Origin: [Pseudomonas] carboxydohydrogena
Lineage (GTDB): Bacteria; Pseudomonadota; Alphaproteobacteria; Rhizobiales; Xanthobacteraceae
Assembly: GCF_029030725.1 (NCBI RefSeq)
Contig: NZ_CP113162.1
Coordinates: forward strand, 248,001-312,000
Length of the DNA: 64,000 nt
Reading direction: 5' to 3'
Position numbers and translations under genes: made by a program. This document shows, in pieces, positions 1 through 64,000 of this stretch. Below the pieces are notes generated by a model. That model was not told the origin of the DNA. It saw only the letters and a list, made by a program, of their open reading frames with translations, and did not search any database. How positions within the stretch are numbered: position 1 is the first letter of the stretch; the number at the start of each line of letters is the position of its first letter.

Positions 1-229
1 CCTGCGCCTCGTCGCGGATATCGCAGGCGACGGGCAACGCGCGGCCGCCCGCCTGTTCGATCTCCTTCGCGGCCGTGAAAATCGTGCCTTCGAGCCTCTG
101 TTGCGGCGTCGTGGTCTTCGCGGCGATGGCGATATTGGCGCCGTCGCGCGCCGCGCGCCTGGCGATCGCAAGGCCGATGCCCCGGCTGCCGCCGGTGATG
201 AACAGCGTCTTGCCTTTGAGGGATGTCAT
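1..229 (-). CDS. SDR-family oxidoreductase, HSDL2-like (N-terminal part, cut by window edge)
   Basis: The reverse strand from the ATG at 229 reads into a classical short-chain dehydrogenase N-terminus. The cofactor motif TGGSRGIG lies at about residues 13-20, followed by an ANIAIAAKTTTPQQRLEGT stretch. That second stretch is typical of the hydroxysteroid dehydrogenase-like 2 (HSDL2) branch, which sits in lipid metabolism. A good ribosome site (GGGAGG) stands just before the ATG. About 76 codons are inside the window and the catalytic YxxxK part lies outside it, so activity cannot be judged. The family call rests on the N-terminus only. ggt follows downstream of its start on the same strand, reading the same way. 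Confidence 0.8.
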   Translation of the reverse strand, partial: MTSLKGKTLFITGGSRGIGLAIARRAARDGANIAIAAKTTTPQQRLEGTIFTAAKEIEQAGGRALPVACDIRDEAQ

Positions 230-247
230 GTGGCCTCCCGAATTTGC

Positions 248-1957
248 TTAATAACCCGCCGCCTCCGCGCCGCGCGTGCGCGGGTCGGCCGCGCCGAGCC
301 AGCCGTCTTTCGAAGCCGCAATCGAATTCGCCGAGGTCTGGCCCATCGGCGTCACGAGCGTATGGCCCATGGCGCGCAACGCATCGCGCGTCGCCTGCGG
401 AAAACCGTGTTCGATCCGCACTTCGTCCGGCATCCACTGATGATGCAACCGTGGCAGGCTGACCGCCTGCGCGATGTTCATGCGATAGTCGAGCGTGTTG
501 ACGATGACCTGAAGCGTGGTTGAGATGATGCGGCTGCCGCCGGGCGAGCCGGTGACGAGCACGGGCCTGCCATCCTTCAGCACGATGGTCGGGGTCATGG
601 ACGACAACGGCCGCTTGCCGGGGCCGGGCAGGTTGGCTTCATAGCCGACGAGGCCATAGGCATTGGATGCGCCCGGCGCGGCGGTGAAATCGTCCAGCTC
701 GTTGTTGAGCAGCACGCCGGTGCCCTCCGCGATGAGGCCGACGCCGTAGCTGAAATTCAGCGTATAGGTGTTGCTGACCGCGTTGCCTTGCGCGTCCACC
801 ACAGAGAAATGCGTGGTGTTGGTGCCTTCATGCGGCTGCGCGGCGGCCGCCTTCACCGCCGTCGATTTATCGGGGCTGATATCGGCGCGCAGTTGCGCGG
901 CGTAATCTTTTGAGAGCAATCGTGTCAGCGGCGCTTTGCTGAAAGCCGGATCGCCGAGATAGCGCGCGCGGTCGGCATAGGCGCGTTTCATCGCCTCGAT
1001 CAGCACATGCAGCGAGGCGGGCGTCTGCGCGCCCATCTTGTGCAGATCGAAGCCTTCCAGAATGTTCAGCGTTTCGATCAGCACCGTGCCGCCGGAGGAG
1101 GGCAGCGGCATCGAGACGATGTCATAGCCGCGATAGCTTCCGCGCACCGGCTCGCGCCAGACCGGGCGATAGGCTTTCAGGTCGTCGCGGGTGACGATGC
1201 CGCCCGCCGCCTGAATGGCGCTCGCGAGCTTTTGCGCGACCGGTCCATCGTAAAAGCCGTCCGTTCCATGATCGGCGATGGCTTGCAGCGTGTTCGCAAG
1301 ATCGGGTTGAATAAGTTTATCGCCTTCGCGCAGCGGCGTGCCGTCCGCGCGCGCGAGAAGCGCGGCGCTCGACGGCCATGGCGCGAACCGCTTGCGCGCA
1401 TCGGGCAGCGTGTCGGCGATATCGTCGGTGATCACAAATCCGTCACGCGCGAGCCTGATCGCGGGCAGCAGCAATTCGCGCAGGGTGAAATTGCCCGAGC
1501 CATAGCGTTGCAGCGCGTCAGTCAGTCCCGCGACCGTGCCCGGCACGCCGATGCCGAGCGCGCCGTCGCGCGATTTTGCTGCATCTGGTTTGCCGTCCGG
1601 CCCGAGAAACATCGTCGGCGTGGCGGCGGCGGGTGCGGTCTCGCGGTAATCCAGCGCGAGGTCTTTGTTCTCGCGCGCCAGATGGATCACCATGAAGCCG
1701 CCGCCGCCGATATTGCCCGCGCGCGGATAGGTCACCGCCATCGCGAAGGCGGTCGCGACCGCGGCGTCCACCGCGTTGCCGCCGTGCCTGAGCACATCGG
1801 CGCCGATTTTCGCCGCGATCTTTTCCTGCGCCACCACCATGCCATGGCGGGCGGACGCCGGCTGCGCGTGCATCGGCAGCGACGAGATGCGGGCATCCTG
1901 CGCCGACCCGATGGAGGGCACGAGGATCAGCAGCAAGGCGAGAATGAAACGGCTCAA
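248..1957 (-). CDS. ggt: Gamma-glutamyltranspeptidase
   Basis: This periplasmic Ntn-hydrolase cleaves and transfers gamma-glutamyl groups, notably from glutathione. The 569-residue protein starts with a signal peptide (hydrophobic residues 4-17, probable cut after GSAQ). The precursor is expected to cleave itself before Thr381, in TTHFSVVD, which becomes the nucleophile of the small subunit. Nearby signatures are NTYTLNFSYG and LLNNELDDF in the small subunit and SSGGT and GNIGGGGF elsewhere. Length and order match the bacterial enzyme. It is read away from the divergent MFS gene at 2062, so about 100 bases between them must hold both promoters. Confidence 0.95.
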   Translation of the reverse strand: MSRFILALLLILVPSIGSAQDARISSLPMHAQPASARHGMVVAQEKIAAKIGADVLRHGGNAVDAAVATAFAMAVTYPRAGNIGGGGFMVIHLARENKDLALDYRETAPAAATPTMFLGPDGKPDAAKSRDGALGIGVPGTVAGLTDALQRYGSGNFTLRELLLPAIRLARDGFVITDDIADTLPDARKRFAPWPSSAALLARADGTPLREGDKLIQPDLANTLQAIADHGTDGFYDGPVAQKLASAIQAAGGIVTRDDLKAYRPVWREPVRGSYRGYDIVSMPLPSSGGTVLIETLNILEGFDLHKMGAQTPASLHVLIEAMKRAYADRARYLGDPAFSKAPLTRLLSKDYAAQLRADISPDKSTAVKAAAAQPHEGTNTTHFSVVDAQGNAVSNTYTLNFSYGVGLIAEGTGVLLNNELDDFTAAPGASNAYGLVGYEANLPGPGKRPLSSMTPTIVLKDGRPVLVTGSPGGSRIISTTLQVIVNTLDYRMNIAQAVSLPRLHHQWMPDEVRIEHGFPQATRDALRAMGHTLVTPMGQTSANSIAASKDGWLGAADPRTRGAEAAGY

Positions 1958-2061
1958 ATGGCAGCTTCCTGTTTCGGGGAATGTCAGAACGCGATAATCA
2001 TCGCGAATTGATCTATAAGATGGCGACAGGCTAACCCGCCCACGCGTTCACGCCAACGAAC

Positions 2062-3471
2062 ATGAAGGTGAAGATGACGTCAGCCGCATCAGGCCTTGCG
2101 CCAGCCATGCAGCGTACCTATCCGCCGCGCTCGGCGGTGATCGGATGGATTTTCTTCGACTGGGCGGCGCAGCCTTATTTCACCCTGATTACCACCTTCG
2201 TGTTCGCGCCCTATTTTGCCACCCGCGTCGCGCCCGATCCCGCCACCGGCCAGTCGCTGTGGGGCTTCGCCACATCCATCGCCGGATTCCTGATCGCGTT
2301 TCTGTCGCCGGTCTTGGGCGCCATCGCGGATGCGGGCGGGCGGCGCAAACCGTGGATCGCGGCGTTCGGCGCGCTGCTGGTGATCGGCTCCTCGCTGATG
2401 TGGATCGGCAGGCCCGGAGATCCCTCGGTAATCGTGCCGGTGCTGGTCGCGTTCGGCATCGCGACTATCGGCGCGGAATTCGCGACCGTGTTCAACAATG
2501 CGATGATGCCGTATCTGGTGCCGCCGGAGAAAATCGGCCGCCTCTCCGGCACCGGCTGGGCGACGGGCTACATCGGCGGCATCGTCAGTCTCGTTCTGGT
2601 GCTGGGCTTTCTCGCTGCCAATGAGGCGACCGGGCGCACGCTGTTCGGGCTGACGCCATTGTTCGGGCTCGATCCCTTGACGCATGAAGGCGACCGCATC
2701 TCGGGACCGCTCACCGCGGTGTGGTTCGTCGTGTTCGTGCTGCCGATGTTTCTGTTGACGCCGGATCACGCCTCGAAGACACCCGCGCTCGGTGCGGTGC
2801 GCGAAGGTTTGCGCGAATTGCGCCAGACGCTGCGCGCGCTGCCGTCACAGCCCAACATGGCGACGTTCCTGATCGCCAACATGGTCTACACCGACGCGCT
2901 GGTGGCGCTGTTCGCGTTCGGCGGCATCTATGCGGCGGGCACGTTCGGCTGGCAGACCATCCAGATCGGCACCTTCGGCATTCTGCTCGCGGTGAGCGGC
3001 ACGCTGGGCGCATGGATCGGCGGCAAGCTCGACGATCTGTTGGGACCGAAGACCGTCATCATTGGCGCGATGGTGATTTTGTTGCTGGCGATTCTCGCGA
3101 TTCTCTCGATCGACCGCGACACGCTGTTCTTTGTCATGAAAGTCACCCCTCCCGCGCCGGGCGGCGGATTGTTCGCAGCACCCGCCGAGAAAGCCTATCT
3201 CGGGCTCGGACTGTTCATCGGTTTCGCGGCGGGGCCGTTGCAGGCGGCGTCGCGCACACTACTGATTCGTTTGGCGCCGCATGAGCGCATCACGCAGTTC
3301 TTCGGGCTGTTCGCGCTGTCGGGAAAAGTGACGTCGTTCTTCGCGCCGCTCGCGGTCAGCGTCGTCACCGCGATCACCGCCAGCCAGAAGGCCGGCATGG
3401 CGGTGCTGATCGTGTTCTTTGTGGCGGGGCTTGCGCTGCTGTCGCGGGTGAAGGAGCCCGCGCGGCCCTAA
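2062..3471 (+). CDS. MFS transporter, UMF1/Atg22-like family
   Basis: A 469-residue inner-membrane carrier with about twelve hydrophobic segments. The N-terminal stretch [19 protein letters not shown] is the hallmark of the UMF1 (Atg22-like) branch of the major facilitator superfamily, and a DxGGRRKPW loop follows the second or third helix. The substrate is unknown; yeast Atg22 exports amino acids from the vacuole, but that role should not be carried over to bacteria. An alternative ATG lies four codons downstream at 2074. The gene is divergent from ggt. Its stop overlaps the stop of the convergent purH by four bases. Confidence 0.85.
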
Positions 3472-5060
3472 TGCTTGAAGTGCCGCGTGCCGGTGAACAC
3501 CATGGCGATGCCGTGCTCGTCGGCTGCTGCGATCACTTCGGCGTCGCGCATCGAGCCGCCGGGCTGGATCACCGCCGTGGCCCCGGCCTCGATGGCCACG
3601 AGCAAGCCATCGGCGAACGGGAAGAAGGCATCCGAGGCCACCACCGAGCCTTTGGTCAGCGGGTCTGAAAGGCCCAGTTCTTTCGCCGCGTCCTGCGCCT
3701 TGCGCGCGGCGATGCGTGCAGAATCGACCCGGCTCATCTGGCCCGCGCCGACGCCGACGGTGGCGAGATCCTTGGCATAGACAATCGTATTCGACTTCAC
3801 ATGCTTGGCGACGCGGAAGGCGAAGCGCAAATCCGCAAGCTCGGCATTGGTCGGCGCGCGCTTCGTGACAGTGGTCAGCGTCATGTCGTCGACCACGGCG
3901 TTGTCGCGCGACTGCACCAGCATCCCGCCCGCGACCGTCTTGGCGATGAAACCCTTTGCACGCGGGTCCGGCAGTTTTCCCGCAAGCAGCAGCCGCAAAT
4001 TCTTCTTCGCCGCGATGATCTGGATGGCCTCTTCGCTAGCGTCGGGCGCGATGATGACCTCGGTGAAGATGCCGGTGATGGCGCGCGCGGCCTCCGCGTC
4101 GAGCGGACGGTTGACCGCGACGATGCCGCCGAATGCGGAGGTGGAATCGCAGGCCAGCGCCTTCTTGTAGGCGCTGACGATGTCATCGGCCTCGGCGACG
4201 CCGCACGGGTTGGCGTGCTTGACGATGACGCAGGCAGCACTTTTCGCCGGATCGAATTCCGCAACGCATTCGTAAGCGGCGTCGGTGTCGTTGATGTTGT
4301 TGTAGGAGAGCTGCTTGCCCTGCACCTGCCGCGCGGTGGCGACGCCGGGGCGCGCTTCCGCGCTGACATAGAACGCCGCACTCTGGTGCGGGTTCTCGCC
4401 GTAACGGAGTGCTTCCGCGAGCCGCCCGCCGATGGCGCGGAAATCCGGCGCGTCGATCTTCAGTTCGGCCGAGAACCAGTTCGAGATCGCCGCGTCATAG
4501 GCTGCGGTGCGCGCATAGGCCTTCGCCGCGAGCCGCTTGCGCAGCGACAGCGTGGTCGCGCCCTTGTGGGCGGTGAGTTCGTCGAGCACGGCCTGATAGT
4601 CGGAGGCTTCGACGACGACGGCGACGTCGCCATGGTTCTTCGCGGCGGCGCGGATCATCGCCGGTCCGCCGATGTCGATGTTCTCGATGCAATCCTCTTC
4701 GGTAGCGCCCTTTGCGACGGTGGCTTCAAATGGATAGAGATTGACCACCAGAAGGTCGATCGGCGCGATGCCGTGATCCTTCATTGATCTCGCATGGTCG
4801 GCATTGTCGCGGATCGCCAAAAGGCCGCCATGTACCTTCGGATGCAGCGTCTTGACCCGGCCGTCCATCATTTCCGGAAAACCGGTGAGGTCGGAGACGT
4901 CCATCACCTTCAGGCCCGCATCCGCGATCGCCCTGGCGGTGCCGCCGGTGGAGACGAGTTCGACGCCGTGGGCGGCGAGGGCTTTGGCGAAATCGATCAG
5001 CCCGGTCTTGTCGGAAACGGAAAGCAGGGCGCGGGTCACGCGGCGCGGATGGTCGGTCAT
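3468..5060 (-). CDS. purH: Bifunctional AICAR transformylase / IMP cyclohydrolase
   Basis: Catalyses the last two steps of de novo purine synthesis: formylation of AICAR with 10-formyl-THF and ring closure to IMP. The 530-residue protein begins with the MGS-like cyclohydrolase fold ([18 protein letters not shown], then STGGTARAI and [17 protein letters not shown]). The transformylase half follows and contains KHANPCGVA, with the catalytic Lys-His pair, and SAFGG. The ending, [14 protein letters not shown], is typical of the family. It is probably cotranscribed with the heparinase-like and rsmB genes upstream, as in related genomes. The formate carrier it uses can be made by FolD, encoded at 34.4 kb. 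Confidence 0.98.
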
Positions 5061-5127
5061 GCGATGTCCAGAAGCAGGAAGGGATTGCGGCTACGCGCTA
5101 ACATAGTTTGTGCGCCGGCAAAACCTT

Positions 5128-5152
5128 GGATTCCCGCTTTCGCGGGAATGAC
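5128..5152. repeat. Short palindromic intergenic repeat
   Basis: Between purH and the heparinase-like gene there is a perfect 8-bp inverted repeat, ATTCCCGC-TTTC-GCGGGAAT (5130-5149), followed by GACGGGG. The sequence 'ATTCCCGCTTTCGCGGGAAT' next to 'GACGG' resembles the dispersed REP-like palindromes common between genes in Bradyrhizobiaceae. It could also act as an RNA hairpin between the two cistrons. No U-run follows on either strand, so a classical terminator is unlikely. Confidence 0.6.
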
Positions 5153-5166
5153 GGGGAGCGAGAACG

Positions 5167-6915
5167 CTACAGCGGTAATTCCGGCTCGCGGCGCGGGTCG
5201 CGCCTGGCATTGGCGGCCGCCGCACTGGCGGATTTGGCGAAACTCCAGTTCACGGTGGCCACCTGCCGCGCATGCTGGCGGATCACGATCTGGGTGGTCC
5301 GTCGCGGGCCGTCCGATCCGGCCAGAAACACGCTGTCCTCGAGGTCGATTTTCTGGTGCGGAGCCTCGAAGGTCCAGACATCGCGGTTGGGCAGCATCAG
5401 CATCGCGCCGCGTCCGTCGCTCAGGCGGTTGACCTTGATGGAGGGATGCAGGTGAAAGCGGATGGCGTAGTCGTCCATGCTGCCGCGAAACGCCGAGCCG
5501 GGGTCCTTCGCCAATTCGTCCTCGCCGTCGATGCGGCTGCCGTCGGCGGCGATAGTCAGGACGCGACGATGGATGAAGCCGAACTGCTTGCGGTAGCCGT
5601 CGTGCGACATCGTCAGCACGGTGCCTTCCGAGGTGATTTCGCGATAGGATTCGACGGTCTCAGGCCCCGCGACGATCGGCGAGCCTTGCAGCATCCGTTT
5701 CATCGCCGTGCGTTCGACGAACTGGCAGGACGATGTTTCGGCATAGGTCAGCGTCGAATGCGCCGCCGTGGACCGCGCGAAGCTGCGCCAGTTGTCGCGT
5801 CCGGTCGAGGGTATGCCGCAATTGACGACGATGCGGTTGACCCCGCTCGACATCTCGAACGACAGGCATCCCGCATGGGCGTCGCGGCTGAGAGACGGCG
5901 GCGGCGGCGGGCCGGTGTCGGCGATGATGGTGAGCGTGCCCGCGTCGAGCCGCTGGAATCCGGTGTGCGGCATGTGCGGCATCGGCGTGCCGTGGGTGTC
6001 GTCATAGGCGAGCAGCGTGGCGAGCACGCCGGGGGCGGCGGCGTTCATGCCGTTGAACAGCGCGAACGAGCCGTCGCCGTGGCGGAAGAAACGCAGCATC
6101 GGCATCATCCGGTCGATGGCGTTGAGGAGCGCGGGCGGCGGCGCGATGTTGCGCGCGGCGAAGGTCTGGCGCAGCGGCAGCAGATCGAGCAGCAGTTCGA
6201 CCAGTGCTTCCGGGTTGCGCGAGACATGGCCGCCATCGGGGAGGATCTGGCGCTGCAATTCGTCGGAGAGTTTTTTCGTGGCGCCCTTGATGTGCTTGGC
6301 CTGGTTGGCAAGGCAGAGCGAGGCGTAGCAAAGCGCGATCAGAACCTGTAGCCGCGCGAGGCCATCGGGAATGTCGGCCTTGGTGTAGCGCAGGAAACGG
6401 ATTTCGCGGGTGAGGTTTTTCAGGAAGCGGCGGTAGAAGCGCGCATCGGCGTCGTGCAGCACCAACGGCGCCTGCGACAGCAGCGAGATGATGCGGCGTC
6501 CCACCACATCGGCGCGCTTCGCCACCGCGCTCTTGCGCGGATGCGCGAGCCAGTCGTCCAGCAGCGCGCGGGCGTTGGCGCGGGTGATCGCCGAATCGGC
6601 GGCGCGCAGATGGCGCAGCCAGCCAAAGCCGAGCAGCGCGACTTCCCACTCCTCGGAGGGCGGATCGAGTTCGAACACCGAGCGGCCATGGCAGGTGACG
6701 ATTTTCCCCGCGAACACGAAGCGGCCTGAATAGATTTCGGCGGCACGGGTGGCATCGGTGGTGCGCAGATCGTGCGGAGCAATCAGCAGGCGGTCGGAGC
6801 GGCCGGGCAGGATGCGCGTTAAGGCTACCGATGTACCGCTGGCGCGCGCCAGCACCTTCCGCCCGACTCGTCCGAGCAGAAGTGCCGATATGCGTCTTTG
6901 TCCGGTAACCGACAT
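5167..6915 (-). CDS. Heparinase II/III family protein
   Basis: A 582-residue protein with an alpha-helical toroid in the first ~330 residues (LLGFGWLRHLRAADS, PDGGHVSRNPEALVELLLDLL) and a beta-rich heparinase II/III-like domain after it (SSGVNRIVVNCGIP, ARSTAAHSTLTYAETSSCQF). The His-Ser-Thr stretch AAHSTL is conserved in the family. Its substrate is not known; relatives occur in Rhizobiales at this same place, between rsmB and purH, which argues for a house-keeping envelope or polysaccharide role rather than heparin use. No clear signal peptide is seen. An upstream 16-bp palindrome lies at 6955-6970. Confidence 0.82.
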   Translation of the reverse strand: MSVTGQRRISALLLGRVGRKVLARASGTSVALTRILPGRSDRLLIAPHDLRTTDATRAAEIYSGRFVFAGKIVTCHGRSVFELDPPSEEWEVALLGFGWLRHLRAADSAITRANARALLDDWLAHPRKSAVAKRADVVGRRIISLLSQAPLVLHDADARFYRRFLKNLTREIRFLRYTKADIPDGLARLQVLIALCYASLCLANQAKHIKGATKKLSDELQRQILPDGGHVSRNPEALVELLLDLLPLRQTFAARNIAPPPALLNAIDRMMPMLRFFRHGDGSFALFNGMNAAAPGVLATLLAYDDTHGTPMPHMPHTGFQRLDAGTLTIIADTGPPPPPSLSRDAHAGCLSFEMSSGVNRIVVNCGIPSTGRDNWRSFARSTAAHSTLTYAETSSCQFVERTAMKRMLQGSPIVAGPETVESYREITSEGTVLTMSHDGYRKQFGFIHRRVLTIAADGSRIDGEDELAKDPGSAFRGSMDDYAIRFHLHPSIKVNRLSDGRGAMLMLPNRDVWTFEAPHQKIDLEDSVFLAGSDGPRRTTQIVIRQHARQVATVNWSFAKSASAAAANARRDPRREPELPL

Positions 6916-6954
6916 CGTCCCCGTGCCGGAGGGAATCTCCGTGTGTCCTTTTTA

Positions 6955-6970
6955 GTCCGGAATTCCGGAC
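6955..6970. promoter_or_regulatory. Perfect 16-bp palindrome GTCCGGAATTCCGGAC
   Basis: The short gap between rsmB and the heparinase-like gene holds an uninterrupted self-complementary 16-mer with no loop. Such a site can bind a dimeric protein. On the minus strand it lies downstream of the rsmB stop and about 40 bases upstream of the heparinase-like ATG. No U-run follows in the direction of rsmB transcription. The function is unknown; it may be chance in high-GC DNA. Confidence 0.3.
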
Positions 6971-7030
6971 AAGGCACGTCCGCATGGGGACAAAAGCCGG
7001 GAGGCGTCTGTGCGGAAAGGAGAAATCAGG

Positions 7031-8389
7031 TCAGGCCTTGGTCAGGCGCGCGGCGTAAAAGCCGTCCAGCCCCGACAGCTTCGGGTCGGCATGGGGCAGG
7101 TGGCAGGGCAGCGTGCGGACATCGCCCTCGGCGGTGATGAGTTCCGCCAGCCCGGCCAGTTCGCCGGGTTCGACGGGCATGCGCTTCATCTGCGGTTCGG
7201 AGGCGAGCAGCGATGTGATCGCCTGTTCGCCTTCCTCGGGTTCCAGCGAACAGGTGCAATAGACCAGCGTGCCGCCCGGTTTCAGCAGCGTCACGCTTCT
7301 TTGCAGCAGGCGTTTTTGCAGGGCGTTGAGCGCGCCCATATCGGCCTCGTTCTTCAGCCAGGCGACATCGGGATGGCGGCGGATGGTGCCGGTCGCCATG
7401 CAGGGCGCATCGAGCAGGATCGCATCAAACGGACCGCCGTCCCATTCGGTCGCATCCGTTGCCACGCAATCGGCTTCGAGCGACAGCCGCGCGAAATTGT
7501 CCTTCAGCCGCGCCAGCCGTCCGGCGGAGCGGTCCACCGCGATGACATGCGCGCCCGCCTGTGCGAGCTGCGCGGTCTTGCCGCCCGGCGCAGCGCACAG
7601 ATCGGCGACGGATTTGCCGGCGATGTCGCCGAACAGCCGGGCCGGGATCGCGGCGGCGGCATCCTGCACCCACCACGCGCCCTCGGAGAAGCCGGGCAAC
7701 ATCGTGATCGGTCCGTGCAGTTGCGTGCGCACGGTGCCGGTCGGCAGCGTTTCGCCGTGGAGCCGCGTCGCCCAGCTTTCGGAATCGGCCTTCACCGTGA
7801 GATCGAGCGGCGGCTCGTGGCCGATGGCGCGGGCCATCGCGCGTGCATTGTCCTCGCCATAGGCCTTGATCCAGCGCGCCACCAGCCATGGCGGCAGGTC
7901 GATCATCTCGTCCCTGACTTCCTCGACCAGCGGCAGGCCCTCGCGCGCGCAGCGTCGGAGCACCGCGTTGACAAGACCGGCATATTTCGCGGCGCGGCGG
8001 TCGGCCTGCACGAGACGCACCGACAGATCGACGGCGGCATGATCGGGTACGTCCATCCACAGGATTTGCGCGGCGCCGATCAGCAAGGCGCTCTGCGCGC
8101 GCGGCGCATCGCTCGGAATGCCGCGATCGAGCAAACGCGACAACAGATGGCCGAGCGTGCCGAGACGGCGCAGCACGGTGGCGACGAGACGGCGCATCAG
8201 CGCGCGGTCGCGATCCGACAAGGTCTTGAGAACGGGATGCGCGGCGGGGCCTTCAAGCTGATCGTCCAGCGTACGCCGCTTGTGGAGAACGCCGTCGATG
8301 ATGTCGGCGGCTATGCGGCGCGCGGCGAGGCCGGGCACCTCGGTCGGCGGAACGAATCGCGAAGGCTTCATGGAATACTGTACAACCAA
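7031..8389 (-). CDS. rsmB: 16S rRNA m5C967 methyltransferase RsmB/NOP family
   Basis: Methylates a cytosine of 16S rRNA using S-adenosylmethionine. The 452-residue protein has an N-terminal NusB-like RNA-binding domain (RRIAADIIDGVLHKRRTLDDQL through about residue 150) and a C-terminal Rossmann methyltransferase domain. The SAM motif is VADLCAAPGGKTAQLAQAG. The two cysteines needed for 5-methylcytosine chemistry are seen in DAPCMATGTIRRHPD and YCTCSLEPEEGEQ. It heads a leftward run with the heparinase-like gene and purH. The DUF1674 gene is divergent from it. Confidence 0.95.
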   Translation of the reverse strand: MVVQYSMKPSRFVPPTEVPGLAARRIAADIIDGVLHKRRTLDDQLEGPAAHPVLKTLSDRDRALMRRLVATVLRRLGTLGHLLSRLLDRGIPSDAPRAQSALLIGAAQILWMDVPDHAAVDLSVRLVQADRRAAKYAGLVNAVLRRCAREGLPLVEEVRDEMIDLPPWLVARWIKAYGEDNARAMARAIGHEPPLDLTVKADSESWATRLHGETLPTGTVRTQLHGPITMLPGFSEGAWWVQDAAAAIPARLFGDIAGKSVADLCAAPGGKTAQLAQAGAHVIAVDRSAGRLARLKDNFARLSLEADCVATDATEWDGGPFDAILLDAPCMATGTIRRHPDVAWLKNEADMGALNALQKRLLQRSVTLLKPGGTLVYCTCSLEPEEGEQAITSLLASEPQMKRMPVEPGELAGLAELITAEGDVRTLPCHLPHADPKLSGLDGFYAARLTKA

Positions 8390-8544
8390 AGCAGGAAAGG
8401 ACGGACATGCCGCAACGAGGACGCAGGGATGACATGCGAATATGCCAAATGTAAGAATCGTGACGCGGCTTAAGTAAGACGCGGGACGATTTGGAAGCGG
8501 CGGGTTTCATCGCTGTTTGTGCACTGAGTGATACGGAGGCTGAC

Positions 8545-8787
8545 ATGGCCGATGAACCGAACAAGAACGATACCGAGGCGGTGCCGCCGTGCCGTCCGCT
8601 GCCTGCCGCCGCCCAGCGCGCGCTCGCCGAAGCCGAGGCCCGCAGGGCGGAAGCGGCCAAGGCAAGTAGCAAGGAAAATGATCCCGGCCATCATCCCAGC
8701 GGACCGAAAGAGATCAACGGCCCGAAAGGCCCTGAGCCCACGCGCTACGGCGATTGGGAAATCAAGGGGATAGCCTCGGATTTCTGA
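8545..8787 (+). CDS. DUF1674 protein, SdhAF4-type succinate dehydrogenase assembly factor
   Basis: An 80-residue hydrophilic protein. Its C-terminus carries the DUF1674 signature GPEPTRYGDWEIKGIASDF, seen in mitochondrial SDHAF4 and its alphaproteobacterial relatives. In eukaryotes and bacteria the family binds flavinated SdhA and guards it until it joins SdhB. The ATG at 8545 is preferred because GGAGG stands just before it; an in-frame ATG at 8491 lacks a site. The partner operon sdhCDAB is in this same window at 56-59.6 kb. The usual Cys in some family members is absent here. Confidence 0.85.
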   Translation: MADEPNKNDTEAVPPCRPLPAAAQRALAEAEARRAEAAKASSKENDPGHHPSGPKEINGPKGPEPTRYGDWEIKGIASDF

Positions 8788-8865
8788 AGCGTGGGGTCTC
8801 CGGCGGCCTTTACGTAAAAATCCACACCCGCTTGCCAGCGGCGCATTGCGGCGGTATCTAGGGAT

Positions 8866-9432
8866 ATGTTCCTAGATGCGCCGAATCGCATGACGACCCG
8901 GTCCGCGCAGCGCCGCGACCGCCTGTGGGCGGGGACGCTGCTCGCGGTGATGTTCAGCGCGGGGCTGGTCGCAGGTGCGTGGCTGCCGCATGGCAGGTTC
9001 AGCAGCTCCGCGACCGATCCGGTGCGGGTGGAACGCGACCGGCTGGTGGAAGCCTCGCGCAGCGGCGACGCGGGCGTTCGTCAATCCGCACAGGTCATGT
9101 ACGTGATCGACGGCGACACCTTCGAGGCGCGGGTCCATCTGTGGCAGGGGCTCGACATCACCACGCGCGTGCGGCTGCGCGGCGTCGATGCGCCGGAACT
9201 GAAGGCGCGATGCCTCGATGAATCGCGCATGGCGCAGGCGTCACGCGACGCGCTCGCCGCCATGCTCAAGGAAGGCGACGTCACCATCTTCAATGTCGGC
9301 CCCGACAAGTATAATGGTCGCGTGGTCGCGGACGTGGCCACGCGCGCGACGCCGAATGTGTCAGCCGCGCTGATCGCCGCCGGGCACGGCCGTCCCTACA
9401 ATGGCGGCCGCCGGGCAGGCTGGTGCGGCTAA
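8866..9432 (+). CDS. Membrane-anchored thermonuclease (SNase) family protein
   Basis: The 188-residue protein has an N-terminal hydrophobic anchor or uncleaved signal (WAGTLLAVMFSAGLVAGAWL) followed by a staphylococcal-nuclease-like OB fold. Catalytic-type residues are visible in VIDGDTFEARV (metal-binding Asp), RLRGVDAPELKARC (Arg and Glu) and YNGRVVADV (second Arg). It probably acts in the periplasm on nucleic acids, but this branch is little studied. An alternative ATG is at 8890. The gene lies between the conserved rsmB/DUF1674 segment and the nrd operon. It is convergent with nrdG and overlaps its end by four bases. Confidence 0.85.
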   Translation: MFLDAPNRMTTRSAQRRDRLWAGTLLAVMFSAGLVAGAWLPHGRFSSSATDPVRVERDRLVEASRSGDAGVRQSAQVMYVIDGDTFEARVHLWQGLDITTRVRLRGVDAPELKARCLDESRMAQASRDALAAMLKEGDVTIFNVGPDKYNGRVVADVATRATPNVSAALIAAGHGRPYNGGRRAGWCG

Positions 9433-10076
9433 CGCACAACGTCATCATTCGAGAAACGCCTGAACGGCTGGATTTTGTGCTGCACGACACCGGCCGCGGC
9501 CAGATCCGACGCAAGTGCGGCAAGCTGTTGAGGGTTCAGGAGCGCCGTGTGGACCGTGGTGCGAATTTCGCAAGTCACGCCGCTGGCGAGGACGTGACGC
9601 AAACTCTCCCGCGCCTTGTCGCCGCTGCCGGGAACGCCGGTGATCCGCGCGTAGTCGTCGAACGCGGCCTTGACGTCGAAGCCGATCCAGTCGATCAGCG
9701 GCAGCACATTGGCCAGCCGTTCGGGATAGGGTCCCGCGCTGTGCAGGCCGATGCGGAAGCCGAGCGCGCGCACCGCGCGCATCGCCTCCGGCAATGTTGC
9801 CTGCAAGGTCGGCTCGCCGCCGGAAAACACCACGCCATCGAGCAGGCCCCGGCGGCTGCCGAGGAACGACATCACGTCTTGCCAGGCGATATCCGTTTCC
9901 GCGTTCGGTGGAATGAGATGCAGGTTGTGACAATAACTGCACGCCCACGGGCAGCCCTGGCTGAAAATCGTCGCGACGAGTTCGCCCGGCCAGTCGCAGG
10001 TGGACAGCCGGACGAATCCGCCGACACGCAATTCAGCGGAGCGCGGCGCGCGTTTCGCTGAAGAACCGGCGTTCAT
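9429..10076 (-). CDS. nrdG: Anaerobic ribonucleotide reductase activating protein (radical SAM)
   Basis: This radical-SAM enzyme uses a [4Fe-4S] cluster and SAM to place a glycyl radical on class III ribonucleotide reductase. The 215-residue protein carries the cluster motif CxxxCxxC in GCPWACSYCHN (about residues 41-51) and the SAM-binding GGEP in VVFSGGEPTLQ. The start codon at 10076 lies inside the preceding 59-codon glycyl-radical ORF (10033-10212), a 44-base overlap in another frame. This suggests coupled translation of the radical-bearing subunit and its activase. It is the last gene of the nrdD - small ORF - nrdG operon. Confidence 0.92.
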   Translation of the reverse strand: MNAGSSAKRAPRSAELRVGGFVRLSTCDWPGELVATIFSQGCPWACSYCHNLHLIPPNAETDIAWQDVMSFLGSRRGLLDGVVFSGGEPTLQATLPEAMRAVRALGFRIGLHSAGPYPERLANVLPLIDWIGFDVKAAFDDYARITGVPGSGDKARESLRHVLASGVTCEIRTTVHTALLNPQQLAALASDLAAAGVVQHKIQPFRRFSNDDVVR

Positions 10077-10212
10077 TGTGCTCGCCTTTTTTGCCGAGAT
10101 TGAACGAGGACACCGGGCGGTGATAGCCCATCACGCGGGTCCAGATCTCGCAGGGCTGGCGCTCGTCGTCGCGCAGCGCGATCCTTTCATCAATCGTTAC
10201 GTGCTGGTTCAT
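10033..10212 (-). CDS. Detached glycyl-radical domain of class III ribonucleotide reductase
   Basis: A 59-codon ORF between nrdD and nrdG. Its sequence contains WTRVMGYHRPVSSFNLGKKG, which aligns with the C-terminal radical loop of NrdD (RVxGYxxP, ... N.GKQ.E). In one-piece NrdD proteins this loop carries the Gly that holds the radical. The large NrdD ORF here stops just after its Cys4-type zinc site and lacks this loop. The small ORF has its own ribosome site (AAAGGAG), seven bases before its ATG and 15 bases after the nrdD stop. It is therefore a real split gene and not a simple frameshift. It must join NrdD as a separate chain for a working enzyme; that step is inferred. Confidence 0.88.
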   Translation of the reverse strand: MNQHVTIDERIALRDDERQPCEIWTRVMGYHRPVSSFNLGKKGEHNERRFFSETRAALR

Positions 10213-10224
10213 CCTTGTCTCCTT

Positions 10225-12276
10225 TCAATGCGCGGCCGCCTGCCGCTTGGTTGCGAGCCGTTCGGCGTCGCATTTCGGACAGAAGGCGTGTTCGCCTTCG
10301 AGATAGCCGTGGGTCGGGCAGATCGAGAATGTCGGCGTCACCGTGATGTAGGGCAGGTGGAAACGCGTCAGCGCGCGCTGCACCAGCTTCTTGCACGCCG
10401 CCCCCGATGACAGGCGAGAGCCCATATAAAGGTGCAGCACCGTTCCGCCGGTGTACTTGCATTGCAGTTCGTCCTGCCGCTCCAGCGCCTCAAACGGATC
10501 GTCGGTGAAGCCGACCGGAAGCTGGCTCGAATTGGTGTAGTAGGGATTTTCGTCCGTGCCCGCTTGCAGGATGCCGGGATAGCGTTTGCGGTCTTCCTTT
10601 GCGAAGCGATAGGTGGTGCCTTCCGCGGGCGTCGCTTCGAGATTGAACAGGTTGCCGGTCGCCTCCTGAAATTCCCTGATGCGCGCGCGCACATGGTCGA
10701 GCAGGCGCACCGCGAAGGCGTGGCCCCATGGCGTGGTGATGTTCTCGCAATCGGCGGTGAAGTTGCGGATCATCTCGTTGACGCCGTTGACGCCGAGCGT
10801 GGCGAAGTGATTGCGCAGCGTGCCGAGATAGCGCTTGCTGTAGGGAAACAGCCCGTCGTCCATGTAGCGCTGCACAACTTTGCGCTTGATCTCGAGGCTG
10901 TTGCGGCCGATCTCCAGCAGCGCGTCGAGGCGGTGGAATAAACCTTCCCCGTCGCCGCGATAGAGGTAGCCGAGCCGCGCGCAGTTCACCGTGACGACGC
11001 CGATCGAGCCGGTCTGCTCGGCGCTGCCGAACAGGCCGTTGCCGCGCTTCAACAACTCGGTGAGATCGAGTTGCAGACGGCAGCACATCGAGCGGATCAT
11101 GTTCGGTTTGAGTTCGGAATTGATGAAGTTCTGGAAATACGGCAGGCCGTATTTCGCCGTCATCTCGAACAGGCGGCCGGCGTTCTCGCTGTCCCACGGG
11201 AAATCGGCGGCGATGTTGTAGGTCGGGATCGGGAAGGTGAAGACGCGGCCTTTGGCGTCGCCTTTGGTCATCACCTCCATGTAGGCGCGGTTGATCATGT
11301 CCATTTCGGATTGCAGATCGCCGTAGGTGAAGCCCATCTCCTCGCCGCCGATCACCGGCACCTGATCGCGCAGGTCCTCGGGACAGGTCCAGTCGAAGGT
11401 GAGATTGGTGAAAGGGGTCTGCGTGCCCCAGCGCGAGGGGACGTTGAGGTTGTAGATCAGCTCCTGAATCGATTGCAGCACCTCGGCATAATCCAGCCGG
11501 TCCTTGCGGATGAACGGCGCCATGTAGGTGTCGAACGAACTGAACGCCTGCGCGCCCGCCCATTCGTTTTGCAGGGTTCCGAGAAAATTCACGATCTGCC
11601 CGACAGCGCTGGACAGATGCTTCGGCGGTCCTGCTTCCACTTTCCCCGGCACGCCGTTGAGGCCTTCGGTTAACAGCGTGCGCAGCGACCAGCCGGCGCA
11701 ATAGCCAGCCAGCATGTCGAGATCGTGGATATGAATATCGCCCTCGCGATGCGCCTCCCCGATCTCCGGCGGATAGACATGCGACAGCCAGTAGTTCGCG
11801 ACCACCTTGCCTGAGAGATTGAGGATCAGCCCGCCGAGCGAATAGCCCTGATTGGCGTTGGCGTTGACGCGCCAGTCGCTGCGGTCGAGATATTCGTTGA
11901 TGGAGGACGCGACATCGACCATGGTCTTGCGGTCGGCCCGCGCCTGTCCGCGCTTCTCGCGATAGACGATGTAAGCGCGCGCAGTCGCGGCATGGCCCGC
12001 CGCGATCAGCACACCTTCGACAATGTCCTGGATGTCCTCGATCCCCGGCGTGCTGTTTGCGAAGCGTGTGCCGATGGTGCGCGCGGCCTCGTGCGTGAGA
12101 CGATCCGACTCGTCATCGCCCAATGCGCCCGTCGCCTGTCCGGCGCGCGCGATCGCGGAGCGAATCCGGTTGAGGTCGAAAGGCGAGGACGCGCCGTCGC
12201 GCCTGATGACGAGAGACGGCAAAGCGAGCGGGGGTAGGTGCGCTTCGGCTTGATCATGCGAAACAGAGAGAGACAT
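10225..12276 (-). CDS. nrdD: Anaerobic (class III) ribonucleoside-triphosphate reductase, large part
   Basis: Reduces ribonucleotides to deoxyribonucleotides without oxygen. The 683-residue protein starts with an ATP-cone (LVIRRDGASSPFDLNRIRSAIARAG). The ten-stranded barrel of the family follows, with IHDLDMLAGYCAGWS, NAPSRWG-type NVPSRWGTQTPFTN, a MCCRLQLDL cysteine pair and GSIGVVTVNCARLGYLYRG. The C-terminus has the zinc site, CPTHGYLEGEHAFCPKCD, and then stops. The glycyl-radical loop is encoded by the next ORF. The ATG at 12276 is preferred because AGGAGGTG stands before it; a longer reading to 12453 would run through the riboswitch. A cobalamin riboswitch and an FNR/FixK box lie upstream. 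Confidence 0.95.
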   Translation of the reverse strand: MSLSVSHDQAEAHLPPLALPSLVIRRDGASSPFDLNRIRSAIARAGQATGALGDDESDRLTHEAARTIGTRFANSTPGIEDIQDIVEGVLIAAGHAATARAYIVYREKRGQARADRKTMVDVASSINEYLDRSDWRVNANANQGYSLGGLILNLSGKVVANYWLSHVYPPEIGEAHREGDIHIHDLDMLAGYCAGWSLRTLLTEGLNGVPGKVEAGPPKHLSSAVGQIVNFLGTLQNEWAGAQAFSSFDTYMAPFIRKDRLDYAEVLQSIQELIYNLNVPSRWGTQTPFTNLTFDWTCPEDLRDQVPVIGGEEMGFTYGDLQSEMDMINRAYMEVMTKGDAKGRVFTFPIPTYNIAADFPWDSENAGRLFEMTAKYGLPYFQNFINSELKPNMIRSMCCRLQLDLTELLKRGNGLFGSAEQTGSIGVVTVNCARLGYLYRGDGEGLFHRLDALLEIGRNSLEIKRKVVQRYMDDGLFPYSKRYLGTLRNHFATLGVNGVNEMIRNFTADCENITTPWGHAFAVRLLDHVRARIREFQEATGNLFNLEATPAEGTTYRFAKEDRKRYPGILQAGTDENPYYTNSSQLPVGFTDDPFEALERQDELQCKYTGGTVLHLYMGSRLSSGAACKKLVQRALTRFHLPYITVTPTFSICPTHGYLEGEHAFCPKCDAERLATKRQAAAH

Positions 12277-12307
12277 CGGCACCTCCTGATGCGGAAGGCG
12301 GATGCCG
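12277..12307 (-). promoter_or_regulatory. Possible SD-sequestering hairpin of the nrdD leader
   Basis: In the leader RNA, CGGCATCC (near 12307-12300) can pair with the stretch GGTGCCG just before the nrdD ATG. The helix would bury part of the AGGAGG ribosome site. This is the kind of switch element expected between a cobalamin aptamer and a gene controlled at translation. Only a simple pairing by eye supports it, and no alternative anti-sequestering pairing was worked out. Confidence 0.35.
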
Positions 12308-12389
12308 AAAGGCGCGCATGAACAATGCGGAGAGAAACCGCAGACGAACACGCGACCGCCGGACTCCCCGCCCGTGGACGTTCTGGTGT

Positions 12390-12560
12390 CGCGGCAGGTC
12401 TCCTGGCTTGCAGGTCGGCGTCGATTCCAGTCTTCCCGAAGCGATGATCGCATCAGTGACGTGGTTGGAATCGACTCGCTGCTGACAGTTGCGGGGGCAG
12501 CGCCGGATTTGCCGCTGTCGCGGGTTCACCGGCTTCCCTCTTAGCTACTAAATCTTGCGA
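12390..12560 (-). ncRNA. Cobalamin (B12) riboswitch upstream of nrdD
   Basis: Read on the minus strand the leader shows the conserved blocks of the cobalamin aptamer in order: AGGGAAGCCGGTGAA, then GCTGCCCCCGCAACTGT, then a variant of the B12 box (GTCACTG), then GGGAAGACTGG, and at the end AAGCCAGGAGACCTGCC. It lies about 115 bases upstream of the nrdD start with no gene between. Family knowledge: adenosylcobalamin binding normally turns the downstream gene off. Class I or III reductases are a known target in bacteria that also own the B12-dependent class II enzyme. No class II gene is visible in this window. Confidence 0.93.
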
Positions 12561-12611
12561 CTCAGTAGAACCGAGACCCATGCATTTAGTGTTATCTCGG
12601 CAAAATTGTCA

Positions 12612-12625
12612 TTGATCGCAATCAA
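12612..12625 (-). promoter_or_regulatory. FNR/FixK-type box TTGAT-CGCA-ATCAA
   Basis: A perfect palindrome TTGATCGCAATCAA matches the FNR/FixK consensus (TTGAT-N4-ATCAA) at every fixed base. It lies about 50 bases upstream of the riboswitch on the nrdD side. With the box centre at -41.5, transcription would start near 12577, just ahead of the aptamer, which is the class II activator position. In this family FixK2/FNR/AadR regulators act when oxygen is low, so activation of nrdD without oxygen is the natural reading. Confidence 0.8.
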
Positions 12626-12666
12626 ACCGCTTCATCGGGCCTGCCCGCGAAAGCGCCGGGCGCTCT

Positions 12667-12767
12667 CTATCGCGATGTGACCACGGCCGCGTGCCGACCG
12701 AGACGCGCGCGAACGGGCCGGTGATGACGGGATTGTATATCCACGCAGCCATGGAAGATGTCGCTGC
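12667..12767 (-). pseudogene. Remnant of the 3' end of an L,D-transpeptidase gene
   Basis: About 100 bases closely match the 3' end of the intact L,D-transpeptidase gene at 16632-16735, in the same orientation. In one frame the remnant reads WIYNPVITGPFARVSVGT, against RMYNPDITDLFERVSVGT in the intact protein. After a one-base loss the other frame keeps V-T-S-R-stop at exactly the same end point. The catalytic Cys region is not kept (SSMAA for SYGC) and no start or N-terminus remains. By eye there are about ten differences in the best 75 positions. It is a decayed, displaced gene end lying between nrdD and the TonB receptor. Upstream and downstream of it, from 12626 to 12966, I see no other gene. 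Confidence 0.8.
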
Positions 12768-12966
12768 CGCACGCGGCTTGCCGCAGCAACGGCGCTTCGG
12801 ACGATCATCGGGAAACGGAAGATCGAACGCCAGCTTCAATCCGATCGAAAAGAAAGCCGCTTGAATTCGACCTTTTCGCGCGCCGCGTTTTCCTTAGAGG
12901 CATTCCATTTTTATAGCGCATCAAGCGTTGTATCTGTTGCCGCGCAGCTTGCTTCCACCACCTGGA

Positions 12967-15297
12967 ATGTTTTCCGTGACGCGCAATTTCAATCTTCGAC
13001 TCAAAGATGTCTCCTGCTTCTCGTTGAATGGAAACAAGAGATGCCTGCTCGCCAGCGCGGCGGTTCTTTTTGCAAGTTTCTCGATTCTTCCGCATGGCGC
13101 TTACGCACAGGAACGCCAGGAACTCCCGGCTTTGACCATCGACGCTCCAAAGCCGAACTCCAAAAGAGTCAAACCAAGACCGTCGCCCAATCGTGTGCAA
13201 GCGGCTCGCCGGCAGAATCGTAACCCAAGCCCCGTGCCACCCACGGCCTCCGAACGTGCAGCGGCGGCGGCAGTGAAATTGAACGAGGCAAAGCTGGGAT
13301 ATCGGGCGATGCCAAGCGCCACGACGTTACGCACAGGCGCGGCGCCACTCGATACGGCTCAGTCGGTAAATGTCGTCCCGGAGCAAGTTCTGAAGGATCA
13401 GCTGCCGCGTTATCTTGATGATGCGCTCGGAAACATATCCGGCATCACCCAAACGAATACGCTCGCGGGCACCCAAGACGCCATTATCCGCCGTGGCTTT
13501 GGCGATAACCGCGACGGATCGATCATGCGTAACGGGATGCCGCTGGTGCAAGGCCGCAGCCTTGGTCCGAGTGTCGAAAGCGTGGAAGTCCTGAAGGGAC
13601 CGGCATCGCTGCTTTACGGCATTCAATCTCCAGGCGGCATCGTCAATACGATCAGTAAACAGCCTGAGTTGTACCAGCATGGATCGGTTACCTTGCTGGG
13701 GTCCACGTTCGGGGGCGGAAAGAACGGCGCGAACGGAATCTTCGACATCACGGGCCCGATTGGCGACAACGGGCTGGCCTATCGTTTTATAGGCTATGGA
13801 ATGGACGAGGATTACTGGCGCAATTTCGGCCGTAACCGCGAAATGCTGGTGGCTCCGTCGCTCGCATGGTACGGCGAGAACACCACGATCAAATTGAACT
13901 ATGAGCATCGTGAATTCAGCTACCCGTTCAACCGGGGCACTGCATTTGTCAACGGCTCACCGCTGCCGATTCCCGCGACGCGGCGGCTGGACGAGCCCTT
14001 CAATAAGTTCTGGGGCCGCTCCGATCTCGTTCAAACGTCGCTCGAACATAAATTCAATGAAGATTGGAAGATTACGGCAGCCTACACCTATAACGCCGAG
14101 AGCTACGACGCCAATCAGCTTCGCGCCACTTCGGTCGATGTCAATACCGGCATCGAAAAGCGCAGCAATGACGGCACGCATGGCGCGCTTAGCTATATCA
14201 ATTACGGGACCAGTTACCTCAACGGCCGCGTCTGGACGGGCGATATCCTTAACGAGGTGATGCTTGGCTTCGATGCGCAAGACCGAACGATCTACAGAGC
14301 GGACCTCATCCGGCAGGCAGCGCCCAACTTCAATTTCTACAATCCGGTTTATGGCCTGATTCAGCCCGGCACCACCGTGTCTCCATCCGACAGCGATCAA
14401 ACCGATAAATTATCCACGCGGTCGATCTTCCTCCAGGACACGCTGCATCTGACCAACTGGTTCTATTTGGTGGGAGGCTTGCGCTGGATGGAATACGACC
14501 AGTTGGCGGGGAAGGGCCGTCCCTTCGTCACCAACACCGATTTAAGCGGAAGTAAAATTCTTCCGCTCGGCGGGGCGATCCTGAAGCTCAACGATCAAGT
14601 ATCGCTCTATGCAAGCTATACTCAATCGCTTCAACCCACATCGACGATCGCGCCACTCACTGGCGGCTTTGTTATCGATTCCAACGTCGCTCCCGAGGAG
14701 GGCACTCAATGGGAAGCAGGCATGAAATTCGATTTCAACAAGCGCCTGTCAGGCACGATAGCCTGGTACGACATCGACAAAAGGAACGTGCTGGTTTCGC
14801 AATTCAATTCATCGACGGGGCTCAACGAATACCGGACCGCGGGCAAGGTCCGGTCCCGAGGAGCGGAAATCGATGTCACGGGCAGGCTGACCGACAACTG
14901 GAGCATGATTGGAAGTTACGGTTACACCGATGCAGTCGTGACTCAGGATCCGGTCTTCATCGGGAACCGGTTGCAGAACGTGGCCATGAACACGGCCTCG
15001 CTCTTTCTGGTTTATGATTTCGGAACGATGCTGCCGGGGCGGCTGCGTATCGGCGGCGGCGCCCGTTACGTGGGGGATCGCCCCGGAGATAACGCCAACA
15101 CCTTTGTTCTTCCGGCGTACACAGTGGCGGACGCTTTTGCCACTTACGAGACGAAGTACGATCACACGCCTGTCGTCTACCAGTTCAACATCAAGAACAT
15201 GTTTAACACCGTCTATTACCCATCCGCCGTCAACTCCCTGAACGTGGCGATGGGAGACGCAAGGCGCTTCTCGCTTTCCGCGACCGTAAAGTTCTAG
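12967..15297 (+). CDS. TonB-dependent siderophore receptor
   Basis: An outer-membrane beta-barrel that takes up a ferric siderophore with energy from TonB-ExbBD. From the ATG at 12967 it has 776 residues; a longer start at 12928 is open but has no better ribosome site. The signal peptide ends near HGAYAQE. A lysine/proline-rich linker follows, then the plug (TAQSVNVVPEQVLKDQ, SVEVLKGPASLLYGIQSPGG, GGIVNTISKQP) and the barrel, with the usual terminal aromatic in SATVKF. No STN signalling domain is seen, so it is a plain receptor of the FhuE/FoxA kind. The ligand cannot be told. Base composition is visibly less GC-rich than the flanking backbone genes. Confidence 0.93.
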   Translation: MFSVTRNFNLRLKDVSCFSLNGNKRCLLASAAVLFASFSILPHGAYAQERQELPALTIDAPKPNSKRVKPRPSPNRVQAARRQNRNPSPVPPTASERAAAAAVKLNEAKLGYRAMPSATTLRTGAAPLDTAQSVNVVPEQVLKDQLPRYLDDALGNISGITQTNTLAGTQDAIIRRGFGDNRDGSIMRNGMPLVQGRSLGPSVESVEVLKGPASLLYGIQSPGGIVNTISKQPELYQHGSVTLLGSTFGGGKNGANGIFDITGPIGDNGLAYRFIGYGMDEDYWRNFGRNREMLVAPSLAWYGENTTIKLNYEHREFSYPFNRGTAFVNGSPLPIPATRRLDEPFNKFWGRSDLVQTSLEHKFNEDWKITAAYTYNAESYDANQLRATSVDVNTGIEKRSNDGTHGALSYINYGTSYLNGRVWTGDILNEVMLGFDAQDRTIYRADLIRQAAPNFNFYNPVYGLIQPGTTVSPSDSDQTDKLSTRSIFLQDTLHLTNWFYLVGGLRWMEYDQLAGKGRPFVTNTDLSGSKILPLGGAILKLNDQVSLYASYTQSLQPTSTIAPLTGGFVIDSNVAPEEGTQWEAGMKFDFNKRLSGTIAWYDIDKRNVLVSQFNSSTGLNEYRTAGKVRSRGAEIDVTGRLTDNWSMIGSYGYTDAVVTQDPVFIGNRLQNVAMNTASLFLVYDFGTMLPGRLRIGGGARYVGDRPGDNANTFVLPAYTVADAFATYETKYDHTPVVYQFNIKNMFNTVYYPSAVNSLNVAMGDARRFSLSATVKF

Positions 15298-15305
15298 GTG
15301 CCAGC

Positions 15306-15328
15306 TTGCAAAAATAGCCGTTTTGCAA
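15306..15328. other. Inverted repeat between TonB receptor and PepSY genes
   Basis: TTGCAAAA (15306-15313) and TTTTGCAA (15321-15328) form a perfect 8-bp stem with a 7-base loop in the gap between the two cistrons. It could protect mRNA or partly stop transcription after the receptor gene. No U-run follows. The role is inferred. Confidence 0.4.
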
Positions 15329-15358
15329 CCATGGCGGCCACGGTCCCATAGGGATTTC

Positions 15359-16573
15359 ATGTCAAAATCCTCAACCAAAGCTGTTCTGCTGGAAGTTCAT
15401 TCCATTGCCGGCCTGGCACTTTCTCTGCTGCTGGCTCTGGTCGCCTTGACGGGCGCAACGATGAGCTTCGAGGATGAAATTCAGGCGGCCTTGAATGCCG
15501 GGATGACGCGTGTCGAAGCCCGCGCCGAGCCAAAATTGATGCCGGGTGAATTGATCGCACGGGTGCAGCAGACCTTCGGCGCCAATAAAATATCGTCGTT
15601 GACGATAACCGGCAACACGACCTCGGCGGTACGCATTCGGTTCGCTCCCGATGAGCGCCGGGTCCGCCCTTCTTCGGTCTATGTCGATCCATACGATGCA
15701 AGAGTCATCGGGACTCCCGTTGGAGAAGGCTTTTTCATCACGGTGCGCAAGCTGCACCGTTGGCTGCTCATACCGGGTGATGCCAAGGGTTATGGCAGGC
15801 CGATTACCGGCATTGGCGCAATTGGCCTGATCCTGATGTTGCTTTCGGGCCTTGTTCTGCGCTGGCCTCGCCGGGCACGCAGCATTGGGGCCTGGCTTAA
15901 GCCGGGCTTTGCCTTGCGCGGCCGCGGTCTCCACCGATCGCTCCACGCCGTCTTTGGCACATGGGTGCTCCTGATCTACCTCGTAATAGCGCTGACGGGA
16001 CTTTGGTATTCGTTCGACTGGTACAGACAGGGAGCGGTCTGGCTCCTGTCCCATCCATCTTCCAGCACCACGGCCAAGGCGGTGCGGAGCCCGGAGCCGC
16101 CTGAAAAGTCAGGAGGCAAGTTCGTTATTTCTTCGTCAGATCTGGATCGCGTATGGGCGGCGTTTCTTGAGAAGCAAACCCAGGGATTTGCCATTGCTCA
16201 AATGACCCTGCCGACCGGGTCTAGTAAAATCGTGCGCATCAGGTCCTGGCCATACGATGGCAGCAGCGGCGAGCGAGACGAGTTCAGGGTCAATGCCGCC
16301 ACGGCAAAAATCGTTTCTTCGGAACTTTACGCCGAGAAAGGATTCGGCGATCGAATCCTTGCGCGCGTGCTGGACATCCATCGCGGCAGTATTCTCGGCT
16401 GGCCTGGAAAACTGCTTTTCATGCTCGCGGCATTGATGATGCCGCTTTTTGTTGTCACCGGTTTGCTGTTGTATCTTTCGCGCCGCCGCCACAAGCAGCT
16501 TTCCCGCGTCGTGCGTGACGATCCGATTCAGATCGGGCGCCGGGAAAACTGGGCGAACGACTCGAAATTCTAG
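15359..16573 (+). CDS. PepSY-associated transmembrane protein, putative siderophore-iron reductase
   Basis: A 404-residue inner-membrane protein with the PepSY-TM layout. The first helix (HSIAGLALSLLLALVALTGATMSF) is followed by a periplasmic PepSY-like region, then helices near 155-175 (ITGIGAIGLILMLLSGLVLRWP) and 195-220 (LHRSLHAVFGTWVLLIYLVIALTGLWYSF), a second PepSY region, and a final helix pair near 365-385. Histidines in HRWLLI, LHRSLHAVFG and LDIHRGSILG are the expected heme ligands. Relatives beside TonB receptors (FoxB, FpvG type) release iron from siderophores by reduction. The ATG at 15359 has AGGGA before it. Its place 60 bases after the receptor supports this role. Confidence 0.85.
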   Translation: MSKSSTKAVLLEVHSIAGLALSLLLALVALTGATMSFEDEIQAALNAGMTRVEARAEPKLMPGELIARVQQTFGANKISSLTITGNTTSAVRIRFAPDERRVRPSSVYVDPYDARVIGTPVGEGFFITVRKLHRWLLIPGDAKGYGRPITGIGAIGLILMLLSGLVLRWPRRARSIGAWLKPGFALRGRGLHRSLHAVFGTWVLLIYLVIALTGLWYSFDWYRQGAVWLLSHPSSSTTAKAVRSPEPPEKSGGKFVISSSDLDRVWAAFLEKQTQGFAIAQMTLPTGSSKIVRIRSWPYDGSSGERDEFRVNAATAKIVSSELYAEKGFGDRILARVLDIHRGSILGWPGKLLFMLAALMMPLFVVTGLLLYLSRRRHKQLSRVVRDDPIQIGRRENWANDSKF

Positions 16574-16587
16574 ATTTGTGGCCAGCC

Positions 16588-16604
16588 GCCCGCCTTCGGC
16601 GGGC
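16588..16604. terminator. Hairpin between convergent PepSY and L,D-transpeptidase genes
   Basis: GCCCGCC-TTC-GGCGGGC forms a 7-bp GC stem in the 58-base gap where the two genes converge. The run after it (TGTGCCCTTT) is only weakly U-rich, so it is a plausible but not a strong two-way terminator. Confidence 0.45.
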
Positions 16605-16631
16605 TGTGCCCTTTAAGGACGCCGTTCGTGG

Positions 16632-17156
16632 TCAGCGCGACGTGACCACGACCGGTGTGCCGACCGAGACGCGCTCGAACAGGTCGGTGATGTCGGGGTT
16701 GTACATCCGCACGCAGCCATAGGAGACGTAGCCGCCGACCGACTTCGGCACGTTGGTGCCGTGGATGGCGTATTGCCCGCCCGCGAGCGTCATCGCCGCG
16801 ACGCCCATCGGGTTGCGCGGCGAGCCGCCCTCGATCACGTCGGGAATGTTCGGATGATCGCGCTTCACGTCATCGGGCGGCGACCATGCGGGGTTGCGGT
16901 ACTTGCCGCTGATGCGCGTTGCACCCGCCCATTCCTTGCCGCGCTTGCCGACGCCGACCGGATAGCGGATCGCGTGTTGCTCATCGAGAATGAGATAGAG
17001 GCGGCGCTCGCTGGTCTTCACCACGATGGTGCCGGGCGAATAGCCCGCCGGCGCGCGTACCATGTCGGGATGCGCGAAGGCCGGGGCAGCGCCGGCGGCG
17101 AGAACAAGCGAACCGGCGGCAAGGGTGGCTGCGACGAATGAGGCGAACGGGCGCAT
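16632..17156 (-). CDS. L,D-transpeptidase (YkuD domain)
   Basis: A secreted 174-residue enzyme that makes 3-3 peptidoglycan cross-links or anchors proteins to the wall. From the ATG at 17156 it has a signal peptide (AATLAAGSLVLAAGAAPAFA, cut near residue 28). The YkuD domain follows (GTIVVKTSERRLYLI), with the active-site set HGTNVP...GGYVSYGCVRMYN; the Cys of YGCVR is the nucleophile. Length fits small alphaproteobacterial homologues. A degenerate copy of its 3' end lies 3.9 kb to the left (12667-12767), on the other side of the TonB-receptor cassette. An upstream in-frame extension to 17351 lacks a signal peptide at its front and is not used. Confidence 0.93.
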   Translation of the reverse strand: MRPFASFVAATLAAGSLVLAAGAAPAFAHPDMVRAPAGYSPGTIVVKTSERRLYLILDEQHAIRYPVGVGKRGKEWAGATRISGKYRNPAWSPPDDVKRDHPNIPDVIEGGSPRNPMGVAAMTLAGGQYAIHGTNVPKSVGGYVSYGCVRMYNPDITDLFERVSVGTPVVVTSR

Positions 17157-17410
17157 GGCGATCAGTCTCCGCAAAATCCATTCAGGCGGCGCGGCGTCCC
17201 AAAACCTGTGTCTCAAGGTTTGTTTTCGGGGCCGCGCACAGCCTGCGCCGCACAGGTGAGAAAACCGTTTCCATCCGTGCCGTGCGGCTCGCCGCCATAA
17301 AGGAAAAATCGGCGGCGGTGTAAATGTCCGCAAAACAACAGTCGCGGGCAAACCGCCGGGAAAGCCTTGCGGGAGCCTAACAATGCCGTGATGGGTGTTG
17401 ACCCGGTCAA
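17157..17410. other. Gene-free stretch between L,D-transpeptidase and acs terminator
   Basis: About 250 bases upstream of the L,D-transpeptidase gene. They should hold its promoter. No convincing ORF, RNA gene or repeat is seen. The frames that stay open for 60 codons or so overlap the transpeptidase start and show no family features. Confidence 0.5.
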
Positions 17411-17440
17411 GAAAAAAGCCTCCCCCGAAGGAGAGGCTTT
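17411..17440 (-). terminator. Rho-independent terminator of acs
   Basis: On the minus strand AAGCCTCTCC-TTCG-GGGGAGGCTT forms a 10-bp stem with a stable TTCG loop (17416-17439), followed at once by a run of T. It stands about 25 bases after the acs stop codon and reads in the acs direction. Confidence 0.9.
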
Positions 17441-17461
17441 CGCGCGTTCACCCCGATAGGA

Positions 17462-19417
<1,956 letters not shown>

Positions 19418-19618
19418 TGTCTTCTCCCGGATCGCCCATGAACGCGGGCGGTTAATTTTATTGAGCGGGATTATGCGCCCCCCGGGGGGAGGGGGACAAG
19501 TTGGAAGATTTAGGACTTTTGTCGAGACACGATTAAAATCGCTCAGTCGCTCAAGTGCGAAGCTGGACGAAACGCCGCAGACCAGGAAACATCCGGGGGA
19601 ATGGCGTGATTGCGGGCG

Positions 19619-20032
19619 TCAGACGCCGCCCATTTTGCATACGATCGCCCATTGTTGGGGAGTCACGGCCTGCACTGACAAACGTGACAACCGCAACAGC
19701 TCCATGTCGGCGAGCTTGGCCTCGGCTTTCACCGCGACCAGCGTCACCGGCTTCTTCAGCGGCTTTTTCGCGGCGATGTCGACACAGACGAATTTGCCGG
19801 ATTGATCGGTCGGGTCGGGATAATGCTCGCGCACGATCTCGACGATGCCGACGATCTCCTTGCCCTCGTTGGAATGATAAAAGAAGGCGAGGTCGCCCTT
19901 CTTCATCTTCATCATGTTGAGTTTGGCGGAGTGGTTGCGCACGCCTGTCCAGGCTTCGCCCTTGTTGCCCTTGGCGGCCTGCTGATCCCACGACCAGGTC
20001 GAGGGTTCGGATTTGACGAGCCAGTAGTTCAT
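19619..20032 (-). CDS. EVE domain protein
   Basis: A 137-residue single-domain protein of the PUA-like EVE fold. It shows the family signatures MNYWLVKSEPSTWSWDQQ at the start, WTGVRNHSAKLNMMKMKKGDLAFFYHS in the middle, and GIVEIVREHYPDPTD. EVE proteins are thought to read modified bases in DNA or RNA; the bacterial role is unproven. It lies just after gpsA on the same strand and may be cotranscribed with tsaD and gpsA. In several relatives a YciI-like gene sits between gpsA and the EVE gene; none is present here. The 200 bases to acs show no gene. Confidence 0.92.
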   Translation of the reverse strand: MNYWLVKSEPSTWSWDQQAAKGNKGEAWTGVRNHSAKLNMMKMKKGDLAFFYHSNEGKEIVGIVEIVREHYPDPTDQSGKFVCVDIAAKKPLKKPVTLVAVKAEAKLADMELLRLSRLSVQAVTPQQWAIVCKMGGV

Positions 20033-20086
20033 CGATCACGTCCTGTCGAATTTATTGGCAAAAGCGATGGCAGCCATCGGGATGGC

Positions 20087-21067
20087 TTATCCTTCCGCCT
20101 TGAAGGGGCGGGTCAGCAGCATCTCGATCGCCTCGTTGATCGTGATCGCACCGCCGAGCACATGCGCGACTGCTTGCGCCACCGGCATTTCGATTTTCTT
20201 GTCGCGCGCGATCTCGATCAGCACCGGCGCGGTGAATTGCCCCTCGCTCAGGATGCCGGGAGAAAATGTTTCGCCGCGCCCGAGCGCCATGCCGAAGGCG
20301 AAGTTGCGCGATTGTTGACTCGAGCATGTCAGGATCAGATCGCCGAGGCCGGAGAGGCCCGAAATCGTCTCGCTGCGCGCGCCGCAGGCGAGGCCGAAGC
20401 GCATCAGCTCGGCGAAGCTGCGCGTGGTCAGCGCGGCCAGCGCCGACGCGCCGAGCTGTTTTCCGGCGGCGATGCCGGCCGCGATCGCCAGCACGTTCTT
20501 CACCGCGCCGCCGATCTCGACGCCGCGCACATCGGTGGTGTGATAGGGCCGCAACGATGACGAGCCGAGCGCGTGCGTCAGCGCGACGGCGAGCGATTCC
20601 TCCGCCGCGGCGAGCGTCACCGCGGTCGGCAGGCCGCGCGCGACGTCGCTGGCAAAGCTCGGGCCCGACAGCATCGCGGGCCGTGCTTGCGGCAACACGT
20701 CCGCTGCGATTTCGGTCATGAATTTGTGGGTGCCGCGCTCGATGCCCTTGGCGCAGATCACGGCGGGCGTGCCTTCCGCGACATGCGGCGCGAGCGCCGT
20801 CATCGCCGCGCGCAGGCTTTGCGAGGGCGTGACCAGCAGAATGACGTCGGCCTTCGCGGCGTTTGAAAGGCTGTCGGTGATCCGAATGGTGTGATCGAGC
20901 CTGATGCCGGGCAGGCGCGGATTTTCGCCGCCTGTTTTCATCGCATCGAGTGCTGCGGCATCGCGGCCAAACAGCGTCACCGCGCGGCCCGCGCGCGCGC
21001 AGGCGTTGGCCAGCGCCGTGCCCCATGCGCCAGCGCCGATGACCGAAATGGTGTTGAAGGATACCAT
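20087..21067 (-). CDS. gpsA: NAD(P)-dependent glycerol-3-phosphate dehydrogenase
   Basis: Makes sn-glycerol 3-phosphate from dihydroxyacetone phosphate for phospholipid synthesis. The 326-residue protein begins with the nucleotide-binding motif [21 protein letters not shown]. It then shows [33 protein letters not shown], the catalytic lysine region [21 protein letters not shown] and [26 protein letters not shown]. It follows tsaD by 54 bases on the same strand. Confidence 0.97.
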
Positions 21068-21121
21068 GAAACTGCTTTGGCGTTATGTGGAGTGCGATTG
21101 AGGAATCTTTGAGGGCGCTCG

Positions 21122-22195
21122 TCAATGCCGCGCGCGGGTATTGATGAATTTTGTCGGCGTCTCCGCGGTCTCGTCGAGTTTCCAGCGCGCGCGCGGCGGG
21201 GCCGCCATGGCGTCGGTGAGGCCGAGCGCGAGCCGCTCCGCGCCCGCCCATGCGATCATCGCGCCGTTGTCGGTGCAAAGCTGCGGCGGCGGCACGATCA
21301 TGGTGATCTGGTCGTTGGCGGCGATTTCCTGCAAGGCGTTACGGATCGCGACATTGGCGGCGACGCCGCCCGCCGCGACCAGCGCGCGCGGGGTGCCGAA
21401 CTGCTCGCGAAACAAGCGCAGGCCGGAGCGAATCCGGTCGGCGGTGGATTCGAGCACGGCGGCCTGAAATCCCGCGCACAGATCGGCGATGTCCTGCGGC
21501 TCCAGCGGATCGAGCCGGGAAGCCTCGTTGCGCACGGCGGTCTTGAGACCCGACAGCGAGAAGTTCGCATCTTTCCGTCCGAGCATCGGGCGCGGAAACG
21601 AAAATCGCTCCGGGTCGCCGTTGCGGGCGGCGCGCTCCACCTGCGGGCCGCCGGGATAGGGCAGGTCGAGCATTTTCGCGACCTTGTCGAACGCCTCGCC
21701 CATCGCATCATCGACCGTGGTGCCGAGCCGGACATAATCGCCGACGCCGAGCACGGCGACGATCTGGGTGTGTCCGCCGGAGGCGAGGAACAGGCAGTAG
21801 GGAAACGCCAGCGGCACCGTGAGGCGCGGCGTCAGCGCATGCGCTTCGAGATGATTGACCGCGATCAATGGCGTGTCGTGCACAAGCGCGATAGCCTTGG
21901 CCGTGGTGAGGCCGACGATGACGCCACCGATCAACCCCGGCCCTGCCGCGGCGGCCACGCCATCGAGTTGCGAAAATTCGACACCGGCTTCCGTCATGGC
22001 CTTTTCAACCAGCACGTCGAGCATTTCGACATGGGCGCGCGCGGCGATTTCCGGCACCACGCCGCCGAACGGCGCATGCTCGGCGATCTGGGAGCGCACG
22101 ATATTGGAGAGAATCCGGCCCGAACCGTCCGCATGGCGCTCGATCACGGCGGCCGCGGTTTCATCGCAGGTCGTCTCTATTCCCAAAACCAGCAT
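21122..22195 (-). CDS. tsaD: tRNA N6-threonylcarbamoyladenosine transferase
   Basis: Catalytic part of the t6A37 tRNA modification machinery. The ATG used here starts [17 protein letters not shown], the standard N-terminus; a TTG six codons upstream (22213) is also open. The metal-binding [20 protein letters not shown] motif, [11 protein letters not shown], the HLEAH histidines ([13 protein letters not shown]) and ASGGHTQIV are all present. The protein has 357 residues. It is divergent from hemD, with 150 bases between them. In many alphaproteobacteria hemC fills that divergent position; here it is missing. Confidence 0.96.
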
Positions 22196-22369
22196 TGCGG
22201 GGTCTTGCGCCAAGATCAGCCTTCAAGCCAAGTGGAAGTCAAGTGGAAGCCATGTCGCCGGATGGATCGGCCGGGCACTTGCGTTTGCCGCCAAAGCGGC
22301 GTTCTGCTTGGTTCTCGGGTAGCATTAGCGGGCGTCCGGTAAAAGGGAGTTCCGCGAATTGAGGCATGA

Positions 22370-23122
22370 ATGGCGATACTGGTGATGCGGCCTTTTCCGG
22401 ACAACGAGGCGACCGCGGCGGCCCTGCGCGAGGCCGGATACGGCGTTTTGCTGTCGCCCGCGCTGCGGTTCGAGCCGATCGCCATCCGCGACGAGCCGAA
22501 TGCACATTATAATGCGGTCGTCGTCACCAGCGCGAATGCCTTGCGCGGCATCGTCGGGCAGCCGCTGCTGGAGCGGTTGCGCGATACGAAAGTATTTGCC
22601 GTCGGCGATGCGACCGCGGAAGCCGCCCGCACCTTCGGTTTTGGCAATGTCGAAAGCGCGTCCGGCGATGCCGTGGCGCTCTGCGAACTGGTCGGGGGGC
22701 GGCTGCATGGCTCCGGCCGGATCTGTTATCTCGCGGGCGCCGATCTCAGCCGCGATCTGGGAACGGATCTGGGCACGCGCGGGTATAACGTCACCATGCT
22801 GACGACCTATCGGATGACACCGCTGTTACATTTTTCGGAAGCCGTGGAAGCGGCCCTGGCCGCGGGCGACGTCGAGGCCGTGCTGCATTACTCGCGGCGC
22901 AGCGCGCAATCGTTTGTCGGCGCGGTGAAAGCGGCGGGGCTGGAGATTTCCGCGCTGGCGTTGCCGCAATGCTGTATTTCGGATGCGGTGGCCGCGGTGT
23001 TGCGCGAAGCCGGCGCGTCGCGGGTGCTGGCCGCGGCGTCACCTGACGAAAATGCAATCTTCGAGACGCTTTATCGGGCGATTCCGGTGAAGCGGCGCGC
23101 GACCAAATCTGGTAAAGGATAG
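22370..23122 (+). CDS. hemD: Uroporphyrinogen-III synthase
   Basis: Closes the linear tetrapyrrole hydroxymethylbilane with inversion of ring D, giving the precursor of heme and cobalamin. The 250-residue protein has the two-domain HemD pattern: ILVMRPFPDNEATAAALREAGYG at the start, VVVTSANALRGI, then VEAVLHYSRRSAQSFVGAVKAAGL and CISDAVAAVLREAG. Sequence conservation in this family is low, but order and context support the call. It starts a run with the mitofilin-like and HemY-like genes. hemC, often directly upstream, is not in this window. Confidence 0.92.
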   Translation: MAILVMRPFPDNEATAAALREAGYGVLLSPALRFEPIAIRDEPNAHYNAVVVTSANALRGIVGQPLLERLRDTKVFAVGDATAEAARTFGFGNVESASGDAVALCELVGGRLHGSGRICYLAGADLSRDLGTDLGTRGYNVTMLTTYRMTPLLHFSEAVEAALAAGDVEAVLHYSRRSAQSFVGAVKAAGLEISALALPQCCISDAVAAVLREAGASRVLAAASPDENAIFETLYRAIPVKRRATKSGKG

Positions 23123-23138
23123 GGAAACCGGGCGGACC

Positions 23139-24332
23139 ATGGCTACAGACGACGACCAGCGCGAGACCGACGAGGCCGCCGCCCGCAAGCGCGCGGCGCC
23201 GACCATCGATCTCGATCCTTCCGATGTGACCGACACCACGCCCGGCGCTGAGGAGAAAATCCAGGCGGACAAGCCGCGCACCGGCTGGCGCGCCCGCTTC
23301 GGCGGCGCGCGTTCATCGAAAGACAAGTCCGAGCCGGGAGAGGCGGCGCCTCCGGCGACCATCGTGCCGTCGCGGATCATTCTGGCCGCCGCGTTCAGCG
23401 CCGCCGTGGTGGCGCTGCTGGTGAGCGGCTTGTGGAATGTGCTGTCGCCGAACAATTCCGATCCGGACATTCCTCCCGCGCAGACGTCGACCATCGAAGA
23501 GCTGAATACGCGCGTCACCCGCCTCGAGGACAAGCCGGCCGCGTCTGCCGATGTCGGCGCGTTGATGAAACGCCTCGATGCGCTCGATGGCTCGCTCGCC
23601 GCGATCCGCAAGGACGTGACGGCGCTGCGCGAACAAGTGCAGGATGCGTCCGCCAAAATCGTAACTCTGGAAAAGGCCGCCGCATCGGCAACGTCTGCCG
23701 GAAAGGCCGCGCCCGCGCCGGATATGTCCGGCATCGAGGGCCGTCTGTCGAAGCTCGAACAGCAGGTTGTGAGCACGGAAGCCGCAAAGCCGGTTGCTCC
23801 GCCGCCGGACGATACCGCGATGCGCCGCGCGCTGGCCGCGTCCGCGCTCGATCAGGCCGTGCAGCAGGGTCTTCCCTATGCGACCGCGCTGGCCACCGCC
23901 GCGCGGTTTGGCGAGGGCGCGGCCGATACGCTGAAGCCGCTTGAGGCTTTTGCCGCGACCGGCGTGCCGGGCGCCGACGCCCTGAGCCGCGAACTGCTGT
24001 CGCAATTGCCGCGCCTTGAGGCCAAGCGTGAGAATGCGCCTGCGGCGAGCGGATGGCTCGACCGGTTGCGCAACAGCGCCACGCATCTCGTGCGCGTGAC
24101 GCGGATCGACGACGCGGGCTCGGATCGCACGGCGTTGCTGTCGCGCGCGAAAACGGCGGCGGAACGCGGCGATCTGCGGGAGGCGGAGAAGACCGTCGCG
24201 CAATTGCCGGAGCATGATCGCAGCGCGCTGCAAGGCTGGATCGACAAGGTTCATGCGCGCGCGGCAGCACTTGCGGCGTCGCGTGCTTTCAATCAGGCCG
24301 CAACGGCGGCGCTGCCGTCGTCGTCCCACTGA
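23139..24332 (+). CDS. Mitofilin (Mic60)-like inner-membrane protein
   Basis: A 397-residue protein with a charged cytoplasmic N-terminus (~75 residues), one membrane helix (IILAAAFSAAVVALLVSGLWNVL, about 85-107), a coiled-coil middle (IEELNTRVTRLEDK, ALDGSLAAIRKDVTALREQVQD) and a C-terminal helical domain rich in Ala. This is the layout of alphaproteobacterial mitofilin, relative of mitochondrial Mic60, which shapes inner-membrane invaginations. The location between hemD and hemY is typical for the bacterial version. It is 16 bases from hemD and 24 from the next gene, so they form an operon. Confidence 0.85.
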   Translation: MATDDDQRETDEAAARKRAAPTIDLDPSDVTDTTPGAEEKIQADKPRTGWRARFGGARSSKDKSEPGEAAPPATIVPSRIILAAAFSAAVVALLVSGLWNVLSPNNSDPDIPPAQTSTIEELNTRVTRLEDKPAASADVGALMKRLDALDGSLAAIRKDVTALREQVQDASAKIVTLEKAAASATSAGKAAPAPDMSGIEGRLSKLEQQVVSTEAAKPVAPPPDDTAMRRALAASALDQAVQQGLPYATALATAARFGEGAADTLKPLEAFAATGVPGADALSRELLSQLPRLEAKRENAPAASGWLDRLRNSATHLVRVTRIDDAGSDRTALLSRAKTAAERGDLREAEKTVAQLPEHDRSALQGWIDKVHARAAALAASRAFNQAATAALPSSSH

Positions 24333-24356
24333 TGTAGCGTTGCGATCGGAATCCGC

Positions 24357-25994
24357 ATGGTTCGCATCTTCTCCTTCCTGATCCTGCTGACGGTGGCGGC
24401 GCTGGGCGCGGCATGGGTCGCCGATCAGAGCGGCGGCGTCGTGCTGTCGTGGAACGGCTGGCGGGCCGAGACCTCGCTCCCGGTTCTGGCGCTCCTCGTC
24501 CTCATCCTTGTCGTCGCGGCGATCCTGGTATGGACGATCGTCCGCGCGTTCTGGAAGACGCCCGCGCGGTTGCGCCGCTACCGGCACGAGAAGCGCGAGG
24601 CCAAGGTGCGTCACGCCATCACGCATGGCCTGATCGCCGTCGGCACCGGCGATTCATCGCTCGCGCGGCGGCATGCGGGAACGGCGAAGCGGCTGGCGGA
24701 GCACGATCCGATGACGTTGCTGTTGCAGGCCCAGACCGCGCAACTGGAGGGCGACCGCCCCGGCGCGCAGCACGCGTTCCATGCCATGGCCGAACGGAAG
24801 GACATGCGGCTTCTCGGCCTGCGCGGTCTTTTCATCGAGGCGCAACGCAACGACGATCTTCACACGGCGGTCGCGATGGCGGAGGAGGCCCTGAAGATCG
24901 CGCCGGGCTCGCCCTGGGCCTCGCATGCGGTGCTCGGTTTCCGCTGCGCGCAAAGCGATTGGGACGGCGCGCTTGCTCTGCTCGACAGCAATTACTCGGC
25001 GGGCCTGATCGAGAACGCGCCGTATCGCCGCCAGCGGGGCGTGCTGCTGACGGCGCGCGCGCTCGAGCTGGAGGAACGCGATCGCGATTTGTCGCGCAAG
25101 AGCGCGATGGAGGCGGTCAGGTTCGCGCCGCAACTGGTGCCCGCCGCCGTGCTGGCCGCGAAGTTCTACAGCGAGGACAATCAGGTTCGGCGTGCCATGC
25201 GCGCCATCGAGGTGGCGTGGAACGCAAATCCGCATCCCGATCTTGCCGATGCCTACGCGCATGTCCGGCTCGGCGATTCCGCGCGCGAACGCCTCGCGCG
25301 CGTCGAGCTTCTCGCGCGGAAGATGCCGGAGGATCGCGAGAGTCTCCTGGCGGTGGCGCGCGCCGCCATCGAGGCGAGCGAATTCGACCGCGCCCGCGCC
25401 GCGCTCGCGCCGCTGCTGGCCGCGCCGACGCAGCGCGTGGCGCTGTTGATGGCGGAATTGGAGCGTGCCGGAAATCATGACGAGGGCCGCGCCCGCGAAT
25501 GGACGGCGCGCGCGGTGCGCGCCGCGCCCGATCCGGCGTGGACGGCGGACGGCTATGTGTCGGATCGCTGGCGGCCGGTGTCGCCGGTCTCCGGGCGGCT
25601 CGATGCGTTTCAGTGGGTCACGCCGGTGGCGGCCCTGACCTCCGATCATGTGGCGGCCGCGGCGGAACCCCTCGATCTTCCGGAAACGCTGCCTCAGCCC
25701 GCTCCGGTTGCGATCGAATCGAAAGCCGTCCCCGCCGAGCCAGAACCCGTTGTCGAAAAGACTTCCGTGGAAACAGCCCCCGTTCCGGTCCAGCCGGACA
25801 ATGTGGCTCCGCCGGTATTCCGGGCGCGCCCGGCAGGCGAGGCCCGCAGCCCCGCGCCGCCCGCGATTATTCCGCTGGTGCGCGCGCCCGACGATCCGGG
25901 TGTTCCCGAGGACGATTTTTCTGACGACCCGGATGCCGCTCAAGACCGTCAGCCCGGCGGCTGGCAGGGATTCGTGTCGCGGCTTGGGAGCTGA
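24357..25994 (+). CDS. hemY: HemY-like tetratricopeptide membrane protein
   Basis: A 545-residue inner-membrane protein with two N-terminal helices (FSFLILLTVAALGAAWVA and LPVLALLVLILVVAAILVWTIV), the HemY_N domain, and then a long helical-repeat (TPR) region to about residue 410. The C-terminal 120 residues are a proline-rich low-complexity tail (PQPAPVAIESKAVPAEPEPVVEK). HemY proteins of this kind lie in heme operons but have no proven enzyme activity; they may scaffold tetrapyrrole synthesis. This is not the Gram-positive HemY protoporphyrinogen oxidase. It is third in the hemD operon. Confidence 0.87.
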   Translation: MVRIFSFLILLTVAALGAAWVADQSGGVVLSWNGWRAETSLPVLALLVLILVVAAILVWTIVRAFWKTPARLRRYRHEKREAKVRHAITHGLIAVGTGDSSLARRHAGTAKRLAEHDPMTLLLQAQTAQLEGDRPGAQHAFHAMAERKDMRLLGLRGLFIEAQRNDDLHTAVAMAEEALKIAPGSPWASHAVLGFRCAQSDWDGALALLDSNYSAGLIENAPYRRQRGVLLTARALELEERDRDLSRKSAMEAVRFAPQLVPAAVLAAKFYSEDNQVRRAMRAIEVAWNANPHPDLADAYAHVRLGDSARERLARVELLARKMPEDRESLLAVARAAIEASEFDRARAALAPLLAAPTQRVALLMAELERAGNHDEGRAREWTARAVRAAPDPAWTADGYVSDRWRPVSPVSGRLDAFQWVTPVAALTSDHVAAAAEPLDLPETLPQPAPVAIESKAVPAEPEPVVEKTSVETAPVPVQPDNVAPPVFRARPAGEARSPAPPAIIPLVRAPDDPGVPEDDFSDDPDAAQDRQPGGWQGFVSRLGS

Positions 25995-26092
25995 CTTGGC
26001 GGCTGAAACCGGCCCGGAAATCTTGCAAAACCGGGCTGCGACCGATAAACACGCGCCTGTTCGCGCCGGATTCCGGTCAGCGATCAGGGTTC

Positions 26093-26168
26093 GCCGCAAT
26101 AGCTCAGTTGGTAGAGCACGTCATTCGTAATGACGGGGTCGGGGGTTCGAGTCCCTCTTGCGGCACCA
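26093..26168 (+). tRNA. tRNA-Thr (CGT anticodon)
   Basis: A full cloverleaf: acceptor GCCGCAA / TTGCGGC, D-arm GCTCAGTTGGTAGAGC, anticodon arm CGTCA-TTCGTAA-TGACG with CGT (reads ACG), T-arm with GTTCGAGTC, and an encoded CCA after discriminator A. Length is 76 bases. It lies about 100 bases after the hemY-like stop and is followed by an isolated methyltransferase gene. Confidence 0.97.
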
Positions 26169-26440
26169 CCTCATTCCTTCATCCTGTTCAGACCGGAAGC
26201 AGCAGTTGGTGCACTCACGCAGATAGCGTTCGGCGCGCATATGCGCGGCCCGGTGCTTGTGAGGAGCGTATCCGTATGATGCTATGGTGGCGCGGCAAGT
26301 GCGAAGGATTGCGGCAGGGGGGCACGGTCGTTTCGCTCAGAGGCCGACGTGCTCGCGTCTCCATGAATTCGGTATTCGGATGTGCTCCAGGGAAAAGGCG
26401 CGCGGGAAGACGCCTGCATGTGAGGGGAAGACATTTGGCG

Positions 26441-27379
26441 ATGGACGAACGAGGGCAAAGCCAAGACGCGCTCGCACAGATGAAGGCTGCGTGGTGGTAC
26501 TATACGGTCGAGATGTCTGCTGGCGATGTGATCCAGGGTGTCTATTCCGACGAGCTGCCATTCCCGCCCAGGATCGTGCAAAGACGCGTCGATTTTTCAG
26601 GAATGGATTGTCTCGACATCGGAAGTGCCGAGGGGCTTCTCCCTATACTCTGCAAGAAGAACGGCGCACGCAAAGTCGTCGCGACGGACAATCTCGCCTA
26701 CGGCTTTTATGAAAAATTGCGCTTCCTGCAAAATCTCCACGGCGCCGAGATGGAGTTCCAGGAGATTTTCAGGGCGGAAGAAGTGCATCTGCTGGCCGGC
26801 AAATATCCGGAGGGCTTCGACTTCATCAACCTGTCCGGCGTCCTCTATCATGTGTCATCGCCGCTTGATGCGATCGCGTCGGCGCGGGCCTTGCTCAAGC
26901 CGAACGGGATCATGGAGATCGCGACAATCGCAATCTTCAAGCCCGGATGCTTCATGGAGTTCAACGACCGGGGACGACTGCAACCCCACTACAATGTCTT
27001 CTGGTACGTCTCCGTCGGGTTCCTCGAATATGCGATGCGCCTTTGCTCACTGGAGCCGATCGATGTCGAGTTCATCGAACCCGGCGAGGATCGCTTCAAC
27101 TATGTCACGGTGCTTGCCCGCGCCACGGATCAACCCGCGGCGGTCGGCGACGATACTTACCCCAAAGTAGTGAGGGATTTTTCCGAGGAGTTCCGGTGGC
27201 TCAGAAATATCAATTTGCAGCGCTCGGAAATCCGCACCCGCAATCTATCGCAAGATCTCGCCATGCATCCTGGCACCGACCAGGTTGATATCTGGGCTAC
27301 GGTAAATTCGAAACCCTGCCTTCCCAGAAACACGCGACATCAGGATTCCCGCGTGTTTATGCTAAGCGATATGGAGTGA
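26441..27379 (+). CDS. Class I SAM-dependent methyltransferase (unknown substrate)
   Basis: A 312-residue protein when read from the ATG at 26441; the frame stays open upstream, but that part runs through the tRNA and looks non-coding. Motif I is LDIGSAEGLLPILCKKNGA with an acidic residue at the end of strand 2 (VVATDN). FDFINLSGVLYHVSSPLDAI and LLKPNGIMEIAT follow, resembling CmoB/DUF1698-type methyltransferases. The C-terminal 60 residues fit nothing I know. It stands alone, downstream of tRNA-Thr, with codon use less GC-rich than its neighbours. The 270 bases between the tRNA and this ATG hold no other feature I can see. Confidence 0.72.
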   Translation: MDERGQSQDALAQMKAAWWYYTVEMSAGDVIQGVYSDELPFPPRIVQRRVDFSGMDCLDIGSAEGLLPILCKKNGARKVVATDNLAYGFYEKLRFLQNLHGAEMEFQEIFRAEEVHLLAGKYPEGFDFINLSGVLYHVSSPLDAIASARALLKPNGIMEIATIAIFKPGCFMEFNDRGRLQPHYNVFWYVSVGFLEYAMRLCSLEPIDVEFIEPGEDRFNYVTVLARATDQPAAVGDDTYPKVVRDFSEEFRWLRNINLQRSEIRTRNLSQDLAMHPGTDQVDIWATVNSKPCLPRNTRHQDSRVFMLSDME

Positions 27380-27444
27380 GCGCAAAACCGCTCTCAACGC
27401 GCTGTGCTTGTCATGGGAAAAGCGCGGCGTCGTGAGCAAATCGC

Positions 27445-28344
27445 TTACGGCGTCCTGGACGATGAGCGCTTCGTCTCACTCGGCCCCGTCACCACCACGG
27501 TCGCCGTCATGCCCGCGCTCAGCGTGACGCCGTCGGGCACGCGATCGATCGCGATGCGCACCGGAATGCGCTGCGCGAGCCGCACCCAGTTGAATGTTGG
27601 ATTGACGTTGGCGATCAGTTCGCTGCCCGGCGCGTTGTCGCGGTCGGTGATCGCGCGCGCGATGCTTGCGACATGGCCGCGCAATTCGGGGCTGAAGCCG
27701 AGAAGCCGGATCGAGACGTTGTCGCCGATATGGATCGAGCGCAGTTTGGTTTCCTCGAAATAGCCGGCGACGTAATAGGAATCGCTGTCGACCACGGCGA
27801 CCATCGCCTTTCCTGCCGTGGCGTAATCGCCCTTGTCGAGCAGCAGATTGGTGACGTGGCCGTTGACCGGCGCGCGCACCTGGGTGCGGGCGAGATTGAG
27901 TTTGGCGATGTTGAGAGCGGCCTGCGCCTGATCGTAGGCGGCCTGCGCGGAGAGGGCGGCGCTGTGAGCCTGCGCCAGCGCCTCATCCGAGATCGAGGCG
28001 GAGGAAAGCCTTTGCCGCCGCTCATATTCCTGCTGCCGCTGGTCGCGCAGGCTCACGGCTCCGGCGAGGGCGGCCTCGGCGTTCGAGAGCGCGAGCTGGA
28101 ACCGCGCCTGATCGATCACAAACAGCACGTCGCCCACCTTGACGCTCTGGTTGTCGGTGACGCGGACGTCGATCACGACGCCGGAGACGTCCGGCGTCAC
28201 CTGCACCACATTGGCGCGCACCCGCGCGTCGCGCGTCCAGGGGCTGTCTTCGTAAGTGCGCCACAGGAACCAGCCCGCGACCGCCGCGGCGGCGAGGGTG
28301 AGCAGGGTCACGGAAAGACGCAGGATCGGCAGGCGTTCGGACAT
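27445..28344 (-). CDS. HlyD-family membrane fusion protein (AaeA-like)
   Basis: The periplasmic adaptor of an efflux pump. The 299-residue protein has one N-terminal helix (LRLSVTLLTLAAAAVAGWFLW), then a biotinyl-lipoyl-like half (WTRDARVRANVVQVTPDVSGVV, VKVGDVLFVID), a coiled coil (residues ~85-150) and the second half (RTQVRAPVNGHVTNLLLDKGDYATAG). It is third in a leftward operon after the FUSC permease and the DUF1656 protein, as AaeA is linked to AaeB and AaeX in enterobacteria. The exported compounds are probably aromatic acids or similar, but that is inferred from the family. Confidence 0.88.
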   Translation of the reverse strand: MSERLPILRLSVTLLTLAAAAVAGWFLWRTYEDSPWTRDARVRANVVQVTPDVSGVVIDVRVTDNQSVKVGDVLFVIDQARFQLALSNAEAALAGAVSLRDQRQQEYERRQRLSSASISDEALAQAHSAALSAQAAYDQAQAALNIAKLNLARTQVRAPVNGHVTNLLLDKGDYATAGKAMVAVVDSDSYYVAGYFEETKLRSIHIGDNVSIRLLGFSPELRGHVASIARAITDRDNAPGSELIANVNPTFNWVRLAQRIPVRIAIDRVPDGVTLSAGMTATVVVTGPSETKRSSSRTP

Positions 28345-28374
28345 CCCAACATTTCCAGTTGAATCGGTTTCCGG

Positions 28375-28572
28375 TTAGAGCGTTGCGACGACAACGATGC
28401 TGAGCAGAATGACGTAGAGGGCGGTATTGAACAAAGGTGGATGCCAGATGAAACGATAAAGGCCGGTGCGCGACAGCGCAAAGCGCGCGGCCAGCCAGAG
28501 CAATGCCGCCGCAAGGCCGTATCCCATCAGGGGCGGCAGCAACACGCCCGCGAAGTTGATTTCCTTGATCAT
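28375..28572 (-). CDS. DUF1656 small membrane protein (AaeX-like)
   Basis: A 65-residue protein with two hydrophobic segments (LPPLMGYGLAAALLWLAARFAL and PPLFNTALYVILLSIVVVATL). It starts with MIKEINFAGVLLPP, typical of DUF1656. Its start overlaps the stop of the FUSC gene by four bases and the HlyD gene follows after 30 bases. The role is unknown; the family always travels with FUSC-type efflux pumps. Confidence 0.88.
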   Translation of the reverse strand: MIKEINFAGVLLPPLMGYGLAAALLWLAARFALSRTGLYRFIWHPPLFNTALYVILLSIVVVATL

Positions 28573-30650
28573 GCGGTCACCGTCTCCATCCGTGGAGATT
28601 CATCCCGGGGCGGCTGGCCGAAAAACACCGCGTGCCGTTTCATCAGCATGTCGATGTTGTAGACCGCCTCGGCGGCCCGCAGCGTCATCGTGCCGCCGTC
28701 GCAGTTCAAAAGCTCGGCGCTGGCGGCGCCGAGCGAGGGCAACGGCGCGCCGCCCGCGCGGTTGCGCGCCGCGCCCGCGAAATAATCCGATATGTCCCTG
28801 CATGCCGCGGCGACGACGCGCGCGGCGGACAGCGGCAGGTGATGTTGCAGCGAGTGTAGCACCATCACGTTCAGCCCGAGGCGAAGGCTGCCGAGTCCGC
28901 CCTGGATCGTTGCGCGTTCGTCCGCCTTCATCGGATCGAGCCGGGCGAACAGGGCGTTGTTGCGATCGAACATCCGGCTCTCGAACGCGGCGCGGTCGGC
29001 ATGTTCGTTCCGGCTGATCGCGGTGAGATCGCGAAACATGCCCTGCTTCAGCCGCTGCACCGCCCAGTCGGTCCGCAGCGGCCAGAGCAGCCCGAGCGAG
29101 GCGACGCCGATGGCAATGCCGGTGACATAACCGAGCGCACTGTTGAAGAAGGCGGCGAAGTCGTAGGTCATGGTGTTGACGATCGGCATCAGGCCGCCCG
29201 CGGTCAGGATCAGCGGCAGGGTGAAGCGTACCGCCTGCGGGACCGCGAGAAAGGCGCCCGCGATAAGGTAGAACGGCGCCAGCGCCACCGCCAGCGCGAT
29301 GAAACCGGACAGCGGCGGCAAGACCGCGAACAGGTAGAACGCGGCGATGGCGATGCCGGCGAAGCTCATCCAGAGAAACACCGCCGATGCGGCGGCCGGG
29401 TTGTCGCGGCCGCCCATGATCGCGCAGATGATGGCGGCGAAGGTGACGGCGGTCGGGCCGTTCGGCCAGCCTGAGAAAATCCAGAAGGCGCTGGCGAACA
29501 GGACGGCGAATGTCGCGATCGCGCCGCCGAGCAATGCTGCGGACAGGTCGCGGTAGGGACGAAAGGATGGCGCGGGCTGATTGCCGGGCAAGCGGCGTCC
29601 GCTGACGATATGGGTGCGCAGCCACACCGCATCGCGCCAGTGATCGAGCACGTCGCCGAGCCGCAGCAGCATGCTGCGCACGAGGAAGGAACGGGTGTCG
29701 GCGCGCAGCGTGGCGATATCCGGCAGATGGGCGTCGATCTCGCGGTGAAGTTCTGTCTCATCGAACCGTTCCGCCTGCGCGTCGGCTGTGGTTTTCGCCC
29801 CCGCCGATTGCGCCATGTGCGCCGCCGCCTTCTCCAGCAGCGGCCGCAGCGCGTCGGCGGTGGCGGGGCGCTCCTGCACGAGTGCTGCGAAACGGTCGTA
29901 CACCGACATCAGCATCGCCAGTAGCGCCAGCAATTTGCCTTCGAGCTGGCGGATCGCCGGATCGACCACCCGGATCTCGGGCGTGTCGAAGGTCGCGAAC
30001 ACCCGCAGCGAATCCAGCGACACCACGGCGTTGAGAATGCGGCGGCGGTCGAGCAGGCCGGTGATCTCGTTCTGCTGGCCTTGCAGCGCGTCCTGCGCCC
30101 AGCGCGCCATGCTCGGCAAGGTCGCGTTCAGCGCCCTGCGCAGCGCATCGCCGGCGCGCTGCGGCAGGATCAGGTGATGCATCAACGTGGCGCAGCCGAT
30201 GCCGATCGAGATTTCCAGACAGCGCGACACCGCATAGTCGAAGGCGGTATCCGGGGCGAGCGCGGCGGGCAGTCCGATGATCGCCGCCGAATAGCCCGAC
30301 AACATGCCGACATAGGCCTGCGGGGCATCGCGCAGATAGATGGTGATCGTGGTGCCGAGCCCGATCCAGAGCGCCAGGGCGAGGCAGAACAGTTCCGGGC
30401 TGTTGTTGAACAGCGCCACGAACACCAGCGAGGCGACGGCCCCGATCACGGTGCCGAGCACCCGGTAAACCGATTTCGACAGCACCATGCCGGCGAGCGG
30501 CTGGGACACGATATAGACGGTGGTGACCGACCAGATCGGCTGGGAGAAATTGAGCCGCAGCGAAATATAAAGTGCCAGGACCGCCGCCGCGAAACTTTTC
30601 AGCGAGAAAACCACCTCGCGCCAGGTCAGGTTTTGAAAGGCTTGCAGCAT
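28569..30650 (-). CDS. FUSC-family efflux permease (AaeB-like)
   Basis: A 693-residue inner-membrane protein with two blocks of about five to six helices (residues ~15-165 and ~360-520) separated and followed by soluble helical parts. The pattern, with LRLNFSQPIWSVTTVYIVSQPLAGMVLSKSVYRVLGTVIGA at the start and FWIFSGWPNGPTAVTFAAI in the second block, is that of the aromatic-acid exporter family (fusaric acid resistance). It leads the operon of permease, DUF1656 and HlyD. No regulator or outer-membrane channel is adjacent. Confidence 0.9.
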   Translation of the reverse strand: MLQAFQNLTWREVVFSLKSFAAAVLALYISLRLNFSQPIWSVTTVYIVSQPLAGMVLSKSVYRVLGTVIGAVASLVFVALFNNSPELFCLALALWIGLGTTITIYLRDAPQAYVGMLSGYSAAIIGLPAALAPDTAFDYAVSRCLEISIGIGCATLMHHLILPQRAGDALRRALNATLPSMARWAQDALQGQQNEITGLLDRRRILNAVVSLDSLRVFATFDTPEIRVVDPAIRQLEGKLLALLAMLMSVYDRFAALVQERPATADALRPLLEKAAAHMAQSAGAKTTADAQAERFDETELHREIDAHLPDIATLRADTRSFLVRSMLLRLGDVLDHWRDAVWLRTHIVSGRRLPGNQPAPSFRPYRDLSAALLGGAIATFAVLFASAFWIFSGWPNGPTAVTFAAIICAIMGGRDNPAAASAVFLWMSFAGIAIAAFYLFAVLPPLSGFIALAVALAPFYLIAGAFLAVPQAVRFTLPLILTAGGLMPIVNTMTYDFAAFFNSALGYVTGIAIGVASLGLLWPLRTDWAVQRLKQGMFRDLTAISRNEHADRAAFESRMFDRNNALFARLDPMKADERATIQGGLGSLRLGLNVMVLHSLQHHLPLSAARVVAAACRDISDYFAGAARNRAGGAPLPSLGAASAELLNCDGGTMTLRAAEAVYNIDMLMKRHAVFFGQPPRDESPRMETVTA

Positions 30651-30846
30651 GGCGGGCGGGGCTCGAACCGGAGAGGCCAGAATATGTCTTAATCGGAGAA
30701 TCGCGGATTCAGAAGGCCGGTCCGGGGTTATGGGAAAGTCCCCGGGAACATGGCTTCATTGCCGGAGTTTCATGTTCCCGCCATGAAATGACAAGACGGC
30801 GCGGAATAGGGTAAGAACGCCGTTCCCCATTCGAGGACCACCCCGG

Positions 30847-31326
30847 ATGCTTGATAGATTGCGCCAGTTCATCACCGATGTCGTGTCTCCCACGGGAACG
30901 GGACAAGCCGGTTTTGCCGACGATGACTATCGTCTGGCGGCGACCGCCTTGCTCATTCATGTCATCTCGCTCGATGGCGAGCCGTCGGCCGCCGAGAAGC
31001 GCAAGCTGCATGCCCTGCTGGAATATCGCTTCAATCTCGATCCCGGAACCGCCGACGTGCTGGTTCGCGACGCCATGCGGGTGGAGGGCGAGGCGGTCGA
31101 TCTCTATCATTTCACCAGCGTCATCATGCGCTCGGTGAACGAGGAGGGCCGGCTGCGGATCGTCGAGATGATGTGGGAACTGGTCTATGCCGACGGCCAT
31201 GTCAGCGAGTTCGAGGAAAACGTGATCTGGCGTGCCGCCGATCTCCTCGGCGTCTCCACCCGCGAGCGGGTCAACCTGCGCCAGCAGGTGCAGGATGGCG
31301 CGCTGGACTCCGACGCCGTGAATTGA
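30847..31326 (+). CDS. TerB-family protein
   Basis: A 159-residue all-helical soluble protein. DDYRLAATALLIHVISLDGEPSAAEKRKLHALLEYRF, and later MMWELVYADGHVSEFEENVIWRAADLLGVS, form the two halves of the TerB fold; the second holds the usual acidic metal-type site (ADGHVSEFEE). Family members take part in tellurite resistance or act as co-chaperone-like proteins, but isolated copies such as this one have no set role. It is divergent from the FUSC operon; the 196 bases between hold both promoters and nothing else seen. Confidence 0.85.
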   Translation: MLDRLRQFITDVVSPTGTGQAGFADDDYRLAATALLIHVISLDGEPSAAEKRKLHALLEYRFNLDPGTADVLVRDAMRVEGEAVDLYHFTSVIMRSVNEEGRLRIVEMMWELVYADGHVSEFEENVIWRAADLLGVSTRERVNLRQQVQDGALDSDAVN

Positions 31327-31360
31327 TGGCTGGTTCAGGCTTTCTCGCGGGCAGGACCGG

Positions 31361-32140
31361 ATGACCGAACGTGTGACACTCATCACCGGAGCCTCATCCG
31401 GTATCGGGCTTGAACTGGCGCGCATCTTTGCCGCGAAAGGGCATGCCTGCGTGCTGGTCGCGCGCCGGGCGGACCGGCTTTCGGAATTGGCGGAGATCAT
31501 TGCCGCGACCGGCGCCAAAAAGCCCATCGCCATTGCCTGCGATCTGGCGGCGGAAGGCGCCATCGCGCGGCTGGCGGAGGACGTCGCGGCGCTCGGCTTC
31601 GAGGTGGAGTATCTCGTCAACAATGCGGGCTTCGGGCTGGCGGGAGCGGCGCTGACGCTCGATCGCGCGCAGCAGCTCGAGATGATCGACCTCAACGTCC
31701 GCGCGCTGACCGATCTCACGCTGCGCTTCGCCGACAGCATCATCCGTCATCGCGGCGGCATTCTGAATGTCGCATCGATCGCGGCCTTCCTGCCGGGACC
31801 GGGGATGGCGGTGTATTACGCGACCAAGGCGTTCGTGCTCTCCTACACCGAGGCGATGCGGGCCGAGTTGCGCAAGAGCGGCGTGCGCGTCACCGCATTA
31901 TGTCCGGGTCCGGTGCCGACCGAATTCCAGTCGCGCGCCGGGTTCGTTCCGGGGATGGATTCGAAACTGCTGACCGTCTCTGCTGCCGATGTCGCCCGTG
32001 CCGGGTACGAGGGCCTGATGGCGAACCGGCAGGTGGTGCTGCCGGGCTTCGCGGTTCGCGCCATTCCGTTCCTGCTGCGGTTCGTTCCGCGCGCGTGGGC
32101 GCTGGCGGCGGTCGCGAACGTGCAGCAGCGTCGCCGCTAA
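31361..32140 (+). CDS. Short-chain dehydrogenase/reductase
   Basis: A 259-residue classical SDR. The cofactor motif TLITGASSGIGLELARIFAAKG, then NNAGFG, the Ser of ASIAAFLP and the catalytic pair in VYYATKAFV (YxxxK) are all present. Arg residues after beta-2 (LVARRADRL) suggest NADP preference. The substrate is unknown. It follows the TerB gene by 34 bases and may share its transcript. It is convergent with the hydrolase-OsmC gene. Confidence 0.9.
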   Translation: MTERVTLITGASSGIGLELARIFAAKGHACVLVARRADRLSELAEIIAATGAKKPIAIACDLAAEGAIARLAEDVAALGFEVEYLVNNAGFGLAGAALTLDRAQQLEMIDLNVRALTDLTLRFADSIIRHRGGILNVASIAAFLPGPGMAVYYATKAFVLSYTEAMRAELRKSGVRVTALCPGPVPTEFQSRAGFVPGMDSKLLTVSAADVARAGYEGLMANRQVVLPGFAVRAIPFLLRFVPRAWALAAVANVQQRRR

Positions 32141-32143
32141 AAT

Positions 32144-33373
32144 TTAATCGGCAGCGCGCGTGACGATGTCGATCTCCGATGTCAGCGTGCGATGCACCGG
32201 ACATTTATCGGCGATCTCCATCAGTCTGCCGCGCTGCCCGGCATCGAGGTCACCGTCGATGGTGATGACACGTTCGATCCGGCTGATCATGCCGTCCCTG
32301 GTTTCGCAGTCCGCGCAGTCCTTGGCGTAGATGCGCGAATGCTTGAGTTTCACGGTGACGCGGTCGAGCGGCAGCGCCTTGCGCTCGGCATACATCCGCA
32401 TCGTCATCGAGGTGCAGGCGCCTAACCCTGCGAGCAACAGGTCGTAGGGGCCGGGGCCGCTGTCGAGCCCGCCCACTCCGACCGGCTCGTCGGCAATCAG
32501 CGTATGACGGCCCGCCGTGACGATCTGCTGGAAGCGGCCTTCGCCGGTTTCCTGCACGATGACGCCGTCTTTCTCCGCGAGATCTTCCGCCGCACCGGCG
32601 GCTGCATCGACATAGCGTTCCGCCCACGCCGCCACCATGTCGGCGACATAAAGCGCATCCTCGCGTTTTGTCAGCAGGTGGTCCGCGCCCGCGAGCGAGA
32701 TGAAGCTCTTGGGATGCTTGGCCGCGACGAAAATCTGCGTGGCGTTCTCGATGCCGACCGTGTCGTCGGTCGGCGCATGGAAGATCAGCAGCGCGCGTCT
32801 AAGGTTGGCGATGTGATTGGCGAGGTTTTGGCTCGCGACATCGTCCAGAAAGCCGCGCCGGATTTTGAAGGGACGTCCGGCCAGCGACACCTCGGCCTCG
32901 CCCTCGGAACGGATGGCCTCGACGTGATCCCTGAACAGCCCGACGACATGGGCGGGATCGGAAGGTGCTGCGATGGTGACGACGGCTCTCGCTTCCGGGA
33001 TCCGTTCCGCCGCCGCCAGCACTGCCGCGCCGCCGAGACTGTGGCCAATCAGCAAAGCGGGCGCGTGATGCTCCGCGCGCAGATGGTCGGCCGCGCGGAT
33101 CAGATCCGCGACGTTGGATGAGAAATGCGTGTTGGCGAATTCGCCCTCGCTGTTGCCGAGGCCGGTGAAGTCGAACCGCAGCACCGCGAAGCCGCGCCGC
33201 ACCAGTTCGCCGGCGATGCGCTTCGCCGCGAGGTTGTCCTTGCTGCAAGTAAAACAATGGGCGAACAGCGCGGTGGCGCGGGGCGTGCCCTCGGGCCGGT
33301 CGAGCGCTGCGGACAGAAGCTGCCCCTCCGCGCCGGGAAACTGGAAACGCTCGGTTGGCAAGGCAACCTCCAT
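32144..33373 (-). CDS. Bifunctional alpha/beta hydrolase - OsmC family protein
   Basis: A natural fusion of about 409 residues. Residues ~1-255 form a serine hydrolase (LFAHCFTCSKDNLAAKRIAGEL, nucleophile elbow LLIGHSLGGAAVLAA, acid in IFHAPTDDTVG, His in LAGADHLLT). Residues ~265-409 are an OsmC/Ohr-like domain with two redox cysteines (GLGACTSMTMRMYAERK and ADKCPVHRTLTSEID). OsmC proteins reduce organic peroxides, so the enzyme may cleave and reduce lipid-type hydroperoxides; that link is an inference. The ATG at 33373 starts MEVALPTERFQF; a TTG eleven codons upstream is also open. Confidence 0.9.
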   Translation of the reverse strand: MEVALPTERFQFPGAEGQLLSAALDRPEGTPRATALFAHCFTCSKDNLAAKRIAGELVRRGFAVLRFDFTGLGNSEGEFANTHFSSNVADLIRAADHLRAEHHAPALLIGHSLGGAAVLAAAERIPEARAVVTIAAPSDPAHVVGLFRDHVEAIRSEGEAEVSLAGRPFKIRRGFLDDVASQNLANHIANLRRALLIFHAPTDDTVGIENATQIFVAAKHPKSFISLAGADHLLTKREDALYVADMVAAWAERYVDAAAGAAEDLAEKDGVIVQETGEGRFQQIVTAGRHTLIADEPVGVGGLDSGPGPYDLLLAGLGACTSMTMRMYAERKALPLDRVTVKLKHSRIYAKDCADCETRDGMISRIERVITIDGDLDAGQRGRLMEIADKCPVHRTLTSEIDIVTRAAD

Positions 33374-33476
33374 TGTGCGGCAAGTCCGGCGCAGGATGCC
33401 AGACAAACGGCATCGGCGCGAGGCAGGGCGATACCGGCGCGGATCAATCTGGAGGGAGATAGGAAAGGGAGGGAAT

Positions 33477-33552
<76 letters not shown>

Positions 33553-33760
33553 GTCGGCCGGTGGGATGCTCCGGCGCGGGCGTCATTTACAATCCGCTCC
33601 AACCCCAAGTCAAGACAACTCAAGAACTCTGCCGAGGCCCCCCGATCCGGCTGAAAAGCCACATTTATGGCCGCGGCACGGACCGCCGCAGAGGCTGTGC
33701 TGCTCTCTTGTTTGGTTCCCCCTGAGGCGATAAGAGGAGCCTTCAACTGGAAAACCCGCC

Positions 33761-34051
33761 ATGCGCGCCGTTCTCGATATCGTCCTTATCGTTCTCGACC
33801 TTTACGTCTGGCTGCTGATCGCCTCCGCCATCCTGTCCTGGCTGATCGCATTCAACGTCGTGAATACGCGAAACCAGTTCGTCGCCTCGGTCGCGGAGTT
33901 TCTCTACAAGATCACCGAGCCGGTGCTGCGGCCGATCCGCAATCTGATGCCGAATTTCGGCGGCCTCGATATTTCGCCGATCATCGTCATCCTCATCATC
34001 ATGTTTCTCCAGCGGGTCATCACCTATTACGTCTACCCGAACGTGATCTGA
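33761..34051 (+). CDS. YggT family membrane protein
   Basis: A 96-residue protein with two membrane segments (IVLIVLDLYVWLLIASAILSWLI and SPIIVILIIMFLQRVITYYVY) and the family linker YKITEPVLRPIRNLMP. YggT proteins are found across bacteria and plastids, often near DUF167 and cell-division or salt-stress genes; the role is not settled. The next gene, DUF167, follows after 24 bases, a usual pairing. Confidence 0.93.
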   Translation: MRAVLDIVLIVLDLYVWLLIASAILSWLIAFNVVNTRNQFVASVAEFLYKITEPVLRPIRNLMPNFGGLDISPIIVILIIMFLQRVITYYVYPNVI

Positions 34052-34075
34052 TCGTTCGCGGGCGATGGCGGACCT

Positions 34076-34402
34076 ATGATGGACCCTTGGCGCTATGCGG
34101 CGCACGGCGTCATGGTCGCGGTAAGGGTAACGCCGCGCGGCGGGCGCGACGCGGTGGACGGCATCGAGGAACTCGCCAACGGCAAGTCGGTAGTCAAGGT
34201 TCGCGTGCGGGTGGCGGCGGAAGGCGGCGAAGCCAACCGCGCGGTGACCGAGCTTTTCGCAGGTCTGCTGCGCGTGCCGAAAAGCAGGGTCCGCGTTGCC
34301 TCCGGCGTGACCTCGCGCGTCAAGCAACTGACGATCGACGGCGACCCCAAACAACTCGGCGAGGCCCTGAAGGCCGCGACCGCCGCAACCGACAAGGATT
34401 GA
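34076..34402 (+). CDS. DUF167 (YggU) family protein
   Basis: A 108-residue soluble protein with the family core [38 protein letters not shown] and [22 protein letters not shown]. No function is proven. A second ATG follows at 34079. It stands between the YggT gene and folD, ten bases before the latter. Confidence 0.93.
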
Positions 34403-34412
34403 AAGGACATCG

Positions 34413-35297
34413 ATGCCGGCCAGTGTGATCGACGGAAAGGTGATTGCGGCGAAGCTGCGCGAGGACGTGGCGGCGGAAGTGGCGCGGCTGAAGCGCGATC
34501 ACGATCTTGCGCCCGGTCTCGCCGTGGTGCTGATCGGCAGCGATCCGGCGAGCGAGGTCTATGTCGGCAGCAAGACCAAGCAGACCTTGGCTGCGGGCAT
34601 GAATTCGTTCGAGCACAAGCTCGCCGCCGACACGCCGCAGGCCGAGGTGCTGGCGCTGATCGACAGGCTCAATCGCGATTCCGCCGTTCACGGCATTCTG
34701 GTGCAACTGCCGCTGCCGAAGGGGTTAGACGCCAACACCATCGTCAACGCCATCGATCCGGCGAAGGATGTCGATGGATTGCACCCGGTCAATGCGGGAC
34801 GGCTCGCGAGCGGGCTGCCCGCGCTGACGCCGTGCACGCCGCTCGGCTGCATCATTCTGGCGAAAACCGTGCATGCGTCGCTCGAAGGCATGAACGCCAT
34901 CGTGCTCGGCCGCTCCAATCTCGTCGGCCGCCCCTTGGTGCAATTGCTGCTCAATGAAAACGCCACAGTGACCATCGCGCATTCGCGCACCCGCGATCTG
35001 CCCGCATTGTGCCGCGAGGCCGATCTGGTGTTCGCCGCCGTGGGGCGCCCTGAAATGGTCAAGCGCGACTGGATCAAGCCGGGTGCGACGGTGATCGATG
35101 TCGGCATCAACCGTCTGCCCGGCGAAGGCGGCAAGAGCCGTCTTGTCGGTGACGTTGCCTACAATGAGGCGATGGAAGTGGCGGGTGCGGTGACGCCGGT
35201 CCCGGGCGGCGTCGGCCAGATGACGGTGGCGTGCCTGTTGGTCAACACCGTGCGCGCGGCCTGCGCGATCCACAAGCTGCCGAAGCCTGCGGTCTGA
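34413..35297 (+). CDS. folD: Methylenetetrahydrofolate dehydrogenase / cyclohydrolase
   Basis: Interconverts 5,10-methylene-, methenyl- and 10-formyl-tetrahydrofolate using NADP. The 294-residue protein has the FolD signatures [21 protein letters not shown] (with the catalytic Lys), [45 protein letters not shown] and [13 protein letters not shown]. Its stop codon lies inside a perfect 11-bp hairpin. It may serve purH, encoded at 3.5 kb, with formyl groups. Confidence 0.97.
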
Positions 35298-35307
35298 CCG
35301 CAGGCTT
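35283..35307. terminator. Two-way hairpin overlapping the folD stop codon
   Basis: AAGCCTGCGGT (35283-35293), a three-base loop and ACCGCAGGCTT (35297-35307) make a perfect 11-bp stem. It stands where folD and the convergent ppa gene meet, and the folD TGA falls in the loop and first stem base. A T-rich stretch follows weakly on the plus side. Confidence 0.7.
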
Positions 35308-35320
35308 CACATAGTTTCGC

Positions 35321-35857
35321 TTACTTCTTCTCGTTCCTGGCGCGGGCGATGCCGTCGAGGATCAGCTTCTGCGCTTCTTCCGCATCGCCCCAGCGCACGA
35401 TCTTCACCCACTTGTTGGGCTCGAGATCCTTGTAGTGCTCGAAGAAATGCTGGATCTGCTCCAGCGTGATTTCCGGCAGGTCGCTGTAGGTCTTGATGCG
35501 GTTGTAGCGCTTGGTCAGCCGCGGCACCGGCACCGCGATGATCTTCTCGTCGCCGCCCGCCTCGTCTTCCATCAACAGCACGCCGACCGGGCGCACCGCC
35601 ATCACAGCACCGGGCACGATGGCGCGGGTGTTGGTGATGATCACGTCGCACGGATCGCCGTCCTCGGACAGCGTGTGCGGAATGAAACCGTAATTGCCGG
35701 GGTAGCGCATCGCGGTGTGCAGGAAGCGGTCGACCACCAGCGTGCCCGCGGTCTTGTCGAGTTCGTACTTGATCGGCTCGCCGCCGATCGGAACCTCGAT
35801 GATGACATTGACTTCGTGCGGCGGGTTGGCACCCACCGAAATGGCGTCGATATTCAT
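35321..35857 (-). CDS. ppa: Inorganic pyrophosphatase
   Basis: A soluble family I enzyme that splits pyrophosphate and pulls biosynthetic reactions forward. The 178-residue length is standard. Active-site segments are [34 protein letters not shown] (with the DGDPCD metal-binding acids), [16 protein letters not shown] and [13 protein letters not shown]. It is convergent with folD, and the gene has about 120 bases ahead of it, before the GNAT gene, with no other feature. Confidence 0.97.
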
Positions 35858-35981
35858 GGATAATCCTGATTAGGAATAAAGGCCGCGAACGGCGCGGCCG
35901 TTGCGCGCTGTTTAGTCCGTTTTACCGGCAAGGGAAATCAGAAGCAGCCATTCGTGGCACTATTTGATAAGTGCCGGAGGG

Positions 35982-36491
35982 TCAGTTGCCCCAGGCGAAG
36001 GCCACCTTGTCGAGCGCCTTGGCGCCGAACTGCTCGGAGGAGCGCGCCACCATGCGGCCGCCGAGGCTCTGGTAGAAGCCGACCGCCGGATCGTTGTCCG
36101 ACAGCGCCCAGATCACCATGCTTTTCAGCCCGCTCTGGGTCAGGTCGCGCTTGGCAGCCGAGAACAGGCGGCGGCCGAAGCCCAGCCCCTGGAATTCCGG
36201 GCGCAGATACAGTTCGTAGATTTCGCCGTCGAAGTGGAGGCTGCGGGCGCGGTTGCGGCCATAATTCGCGTAGCCCGCGATCTTGTCGCCGAACGACAGC
36301 ACGCTGACACGGCTGCCCTTGCGGATCGCGCCGTTCCACCATTGGGGACCACGGCGGTTGATGAGCTTTTCCAGTTCCGCGCCGGGGATAATGCCCTGAT
36401 AGGCCGAGCGCCACGCCTCGTCATGGGTGGCGGCAATCTCGGCTGCATCGGCTGTCCGGGCAGGCCGGACTTCGATCAGGATCGTGCTCAT
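35982..36491 (-). CDS. GNAT family N-acetyltransferase
   Basis: A 169-residue single-domain acetyltransferase. EVRPARTADAAEIAATHDEAWRSAYQG opens it, and the CoA-binding motif A is IYELYLRPEFQGLGFGRRLFSAA (Q/RxxGxG/A). The tail AVGFYQSLGGRMVARSSEQFGAK is also typical. The acceptor is unknown. It is divergent from the secreted hydrolase gene. Confidence 0.9.
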   Translation of the reverse strand: MSTILIEVRPARTADAAEIAATHDEAWRSAYQGIIPGAELEKLINRRGPQWWNGAIRKGSRVSVLSFGDKIAGYANYGRNRARSLHFDGEIYELYLRPEFQGLGFGRRLFSAAKRDLTQSGLKSMVIWALSDNDPAVGFYQSLGGRMVARSSEQFGAKALDKVAFAWGN

Positions 36492-36668
36492 GAGATAATC
36501 AAAGCAACTCGCCGGGCGCTCGACAAGGTCTATCGTTAATTATCGGTTAACATGTGGGGTTTTTGCACCATGCGCCTGCGACGCGTCCCGAAACAGGACA
36601 TGTGTTACGGGCCCATCGGTGGCTTGGCACGCCGCGCCGCAAACCCGATAGTGCGGCAGGATGGGCGC

Positions 36669-37535
36669 ATGGTCATACGAACGGTATTGATTGCGGGACT
36701 GACGATGGCGGCGGTTGCGGCAAACGCGCGGACGCCCGCGTTCGGCCCCGCCGGGCCTGAAGGTGAACCCGCGCGGCGGCAGGAATGGCGGGTGCCGACG
36801 CCGGACGCTGCGATCGCTTCGCACGCGCTGCTGTTTCGGCCGCAAGGCGAGGGGCCGTTTCCCGTTGCGATCATCGCGCACGCATCGGTCGAGAACGAGA
36901 TCCAGCGCGCGCAGATGACGCAGCCGGAGTATGCGCATCTTGCTTTGGCGCTGGTGGCGCGCGGCTTCGCGGTGCTGGTGCCGCAGCGGCCCGGCCATGG
37001 CGCAACGGGTGGTCCCTATCTCGAAGGTCAAGGCGGCTGCGATGCGCCGGATTATCCGCGCGCAGCGCAGACGACAGGCCGCGAGATCGGCATGGCGCTG
37101 GATTTCCTGCGCACGCAACCGTTCGCGCGCAAGGATGGCTCGGTGATCGCCGGTCATTCGGCGGGCGGCTTCGGCGCGCTGGCGCTGGCGCAACGCGATC
37201 CGCGCGAAATTTCTGCGATCATCGTCTTCGCGCCCGGCCGTGGCGGGCATGCGCATGGCCATGCGGGCGACGTCTGCGCGCCGGAGAAGCTGATCGTCGC
37301 AAGTGGCGCGCTGGGACAAAACGCGCGCGTGCCGGTGACATGGCTGGTGGCGGACAACGATTCCTATTTTTCACCCGCGCTGTCGAAGCACATGGCGGAT
37401 GCGTTTCGTGCAGGCGGCGATCGTGTGACGTTCAGGGTTCTGCCGCCACATGCGCACGAAGGACATTTCTTCGTGGAAGAATCCGGTCAGGGGATGCTCG
37501 GTTCGATTGTGGAGTCGGTCGTCGGCAAGCGTTAG
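36669..37535 (+). CDS. Secreted alpha/beta hydrolase (dienelactone-hydrolase-like)
   Basis: A 288-residue protein from the ATG at 36669, which gives a short signal peptide (VLIAGLTMAAVAANARTPAFG); the frame is open to 36552 but the added part is not signal-like. The hydrolase fold shows ALLFRPQGEGPFPVAIIAHAS, FAVLVPQRPGHGATGG, the nucleophile elbow SVIAGHSAGGFGALALA, an acid near TWLVADNDSYFS and the His in PPHAHEGHFF. Substrate unknown. Its stop overlaps the convergent amine oxidase by four bases. Confidence 0.85.
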   Translation: MVIRTVLIAGLTMAAVAANARTPAFGPAGPEGEPARRQEWRVPTPDAAIASHALLFRPQGEGPFPVAIIAHASVENEIQRAQMTQPEYAHLALALVARGFAVLVPQRPGHGATGGPYLEGQGGCDAPDYPRAAQTTGREIGMALDFLRTQPFARKDGSVIAGHSAGGFGALALAQRDPREISAIIVFAPGRGGHAHGHAGDVCAPEKLIVASGALGQNARVPVTWLVADNDSYFSPALSKHMADAFRAGGDRVTFRVLPPHAHEGHFFVEESGQGMLGSIVESVVGKR

Positions 37536-38770
37536 CGGACGCGTTGCGCCAGCACGTCCTTCGCCGCGCGAAAGCCGCTCTCCAGCGCGCCATGGGCGGT
37601 GGAGAAGAAATTCGGCGAGGTGGCTTCGCCCGCGAAGAACAATCGCCCATCGACGGGCGCGGCCAACACGGCGCGGTCGTCCGCGTGTCCCGGCAGCGCG
37701 TGCGAATAGGAGCCGCGCGCGAATTCGTCATGTGCCCAGCGCGACGATGCCAGCGGCGTCAGCTTTTTGCGGAAGTCGTTGCCGAGCAGGCCCGCGATCT
37801 CGTCGATTGCCGCCTGCGCCAGCGCGCCTTCACCGGCGTCTTCCAATTCGCGCGCGTAAGTGCCGCCGAAATAGCCCTCGATGCACGCCATGCCCTGCGG
37901 GCGCAAATGATACGCGCCGGTCTTTACCGTGCCGTTGCGGCCGCGCAGATTGCCGTCGGCAGGCAGATCGTCAGGCGTTGCAAGCGCCAGCATCACCTTG
38001 TCGGCAAGGCCGAGCGGCAGCCCCGCCGCGGCGTTCACCTTGTCGGGTAGCGCTGGCGTGAAGCGGATTTTCTCCTGCGCCAGCAAATCGGTCGAGACCG
38101 TGACGATGACCTTGTCGGCGGTGAGCGAGCCGCGCGAGGTATGAATCACGATGCGCGGACCGGAATGGTCGATCAGCGTCACGCGCGTGTTGCGTGCGAT
38201 GTTGCAGGTCGCGCCATAGGCGGCGATCAGCGCACCGTAACCCTTGGCTACGCGCCAGTTGATTTCGGTGTCCTCATAGGCCGCCATGTCGCGGATCGAA
38301 ACCTGATCGAGTTCGCAGCCGTTGATGTAGGTCGACACCGCGTCGATCTGCGCGTTCCAGCGATTGCCGGGAAAGAGCAGCTCGCTTGCCGGACGGTCGG
38401 GCCCATCCGCCGCTTCTTCCGCGCGCGCGAAGAAATCGTTCATCGCGGCAATGAAGTCCTCGCGCTCCGCGCGGGGAAAGCCGGCGTCGAAGGTCTGCTG
38501 CTGCCATGGCGGGCGGTGCCTGTTGATGGCGAAACCGAGGTTCTCCGCAATCGCCACGAACGGATTCTTGTCGGCGGAATGCAGCCAGCCGCAACCGACG
38601 TCGAAGATCACATTGTTAGGCAACGAAATAGTTTGCGCGCGCCCGCCGATCCGGTCCCGCGCTTCCAGAACAAGCGTCGAGAAACCGGAGCCTTGCAGCG
38701 CGTGCGCGGCACCAAGCCCCGCCGCGCCCGCGCCGATGATCGCGATATCGATATGAGAGGGGAATGACAT
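37532..38770 (-). CDS. FAD-dependent flavin monoamine oxidase family protein
   Basis: A 412-residue flavoprotein with the FAD-binding motif IAIIGAGAAGLGAAHALQGSG and the second dinucleotide motif LVLEARDRIGGRAQTI. DVGCGWLHSADKNPF and the C-terminal FAD part GRLFFAGEATSPNFFSTAHGALESG complete the amine oxidase pattern. It has no signal peptide. The true amine substrate (polyamine, aromatic amine or other) cannot be told. The 190 bases upstream hold paired palindromes. Confidence 0.9.
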   Translation of the reverse strand: MSFPSHIDIAIIGAGAAGLGAAHALQGSGFSTLVLEARDRIGGRAQTISLPNNVIFDVGCGWLHSADKNPFVAIAENLGFAINRHRPPWQQQTFDAGFPRAEREDFIAAMNDFFARAEEAADGPDRPASELLFPGNRWNAQIDAVSTYINGCELDQVSIRDMAAYEDTEINWRVAKGYGALIAAYGATCNIARNTRVTLIDHSGPRIVIHTSRGSLTADKVIVTVSTDLLAQEKIRFTPALPDKVNAAAGLPLGLADKVMLALATPDDLPADGNLRGRNGTVKTGAYHLRPQGMACIEGYFGGTYARELEDAGEGALAQAAIDEIAGLLGNDFRKKLTPLASSRWAHDEFARGSYSHALPGHADDRAVLAAPVDGRLFFAGEATSPNFFSTAHGALESGFRAAKDVLAQRVR

Positions 38771-38800
38771 GTGTTACAGCTCGATACCGTCACAGTCGTC

Positions 38801-38881
38801 ATGGCCGGGCTTGTCCCGGCCATCTACGCCTTATGCAATTCCCACCTATAAGACGTGGATGCCCGGCACAAGGCCGGGCAT
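38801..38881. repeat. Pair of REP-like palindromes
   Basis: Two hairpins face each other: ATGGCCGGG-CTTGT-CCCGGCCAT (38801-38823) and ATGCCCGGC-ACAAG-GCCGGGCAT (38859-38881). GTC before the first and GAC after the second extend the symmetry. Their loops are complementary (CTTGT and ACAAG), so the whole unit is itself an imperfect inverted repeat. This is the layout of a BIME-like doublet and resembles dispersed repeats of Bradyrhizobiaceae. It stands between amine oxidase and typA. Confidence 0.75.
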
Positions 38882-38907
38882 GACGGAATAGAGACGCTCT
38901 GAAAATA

Positions 38908-38937
38908 AAAATGCCCGGTTTAAAGACCGAGCATTTT
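38908..38937 (-). terminator. Rho-independent terminator of typA
   Basis: On the minus strand AAAATGCTCGGT pairs with ACCGGGCATTTT (12 bp with one G-T) over a six-base loop, and T-rich sequence follows. It lies 25 bases after the typA stop codon. Confidence 0.85.
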
Positions 38938-38961
38938 CAGATTGCTCAAAACGGATAGCGA

Positions 38962-40785
38962 TCAGCTCGCGAGAGCTTCCTTCTGCTTCTCCGCGCGCTT
39001 GCGCTCATTCGGGTCGAGATGGCGCTTGCGCAGGCGGATCGACTTCGGCGTGATCTCCACCAGCTCGTCATCCTCGATGTAGGACAGCGCCTTTTCCAGC
39101 GTCATCTTGATCGGGGGCGTCAGGCGCACCGCTTCATCCTTCGAGGTGGTGCGGATGTTGGTGAGCTGCTTGCCCTTGAGCACGTTGATCTCGAGATCGT
39201 TCTCGCGGGTGTGCTCGCCGACGATCATGCCGCGATAAACGCGCCAGCCGGGCTCGATCATCATCGGGCCGCGATCCTCGAGCTTCCACATCGCGTAGGC
39301 GACGGCTTCGCCCTGCTCGTTGGAGATCAGCACACCGTTGCGGCGGCCCTGAATGTCGCCCTTGTACGCGGCATAGCCGTGGAACAGGCGGTTCATGATC
39401 GCGGTGCCACGGGTGTCGGTCAAAAGCTCGCTCTGGTAGCCGATCAGGCCGCGGGTCGGCGCGTAGAACACCAGCCGCAGGCGGTTGCCGCCGGACGGCT
39501 TCATCTCGATCATCTCGGCCTTGCGCTCGCTCATCTTCTGCACGACGACGCCGGAGAATTCCTCGTCGACGTCGATGACGACTTCCTCGATCGGCTCCTG
39601 CAACTGGCCGTTGGCGGCCTTCTCGAGAACGACGCGCGGGCGCGACACGGCGAGTTCAAAGCCTTCGCGGCGCATGGTTTCGATCAGGATCGCGAGCTGC
39701 AATTCGCCGCGTCCCGACACTTCCATGGAATCCTTATCGGCGGCTTCGACCACTTTCAGCGCGACGTTGCCTTCGGCTTCGCGCAGCAGGCGGTCGCGGA
39801 TCAGGCGGCTCGTCACCTTGTCGCCTTCGGTGCCCGCGATCGGCGAGTTGTTGACCATGAAGGTCATCGACACGGTCGGCGGATCGATCGGCTGCGCCTG
39901 GATCGGCTCCTCGACGGTCGGATCGCAGAAGGTGTCGGCAACGGTGCCCTTGGTCAGGCCCGCGATGGCGACGATGTCGCCGGCTTCGGCGAGTTCGATC
40001 GGCTGCCGCTCGAGGCCACGGAAGGCGAGGATCTTGGAGATGCGTCCGGTCTCGACGGTCTTGCCGTCGCGCGAGAGCACCTTCACCGCCTGGTTCGGCT
40101 TCACCGAACCGGAGGCGATGCGGCCGGTGATGATGCGGCCGAGATAGGGGTTGGCTTCGAGGATGGTGCCGAGCAGGCGGAACGGGCCTTCCTCGACCAC
40201 CGGCGGCGCGACGTGCTTGAGCACGAGTTCGAACAGCGGCGTCATGCCCTTGTCGTTCTCGGTCTCCGAATTGCCCATCCAGCCGTTTTTGCCCGAGCCG
40301 TACAGGATCGGGAAGTCGAGCTGCTCGTCGGTGGCGTCGAGGGCCGCGAACAGGTCGAACACCTCGTTGACGACTTCGGTGACGCGCGCGTCGGGGCGGT
40401 CCACCTTGTTGATGGCGACGATCGGCTTCAATCCCAATTTGAGCGCCTTGCCGACCACGAACTTGGTCTGCGGCATCGGGCCTTCGGCGGCATCGACGAG
40501 AACGATCACGCCGTCGACCATCGACAGGATGCGCTCGACCTCGCCGCCGAAATCGGCGTGGCCGGGGGTATCGACGATGTTGATCTGGGTTTCGCCCCAA
40601 TGCACCGAGGTGCACTTGGCGAGAATGGTGATGCCGCGCTCTTTTTCGAGATCGTTGGAATCCATCGCGCGCTCGGTGATGCGCTGGTTCTCACGATAGA
40701 CGCCGGACTGCTGCAACAGCTTGTCCACGAGAGTGGTTTTGCCATGGTCGACGTGCGCGATGATCGCGATATTACGCAGGTTCAT
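38962..40785 (-). CDS. typA: Translational GTPase TypA/BipA
   Basis: A ribosome-binding GTPase that helps 50S assembly and growth in the cold or under stress. The 607-residue protein shows G1 AHVDHGKTTLVDKLL, the G3 DTPGHADFGGEVER, G4 NKVDR and the later EF-G-like domains. The BipA-specific C-terminal region includes GLIGYQSELLTDTRGTAIMN and RTTSKDEAVRLTPP. Length fits the family. About 170 bases separate its start from the TAXI gene; nothing else is seen there. Confidence 0.97.
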   Translation of the reverse strand: MNLRNIAIIAHVDHGKTTLVDKLLQQSGVYRENQRITERAMDSNDLEKERGITILAKCTSVHWGETQINIVDTPGHADFGGEVERILSMVDGVIVLVDAAEGPMPQTKFVVGKALKLGLKPIVAINKVDRPDARVTEVVNEVFDLFAALDATDEQLDFPILYGSGKNGWMGNSETENDKGMTPLFELVLKHVAPPVVEEGPFRLLGTILEANPYLGRIITGRIASGSVKPNQAVKVLSRDGKTVETGRISKILAFRGLERQPIELAEAGDIVAIAGLTKGTVADTFCDPTVEEPIQAQPIDPPTVSMTFMVNNSPIAGTEGDKVTSRLIRDRLLREAEGNVALKVVEAADKDSMEVSGRGELQLAILIETMRREGFELAVSRPRVVLEKAANGQLQEPIEEVVIDVDEEFSGVVVQKMSERKAEMIEMKPSGGNRLRLVFYAPTRGLIGYQSELLTDTRGTAIMNRLFHGYAAYKGDIQGRRNGVLISNEQGEAVAYAMWKLEDRGPMMIEPGWRVYRGMIVGEHTRENDLEINVLKGKQLTNIRTTSKDEAVRLTPPIKMTLEKALSYIEDDELVEITPKSIRLRKRHLDPNERKRAEKQKEALAS

Positions 40786-40954
40786 AAATCATCCTGGGGC
40801 CGCCGTGGCGGCGTTCAATCGGGCGGCCAGATCGCGGCCCGAAAAAGAGGTGCCCGGCTCTGTCGAACCGGGCACGCGTTGCGGCGCAATATAGTCGGGA
40901 ATCGCTCAAAAACAACGGATAAATCGCCCAAACGGGCGGGTATGCGAAAAATGC

Positions 40955-42370
40955 TTAAGCGACCTGGATGGGGGGTGCGGACCGTGGCCCCCGGGCCTTT
41001 TCCGGCAGGTTGATCAGGAACATCTTCCGGTCGGCGACCGCATTATGGAACTGTTCCAGCGCGATGCTGAAGGCCGTCAGCGAGCCCTCCTCGATGGCCC
41101 CGTCCTCGAAGCAATGCAGCGTTTCCCGCATGATGGTATCGGCCTCGGCCTGCATGGCATCGAGTTCCTCCATCGATTCGCAGGTCCGGGCGGCGGTGAG
41201 CATTTCGAGGAGCCGTTCGCGCAGGCCCGAATTGGCGACGCGCTCATCCTTGCGCAGATAGCCGCCGAACCAGGCGATCACCGAACCCATCACCGAGAGC
41301 AGCATGATGCCGCCCCACATGTAATCGCTGTATTTGTCGAGGAAGCTCTTTTCCTCGCCGTCCACGAAGGCGGCGGCTCCCGGATGCGCGGGAATGGCGG
41401 CATCCTTGTCGGTGTCGGGCGTCTCGATCTTGGCCGATTGCGGGAATTCGTTGATGACCGCCTGCCGCGAGCCGAACAACTGGCGGGCGAAGGTGGCGAT
41501 CGTGGTGTCGGACAGCGAGCGCCGCGCCATGAAGTGATGGCCGACGGTGATGGTGCTGACGGTGTCGTCGGGCCGCGGCGGCGCGGCGTTGAAAGTGCCC
41601 GCGGGAATTTCACCGGAATCGTAGGCGGCGAATTTCTGCGCGATCGCATCCGCCGTCTCGAGCGACAGGAAGCGCGGTTCGGCACCGGCGCGCGACGTCG
41701 CCGCGATCGCCTCGGCGGTGATGCGGCTGTTGAGGGGACCGACCGCCATGTAGGCGTCGAGCTTGCTGTTGCGCAGCGCCTCGGAAATGCCGACGGTCGA
41801 GAACTGGGTGAGGGTCACCGAGTCCGGGGACACGCCGGACTGATCGAGAATGACGTTGAGTAGATTGATGTTGGCCTTGGTGCGGCCGATCACGCCGATC
41901 TTCTTGCCGGCGAGCTGCTTGATGCTGGTGATCTTCGGTTTCTTCGAGCTGCCGCCCGGCACCCAGATCACCGCGAAGTTCTTGCGAAGGAACGCGACGG
42001 CGCCGGCGTTCTTCGGCAGATCGACATCGGCGCGCACGATGGCGAGATCGGTTTTGCCTTGCGCGAGATCGGCCGCGCTTTGCGCGGCGCCCTCGGTGAT
42101 GACGGGCCGCAGACGGATGTGGGCATGGTCGCGCGCGAATGCCTGGCTGAGCGCCTGCACCACCTTGACGTCATCGCTGCTGGGAGGTCCGACCGCGATG
42201 CGCAATGTGATCGGCCGCAGCACGTAATAGGTGATGCCGCCGGCGAGCGCGAAGAACGCGAGCACGGCGGCGACCGCCATCAGGGCGCCATGCATGCGCC
42301 GGCGCGAGCGCGAGGAGGAAGCGCCCTGCGGCTGCAACGTCGGGCGTGCCAGCAGATTGTCCTTTGCCAT
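40955..42370 (-). CDS. Membrane-tethered TAXI-family solute-binding protein
   Basis: A 471-residue protein from the ATG at 42370 (GGAGGA before it). It has an N-terminal anchor (ALMAVAAVLAFFALAGGITYYVL, about 29-51). A TAXI-type periplasmic binding domain follows (LRIAVGPPSSDDVKVVQALSQAF, DLAIVRADVDLPKNAGAVAF, AGKKIGVIGRTKANINLLNVIL). Near residue 330 there is a second helix (YMWGGIMLLSVMGSVIAWFGGYL), and then about 110 cytoplasmic residues rich in helices and Cys/Glu. Normal TAXI proteins are free in the periplasm and work with a TRAP permease; none is adjacent. It may be a sensor or a scaffold instead. Confidence 0.82.
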   Translation of the reverse strand: MAKDNLLARPTLQPQGASSSRSRRRMHGALMAVAAVLAFFALAGGITYYVLRPITLRIAVGPPSSDDVKVVQALSQAFARDHAHIRLRPVITEGAAQSAADLAQGKTDLAIVRADVDLPKNAGAVAFLRKNFAVIWVPGGSSKKPKITSIKQLAGKKIGVIGRTKANINLLNVILDQSGVSPDSVTLTQFSTVGISEALRNSKLDAYMAVGPLNSRITAEAIAATSRAGAEPRFLSLETADAIAQKFAAYDSGEIPAGTFNAAPPRPDDTVSTITVGHHFMARRSLSDTTIATFARQLFGSRQAVINEFPQSAKIETPDTDKDAAIPAHPGAAAFVDGEEKSFLDKYSDYMWGGIMLLSVMGSVIAWFGGYLRKDERVANSGLRERLLEMLTAARTCESMEELDAMQAEADTIMRETLHCFEDGAIEEGSLTAFSIALEQFHNAVADRKMFLINLPEKARGPRSAPPIQVA

Positions 42371-42534
42371 GCTCCTCCAGAGGTCGCCGCCCCGGGCTAG
42401 GCGTCGAGAACCGCAGACACTATCGTAACAGAGATTGAGGCGGAATACGGCCGGAGCCGGGATGTTGGTTAAGCCGCGGAACCGCCCGGCGCATTCCGGG
42501 TTCATCGGTTGCGGGACAGTCAGGGAGGCGTGGC

Positions 42535-42837
42535 ATGGGCGGGTTGCTTTCGGAGGAGGCGCGGAGGGATGCGCTGGCGGGTTTGGCGGGCTGGAGCGAG
42601 GCTGCGGACGGCAAGGCGCTGAACCGCACGTTCACGTTCCGGGACTTCAACGAGGCCTTCGGCTTCATGACCCGCGCGGCGCTGGCGGCGGAGAAAAGCG
42701 ACCACCATCCCGATTGGCGCAATGTCTACAAAACCGTCGAGGTAAGCCTTTCCACCCACGATGCCGGGGGTGTCACCGCGCGCGACGTCGCGCTCGCCCA
42801 GGTGATGAACGAGATCGCAATGAGGCTCGGCGTGTGA
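42535..42837 (+). CDS. phhB: 4a-hydroxytetrahydrobiopterin dehydratase
   Basis: Recycles the pterin cofactor of aromatic amino acid hydroxylases. The 100-residue protein has [38 protein letters not shown], with the two His and Asp/Trp of the active site, and [17 protein letters not shown]. No hydroxylase gene is near; in bacteria lacking it, the protein can act in molybdopterin or other pterin chemistry. The YkvA gene follows after 85 bases from its probable start. Confidence 0.93.
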
Positions 42838-42922
42838 GGAACACGGCGGATTGGCGGCTTGCCGCGCCCGGCGGGCATTCCCATCTAACAGGATGCGGAT
42901 GAAGGAGCCGCGCAACTCAGCC

Positions 42923-43300
42923 ATGACCCGATCGGAACAGAGCATCGAGTTCGACACCAACGCGCTGGTCGCCAATCCCGAGCGTTTGCGCGAGAGTTTC
43001 TGGAAGAAGCTCAGGCGCGGGGCGGGCAAGCTGCCTTTCGCCGAGGACCTGATCGCCGCCTATTATTGCGCGTTCGACCGCGAGACCCCGCGCCATGTGC
43101 AGGTGGCGCTGCTCGGGGCCATCGCCTATTTCGTGCTGCCGTTCGATTTCGTGCCGGACATGCTGCCGGTGCTCGGTTTTACCGACGACGCGGCCGTGCT
43201 CGCGACCGCGATCCGGCTGGTTTCGGGCCATATCACCTCCGAACACCGCCAGGCCGCGCGCGCCGCGCTGGGGCGCGGCGCCGAGGATGCACAGCCTTAA
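42923..43300 (+). CDS. YkvA family protein (DUF1232)
   Basis: A 125-residue protein with the DUF1232 core VQVALLGAIAYFVLPFDFVPDMLPVLGFTDDAAVLATAI, which holds one or two hydrophobic segments and the conserved YFVLPFDFVPD. Function unknown. The ATG at 42923 gives MTRSEQSIEFD; in-frame ATGs upstream (42893, 42899, 42851) are open but extend the protein beyond the usual length. Confidence 0.88.
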   Translation: MTRSEQSIEFDTNALVANPERLRESFWKKLRRGAGKLPFAEDLIAAYYCAFDRETPRHVQVALLGAIAYFVLPFDFVPDMLPVLGFTDDAAVLATAIRLVSGHITSEHRQAARAALGRGAEDAQP

Positions 43301-43441
43301 GTTCCTCAGCCCCAAAAGCGGCACATTGCTGCGGTTTGGCTGATCGGCGGAATCAGTGCAAACTGCGGGCAATCTTCGCCGATTCCCGTTTTCGACAAGG
43401 CCGGGCGGCGCTTTCGCGAAGCCCGATCAAAGAGGTTCTTC

Positions 43442-44086
43442 ATGATGTTGCGGATGCTGGCACCTGTGACCGCGGTCGCGCTCATTGGATGGATGGCCGT
43501 GCCTGTTCCGGTGCAGGCCCAGACTCCCAAGACTCAATCTCATTCGTCCAGTTCTCATTCGTCCAAGGCCAAGCCCGCCGCGAAATCCAGCAAGGCGAAA
43601 TCGACGGCCAAGCCTGCGGCGGCGCATGCCGGAGGCGCGGAGCCGACGCTGGTCGGCCAGTACGCGACCTGGGGCGCCTATGTCGCCATACCGAACGGCA
43701 AGAAGGTCTGCTTCGCGCTGGCCAAGCCCTCGTCCTCGAAAACCAATCCGCCGAACCGGCCGCGCGATCCCGGCTACGCCTTCGTGTCCACCCGTCCCGC
43801 CGAGAAAGTGGCGAACGAGGTGTCGATCATGATCGGCTACCAGATCAAGCCGGGCTCCGATTCCACGCTGAACATCGGCAACGCGCGTTACGCGATGTAC
43901 GCGCAGGGCGACGGCCTGTGGATCAAGAATGCCGCCGAGGAGGACCGCCTGATCGACGCGATGCGCAAGGGCGCGGACGCGACGGTGAAGGCGACCTCCT
44001 CCAAGGGCACCGAGACCACCGACGTGTTCTCGCTGAAGGGGCTGTCCCAGGCGCTCGACAAGGTCGCGCAGGAGTGCCGGAAATAG
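43442..44086 (+). CDS. Invasion-associated locus B (IalB) family protein
   Basis: A secreted 214-residue protein. A signal peptide (MLRMLAPVTAVALIGWMAVPVPVQAQT) is followed by a Ser/Lys/Ala-rich linker of about 45 residues and then the IalB domain (LVGQYATWGAYVAIPNGKKVCFALAK, VSIMIGYQIKPGSDSTLNIG, RLIDAMRKGADATVKATSSKGTETTDVFSLKG). A pair of Cys is retained at the two ends of the domain. First named in Bartonella, the family is widespread in harmless Rhizobiales, so it does not imply virulence. Confidence 0.88.
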   Translation: MMLRMLAPVTAVALIGWMAVPVPVQAQTPKTQSHSSSSHSSKAKPAAKSSKAKSTAKPAAAHAGGAEPTLVGQYATWGAYVAIPNGKKVCFALAKPSSSKTNPPNRPRDPGYAFVSTRPAEKVANEVSIMIGYQIKPGSDSTLNIGNARYAMYAQGDGLWIKNAAEEDRLIDAMRKGADATVKATSSKGTETTDVFSLKGLSQALDKVAQECRK

Positions 44087-44220
44087 TCCGGTTCCGGGAG
44101 CTTCCTCCGTCCGGAGGACGCGGATTTTTGATGCCTCCGGCTGGGAATCTTTAAGCCTGGGGCCTGAATCGGCCCGGCTGCGGCTTTCCTCGGCTGCGTG
44201 AAAAGCCTATTTGAAGCGCC

Positions 44221-45432
44221 ATGAACCCGACGACGCCAGCCCCCGCGCGCACCGACGCGCCTTTGGAAAAGACCGCGCTCGAGGTCTATGTCGCGCCCGA
44301 CAGGCCCTCGCTGGTCGGCCTGACGCGGGCGGAACTGATGGCGTGTCTGGGCGAGCTCGGCGTGCCCGAGAAGCAGCGCAAGATGCGCGCGCAGCAGCTT
44401 TGGCACTGGATGTATGTGCGTGGCGCGCGGACCTTCGCCGACATGACCAATGTGTCGAAGGACATGCGCGCGCAACTGGAAGCGCGCTTCACGGTGGACC
44501 GGCCGGAAGTCGTCGCCGAACAGATTTCCAACGACGGCACCCGCAAATGGCTGCTGCGTCTGCCGGGCGATGGCGTCGGCCGCGCCCATGAAGTCGAGTG
44601 CGTCTACATTCCGGAGACCGATCGCGGCACGCTGTGCGTGTCCTCGCAGGTCGGCTGCACACTGAACTGCTCGTTCTGCCACACCGGCACGCAGCGGCTG
44701 GTGCGCAACCTCACCGCAGGCGAGATCGTCGGTCAGGTGATGGTGGCGCGCGACCGGCTGAACGACTGGGTCGATCGCGAAACGCCGAGCGGCAACCGTC
44801 TCGTCACCAATGTGGTGATGATGGGCATGGGCGAGCCGCTGTACAATTTCGATGCGGTGCGCGACGCGCTCAACATCGTGATGGACAATGAAGGCATCGC
44901 GCTGTCGCGCCGCCGCATCACGCTCTCGACGTCGGGCGTGGTGCCGAACATCGGACGGATGGGCGAGGAGACCGGCGTGATGCTGGCGATCTCGCTGCAT
45001 GCGGTGCGTGACGATCTGCGCAACGAACTGGTGCCGCTGAACAGGAAATATCCGCTGGCGCAACTGCTCGATGCCTGCCGCGACTATCCGGGCGCGTCGA
45101 ACTCGCGCCGCATCACGTTCGAATACGTGATGCTGAAGGGCGTCAACGACTCGCTCGACGACGCCAGACTCTTGGTGAAGCTGCTCAAGGGCATCCCGGC
45201 CAAGATCAATCTCATTCCGTTCAATCCGTGGCCCGGCAGCAAGTATGAATGCTCGGACTGGGAGCAGATCGAGAAATTCTCCGAATACGTATTCAACGCC
45301 GGCTATTCCTCGCCGGTGCGGACGCCGCGCGGGCGTGACATTCTCGCGGCCTGCGGACAGTTGAAATCGGAGACGGAGAAATTGTCGGTGCGCGAGCGTG
45401 ACGCGCTGCGCGCCATGGCGATGACGGATTAG
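44221..45432 (+). CDS. rlmN: Dual-specificity RNA m2A methyltransferase
   Basis: A radical-SAM enzyme that methylates C2 of A2503 in 23S rRNA and A37 in tRNAs. The 403-residue protein has the cluster motif [11 protein letters not shown] (CxxxCxxC), [52 protein letters not shown] and the C-terminal methyl-carrying Cys in [10 protein letters not shown]. Length and order are canonical. A palindromic repeat follows its stop. Confidence 0.97.
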
Positions 45433-45481
45433 GGCATGATCCCGAAAAGTGTGAAACGGTTTTCGGATCAGATCATGCCCA
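45433..45481. repeat. Dispersed-type palindrome after rlmN (GGGCATGATC ... GATCATGCCC)
   Basis: GGGCATGATC at 45433 pairs with GATCATGCCC ending at 45481. Inside, CGAAAA pairs with TTTTCG, giving a long, slightly broken hairpin. This element is one I recognise as frequent between genes of Bradyrhizobium and relatives. It directly abuts the rlmN stop and could end or stabilise its transcript. Confidence 0.75.
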
Positions 45482-45500
45482 ATGATAAAAAGTATTTTAC

Positions 45501-45983
45501 ATGGCTGTGATCGGACGCCTGTTCGCGACGTTCTTCGGTTTCCTCGCGGCCTGTTTCGTCGCGGGGGCGGTGGTGGTGTATGCGCTGCTGTTTCCCGAGA
45601 TGGATCTCCAGACGCTCGACCTCGACAACGGCACTGTGAACGTGATCTTCGGCATCGGCTTCATGCTCATCAGCGGCTTTGCCTTGCTGCCCGCGCTGAT
45701 CGCCGTGCTCGTCACCGAGGCGTTCTCGATCCGTCATATTCTCGCTTATGCGATCTTCGGCGCGCTCGCGGGGCTTGGCTGCTACCTCGCCTTCATCCCG
45801 TTCGACACCGTGACGATGACGTTCGAGGGTATCGTACGGCGTCACGCCGAAGTGATGGTCGGCGCGGGCATCCTCGGCGGCGTGGTCTACTGGCTGATCG
45901 CGGGCCGCAATGCCGGAGCATGGCGGGAACGCCCATCGCCATCCTTCCCCCCTCCGGCGCGGTCTGATAGTCAGGCGCGATGA
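45501..45983 (+). CDS. Membrane protein of unknown function, four helices
   Basis: I do not recognise a named family. The 160-residue protein has four predicted membrane helices (IGRLFATFFGFLAACFVAGAVVVYALLF; VNVIFGIGFMLISGFALLPALIAVLV; ILAYAIFGALAGLGCYLAF; VMVGAGILGGVVYWLIAG) and a short Pro/Ser-rich tail. Its stop overlaps the start of the PAP2 gene (ATGA), and the GT39 gene follows in the same way. It is therefore likely an accessory of the same lipid or envelope pathway. Confidence 0.85.
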   Translation: MAVIGRLFATFFGFLAACFVAGAVVVYALLFPEMDLQTLDLDNGTVNVIFGIGFMLISGFALLPALIAVLVTEAFSIRHILAYAIFGALAGLGCYLAFIPFDTVTMTFEGIVRRHAEVMVGAGILGGVVYWLIAGRNAGAWRERPSPSFPPPARSDSQAR

Positions 45984-46765
45984 ACAGGACGGGCCTTCTG
46001 ATCGCTCTCGCCGTCGGTGCCGTCGTGGGCGCCGTGTTCGGCATATTTCCCCAACTCGATCTGAAGATCGCGGCGCTGTTTTACGATCCCGTGACCCGGC
46101 GTTTTCCGATGCAGGCCTCGCATATGGCCGGCATTGCGCGCAACGCGGCGATGTGGGTGACATGGGCGTTTGCATTGCCCGCGCTGGTGTCGCTGGCGCT
46201 GAAGATCGTGCGGCCGCGCCGCCCGATGTTGATTTCTCCGCGTGTCACCCTGTTTCTGACGCTCTCTATTATCCTCACCGCGGGGATCATCTCGAACGCC
46301 GGATTCAAGACCTATTGGGGACGGCCGCGTCCGGTGGCCACGGCCGAGTTCGGCGGGCCATGGCAGTTCAAGGCGTGGTGGGACCCGAGCGGACAATGCC
46401 CACACAACTGCTCGTTCTATTCGGGCGAGGCGACGACCGCGTTCTGGACCTACGCGCCCGCGGCACTTGCGCCGCCGCAATGGCGGCCGCTCGCTTATGC
46501 CGCCGCCACGGTGTTCGGTCTTGCGACCGGCCTTCTGCGCATGGCCTTCGGCGGCCATTATTTCACCGACGTGATCTTTGGCGGGGTGGCGGCGTTTCTG
46601 ATCGTGTGGCTGCTGCACGGCATCTATTATCGCTGGCTATGGTCGATGCAGAGCGATGAGGAGATAGATGCCCGCCTCACCGGCTGGTTTCTGGCCTGCT
46701 TCAATGCGGCGGGCGCGCTGTTCCGGCGGCTGCGGGATCGCGTCGTCCGGAAGACGGACGCATGA
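45980..46765 (+). CDS. PAP2-family phosphatase, LpxE-like
   Basis: A 261-residue membrane phosphatase. The three PAP2 motifs are visible: KTYWGRPRP (KxxxxxxRP form), SFYSGEATTAFW in place of the usual PSGH, and RMAFGGHYFTDVIFG (SRxxxxxHxxxD type). The Ser-Gly-Glu variant is common in LpxE/LpxF-like enzymes that remove phosphate from lipid A on the periplasmic side. It overlaps both neighbours by four bases, which supports a joint task with the GT39 transferase. Confidence 0.87.
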   Translation: MNRTGLLIALAVGAVVGAVFGIFPQLDLKIAALFYDPVTRRFPMQASHMAGIARNAAMWVTWAFALPALVSLALKIVRPRRPMLISPRVTLFLTLSIILTAGIISNAGFKTYWGRPRPVATAEFGGPWQFKAWWDPSGQCPHNCSFYSGEATTAFWTYAPAALAPPQWRPLAYAAATVFGLATGLLRMAFGGHYFTDVIFGGVAAFLIVWLLHGIYYRWLWSMQSDEEIDARLTGWFLACFNAAGALFRRLRDRVVRKTDA

Positions 46766-48261
46766 GCCTCGCTCCTCAGACGGAGGTTCGCGGCAGGCAG
46801 GTTGAACTGTTCGCGGCTTTGGTCGTGGCGCTGACCGTTGTCCGCCTTGCCGGGCTGCATTTTTCTGTCGTGGATCTGTTCTTCGACGAGTCGCAATACT
46901 GGGCATGGGCGCAGGCCCCGGACTTCGGCTATTTCTCCAAGCCGCCGCTGCTTGCGTGGATCATCGGCGCGTCGCAGGCGATCTGTGGGGCATCGGAAGC
47001 CTGCATCCGCGCGCCGTCGCCGCTGTTGCACGGCGCCACGGCATTTCTGATTTATGCGATCGCGCAGAGGCTGTTCAGCGCCCGCGCCGCCTTCTGGTCG
47101 GGGCTGATCTATCTGCTGGCCCCGGGCATCGTGTTTTCGACGCGGATCATTTCCACCGACGTGCCGCTGCTGTTCTGCTGGGCGCTGGCGCTCCTCGCCT
47201 TCGTCGAATTGCGCAGCAAGCCACGCTGGACCTGGGCTGTCGTGCTCGGTGTGGCGATCGGCTTCGGCATGCTGGCGAAATACGCGATGATCTATTTTGT
47301 CGCCTGCGCCGCGCTGGCCGCGCTGATGGATGAAGACTCGCGGCGGCTGTGGCGCACGCCGCAGCTCTGGTCCGCGCTGGCGATCGCCATCGTGGTGCTG
47401 TCGCCCAACCTGATGTGGAACGCGGCGAACGGCTTCGTCACCTTCAAGCACACCGGCGACAATGCCCGCGGTCATGGTCTGGTGTTCAGTCTTCCGCAGG
47501 TTGCCGAATTTCTCGCCAGCCAGTTCGTCGTGATGGGCTTCATCACCTTCGGCGTCTTCCTCGCGCTGCTGGTGCGGCCGCGCCAGTATTTTCGCGATGC
47601 GAATCTGCGGATGCTGATGGCGTTCGCGTTGCCGCCGGTTGCGATCATCGCGGCGGTGGCTTTTCTCACCCATGCCAATGCCAACTGGGCCGCGCCATCG
47701 GCCATCGCCATGACCATCCTCGCGACCGCCGTGCTGGTGATGGAGGATCGCCGAGGCTGGCTGATGGCAAGCGTCGTTATCGGGCTCGTGGTGCAGGCCG
47801 TGCTGCTGACCGGCGATCATATCGCTGATCGCGTCACGATACCTGGCATCCGCAACGGTGACGTTTACGCCCGCACCATGGGATGGCATCGCCTCGGCGA
47901 CGATGTTGCCGTCACCGCCAAGGCGCATGGCGCACATGGCATCGCGGCCGACACGCGCGATCTCGTCTCGTCGCTGATCTATTACACGCGCGACAGCGGG
48001 TTGCCGGTTTTCGCATGGCCGCCGTCGATCGTGCCGAGCCATGAATTCGATATTTCCCGGCCGCTGAAGGCGACGTCACCGGCGCCGATCCTGTTCGTCA
48101 CGGAATGCCCGTTGCCGGCCCGGCTCGAAGCGCAGTTCGGCAGCGTCACGTCGCTCGGGCCGGTGACGATGGTGCGGGGGCCGACCTCGCGCCGCAGCTT
48201 CTCGCTGTTTCTGCTGGATCAGCCGAAGGGGGTGCTTGGGCCGCTCGCTGGCTGCGGCTAG
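46762..48261 (+). CDS. Glycosyltransferase family 39 (ArnT/Rgt-like) membrane protein
   Basis: A 499-residue polytopic protein with about 10-12 helices and the GT39 first-loop motif FFDESQYWAWAQAPDFGYFSKPPLLAWIIG, including the catalytic-type Asp-Glu. RIISTDVPLLFCWALALLAF matches the second conserved loop. These enzymes take a sugar from a polyprenyl-phosphate donor and place it on lipid A, core or protein in the periplasm. The C-terminal ~120 residues are the soluble domain. It is the third gene of the operon with the PAP2 phosphatase. Confidence 0.88.
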   Translation: MSLAPQTEVRGRQVELFAALVVALTVVRLAGLHFSVVDLFFDESQYWAWAQAPDFGYFSKPPLLAWIIGASQAICGASEACIRAPSPLLHGATAFLIYAIAQRLFSARAAFWSGLIYLLAPGIVFSTRIISTDVPLLFCWALALLAFVELRSKPRWTWAVVLGVAIGFGMLAKYAMIYFVACAALAALMDEDSRRLWRTPQLWSALAIAIVVLSPNLMWNAANGFVTFKHTGDNARGHGLVFSLPQVAEFLASQFVVMGFITFGVFLALLVRPRQYFRDANLRMLMAFALPPVAIIAAVAFLTHANANWAAPSAIAMTILATAVLVMEDRRGWLMASVVIGLVVQAVLLTGDHIADRVTIPGIRNGDVYARTMGWHRLGDDVAVTAKAHGAHGIAADTRDLVSSLIYYTRDSGLPVFAWPPSIVPSHEFDISRPLKATSPAPILFVTECPLPARLEAQFGSVTSLGPVTMVRGPTSRRSFSLFLLDQPKGVLGPLAGCG

Positions 48262-48296
48262 GCGGGACCCTGCGCTGGCTGGGGCGGCGAAAATGA

Positions 48297-49733
<1,437 letters not shown>

Positions 49734-49747
49734 AAAGAAATCCGCAG

Positions 49748-50533
49748 CTAACCCGTCCTGTTCGTCCAGTAGACGACTGTGTCGTAGGGAACGGTGACGC
49801 TGTCCTTGCCCGCAAGTTCGGGTGTCGAGGCGATCAGGTCGCGGATGGCGGCGACAACACGGGCCTCCTCATCGGGCGGCAGCGCCGCGATAAAGCTCGT
49901 CGAGCGGAAACGGTTGACGATCACATCCTCAGGCGCGCCGGTATGACCCGGATGGGGAAAGCGGTTCGCATGCAGCGGTCCGAATCCGTCGCATGGAAAC
50001 ACCTCGCTCAGGGTCTTTGAAGTGAAGCGTGGCGTATCTCCCTGATACGGGGCGATGATGTCCCTCAATTGGGCGACCCACGGCACGGACTCGTCGCGCC
50101 TGTTCCAGACGAGCGCGAGTTTGCCCCATGGCTTCAGCACGCGATGGAATTCGGCGAGCGTCGCCTTGGTGGCGAACCAGTGAAACGATTGCGCGCAGGT
50201 CAGCGCATCGGCTGAATTGTCGGGCAGCGGAATTGCGGTGGCGGTGCCTTCGAGGACTTCGATCCCGGGCAACCGCTTGGCAAGCTGTTCGCGCATCTGC
50301 TTCACCGGCTCCACCGCGATGATTCGCGCGCCGGTTGCGGCGAGATAGCGGGTGAACTTGCCGGTGCCCGCGCCGAGGTCCACGGCGGTTTGACCGGCCC
50401 CGACGCCGAGCTGTTTTTGTAGCCAGTCCACGATCTCGGGCGGATAGTCGGGGCGGCCTTGCGCGTACACCTCGGCCTTGGAGGTGTAACCCCTGGCGGC
50501 GGCGTGGTGGATCTGTCCGGCAACATCGTTCAT
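49748..50533 (-). CDS. Class I SAM-dependent methyltransferase
   Basis: A 261-residue methyltransferase of the type-11 branch. Motif I is TAVDLGAGTGKFTRYLAATGARIIAVEPV, then LPDNSADALTCAQSFHWF, typical of small-molecule enzymes related to trans-aconitate and UbiE-like methyltransferases. ATKATLAEFHRVLKPWGKLALVWNRRD completes the core. The substrate is unknown. Confidence 0.88.
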   Translation of the reverse strand: MNDVAGQIHHAAARGYTSKAEVYAQGRPDYPPEIVDWLQKQLGVGAGQTAVDLGAGTGKFTRYLAATGARIIAVEPVKQMREQLAKRLPGIEVLEGTATAIPLPDNSADALTCAQSFHWFATKATLAEFHRVLKPWGKLALVWNRRDESVPWVAQLRDIIAPYQGDTPRFTSKTLSEVFPCDGFGPLHANRFPHPGHTGAPEDVIVNRFRSTSFIAALPPDEEARVVAAIRDLIASTPELAGKDSVTVPYDTVVYWTNRTG

Positions 50534-50591
50534 CGCACACTCCTGCTGGCCGCATCATGCGCCCGATCCGCCGGGTGAGGCCAGATGCAAA

Positions 50592-50618
50592 AACGGCCGG
50601 GAGAATATCCCGGCCGTT
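50592..50618 (-). terminator. Rho-independent terminator of the OmpA-family gene
   Basis: AACGGCCGGGA and TCCCGGCCGTT make a perfect 11-bp stem with a five-base loop, followed on the minus strand by a run of T. It lies about 20 bases after the stop of the OmpA-family gene. The gene to its left, read in the same direction, starts at 50533. Confidence 0.92.
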
Positions 50619-50640
50619 GTCATGTTGATGATATCTCGCC

Positions 50641-52416
50641 TCAGCGCGGGGCGGCGTTGGCCTCGCCGCCGTTGAGCAGCGGCGTGATGTTGCGCACCGT
50701 GACGCGGCGGTTGCGGCGCTCCGGCGCGTCGGTCGGAATCTTCAGGTACTGTTCGCCGTAACCCTGCGAGGTGAGGTTTTCCGCAGGGACACCGAACTGC
50801 TGCGTCAGCAACTCCGCCGCCGCTTCCGCGCGGCGATCCGACAGCGACAGGTTGTCGACGTCATTGCCGACCGCGTCGGTGTGGCCCTCGATCAGGAACA
50901 CCGTCTGCGGATTGCGTTGAATGGCACGGTTCATGCCATCGGCGATCACCTGCAACTTCGCGGCCTGATCCGGCGGAATGTCCCACGAACCGGTCTCGAA
51001 GTTGATGGTGTCGAGATCGATCGACGGCATGCGCTGGCGCACCGAGGGGCTGTAGCGGATTTCATCGAGCGAGTAGGGACGCTCGATGCGATCGACCGGC
51101 GGCGCGATCAGCGTGTCGTAGATCAGATCCGGCGGCGCGCTGTCGGCCTCGACGATGTAGCGATCCTGCGGAATGTGCAGCACGGGCGGCGGCAGCGAGA
51201 CGAAGTAACCGCCGATGGCGCCCGCCACCATGCCGGCGGCGAGGCCGGCCCCGAAGCCGGGACCGCCGTGACGCCGGTTGTCGATGATGACGACCTCGCG
51301 TCCGTCAGGCCCGCGGCGGCTGCGGCGCAGCAGGCCGCCACGCTCGTCATTGATGGTGATGATCTGCGTGCCGTCCGGCCGCACCACGACGGTGCGGGTG
51401 TCGTTGCCCTGCCGGTCGACACGCACATCGCGCGCGCCGTAGCGGAAGCGGTCGACGTCGTTATGCCGCACGAAGGACTGTCCGTTCGGATCGCGCACGA
51501 TCACGCGGCCCGGTTCGGTGATGATGGTGCGGCCGCCTTCGGTGCGCTCCTGACGCTTGCCGCGGAAGTCCTCGATCCGTCCGCGCTGCGTCGTCGCATC
51601 ACGCGCGGGCAGCGGCGTCGTGGCCGCAGCCGGTGCGGGCGGCAGCGGAGCCGCGATCGGTGCGCGGGCAGGGGCGGCAGGCGTGCCTGCTGGAAGGCCG
51701 GGCGGCGGGCCGCGACGCTCGGTGCGCGGTCCATTGGCGCCGGGAGCGCCCGGTGCTGCGTTGGGCGCAGCATTCGGCGCGGGCGGCGCGCCGTTCGGCA
51801 GAGGATGTCCGCCAGGCGGCGTCTGAATAGCATTGGGACGCGCGTTCGGAGGTGCCGCCGGAGCTGGCGCTGCATTCGGTGCAACGGGCGCGCGCTGCGG
51901 AGTCACATCGCGAACGCCGGGTGCGACCGGCTGGGCGTTCGGCGCGCGCGGAGCTTCGCCGCGTGGCGCAGGGGGCTGTTGCGGCGTCGGCGGTTGCTGC
52001 GGGCGAGGAGCCTCACCCCGATGCGGCGGTTGAGGCGCAGCGGCAGGAGGAGTCGGACGCGCGGGTGCGCCGGGCGGATGAGCCTGCGGCGGCGGCGCGG
52101 CATGGGGAGCTGGTGGCGGCGGCGCGGGACGGGCCGCAGGCGCTTGCGGTGCCGCTGGCGGATGCGGAGGCGCGGCCTTCGGAGCCTGAGGGGGCGCGGT
52201 TCTGGGCGGAGGCGGCGGTGCGGCTTTCGGCGGCGCAGGAGGCGCCGGTCTTGGCGCGGCCTGCGGCGGCGCCTTCGGCGGTGTCCTGCCTTCCGGAGCC
52301 TTCTGCTGATCGGGAGCGGCCTGCGCCATCAGAAACGATGGCGATGGCTCGGCATGAGCAAATTGCGACATCGAAAATGCGCAGGTCGCGAGCAGTATCA
52401 ATCTCAGTCTGTTCAT
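50641..52416 (-). CDS. OmpA-family protein with long proline-rich region
   Basis: A 591-residue envelope protein from the ATG at 52416. A signal peptide (RLILLATCAFSMSQFAHAEP) leads into about 240 residues made mainly of Pro, Ala and charged residues, with runs such as PPPPAPHAAPPPQAH. A glycine-rich helix follows (FGAGLAAGMVAGAIGGYFV, near residue 400). The peptidoglycan-binding OmpA domain forms the C-terminus (FETGSWDIPPDQAAKL, LIEGHTDAVGNDVDNLSLSDRRA). The proline region could span the periplasm or outer membrane. The 200 bases upstream hold its promoter and no gene. Confidence 0.88.
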   Translation of the reverse strand: MNRLRLILLATCAFSMSQFAHAEPSPSFLMAQAAPDQQKAPEGRTPPKAPPQAAPRPAPPAPPKAAPPPPPRTAPPQAPKAAPPHPPAAPQAPAARPAPPPPAPHAAPPPQAHPPGAPARPTPPAAAPQPPHRGEAPRPQQPPTPQQPPAPRGEAPRAPNAQPVAPGVRDVTPQRAPVAPNAAPAPAAPPNARPNAIQTPPGGHPLPNGAPPAPNAAPNAAPGAPGANGPRTERRGPPPGLPAGTPAAPARAPIAAPLPPAPAAATTPLPARDATTQRGRIEDFRGKRQERTEGGRTIITEPGRVIVRDPNGQSFVRHNDVDRFRYGARDVRVDRQGNDTRTVVVRPDGTQIITINDERGGLLRRSRRGPDGREVVIIDNRRHGGPGFGAGLAAGMVAGAIGGYFVSLPPPVLHIPQDRYIVEADSAPPDLIYDTLIAPPVDRIERPYSLDEIRYSPSVRQRMPSIDLDTINFETGSWDIPPDQAAKLQVIADGMNRAIQRNPQTVFLIEGHTDAVGNDVDNLSLSDRRAEAAAELLTQQFGVPAENLTSQGYGEQYLKIPTDAPERRNRRVTVRNITPLLNGGEANAAPR

Positions 52417-52644
52417 ATCCACCCTTTGAAGGTTGTCCGTCAGCAAGGTTCATCGACGCCACGAGACGTCATGCACGATGGACCGATAATGGTGAGGCGG
52501 CAATGTGGCGAGACGCGCGACGAAATAAATTATTGTCATGCCGCACGGTGAGATTGCGGAACATCGCGCGTGAAAGTGAAGGCCCGTTCATCGGGATGAA
52601 TTGCTCCTGAACCGAATGCGATACATCGCGCCGGTTTGTTTGCA

Positions 52645-52884
52645 TCAGTCGTGCAGGGGTTCGGGCGGGAGCGGTGAGGGCGGTCCGCGGAGCGGTGCTT
52701 CACCGGGCATATCGCCGGGCAATTCCTGCGGGGTCTGCGGCGAATCCGGTTCGCGCACCGGCGGCGGAATATCCGGCTGAGGATTGGCGGGTGGCATCTC
52801 ACGCGGCGGCTCTGTCGGCGTGCCCGGTGTCGCGGGTGGCACTTCCGGCGGATCGCCCTGCGGTGTTTGCGGTGTCGGCGCCAT
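52645..52884 (-). CDS. Small proline-rich protein of unknown function
   Basis: A 79-residue protein made almost only of Pro, Thr, Glu, Gln and Gly (PTPQTPQGDPPEVPPATPGT...). The ATG at 52884 has a GAAGGA ribosome site; the frame stays open to 53010 but without one. No signal peptide or domain is seen and it should be disordered. Short proteins of this kind are common in the family and have no assigned role. It may also be a non-coding stretch, though the ribosome site and conserved-looking composition argue for a gene. Confidence 0.6.
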   Translation of the reverse strand: MAPTPQTPQGDPPEVPPATPGTPTEPPREMPPANPQPDIPPPVREPDSPQTPQELPGDMPGEAPLRGPPSPLPPEPLHD

Positions 52885-53012
52885 TCGCTTTCCTTCGTGT
52901 CGGGCAAAACCAACGAACGCCATTGCCGCATGTTCCGTGCGCGCTGCCTGCAATGCGGTTGACTTTGCGGCCCCGCGCCGACGAAATGCGGCTCTCACGG
53001 GGGAAGACAACG

Positions 53013-53390
53013 ATGCCGCTGGCCTATTGGTGCGTTCTGGTCGCCGCGCTGCTGCCGCTGGTCTGGGCGGGATATGCGAAGGCGGGCGGCGACGTCGACA
53101 ATCATTGTCCGCGCGACTCGACGAGCGATCTGCCGCCGAAGCACCGGCGCGCTTATGCCGCGCACTACAATGCCTATGAGAATTTTCCGTTCTTCGCGGC
53201 CGCCGTCATCGTCGCGGTGACGCAGGGCGCTGCGATTTCCACCGTCAACCTGCTGGCGGTGACTTACGTGGCGCTGCGCGTGCTGCACGGCCTTCTGTAC
53301 GTCTTCAATCAATCGACCGCGCGCTCGATTGTCTACGGTCTTGCGTTGCTCGCGAACATCGCGATCTTCGTGCTGCCCGCATTCAGGTAA
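53013..53390 (+). CDS. MAPEG family membrane protein
   Basis: A 125-residue protein with four helices in the MAPEG pattern (YWCVLVAALLPLVWAGYAKAG; FPFFAAAVIVAVTQG; LLAVTYVALRVLHGLLYVF; SIVYGLALLANIAIFVL). The RAYAAHYNAYENFPFFAAAV stretch, with the conserved Glu-Asn, is the family mark. Bacterial members have unclear roles in glutathione or eicosanoid-like chemistry. An in-frame open stretch upstream is antisense to the proline-rich gene and not used. Confidence 0.9.
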   Translation: MPLAYWCVLVAALLPLVWAGYAKAGGDVDNHCPRDSTSDLPPKHRRAYAAHYNAYENFPFFAAAVIVAVTQGAAISTVNLLAVTYVALRVLHGLLYVFNQSTARSIVYGLALLANIAIFVLPAFR

Positions 53391-53407
53391 CGGCAGGGTC
53401 GCGATAA

Positions 53408-53737
53408 TTATTTCAGGCTTTTGAGGAACGCGAGCAGGTCGTTGATCTGGTCGGGCTCCAGCGTGAACATCGGCATGGTGGGATGGCCGGTATCGATGCC
53501 CTCGGCCAGAGATTCCGCAAGCGATTCGATGGGATATTTCGTGTGTAGCGTCCTGAAGGGCGGTGCGATCGCGAGCGGGCTTTGCGTGTGGCGATCGATC
53601 GAATGACATCGCGCGCAGTTTGTTTGCGCGAAAGCGCGCCCGCGCATTTCGGCGGGCGACGCGGCCAGAACGGTCGTAACCGTACTCGTCACGGCAAACA
53701 GGATGAGCGCAACGGTGAGAAGTGCGGGATGAGCCAT
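53408..53737 (-). CDS. Secreted class I cytochrome c
   Basis: A 109-residue protein with a signal peptide (ALLTVALILFAVTSTVTTVLAAS) and one heme-binding CARCH motif near residue 42. The sixth ligand is probably the Met of HPTMPMF and the C-terminal helix is INDLLAFLKSLK. It should carry electrons in the periplasm. The ATG at 53737 gives the right signal peptide; an upstream in-frame ATG (53785) would add a non-signal part. It is convergent with the MAPEG gene. Confidence 0.9.
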   Translation of the reverse strand: MAHPALLTVALILFAVTSTVTTVLAASPAEMRGRAFAQTNCARCHSIDRHTQSPLAIAPPFRTLHTKYPIESLAESLAEGIDTGHPTMPMFTLEPDQINDLLAFLKSLK

Positions 53738-53837
53738 GTCCCGATCTTGAGGCGATCGCGGACAAGCCGCGTTGACGTGCATCAAGACCGGTGGCGCGCC
53801 GCTGCAAAAGCATGGGCGTCGGTGTGGTTGTTTTAGT

Positions 53838-54320
53838 TCACGACCGGCTGGCCTTCGCAGCCCTGGCGAGATTGTTGCGGAGCGCGACGATGCCCTTTTG
53901 CAGGTGGCGGAAGTCCTCTGGCGATAGGCCGGTTTCCTTGACGAGGTTCATGCACAGACCCTTCTCGCGCAGGCGGCGGCCCGCTTCGGTGAGATGCACG
54001 ATGACCTGGCGCTCGTCGGCGGGATCGCGCTTGCGCTGCACATAACCCAGCTCCTCGAGCTTCTTGAGGATCGGGGTCAGCGTGTTGGATTCGAGAAACA
54101 GCTTTTCGCCGAGCCCGCCCACGGTCTGATTGTCCTGTTCCCACAGCGCGACGATGGCGATGTACTGCGTGTAGGTGAGGCCGAGCTTTTCCAGAATCGG
54201 CTTATAGGCGCGGCCGAAGGCCAGGTTGGCCGAATAGACCGCGAAGCACATGAAATCCTCAAGCCTCGGGTTGGGCCTGTCGGAAGAAGCCTTGCCGGCG
54301 GCGGTCTTGGCGGGGGTCAT
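53838..54320 (-). CDS. ohrR: MarR-family organic-peroxide sensor
   Basis: A 160-residue dimeric winged-helix repressor. The reactive Cys lies in LEDFMCFAVYSANLAF, at the start of helix 1, in the place of the single sensing Cys of OhrR. The DNA-binding part is TVGGLGEKLFLESNTLTPILKKLEELGYVQRKRDPADERQV. Oxidation of this Cys by organic hydroperoxides releases the DNA. It is divergent from ohr, and two matching operators lie between the genes. Confidence 0.92.
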   Translation of the reverse strand: MTPAKTAAGKASSDRPNPRLEDFMCFAVYSANLAFGRAYKPILEKLGLTYTQYIAIVALWEQDNQTVGGLGEKLFLESNTLTPILKKLEELGYVQRKRDPADERQVIVHLTEAGRRLREKGLCMNLVKETGLSPEDFRHLQKGIVALRNNLARAAKASRS

Positions 54321-54362
54321 GCGAAATTCCTCACACGGATGTGATCTCTCGGACAGTATATA

Positions 54363-54383
54363 TATCGGTTCCGATTAAATCGG
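54363..54383. promoter_or_regulatory. OhrR operator, copy 1
   Basis: ATCGGTTCCGATTAAATCGG overlaps the region just upstream of ohrR. It matches the second copy at 54418 in the pattern ATCGxWTCCGATTARATCGG. Nested inverted repeats (ATCGG/CCGAT and CGATT/AATCG) fit a dimeric MarR protein. This copy should serve self-control of ohrR. Confidence 0.7.
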
Positions 54384-54388
54384 AAGGC

Positions 54389-54416
54389 TTGACATCCCGG
54401 CTGGCTGGTTTATTTA
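54389..54416 (+). promoter_or_regulatory. Putative sigma-70 promoter of ohr
   Basis: TTGACA at 54389-54394 and TATTTA at 54411-54416 are separated by 16 bases. The -35 box is perfect; the -10 box matches four of six. It lies between the two OhrR-type operators, and the second operator begins directly at the -10 box. Confidence 0.65.
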
Positions 54417-54438
54417 GATCGTATCCGATTAGATCGGT
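54417..54438. promoter_or_regulatory. OhrR operator, copy 2
   Basis: GATCGTATCCGATTAGATCGG repeats the pattern of copy 1 some 54 bases away. It covers the likely transcription start of ohr, so bound OhrR would block RNA polymerase. Confidence 0.72.
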
Positions 54439-54473
54439 AGTGATTAATAATGCCAACCCAAAGGACCCCCGCC

Positions 54474-54908
54474 ATGACTTCCTCCAAGACCGCCAGCCAG
54501 ATCGAAAAGGTGCTCTACACCGCCAAGACCCACGCCACGGGAGGCCGCGATGGCGCCGCCCGTTCCTCCGACGGCCGTCTGGAGGTGAAGTTGTCGCCTC
54601 CCGGCTCGAACGGCCAGGGCACCAATCCGGAGCAGTTGTTCGCGGCGGGCTGGTCGGCCTGCTTCATCGGCGCCATGAACCGCGCCGCCAGCGCGCAGAA
54701 GGTGAAGCTGCCCGCCGATACGGCGGTCGATGCCGAGGTCGATCTCGGAACGGTGGGCGACGGCTTCCAGCTTCAGGCCCGTCTCGCTGTCAGCCTGCCG
54801 GGCCTCGATCGCGAGGTCGCCGAAGCGGTTGTCGCCGCCGCGCACCAGATCTGCCCGTACTCGAAGCTCTCGCGCGGCAACATCAACGTCGAACTGACCG
54901 TGCTCTGA
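54474..54908 (+). CDS. ohr: Organic hydroperoxide resistance protein (peroxiredoxin-like)
   Basis: A 144-residue OsmC-fold thiol peroxidase that reduces organic hydroperoxides. The two redox Cys are in AAGWSACFIGAMNRAA and AHQICPYSKLSRGN; the conserved Arg-Glu of the active site lie in GGRDGAARSSDGRLEVKL and NPEQLFAAG. It starts at ATG 54474 rather than the open ATG 24 bases earlier, to match the family. It is controlled by the divergent ohrR. A Tat hydrolase follows after 78 bases. Confidence 0.95.
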   Translation: MTSSKTASQIEKVLYTAKTHATGGRDGAARSSDGRLEVKLSPPGSNGQGTNPEQLFAAGWSACFIGAMNRAASAQKVKLPADTAVDAEVDLGTVGDGFQLQARLAVSLPGLDREVAEAVVAAAHQICPYSKLSRGNINVELTVL

Positions 54909-54986
54909 GCCGCGCATGGACTCGATCCGCGCCACGGATCGAGTCCGCCGCTTCCGACATTCCGCTCAAACCTCCGGAAACCTGCC

Positions 54987-56039
54987 ATGTCCGACCCCAT
55001 CAATGCGAACCGCCGCAACTTTCTCCAGATCGCCTCGACCGGCGCCGCCGCGCTGACCGCCGCGGGATTTGGATTGCTCCACCCCGCCCATGCGCAAGGT
55101 GCAGGCACAGCGAGCGCCGCCGCCTCATCGAGCAATGCGGACGCGCTCGCTCCGATCCGCCAGATCAAGGCCGGTGTTCTCGACATCGGCTATTTTGAGG
55201 CCGGTCCTGCGAACGGTCCCGTGGTGCTTTTGCTGCACGGCTGGCCCTACGACATTCACAGCTTCATCGACGTGTTGCCAATACTCGTCGCGAAGGGTTA
55301 CCGCGTCATCGCTCCGCATGCGCGCGGTTACGGCACCACGCAATTCCTCTCCGCCGATACGATGCGTAACGGCCAGCCGGCCGCGCTCGCGGTGGATACC
55401 ATTGCGCTGATGGACGCGCTCAAGATCGAGCGGGCGCTGGTCGCGGGTTACGATTGGGGCGGACGCACGGCGGGCATTCTCGCCGCGCTCTGGCCGGAAC
55501 GCGTCAAGGCGCTGGTCGCCGTGTCGGGTTATCTCATCGGTAGCCGCGCGGCGAATGCAAAGCCGCTGCCGCCGAAGGCCGAACTCGCTTGGTGGTACCA
55601 GTTCTATTTCTCAACGGAGCGCGGCGCTCTCGGCTATAAGCAATACACTCATGAATTCGCGAAACTGATCTGGCAGTTGGCGTCGCCCCAATGGCGATTC
55701 GACGATGCGACTTTCGCGCGCAGCGCGAAGTCGCTCGACAATCCCGATCATGTGGCGATCTCGATCCATAATTATCGCTGGCGGCTGGGCCTTGCCGAGG
55801 GCGAGGCGAAATACGACAGCATCGAGAGCCGCCTCGAACAATTGCCAAGCATCGCGGTGCCGACCATCACGATGGAAGGCGACGCCAACGGCGCGCCGCA
55901 TCCTTCGCCGGACTCCTATGCGAAACGATTCACCGGCAAGTATGCACACCGGCTGGTCACCGGCGGCATCGGCCACAATCTGCCGCAGGAAGCGCCGCAG
56001 GCGTTCGCACAGGCGGTGATCGACGCCGACAAGTTCTGA
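54987..56039 (+). CDS. Tat-exported alpha/beta hydrolase (epoxide-hydrolase-like)
   Basis: A 350-residue protein with a twin-arginine signal (NRRNFLQIASTGAAALTAAGFGLL, cut near AHA). The hydrolase core has the oxyanion motif LLHGWPYDIHSF, the nucleophile elbow VAGYDWGGRTAGI with Asp in the haloalkane dehalogenase/epoxide hydrolase manner, and the final His in GGIGHNLPQEAPQAF. The cap domain is rich in Trp/Tyr. Substrate unknown. It follows ohr on the same strand and could be part of the peroxide response. Confidence 0.85.
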   Translation: MSDPINANRRNFLQIASTGAAALTAAGFGLLHPAHAQGAGTASAAASSSNADALAPIRQIKAGVLDIGYFEAGPANGPVVLLLHGWPYDIHSFIDVLPILVAKGYRVIAPHARGYGTTQFLSADTMRNGQPAALAVDTIALMDALKIERALVAGYDWGGRTAGILAALWPERVKALVAVSGYLIGSRAANAKPLPPKAELAWWYQFYFSTERGALGYKQYTHEFAKLIWQLASPQWRFDDATFARSAKSLDNPDHVAISIHNYRWRLGLAEGEAKYDSIESRLEQLPSIAVPTITMEGDANGAPHPSPDSYAKRFTGKYAHRLVTGGIGHNLPQEAPQAFAQAVIDADKF

Positions 56040-56062
56040 TGTGAGACAATCAGCCTGAAAAG

Positions 56063-56095
56063 AAAAGGCCCGCCGGATTGAGCGGCGGGCCTTTT
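56063..56095. terminator. Two-way terminator between hydrolase and sdhB
   Basis: AAAAGGCCCGCC pairs with GGCGGGCCTTTT as a perfect 12-bp stem. The A-run in front and T-run behind make it work on both strands, for the hydrolase gene on plus and sdhB on minus. Confidence 0.93.
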
Positions 56096-56121
56096 GATTG
56101 GAAGCGGTGGGTTGCGAAAGA

Positions 56122-56904
56122 TTACACCTGCCGCTCGACCATCTTGGCCTTGAGGTCGGCGATGGCCTTCGCGGGATTCAATCCCTTCGGGCAGGCCTTG
56201 GTGCAGTTCATGATGGTGTGGCAGCGATAGAGCCGGAACGGGTCTTCCAGATTGTCGAGCCGCGCGCCGGTGGCCTCATCGCGGCTGTCGTTGACCCAGC
56301 GGTCGGCTTGCAGCAGCGCGGCGGGACCGAGATAGCGGTCGCTGTTCCACCAGTAGCTCGGGCAGGAGGTCGAGCAGCAGGCGCAGAGGATGCACTCGTA
56401 AAGTCCATCGAGCTTGCTGCGCTCCTGGATCGATTGCCGCCATTCCTTCTGTGGCGTCGCGGTGGTGGTGTGCAGCCACGGCTCGATCGACGCATATTGC
56501 GCGTAGAAATTGGTGAGGTCGGGAACGAGATCCTTGACGACAGGCTGGTGAGGCAGTGGGCGGATGGTGATCGGTCCGCTCTCGACCTCGCTCGCCGCGC
56601 GGGTGCAGGCCAGCGTGTTCTGCCCGTCGATGTTCATCGCGCAGGAGCCGCAGACGCCCTCGCGGCAGGAGCGGCGGAAGGTCAGCGTCGGGTCGATGTG
56701 GTTCTTGATCCATATCAGGCCGTCGAGGATCATCGGGCCGCAATCGGCGGTGTTGACGTAATAGGTGTCCATCCGCGGGTTCTGGCCGTCGTCCGGCGAC
56801 CAGCGGTAGATGTGATATTCGCGCGTTTCGCCAGCACCCTCCGGCTTCGGCCATGTCTTTCCGCCTGTGACGGTGGAGTTTTTTGGCAGCGCGAATTCAA
56901 CCAT
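56122..56904 (-). CDS. sdhB: Succinate dehydrogenase iron-sulfur subunit
   Basis: Passes electrons from the SdhA flavin to ubiquinone. The 260-residue protein has the [2Fe-2S] set [15 protein letters not shown], with Cys in CTRAAS-type context after it, the [4Fe-4S] motif [15 protein letters not shown] and the [3Fe-4S] motif [17 protein letters not shown]. It is the last gene of sdhCDAB and is followed by a terminator. Confidence 0.98.
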
Positions 56905-56951
56905 GACGTAAAGCCTTTGTCTTTGTCATTCCCTGCGGAGCGGGCAATCGC

Positions 56952-58763
56952 TCAATACACGCGCGCCTTCGGCGGAATGTACTGAATGTCGTTGGTCATC
57001 GTGTAGCTGTGCACCGGGCGGTAATCGATCGTGGTGTTGGCCTTGGGATCGATCCACGCCAGCGTGTGCTTCATCCAGTTCTTGTCGTCGCGCTCGGAGA
57101 AATCCTCGCGCGCATGCGCGCCGCGGCTCTCGGTGCGGTTGACGGCGGAATCCATCGTCACCACCGCCTGCACGATGAGATTGTCGAGTTCGAGCGTTTC
57201 GATCAGGTCGGTGTTCCAGATCAGCGAGCGGTCGGTGACGCCGATGTCGCTGATGCCGCCGTGAACCTTGTGGATCAGGTCCTTGCCTTCGGCGAGCACG
57301 TCGCCGGTGCGGAACACGGCGCAGTTGTTCTGCATCACGCGCTGCATCGAGTCGCGCAGCTTCGCGGTCGGCGTGCCGCCGGAGGCGTTGCGGAAATGGT
57401 CGAGGCGGGCGAGCGCCTTGTCGGCAGAATCGGCGGGCAGCTCCGGCTGCTTGCCGTCCGGCGTCAGCTTCTCGGCGCAGCGCAACGCCGCCGCGCGGCC
57501 GAACACCACGAGATCGATCAGCGAGTTCGAGCCGAGACGGTTGGCGCCGTGCACCGACACGCAAGCGGCTTCGCCGACCGCCATCAGGCCCTGCACCACC
57601 GCGTCGTCGTCGCCCGGCTTCTTCACGACAACCTCGCCGTGGAAATTGGTCGGGATGCCGCCCATGTTGTAGTGCACGGTCGGCAGCACCGGGATCGGCT
57701 CGCGGGTGACATCGACGCCGGCGAAAATCTTCGCCGATTCCGAAATGCCCGGCAGCCGCTGATGCAGCACGGCGGGATCGAGATGGTCGAGATGAAGGAA
57801 GATGTGGTCCTTCTTCTTGCCGACGCCGCGTCCCTCGCGAATTTCGATCGTCATCGCGCGCGAGACGACGTCGCGCGAGGCGAGATCCTTCGCGGATGGC
57901 GCATAGCGCTCCATGAAGCGCTCGCCCTCGGCGTTGACGAGATAGCCGCCTTCGCCGCGCGCGCCTTCGGTGATGAGACAGCCCGCCGGGAAAATGCCGG
58001 TCGGATGGAATTGCACGAATTCCATGTCCTGCAATGGCAGGCCCGCGCGCAGCGCCATGCCGCCGCCGTCGCCGGTGCAGGTATGCGCCGAGGTGCAGGA
58101 CTGGTAGGCGCGGCCGTAGCCGCCGGTGGCGAGAATCGTGGTTTGCGCGCGAAAGCGATGCAGCGTGCCGTCGTCGAGCTTGAGCGCGACCACGCCGCGG
58201 CAGACGCCCTGATCGTCCATGATGAGATCGATGGCGAAAAACTCGATGAAGAATTCCGCCGAATGGCGCACCGCCTGACCGTACATCGTGTGGAGCATGG
58301 CGTGGCCGGTGCGGTCGGCGGCGGCGCAGGTGCGCTGCGCCTGGCCCTTGCCGAAATCGCGGGTCATGCCGCCGAATGGACGCTGGAAGATCTTGCCGTC
58401 TTCTGTGCGCGAGAACGGCACGCCCCAATGTTCAAGCTCATAGACGGCGGCGGGCGCGTTGCGCACCATGTATTCGATGGAGTCCTGATCGCCGAGCCAG
58501 TCCGATCCCTTCACGGTATCGTACATGTGCCAGCGCCAGTCGTCGGGATGCATGTTGCCGAGCGAGGCGGAGATGCCGCCTTGCGCGGCGACGGTGTGCG
58601 AGCGGGTCGGAAAGACTTTCGTGACGCAGGCGGTGCGAAGACCCGCTTCCGAACAGCCGACCACGGCGCGCAATCCCGCGCCTCCGGCGCCCACCACCAC
58701 CACGTCGTAGGTGTGATCCTCGATCGGGTAGGCCGGGCCCGCGGCCTTGCCGTTTGCTGTCAT
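56952..58763 (-). CDS. sdhA: Succinate dehydrogenase flavoprotein subunit
   Basis: Oxidises succinate to fumarate. The 603-residue protein has the FAD motif [17 protein letters not shown] and the covalent FAD site [13 protein letters not shown] (His). It also shows [30 protein letters not shown] and the catalytic [21 protein letters not shown]. SdhAF4, needed for its maturation, is at 8.5 kb. sdhB follows after 47 bases. Confidence 0.98.
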
Positions 58764-58766
58764 GAT

Positions 58767-59174
58767 TTAACTCCCGAACGAGAGCTTGAGGATCGCGAAG
58801 ATCGACGCAAGCCCGACGGCGAACGAAAAGAAATTGTTGGCGATGATGGCGAGCAGCTTGAGCGCTTCGCCGTGCACGTAATCCTCGATCACGACCTGCA
58901 CGCCGATCTTCATGTGCAGGCAGCCCGCGACGATGAAGAGCGCGAGCAGGATCGCGACGATCGGCGATCCGAGAAGCTGCGCGGCGGCGGCCTGATCGCG
59001 CCCGGTCAGCATCAGCACAACGACCGCGACGGGGATTATCAGGAGCGCCATCGCGAGCGCCGTGACGCGCTGGCGGAAGAAATCGGAAGTGCCAGCATGG
59101 GCGGCGCCGAGACGGCGCACATTGGCGAGCGGGGTGCGCATCGAGGCGGATTTGCCGGTGTCACGCGCGCTCAT
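58767..59174 (-). CDS. sdhD: Succinate dehydrogenase membrane anchor subunit
   Basis: A 135-residue anchor with three helices (LAMALLIIPVAVVVLMLTG; IVAILLALFIVAGCLHMKIG; LLAIIANNFFSFAVGLASIFAIL). The His in CLHMKIGVQVVIEDYVHG is a likely heme ligand. The ATG overlaps the sdhC stop. Stop and sdhA start are three bases apart, so the operon is tight. Confidence 0.94.
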   Translation of the reverse strand: MSARDTGKSASMRTPLANVRRLGAAHAGTSDFFRQRVTALAMALLIIPVAVVVLMLTGRDQAAAAQLLGSPIVAILLALFIVAGCLHMKIGVQVVIEDYVHGEALKLLAIIANNFFSFAVGLASIFAILKLSFGS

Positions 59175-59566
59175 CGGCCGGCTCCGATCATGTAGAAGGC
59201 GGTCCACAGCGCGGCGGTGGCGACGATCCCGGCGACGAGCGCGATTTGCGTCAGCCGCTCGCGGGCTTCCGGGCCGAAACCATGCCCGGTGTCCCAGGCG
59301 AAGTAGCGCAATCCGCTGAAGGCGTGATGCAAGAGCGACCAGGTGAAGCCGATTTCGATCAGACGGCCGATCCAGCTCGTCGTGAAACTCTGGAGGCAGG
59401 CATAGGCGGCGGGGCCGGACGCGGTGGCGATCAGCCACCAGGCCAGCAACAGCGTGCCGGCATAAAGGGCGAGTCCGGTGACGCGGTGGATGATCGACAT
59501 GATCATCGTCAACGTCCACCGATAGGTCATGAAGGGTGAGAGCGGACGTCCTGTCTGTGCGGCCAT
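59171..59566 (-). CDS. sdhC: Succinate dehydrogenase cytochrome b556 subunit
   Basis: A 131-residue heme-binding anchor that forms the quinone site with SdhB and SdhD. It has the family opening RPLSPFMTYRWTLTMIMSIIHRVTGLAL (SxxHRxTG), and HHAFSGLRYFAWDTG with the heme-ligand His. Three helices are present. It starts the sdhCDAB operon. Confidence 0.95.
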   Translation of the reverse strand: MAAQTGRPLSPFMTYRWTLTMIMSIIHRVTGLALYAGTLLLAWWLIATASGPAAYACLQSFTTSWIGRLIEIGFTWSLLHHAFSGLRYFAWDTGHGFGPEARERLTQIALVAGIVATAALWTAFYMIGAGR

Positions 59567-59851
59567 CGGTGACTTTTCGAGAAAATGCGGCGAAGGTTTT
59601 CTTCGCGCCCGAGGGTTAGAGAATTTCTATTTACGGACAGGAAGGAATGAGCGCAATGCGAAACTATGATAATTGAGAATATTGATTCATTATTTAGTTG
59701 TGACGATTAGCTATGTATTTTGTATGCCAGTGCAAACACGCGCTTTATGAAAATGATCAATAATTCATTCTTTGATCTTCCGACGCCTCTGGAGAAGCCT
59801 CGATTTGCTCACGGGTCGGTTTTCGGCTAAAGTGCGACAAATTAACGCATT
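59567..59851. other. AT-rich intergenic region upstream of sdhC
   Basis: About 285 bases between divergent sdhC and the small membrane protein gene. The part from 59630 to 59780 is far richer in A and T than anything else in the window (for example TTCATTATTTAGTTGTGACG). It must hold the sdh promoter and perhaps binding sites for nucleoid proteins. No ORF above 40 codons, FNR box or repeat was identified. Confidence 0.6.
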
Positions 59852-60091
59852 ATGTTCTTGATGGCGCTTCCCGAAATCCCGCCCCAGCAGCCCGCCCGCC
59901 GGCCCGATCCGGATTTCAAAAAGACCCCGTTCATGGGCATCTTTGGCTTCTCCGCGATCGGATTGTTGCTGTGCCTCATCCTGACGAGGATGCCGATCTC
60001 CCGCACCTACATGCCGCTGGAAATTTGCCTGCTCTGTGCCGCCGGTCCGCTGGCGGCATGGCTCGGCTTTTCGCTCGGCGGTGGCGAGTAG
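59852..60091 (+). CDS. Small membrane protein of unknown function
   Basis: A 79-residue protein with a Pro-rich N-terminus (EIPPQQPARRPDPDFKKTPF) and two helices (MGIFGFSAIGLLLCLIL and LEICLLCAAGPLAAWLGFSL). No named family is recognised. The N-terminus with repeated Pro should be cytoplasmic. An ATG three codons downstream is also possible. It is divergent from sdhCDAB. Confidence 0.7.
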   Translation: MFLMALPEIPPQQPARRPDPDFKKTPFMGIFGFSAIGLLLCLILTRMPISRTYMPLEICLLCAAGPLAAWLGFSLGGGE

Positions 60092-60116
60092 CGCTTCCCG
60101 GTGTGCAGACCTTCAG

Positions 60117-60150
60117 GTTCCGCAGACCGGGCATGCCTCATCTGCGGAAC
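60117..60150. terminator. Hairpin between small membrane protein gene and matB
   Basis: GTTCCGCAGA and TCTGCGGAAC form a perfect 10-bp stem over a 14-base loop in the gap where the two genes converge. No T-run follows, so termination is probable only by place. Confidence 0.45.
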
Positions 60151-60172
60151 TCGCGGCTGATGCGCCGCCCGG

Positions 60173-61702
60173 CTATTTCGCGCCTGCGTAGAGATTTCCG
60201 TAGGTGTCGCGCAGGATGTTCTTCTGCACCTTGCCCATGGTGTTGCGCGGCAGTTCGTCGATGAACAGCACGCGCTTGGGCAATTTGAATTTCGCGAGGC
60301 GGCCGTCGAGCGCGCGCAGCACGGCGGCCTCATCCAGCGGCGTCTTCCTGTCGGGCACCACCACGGCGGTAACGCCTTCGCCGAAATCGGCATGCGGCAC
60401 GCCGATCACCGCGCTCTCGATCACGCCGGGGATGGCGTCGATCTCGCTCTCGATTTCCTTCGGGTAGACGTTGAAGCCGCCCGAGATCACGAGATCCTTG
60501 CCGCGCCCGATGATGTGCACATAGCCGCGCGGGTCGATCTTGCCGAGGTCGCCGGTGATGAAGAAGCCGTCGCGGAATTCGGCCTTGGTCTTGTCCGGCA
60601 TCCGCCAGTAGCCCTGAAACACGTTCGGGCCCTTGACCTCCAGCATGCCGATCTCGTCGCGCGGCAGTTCGCGGCCGGTTTCGGGATCGGTGACGCGCAT
60701 GGTGACGCCCGGCAGGGGAAAGCCGACCGCGCCCGGCACGCGGTCGCCGTCATACGGGTTCGAGGTGTTCATGTTGGTTTCGGTCATGCCGTAGCGCTCC
60801 AGCACGGCATGGCCGGTGCGCGCCGACCATTCGCGATGGGTTTCGGCGAGAAGCGGCGCGGAGCCGGAAATAAACAGCCGCATGTGGGACGCGGCTTCCT
60901 TCGTCAGGCGCGGATTCTGCAACAGCCGCACGTAGAAAGTCGGCACGCCCATCAGCACGGTCGCGCGCGGCATCAGGTCGATGATGCGGTCGGTGTCGAG
61001 CTTGTTGAGGAAGATCATCGTCGCGCGCGCGACCAGGCAGGTGTTGATCGCCACGAACAGGCCGTGCGTATGATAGATCGGCAGCGCGTGGATCAGCACG
61101 TCCTTGTCGGTGAAGCGCCAGTAGTCCACCAGTGTCAGCGCGTTCGATGTGAGATTGTCGTGCGACAGCATCGCGCCCTTGGAGCGGCCGGTGGTGCCGG
61201 AGGTGTAGAGGATGGCGGCGAGGTCGCTGCCATCGCGATGGACCGTCGGGAAAGATGTTGCGGACTTTGCCGCGCCCTCGCTGAGCGAACCGCGCCCTTC
61301 GCTGTCCAGCGTCTCGACGCGGGCGCCGATGGGTTTGGCGATGCCGGCGATGCCCGCCGCTTTCGCGGGGTCGCAGACGATCAGCGACGGTTCGGCATCT
61401 CCGAAAAAATATTCAAGTTCGTTGAGCGTGTAGGCGGTGTTGAGCGGCAGGAAAATCGCGCCAGCGCGCACGGTGGCGAGATAGAGCATCACCGCGGCGA
61501 CGGATTTCTCGACCTGCACGGCAACGCGGTCGCCGGGCTTCACGCCGCAAGCCTGGAGATGGCTGGCATATTGCGCCGCGCGCTCATCGAGTTCGCGATA
61601 GCTGATGGGCGCGTGGCCATCCGGTTCGATCGCCGTCTTGAGAGGGTCCTTCAACCCGTCGAACAGGCGGGCGTAGAGATTGGCGTTGGCGGATGCGGTC
61701 AT
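60173..61702 (-). CDS. matB: Malonyl-CoA synthetase
   Basis: An AMP-forming ligase that makes malonyl-CoA from malonate. The 509-residue protein from the ATG at 61702 has LAAILYTSGTTGRSKGAMLSH (P-loop), a YGMTETNMNTSNPY motif, GFFITGDLGKIDPRGYVHIIGRGKDLVISGG and the final adenylation Lys in RNTMGKVQKNIL. The MTASANANLYARLF start and these parts match the malonyl-specific group in Rhizobiales. No malonyl-CoA decarboxylase (matA) or malonate carrier is beside it; the MFS gene downstream in sequence may serve that role. Confidence 0.87.
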   Translation of the reverse strand: MTASANANLYARLFDGLKDPLKTAIEPDGHAPISYRELDERAAQYASHLQACGVKPGDRVAVQVEKSVAAVMLYLATVRAGAIFLPLNTAYTLNELEYFFGDAEPSLIVCDPAKAAGIAGIAKPIGARVETLDSEGRGSLSEGAAKSATSFPTVHRDGSDLAAILYTSGTTGRSKGAMLSHDNLTSNALTLVDYWRFTDKDVLIHALPIYHTHGLFVAINTCLVARATMIFLNKLDTDRIIDLMPRATVLMGVPTFYVRLLQNPRLTKEAASHMRLFISGSAPLLAETHREWSARTGHAVLERYGMTETNMNTSNPYDGDRVPGAVGFPLPGVTMRVTDPETGRELPRDEIGMLEVKGPNVFQGYWRMPDKTKAEFRDGFFITGDLGKIDPRGYVHIIGRGKDLVISGGFNVYPKEIESEIDAIPGVIESAVIGVPHADFGEGVTAVVVPDRKTPLDEAAVLRALDGRLAKFKLPKRVLFIDELPRNTMGKVQKNILRDTYGNLYAGAK

Positions 61703-61792
61703 GAGAGAAAGTCCAATAAACAGATGAGAATTCGGCTTTACCAAAGCCGCGCTGCACAATGCAATGCAGACCATCGCATGAAGAAGCGTGCC

Positions 61793-62989
61793 CTAGCGGG
61801 CGCCGTTGCGGCTGAAAGGCAGCGCGCGCTGGAACAGGCTCACCACCGCGCCGAGCGCCAGCGCCGCCGCCGAGACTGCGAGCGCGGACGACAGCGTTCC
61901 GGTGAGATCGGTGATCGCGCCGGTGACGAGAGGGCCGAGGATCTGCCCGATGCTGAAGATGATGGTGATGACCGCGATCACGCGCGGCCAGGCGGGCTCG
62001 GGATAATTGAATCGCGTGAAGGCGGTGGTCGCGATCGTGGTGGCGAGAAAGCCGTTGCCGAAAATCAGCGCCGACGCGGCAAAGATCCATGGCGAGGAGC
62101 CCGCGAGCGGAAGCCCCGCGCCGATCGCGGTGATCCCGATCATCAGCGCCATCGCGAAGCCGCTCTGCCCGCGCGCCATCACGCCGCGCCAGATCCATGG
62201 CGCGCTGATGCCGCCCAATCCGATCAGACACCAGAACGCGCTCTGCGCCGCAGCGCCTCCGCCATCGTCGCGGATGTAGGCGATCATGAAGGTGAGATAG
62301 GCGATGTAGCCCGCGCCGTAGAGGAAATAGCCCGCGAGATAGGGCAGGATCGGCATCACCGATGAATCCTGTCTGGCCGTTCCGACGCTGACCGGATGCA
62401 CGCGGATACGCAGCAGCGGCACCGCCATCACCGCCGAGATCGCGGCGAGCACGATCCACACGATCCACCACGAACCGCGTCCGAAGCCTTGCAGCAGGAA
62501 CGGAGAAATCGATCCCGAAATGATCAGCCCCATCGCCGGGCCGTTGTAGAACAGCCCGATCAATAACGCCGCGCGCATTGGATGCATCTGCGCGATGGAG
62601 GCGGCAAGCGCGCCGCCGCAGACCAGCGCGAACGCGCCGCCGATGCCCGAGAGTGTTCGCGCGAACCCGAACGGCACCGGCGCGCCGGAGACCGAGCTTA
62701 TCGCCAGCGAGACGAGGCACATCGCGATGCCGAGATGGATGGTTTTCAGGAGCCCGATGCGCTTGGCCATCGGAGCGGCCAGCAGCGCTCCGGCGAGATA
62801 GCCCGCGGCGTTGATCGTGTTCATCGCGCCGGCGGTGGCATAAGACCAGACCAGCGTGTCGCGCATATCCGGCAGCACCAGCGAATAGGCAAACCGGCAG
62901 ATGCCGAGGCCGATCGCGGGGCCGAGGGCTAGCGTGAGGACAGCCAGAGCCGGACGGGTTTCGGCGACCGTGGGAGCGCGCGTGGTCAT
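61793..62989 (-). CDS. MFS transporter, YbfB/YjiJ family
   Basis: A 398-residue carrier with about twelve helices. The opening [49 protein letters not shown] is the YbfB/YjiJ-family mark. It reads in the same direction as matB with 90 bases between them. A link to malonate uptake is a guess from that position only. It is divergent from leuB. Confidence 0.9.
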
Positions 62990-63114
62990 GCAAACCGCTC
63001 AGAGAGCCCTGCAAATGCCGGTGTTTGGCCGATGCAGCTTGCAAAAGGCGCAGGGGGAATCTAGCAAGACCGCGACTTCCCATACCCGGCAACCAGCGAC
63101 AGGACAATTCTACT

Positions 63115-64000
63115 ATGGCACCGCACAAATTATTGCTTCTCCCCGGCGACGGCATCGGCCCCGAGGTGATGGGAGAGGTGAAGCGCCTGATCGACTGGCT
63201 GAACGCGCAGGGCATCGCGAGCTTCGAGACCGAGACCGGCCTCGTCGGCGGCTGCGCCTATGATGCGGACAAGGTCGCGATCACCGACGCCACTGTGGCG
63301 AAGGCGAAGGCGGCGGACGCCGTTCTGCTCGGCGCGGTCGGCGGCCCGAAATGGGACCCGGTGCCGTTCGATGTGCGCCCCGAAGCGGGCCTGCTGCGGC
63401 TGCGCAAGGATCTCGAACTGTTCGCCAATCTGCGCCCGGCGATCTGCTATCCCGCGCTCGCGGATTCATCGAGCCTCAAGCGCGAGATCGTCGAGGGCCT
63501 CGACATCATGATCGTGCGCGAACTCACCGGCGGCGTCTATTTCGGCGAGCCGAAGGAGATCACCGATCTCGGCGGCGGCAAGAAGCGCGCTGTCGATACG
63601 CAGGTCTATGAGACCTACGAGATCGAGCGCATCGCCGCTGTCGCCTTCGACCTCGCGCGCAAGCGCGGCAACAAGGTGACGTCGATGGAAAAGCGCAACG
63701 TCATGAAGAGCGGCCTGTTGTGGAACGAGGTCGTGACCCGCGTGCATGCCGAGAAGTACAAGGACGTGAAGCTCGAGCACCAGCTTGCCGATTCCGGCGG
63801 CATGCAGCTTGTGCGCAATCCCAAGCAGTTCGACGTCATCGTCACCGACAACCTGTTCGGCGACGTGCTGTCCGATATCGCGGCGATGCTGACCGGTTCG
63901 CTCGGCATGCTGCCGTCGGCCTCGCTCGGCGCGACCGACGCCAAAACCGGCAAACGCAAGGCGCTGTACGAGCCGGTGCACGGTTCGGCCCCCGACATCG
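63115..64000 (+). CDS. leuB: 3-isopropylmalate dehydrogenase (cut by window edge)
   Basis: Third enzyme of leucine synthesis; it oxidises and decarboxylates 3-isopropylmalate with NAD. About 295 codons are in the window from the ATG at 63115. It starts with [19 protein letters not shown], then [41 protein letters not shown] and the Mg-site part [30 protein letters not shown]. The end (after HGSAPDI) lies outside. Confidence 0.97.

Follow-up and report, generated by a model that had tools for sequence, protein, structure and literature searches.

We propose that the class III (anaerobic) ribonucleotide reductase of [Pseudomonas] carboxydohydrogena is composed of two chains, and that a 59-residue protein encoded just downstream of the large chain acts in trans as its radical subunit. 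Given the comparative evidence below, we assign this reading a probability of roughly 0.87. In textbooks, class III ribonucleotide reductase (RNR) consists of one chain together with an activase. In the 64,000-nucleotide stretch of DNA that we analysed (the window), nrdD is in two pieces (10033-12276), which form one unit with nrdG and an upstream cobalamin riboswitch:

12376..12590, minus strand: cobalamin riboswitch upstream of nrdD (RF00174, 130.6 bits, E = 1e-33)
10225..12276, minus strand: nrdD large chain, 683 amino acids (ATG start at 12276, TGA stop; from the ORF and profile matches)
11077..11088, minus strand: finger loop Met-Cys-Cys-Arg, residues 397-400 (M397-C398-C399-R400), of the double-cysteine type
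10270..10320, minus strand: putative zinc site kept by the large chain, C653, H656, C666, and C669 (invariant columns in alignments of 40 and 37 rows)
10225-10227, minus strand: stop codon of nrdD, TGA; in this genome, it shares its frame with the small ORF
10219..10224, minus strand: ribosome-binding site AAGGAG, 6 nt upstream of the small chain's ATG (from the junction sequence)
10033..10212, minus strand: putative small radical chain, 59 amino acids, second gene of the split nrdD (ATG at 10210-10212; from the ORF, the NRDD match, and conservation)
10111..10137, minus strand: glycyl-radical loop RVMGYHRPV, with the candidate radical glycine at residue 29 (codon 10126-10128)
9429..10076, minus strand: nrdG activase, NrdG2 type, 215 amino acids (TIGR02495, 194 bits, cut-off 131)

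The two pieces of NrdD

The large chain contains an ATP-cone (residues 23-110), the barrel, the MCCR finger loop, and the zinc site. It matches positions 2-530 of the 562 positions in Pfam's NRDD (577 bits), so the NRDD catalytic domain is present, and its match to NF006126 scores 1124 bits. As the initial annotation claimed, the ORF ends just past the zinc site: the C-terminal end, TFSICPTHGYLEGEHAFCPKCDAERLATKRQAAAH followed by the stop codon, includes the CxxH...CxxC motif and lacks the radical loop. (We take the role of these four residues as a zinc site from our knowledge of the family.) The MCCR loop is unchanged in every row of both alignments, from which rows with only a small chain were excluded. 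PMC9669993 describes finger-loop types.

Among the features that define a class III RNR, we found the finger-loop cysteine, the putative metal site near the C terminus, and an adjacent cognate activase (NrdG). The glycyl-radical loop is not in the same chain and lies on the separate ORF of 59 codons. This small chain matches positions 530-562 of NRDD (29.6 bits; the cut-off is 26.2). R26, M28, G29, R32, and P33 are invariant in all 24 aligned rows, and by homology to NrdD, Gly29 is the putative radical glycine. Two other claims of the initial annotation also hold up: the small ORF has its own ribosome-binding site, and nrdG, with its start taken from the longest ORF, begins inside the small ORF (an overlap of 44 nt). 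We predict that the small ORF is translated. The initial annotation did not mention that nrdD and the small ORF are in one frame, 4 codons apart, with a single TGA between them (the stop and the ATG are spaced by 12 bases).

The initial annotation also raised the possibility of a second full-length NrdD alongside a decayed split copy; we searched the genome for a further NrdD and found none. A profile of 24 small chains identified one copy in the genome, plus a chance-level match (E = 0.67), so there is no second significant small chain. Searching solved structures with the small-chain profile gave nothing significant: two NrdD sequences (the 4coi set and 4u3e) had E values of 0.18-0.19, and an unrelated chain had E = 0.54.

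Conservation of the split and of the small gene

Split pairs recur when small ORFs near nrdD are sought across relatives, as the initial annotation had suggested checking. Within the same order, NrdD is split in 17 of the 18 sampled genomes that have NRDD; the corresponding counts are 32/46 for the same class and 20/28 for a second class. In a phylum-wide sample, the one-piece form is more common (41/57). (The four samples overlap, as they share genomes.) The view that NrdD is in one piece as a rule agrees with the phylum-wide sample but is wrong for this branch, where most sampled genomes with NRDD have the split form. All of the genomes with a loop-less NrdD also contain a small chain: 17/17 in the order, 32/32 in the class, 15/15 phylum-wide, and 20/20 in the second class, counting one genome (G753) whose small chain was detected by its motif. 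We did not see a separate small chain in any of the genomes with one-piece NrdD in the four sample tables. The two-ORF arrangement was also found in named alpha-, beta-, and gammaproteobacteria. Because the same arrangement recurs in relatives, the layout is beyond chance. Judging from these predicted genes, the two-chain arrangement is common to many Proteobacteria. As to individual rows, L050 and L288 were labelled "large-only" under a strict threshold (on the tree as well), and both do have a small chain; L289 (from G551) is one open frame and is not split.

If ribosomes read through the stop or shifted frame, then a full-length NrdD would be made and the small ORF would merely be its 3' end. 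We consider this very improbable. It is most credible here and in the nearest relative (L116), where one TGA is all that separates the two ORFs within a shared frame. In L115, however, which is also a near relative, the small ORF and nrdD are in different frames. Across 121 distinct junctions from relatives, just 32 are in frame 0, with 43 and 46 in the other two frames; nrdD stops with TGA (71), TAA (35), or TAG (15); and the genes overlap at 13 junctions, while the largest gaps reach 298 nt. The small gene starts with ATG at 120 of the 121 junctions, and a ribosome-site match of at least 5 nt is found at 101 of the 121 starts, which were picked partly by their ribosome-site score, as compared to 157 of 2,374 unchosen ATGs within nrdD. 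Also, small genes that are unlinked to nrdD (see below) would be out of reach of read-through. The initial annotation had judged a frameshift to be unlikely. With three frames and three stops among the junctions, there is no sign that read-through is used generally; in this species and in L116, each with one in-frame TGA, low-level read-through may occur. That one TGA might instead be a recent nonsense mutation that removed the C terminus of a dead or decaying nrdD, but we give this idea almost no credence. The same split is found in named members of three proteobacterial classes, the catalytic and zinc residues are preserved, a cobalamin riboswitch lies in front, and the small ORF has a ribosome site and low dN/dS. 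Compared to Afipia sp. 64-13, dN is 0.079 and dS is 0.489 (45 codons outside the overlap with nrdG), and compared to L115, dN is 0.015 and dS is 0.41 (29 codons). Given the junction frames and stops, the low dN/dS, and the unlinked genes, we rejected read-through and frameshifting as general explanations, along with the pseudogene reading.

Both halves of the split have acquired conserved segments. Many large chains end in a CDxE...KR-like tail after the zinc site, and small chains begin with a DxERQPCE segment. Two rows with one ORF (L031 and L033) contain the split-type motif RQxCEVW, and the tree places them among rows of the split kind (fork support 94, not starred), as expected of a re-fusion. 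This is a quick tree (LG+G4) of 102 of the 149 rows: it leaves out 12 rows that were truncated, frame-broken, duplicate, or of the second type (including L032 and L086), as well as seven near-copies and about every second split row from genome contigs. An unrelated type of NrdD (PRK07111, 22% identity) is split at the corresponding position in four species, all from a single genus.

The nrdDG genes on the megaplasmid of C. necator H16 are of the split kind. A genome paper (PMC2864759) reports that nrdDG is essential for complete denitrification in H16, for which it cites Siedow 1999, and that the defect of a mutant lacking the plasmid is countered by B12, for which it cites Cramm 2009; these genetic results bear on the whole operon and not on the small gene by itself.

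Unlinked, extra, and viral small chains

The initial annotation expected the loop residue to act in trans. This agrees with the varying frames of the junctions and with four genomes (G498, G667, G692, and G1025) in which the sole small chain that we found is unlinked to nrdD, with the caveat that several of the genomes with unlinked small chains are drafts of 30-120 contigs. In G667 and G1025, the unlinked small gene adjoins nrdG. Five other genomes (G398, G468, G678, G485, and G1463) have extra small chains besides the copy adjacent to nrdD, some of which could stem from prophages or from errors in binning. A solo small chain is also found on a plasmid.

Among the 80 best viral matches, 79 are solo small chains on IMG/VR contigs; in this tally, one-piece NrdDs of the E. 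coli type count as lacking the small chain because a small-chain query misses them. The viral contigs with solo chains have no NrdD and no match above the cut-off for NrdG2. Gly29 and its motif are invariant across the aligned host and viral chains. We recognised no solo small chain in 50,697 deposited phage records. Two of these records matched, at 41-42% identity: ANMV-1 virus, whose protein is annotated as an anaerobic RNR, and an unannotated record. Because the deposited records gave no solo chain, the phage finding rests on the IMG/VR contigs. The best PHROG family for the window's small chain (9e-10), and for all five viral small chains that we scanned, is phrog_4132. It is a 179-position profile that is listed as unknown function, and only about positions 113-156 match.

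How the two chains might work

In the model that we propose, the large chain contributes three parts, namely the ATP-cone, the barrel for catalysis (including the finger loop), and the half of the glycyl-radical domain that bears the zinc site. The small chain, which carries the radical loop, would dock in trans at the mouth of the barrel next to the zinc site. NrdG would generate the radical at the small chain's Gly29, from where it would be transferred to the cysteine of the finger loop, as happens when NrdD is one chain. If oxygen cut the small chain, it could be swapped for a fresh copy at low cost, because the oxygen-vulnerable bond is in a chain of 59 residues. Such an exchange would be consistent with the small chains that occur alone in viral contigs and in some bacteria.

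A different possibility is that the large chain is active without the loop, or via another radical source, and that the small chain serves for regulation or as a decoy. The viral contigs, with their solo chains and neither NrdD nor a match over the NrdG2 cut-off, would suit this, but such a role would not explain why the aligned host and viral chains all keep Gly29 and its motif or why every counted genome with a loop-less NrdD has a small chain, and we think it is improbable. A further question is whether the split exists primarily for repair, with the small chain as an exchangeable spare for oxygen-cut loops, similar to YfiD. The extra copies in five genomes and the solo chains on viral contigs and a plasmid point in this direction. 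So does a 2021 study, which considers spare parts to be possible for other glycyl radical enzymes and counts only YfiD and T4 Y06I as validated (PMC8683613). On the other hand, an enzyme can assemble from two chains with no exchange between copies, prophages or binning errors could account for some of the extra copies, and no solo chain was recognised in the deposited phage records. On balance, repair as the primary purpose falls a little short of even odds. For the two-chain reading itself, a YfiD-like exchange role is plausible, and the viral and plasmid solos make the spare-part idea more attractive, short of proof. The broadest version is that phages carry the radical subunit alone (PHROG 4132) and so keep or reactivate the host's oxygen-damaged RNR and secure deoxynucleotides, that in many Proteobacteria class III RNR strictly needs both chains and has a radical subunit that can be exchanged, and that no spare-part system was described for an RNR before this one. 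The null result from the 50,697 phage records counts against this version, which can be no more probable than the exchange reading that it contains, and we offer it tentatively, as less likely than not.

The predicted enzyme resembles one-piece NrdD (NCBIfam NF006126/PRK08270) in its ATP-cone, barrel, MCCR finger loop, zinc site, RVMGYxRP-type loop, and adjacent NrdG2 activase. It differs in that the loop is on its own gene, with the new N-terminal segment, and in that the split-type large chain has the additional tail. Class I and class II RNRs do not use a glycyl radical. The catalytic chain is made as two polypeptides in the split class II NrdJab of Pseudomonas and in phage Aeh1, whose class I alpha chain is split (PMC3267527). 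YfiD/GrcA and T4 Y06I are also small stand-alone proteins with a glycyl-radical loop, one of them phage-borne (PMC8683613), and at the level of predicted proteins the window's small ORF fits this description. However, by sequence it belongs to the NrdD family: up to E = 1, NRDD is the only Pfam match, with no PFL-type glycine radical domain. Also, its partner is loop-less from the outset, rather than through loss to oxygen. Among the matches listed in our search of the open-licence literature (titles and the openings of abstracts), none described an NrdD in two pieces or a spare part for any RNR.

The separate encoding of the loop suggests that an essential enzyme may have a replaceable radical carrier, and the two-chain NrdD could be a handle on how facultative anaerobes survive pulses of oxygen. 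For many Proteobacteria, we predict no activity from NrdD when the small gene is not expressed with it. The viral solo copies propose a function for a PHROG family labelled unknown, and they suggest that phages may aid the host's anaerobic dNTP supply with a single protein of about 60 residues. In three RefSeq records that have both ORFs, the automatic names are "nrdD" for the small ORF and "ribonucleoside triphosphate reductase" for the large one. This naming obscures what appear to be two subunits of one enzyme.

The two-chain locus and its genome

On the minus strand, the cobalamin riboswitch, nrdD, the small ORF and nrdG follow one another in that order.

12376-12590, minus strand: cobalamin riboswitch immediately ahead of nrdD (RF00174, 130.6 bits)
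10225-12276, minus strand: nrdD, large chain
10033-10212, minus strand: small ORF with the glycyl-radical loop
10150-10152, minus strand: Cys of ERQPCE (small chain residue 21), nearly invariant in split chains
9429-10076, minus strand: nrdG

NrdD (683 amino acids) contains an ATP-cone and the NRDD domain as far as position 530 of 562, and it stops 14 residues beyond the final zinc cysteine. The missing positions 530-562 are matched by the 59-amino-acid ORF. NrdG is of the NrdG2 type. By homology, the radical would reside on the loop of the small chain and the active site on the large chain. Overall, we find a strong case for a two-chain class III ribonucleotide reductase (RNR), and it is plausible that the small chain is an exchangeable spare part.

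The initial annotation would have counted a second, full-length NrdD in the genome, beside a decayed split copy, against its reading. The genome (a single contig of 3.27 Mb, 99.9% complete) has only one NrdD match, along with one significant small-chain match. It also encodes a class II RNR (563 bits with neighbours, above the cut-off). An additional RNR match falls below its cut-off (379.5 bits versus 399.95); we infer that this is probably class I. Riboswitch control of B12-independent isozymes is a known principle, and this locus fits it: a B12-type switch precedes an anaerobic RNR that needs no B12, and the genome also carries a class II enzyme. Divergent from nrdD is a 789-amino-acid ORF (12928-15297, plus strand), presumably a TonB-dependent siderophore receptor.

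The nrdDG of C. necator H16 pHG1 is of the split kind as well (large chain of 676 amino acids, small chain of 66, and nrdG). It offers in vivo support: a published genome report (PMC2864759) describes this nrdDG as essential for complete denitrification in H16 (citing Siedow 1999) and says that B12 offsets the defect of a mutant lacking the plasmid (citing Cramm 2009). NrdDG of C. metallidurans is given in that paper as Rmet_5137 and Rmet_5139, with one tag between them. In the C. metallidurans DNA, the small chain is in a different frame from the large chain, and we infer that the tag passed over belongs to the small gene. Among the papers listed by text searches of the open-licence literature, none describes a two-chain class III RNR; the small ORF may already have been remarked on in the 1999 paper.

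Distribution of split NrdD

The expectation that one-piece NrdD is the rule does not hold in this branch: among 397 genomes sampled from the order, 18 have NRDD, and 17 of these are split (one of them, G243, is present as contig pieces) and 1 is one-piece. The split also predominates in the class (NRDD in 46 of 385 genomes: 32 split, 12 one-piece, 1 with the small chain only and 1 unclear; G551, G753 and G553 were assigned after closer inspection) and in a second class of the same phylum, that of G794 (28 of 274: 20 split, 6 one-piece, 2 partial). In the phylum sample, most are one-piece (57 of 398 genomes with NRDD: 15 split, 41 one-piece, 1 weak match). These four samples overlap, as some genomes are common to several. 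In all four, no split NrdD occurs in a genome that lacks a small chain, and their tables list no separate small chain in one-piece genomes.

A small-chain profile had at least 579 matches in genome contigs. The best 80 comprise 74 split pairs (at least one of which, Paludibacterium L179, is a frame-broken record), 5 matches without NrdD in the flanks examined, and a frame-broken Massilia record that we counted as one-piece. Named hosts among the matches listed include Rhodopseudomonas, Thauera, Acidovorax, Janthinobacterium, Stenotrophomonas and Acidithiobacillus. In Bradyrhizobium japonicum pS11L-3 (L090), an IS3-family element (ISRj2) interrupts nrdD but seems to have spared nrdG and the small gene.

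Unlinked and additional copies point to action in trans. Four draft genomes (96-100% complete, 30-120 contigs) have a single small chain that is not behind nrdD. It is on a different contig in G498, G667 and G692, whereas in G1025 it shares the contig of nrdD at a distance of about 9 kb. The small chain adjoins nrdG in two of the four, G667 and G1025. Four others (G398, G468, G678, G485) have an adjacent small chain and at least one further copy elsewhere; G1463 has an additional small chain too, and extra matches in G584 and G465 are weaker. Allochromatium tepidum plasmid pAt1 carries a solo small chain (L093, 2460-2645) with no RNR gene within the 5.6 kb examined. It is flanked by a zinc-finger (DUF3268) protein and a DUF4942 protein.

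Junctions and origins of the split

Could a full-length NrdD be made by recoding? Of 121 distinct junctions, 32 have the small ORF in frame 0 with respect to nrdD, 43 in frame 1 and 46 in frame 2, and nrdD stops with TGA (71), TAA (35) or TAG (15). Three frames and three stops rule out general recoding, which agrees with the earlier judgement that a frameshift was unlikely. The small ORF starts with ATG at 120 of 121 junctions, after a median gap of 29 nt (range -41 to 298; 13 overlaps). A ribosome-site match of at least 5 nt precedes 101 of 121 starts versus 157 of 2374 ATGs inside nrdD, a contrast that is inflated because starts were chosen partly by ribosome-site score. Two pairwise estimates for this short gene gave dN 0.079 and dS 0.489 against Afipia sp. 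64-13 (45 codons, outside the nrdG overlap) and dN 0.015 and dS 0.41 against L115 (29 codons).

We built a quick tree from 102 NrdD sequences truncated ahead of the final zinc cysteines (labelled as 77 split, 5 large-only and 20 one-piece). Afipia sp. 64-13 is nearest to the window NrdD. Three switches between one-piece and not-one-piece forms are enough to account for the tree, with several deep forks open. A split Sulfuricurvum row (L092) clusters with seven one-piece rows at a starred fork, so the split may there have arisen either once, with later re-fusions, or twice. A CDxE...KR-like tail closes many split large chains, and the small chains open with DxERQPCE. Both segments are missing from simple one-piece relatives such as L058, as is Cys21, for which zinc ligand, tether or redox are candidate roles. 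Two one-piece rows (L031, L033) have the RQxCEVW motif, and the tree places them within the split rows (fork support 94, not starred), where a secondary fusion would be expected. These two and L289, L297 and L298, which were left out of the tree, are one-frame NrdDs with the split-type CEVWTRVMGY head and are likely re-fusions.

The split apparently arose a second time, independently. Of 120 genomes from another order of the class, 7 have NRDD, and four species from a single genus (G553, G1066, G1113, G1200; rows L032, L086, L296, L295) have a different NrdD type that is cut at the same place. L032 matches NF005497/PRK07111 (977 bits) and is 22% identical to the window NrdD. These proteins have their own small chain, ...RRITGYLVGTLDRFNNAK..., which is in frame 0 in two of the species and in frame 1 in the other two, and their stops are TAG, TAG, TGA and TAA. 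The other three genomes are one-piece, including G1184 from the same genus, which has an E. coli-like type.

Small chains in viral sequences

Scanning IMG/VR gave 226 related stretches. Among the best 80, which include contigs that nearly duplicate one another, 1 is a split pair, and neither NrdD nor NrdG occurs in the flanks examined of the other 79 (at most 4 kb on each side and often shorter). When 30 of the 80 records, which may be fragments, were searched whole, 29 had a small-chain match only and no NrdD (one of these matches is below the NRDD cut-off). None of the 30 had NrdG2 at the cut-off, and two had sub-cut-off radical-SAM matches. Six loci were scanned for their neighbours, which include phage hallmark genes at all but L201:

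L199: integrase and endolysin
L265, L238, L235: tail fibre or virion protein
L249: head-tail or portal protein
L201: matches to uncharacterised and ATPase-like families

The solo chain of L199 lies between the endolysin and the integrase, with a reverse-transcriptase-like gene nearby. An alignment of 21 rows, 17 of them viral chains hand-picked from the 80, shows no variation at the proposed radical glycine (Gly29) or at Cys21. The family that best labels the window chain, and likewise the five viral chains scanned, is PHROG 4132, listed as of unknown function. Counting against the picture of solo chains in phages, 50,697 deposited phage records gave two weak matches only, and no solo chain was recognised.

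One viral NrdD (L195:1359-3812), followed by a small radical chain, has an insert of about 137 amino acids between the two finger-loop cysteines. The insert ends in ...THN|C and is mini-intein-like, with a sub-cut-off match to Pfam Intein_splicing (E 0.002).
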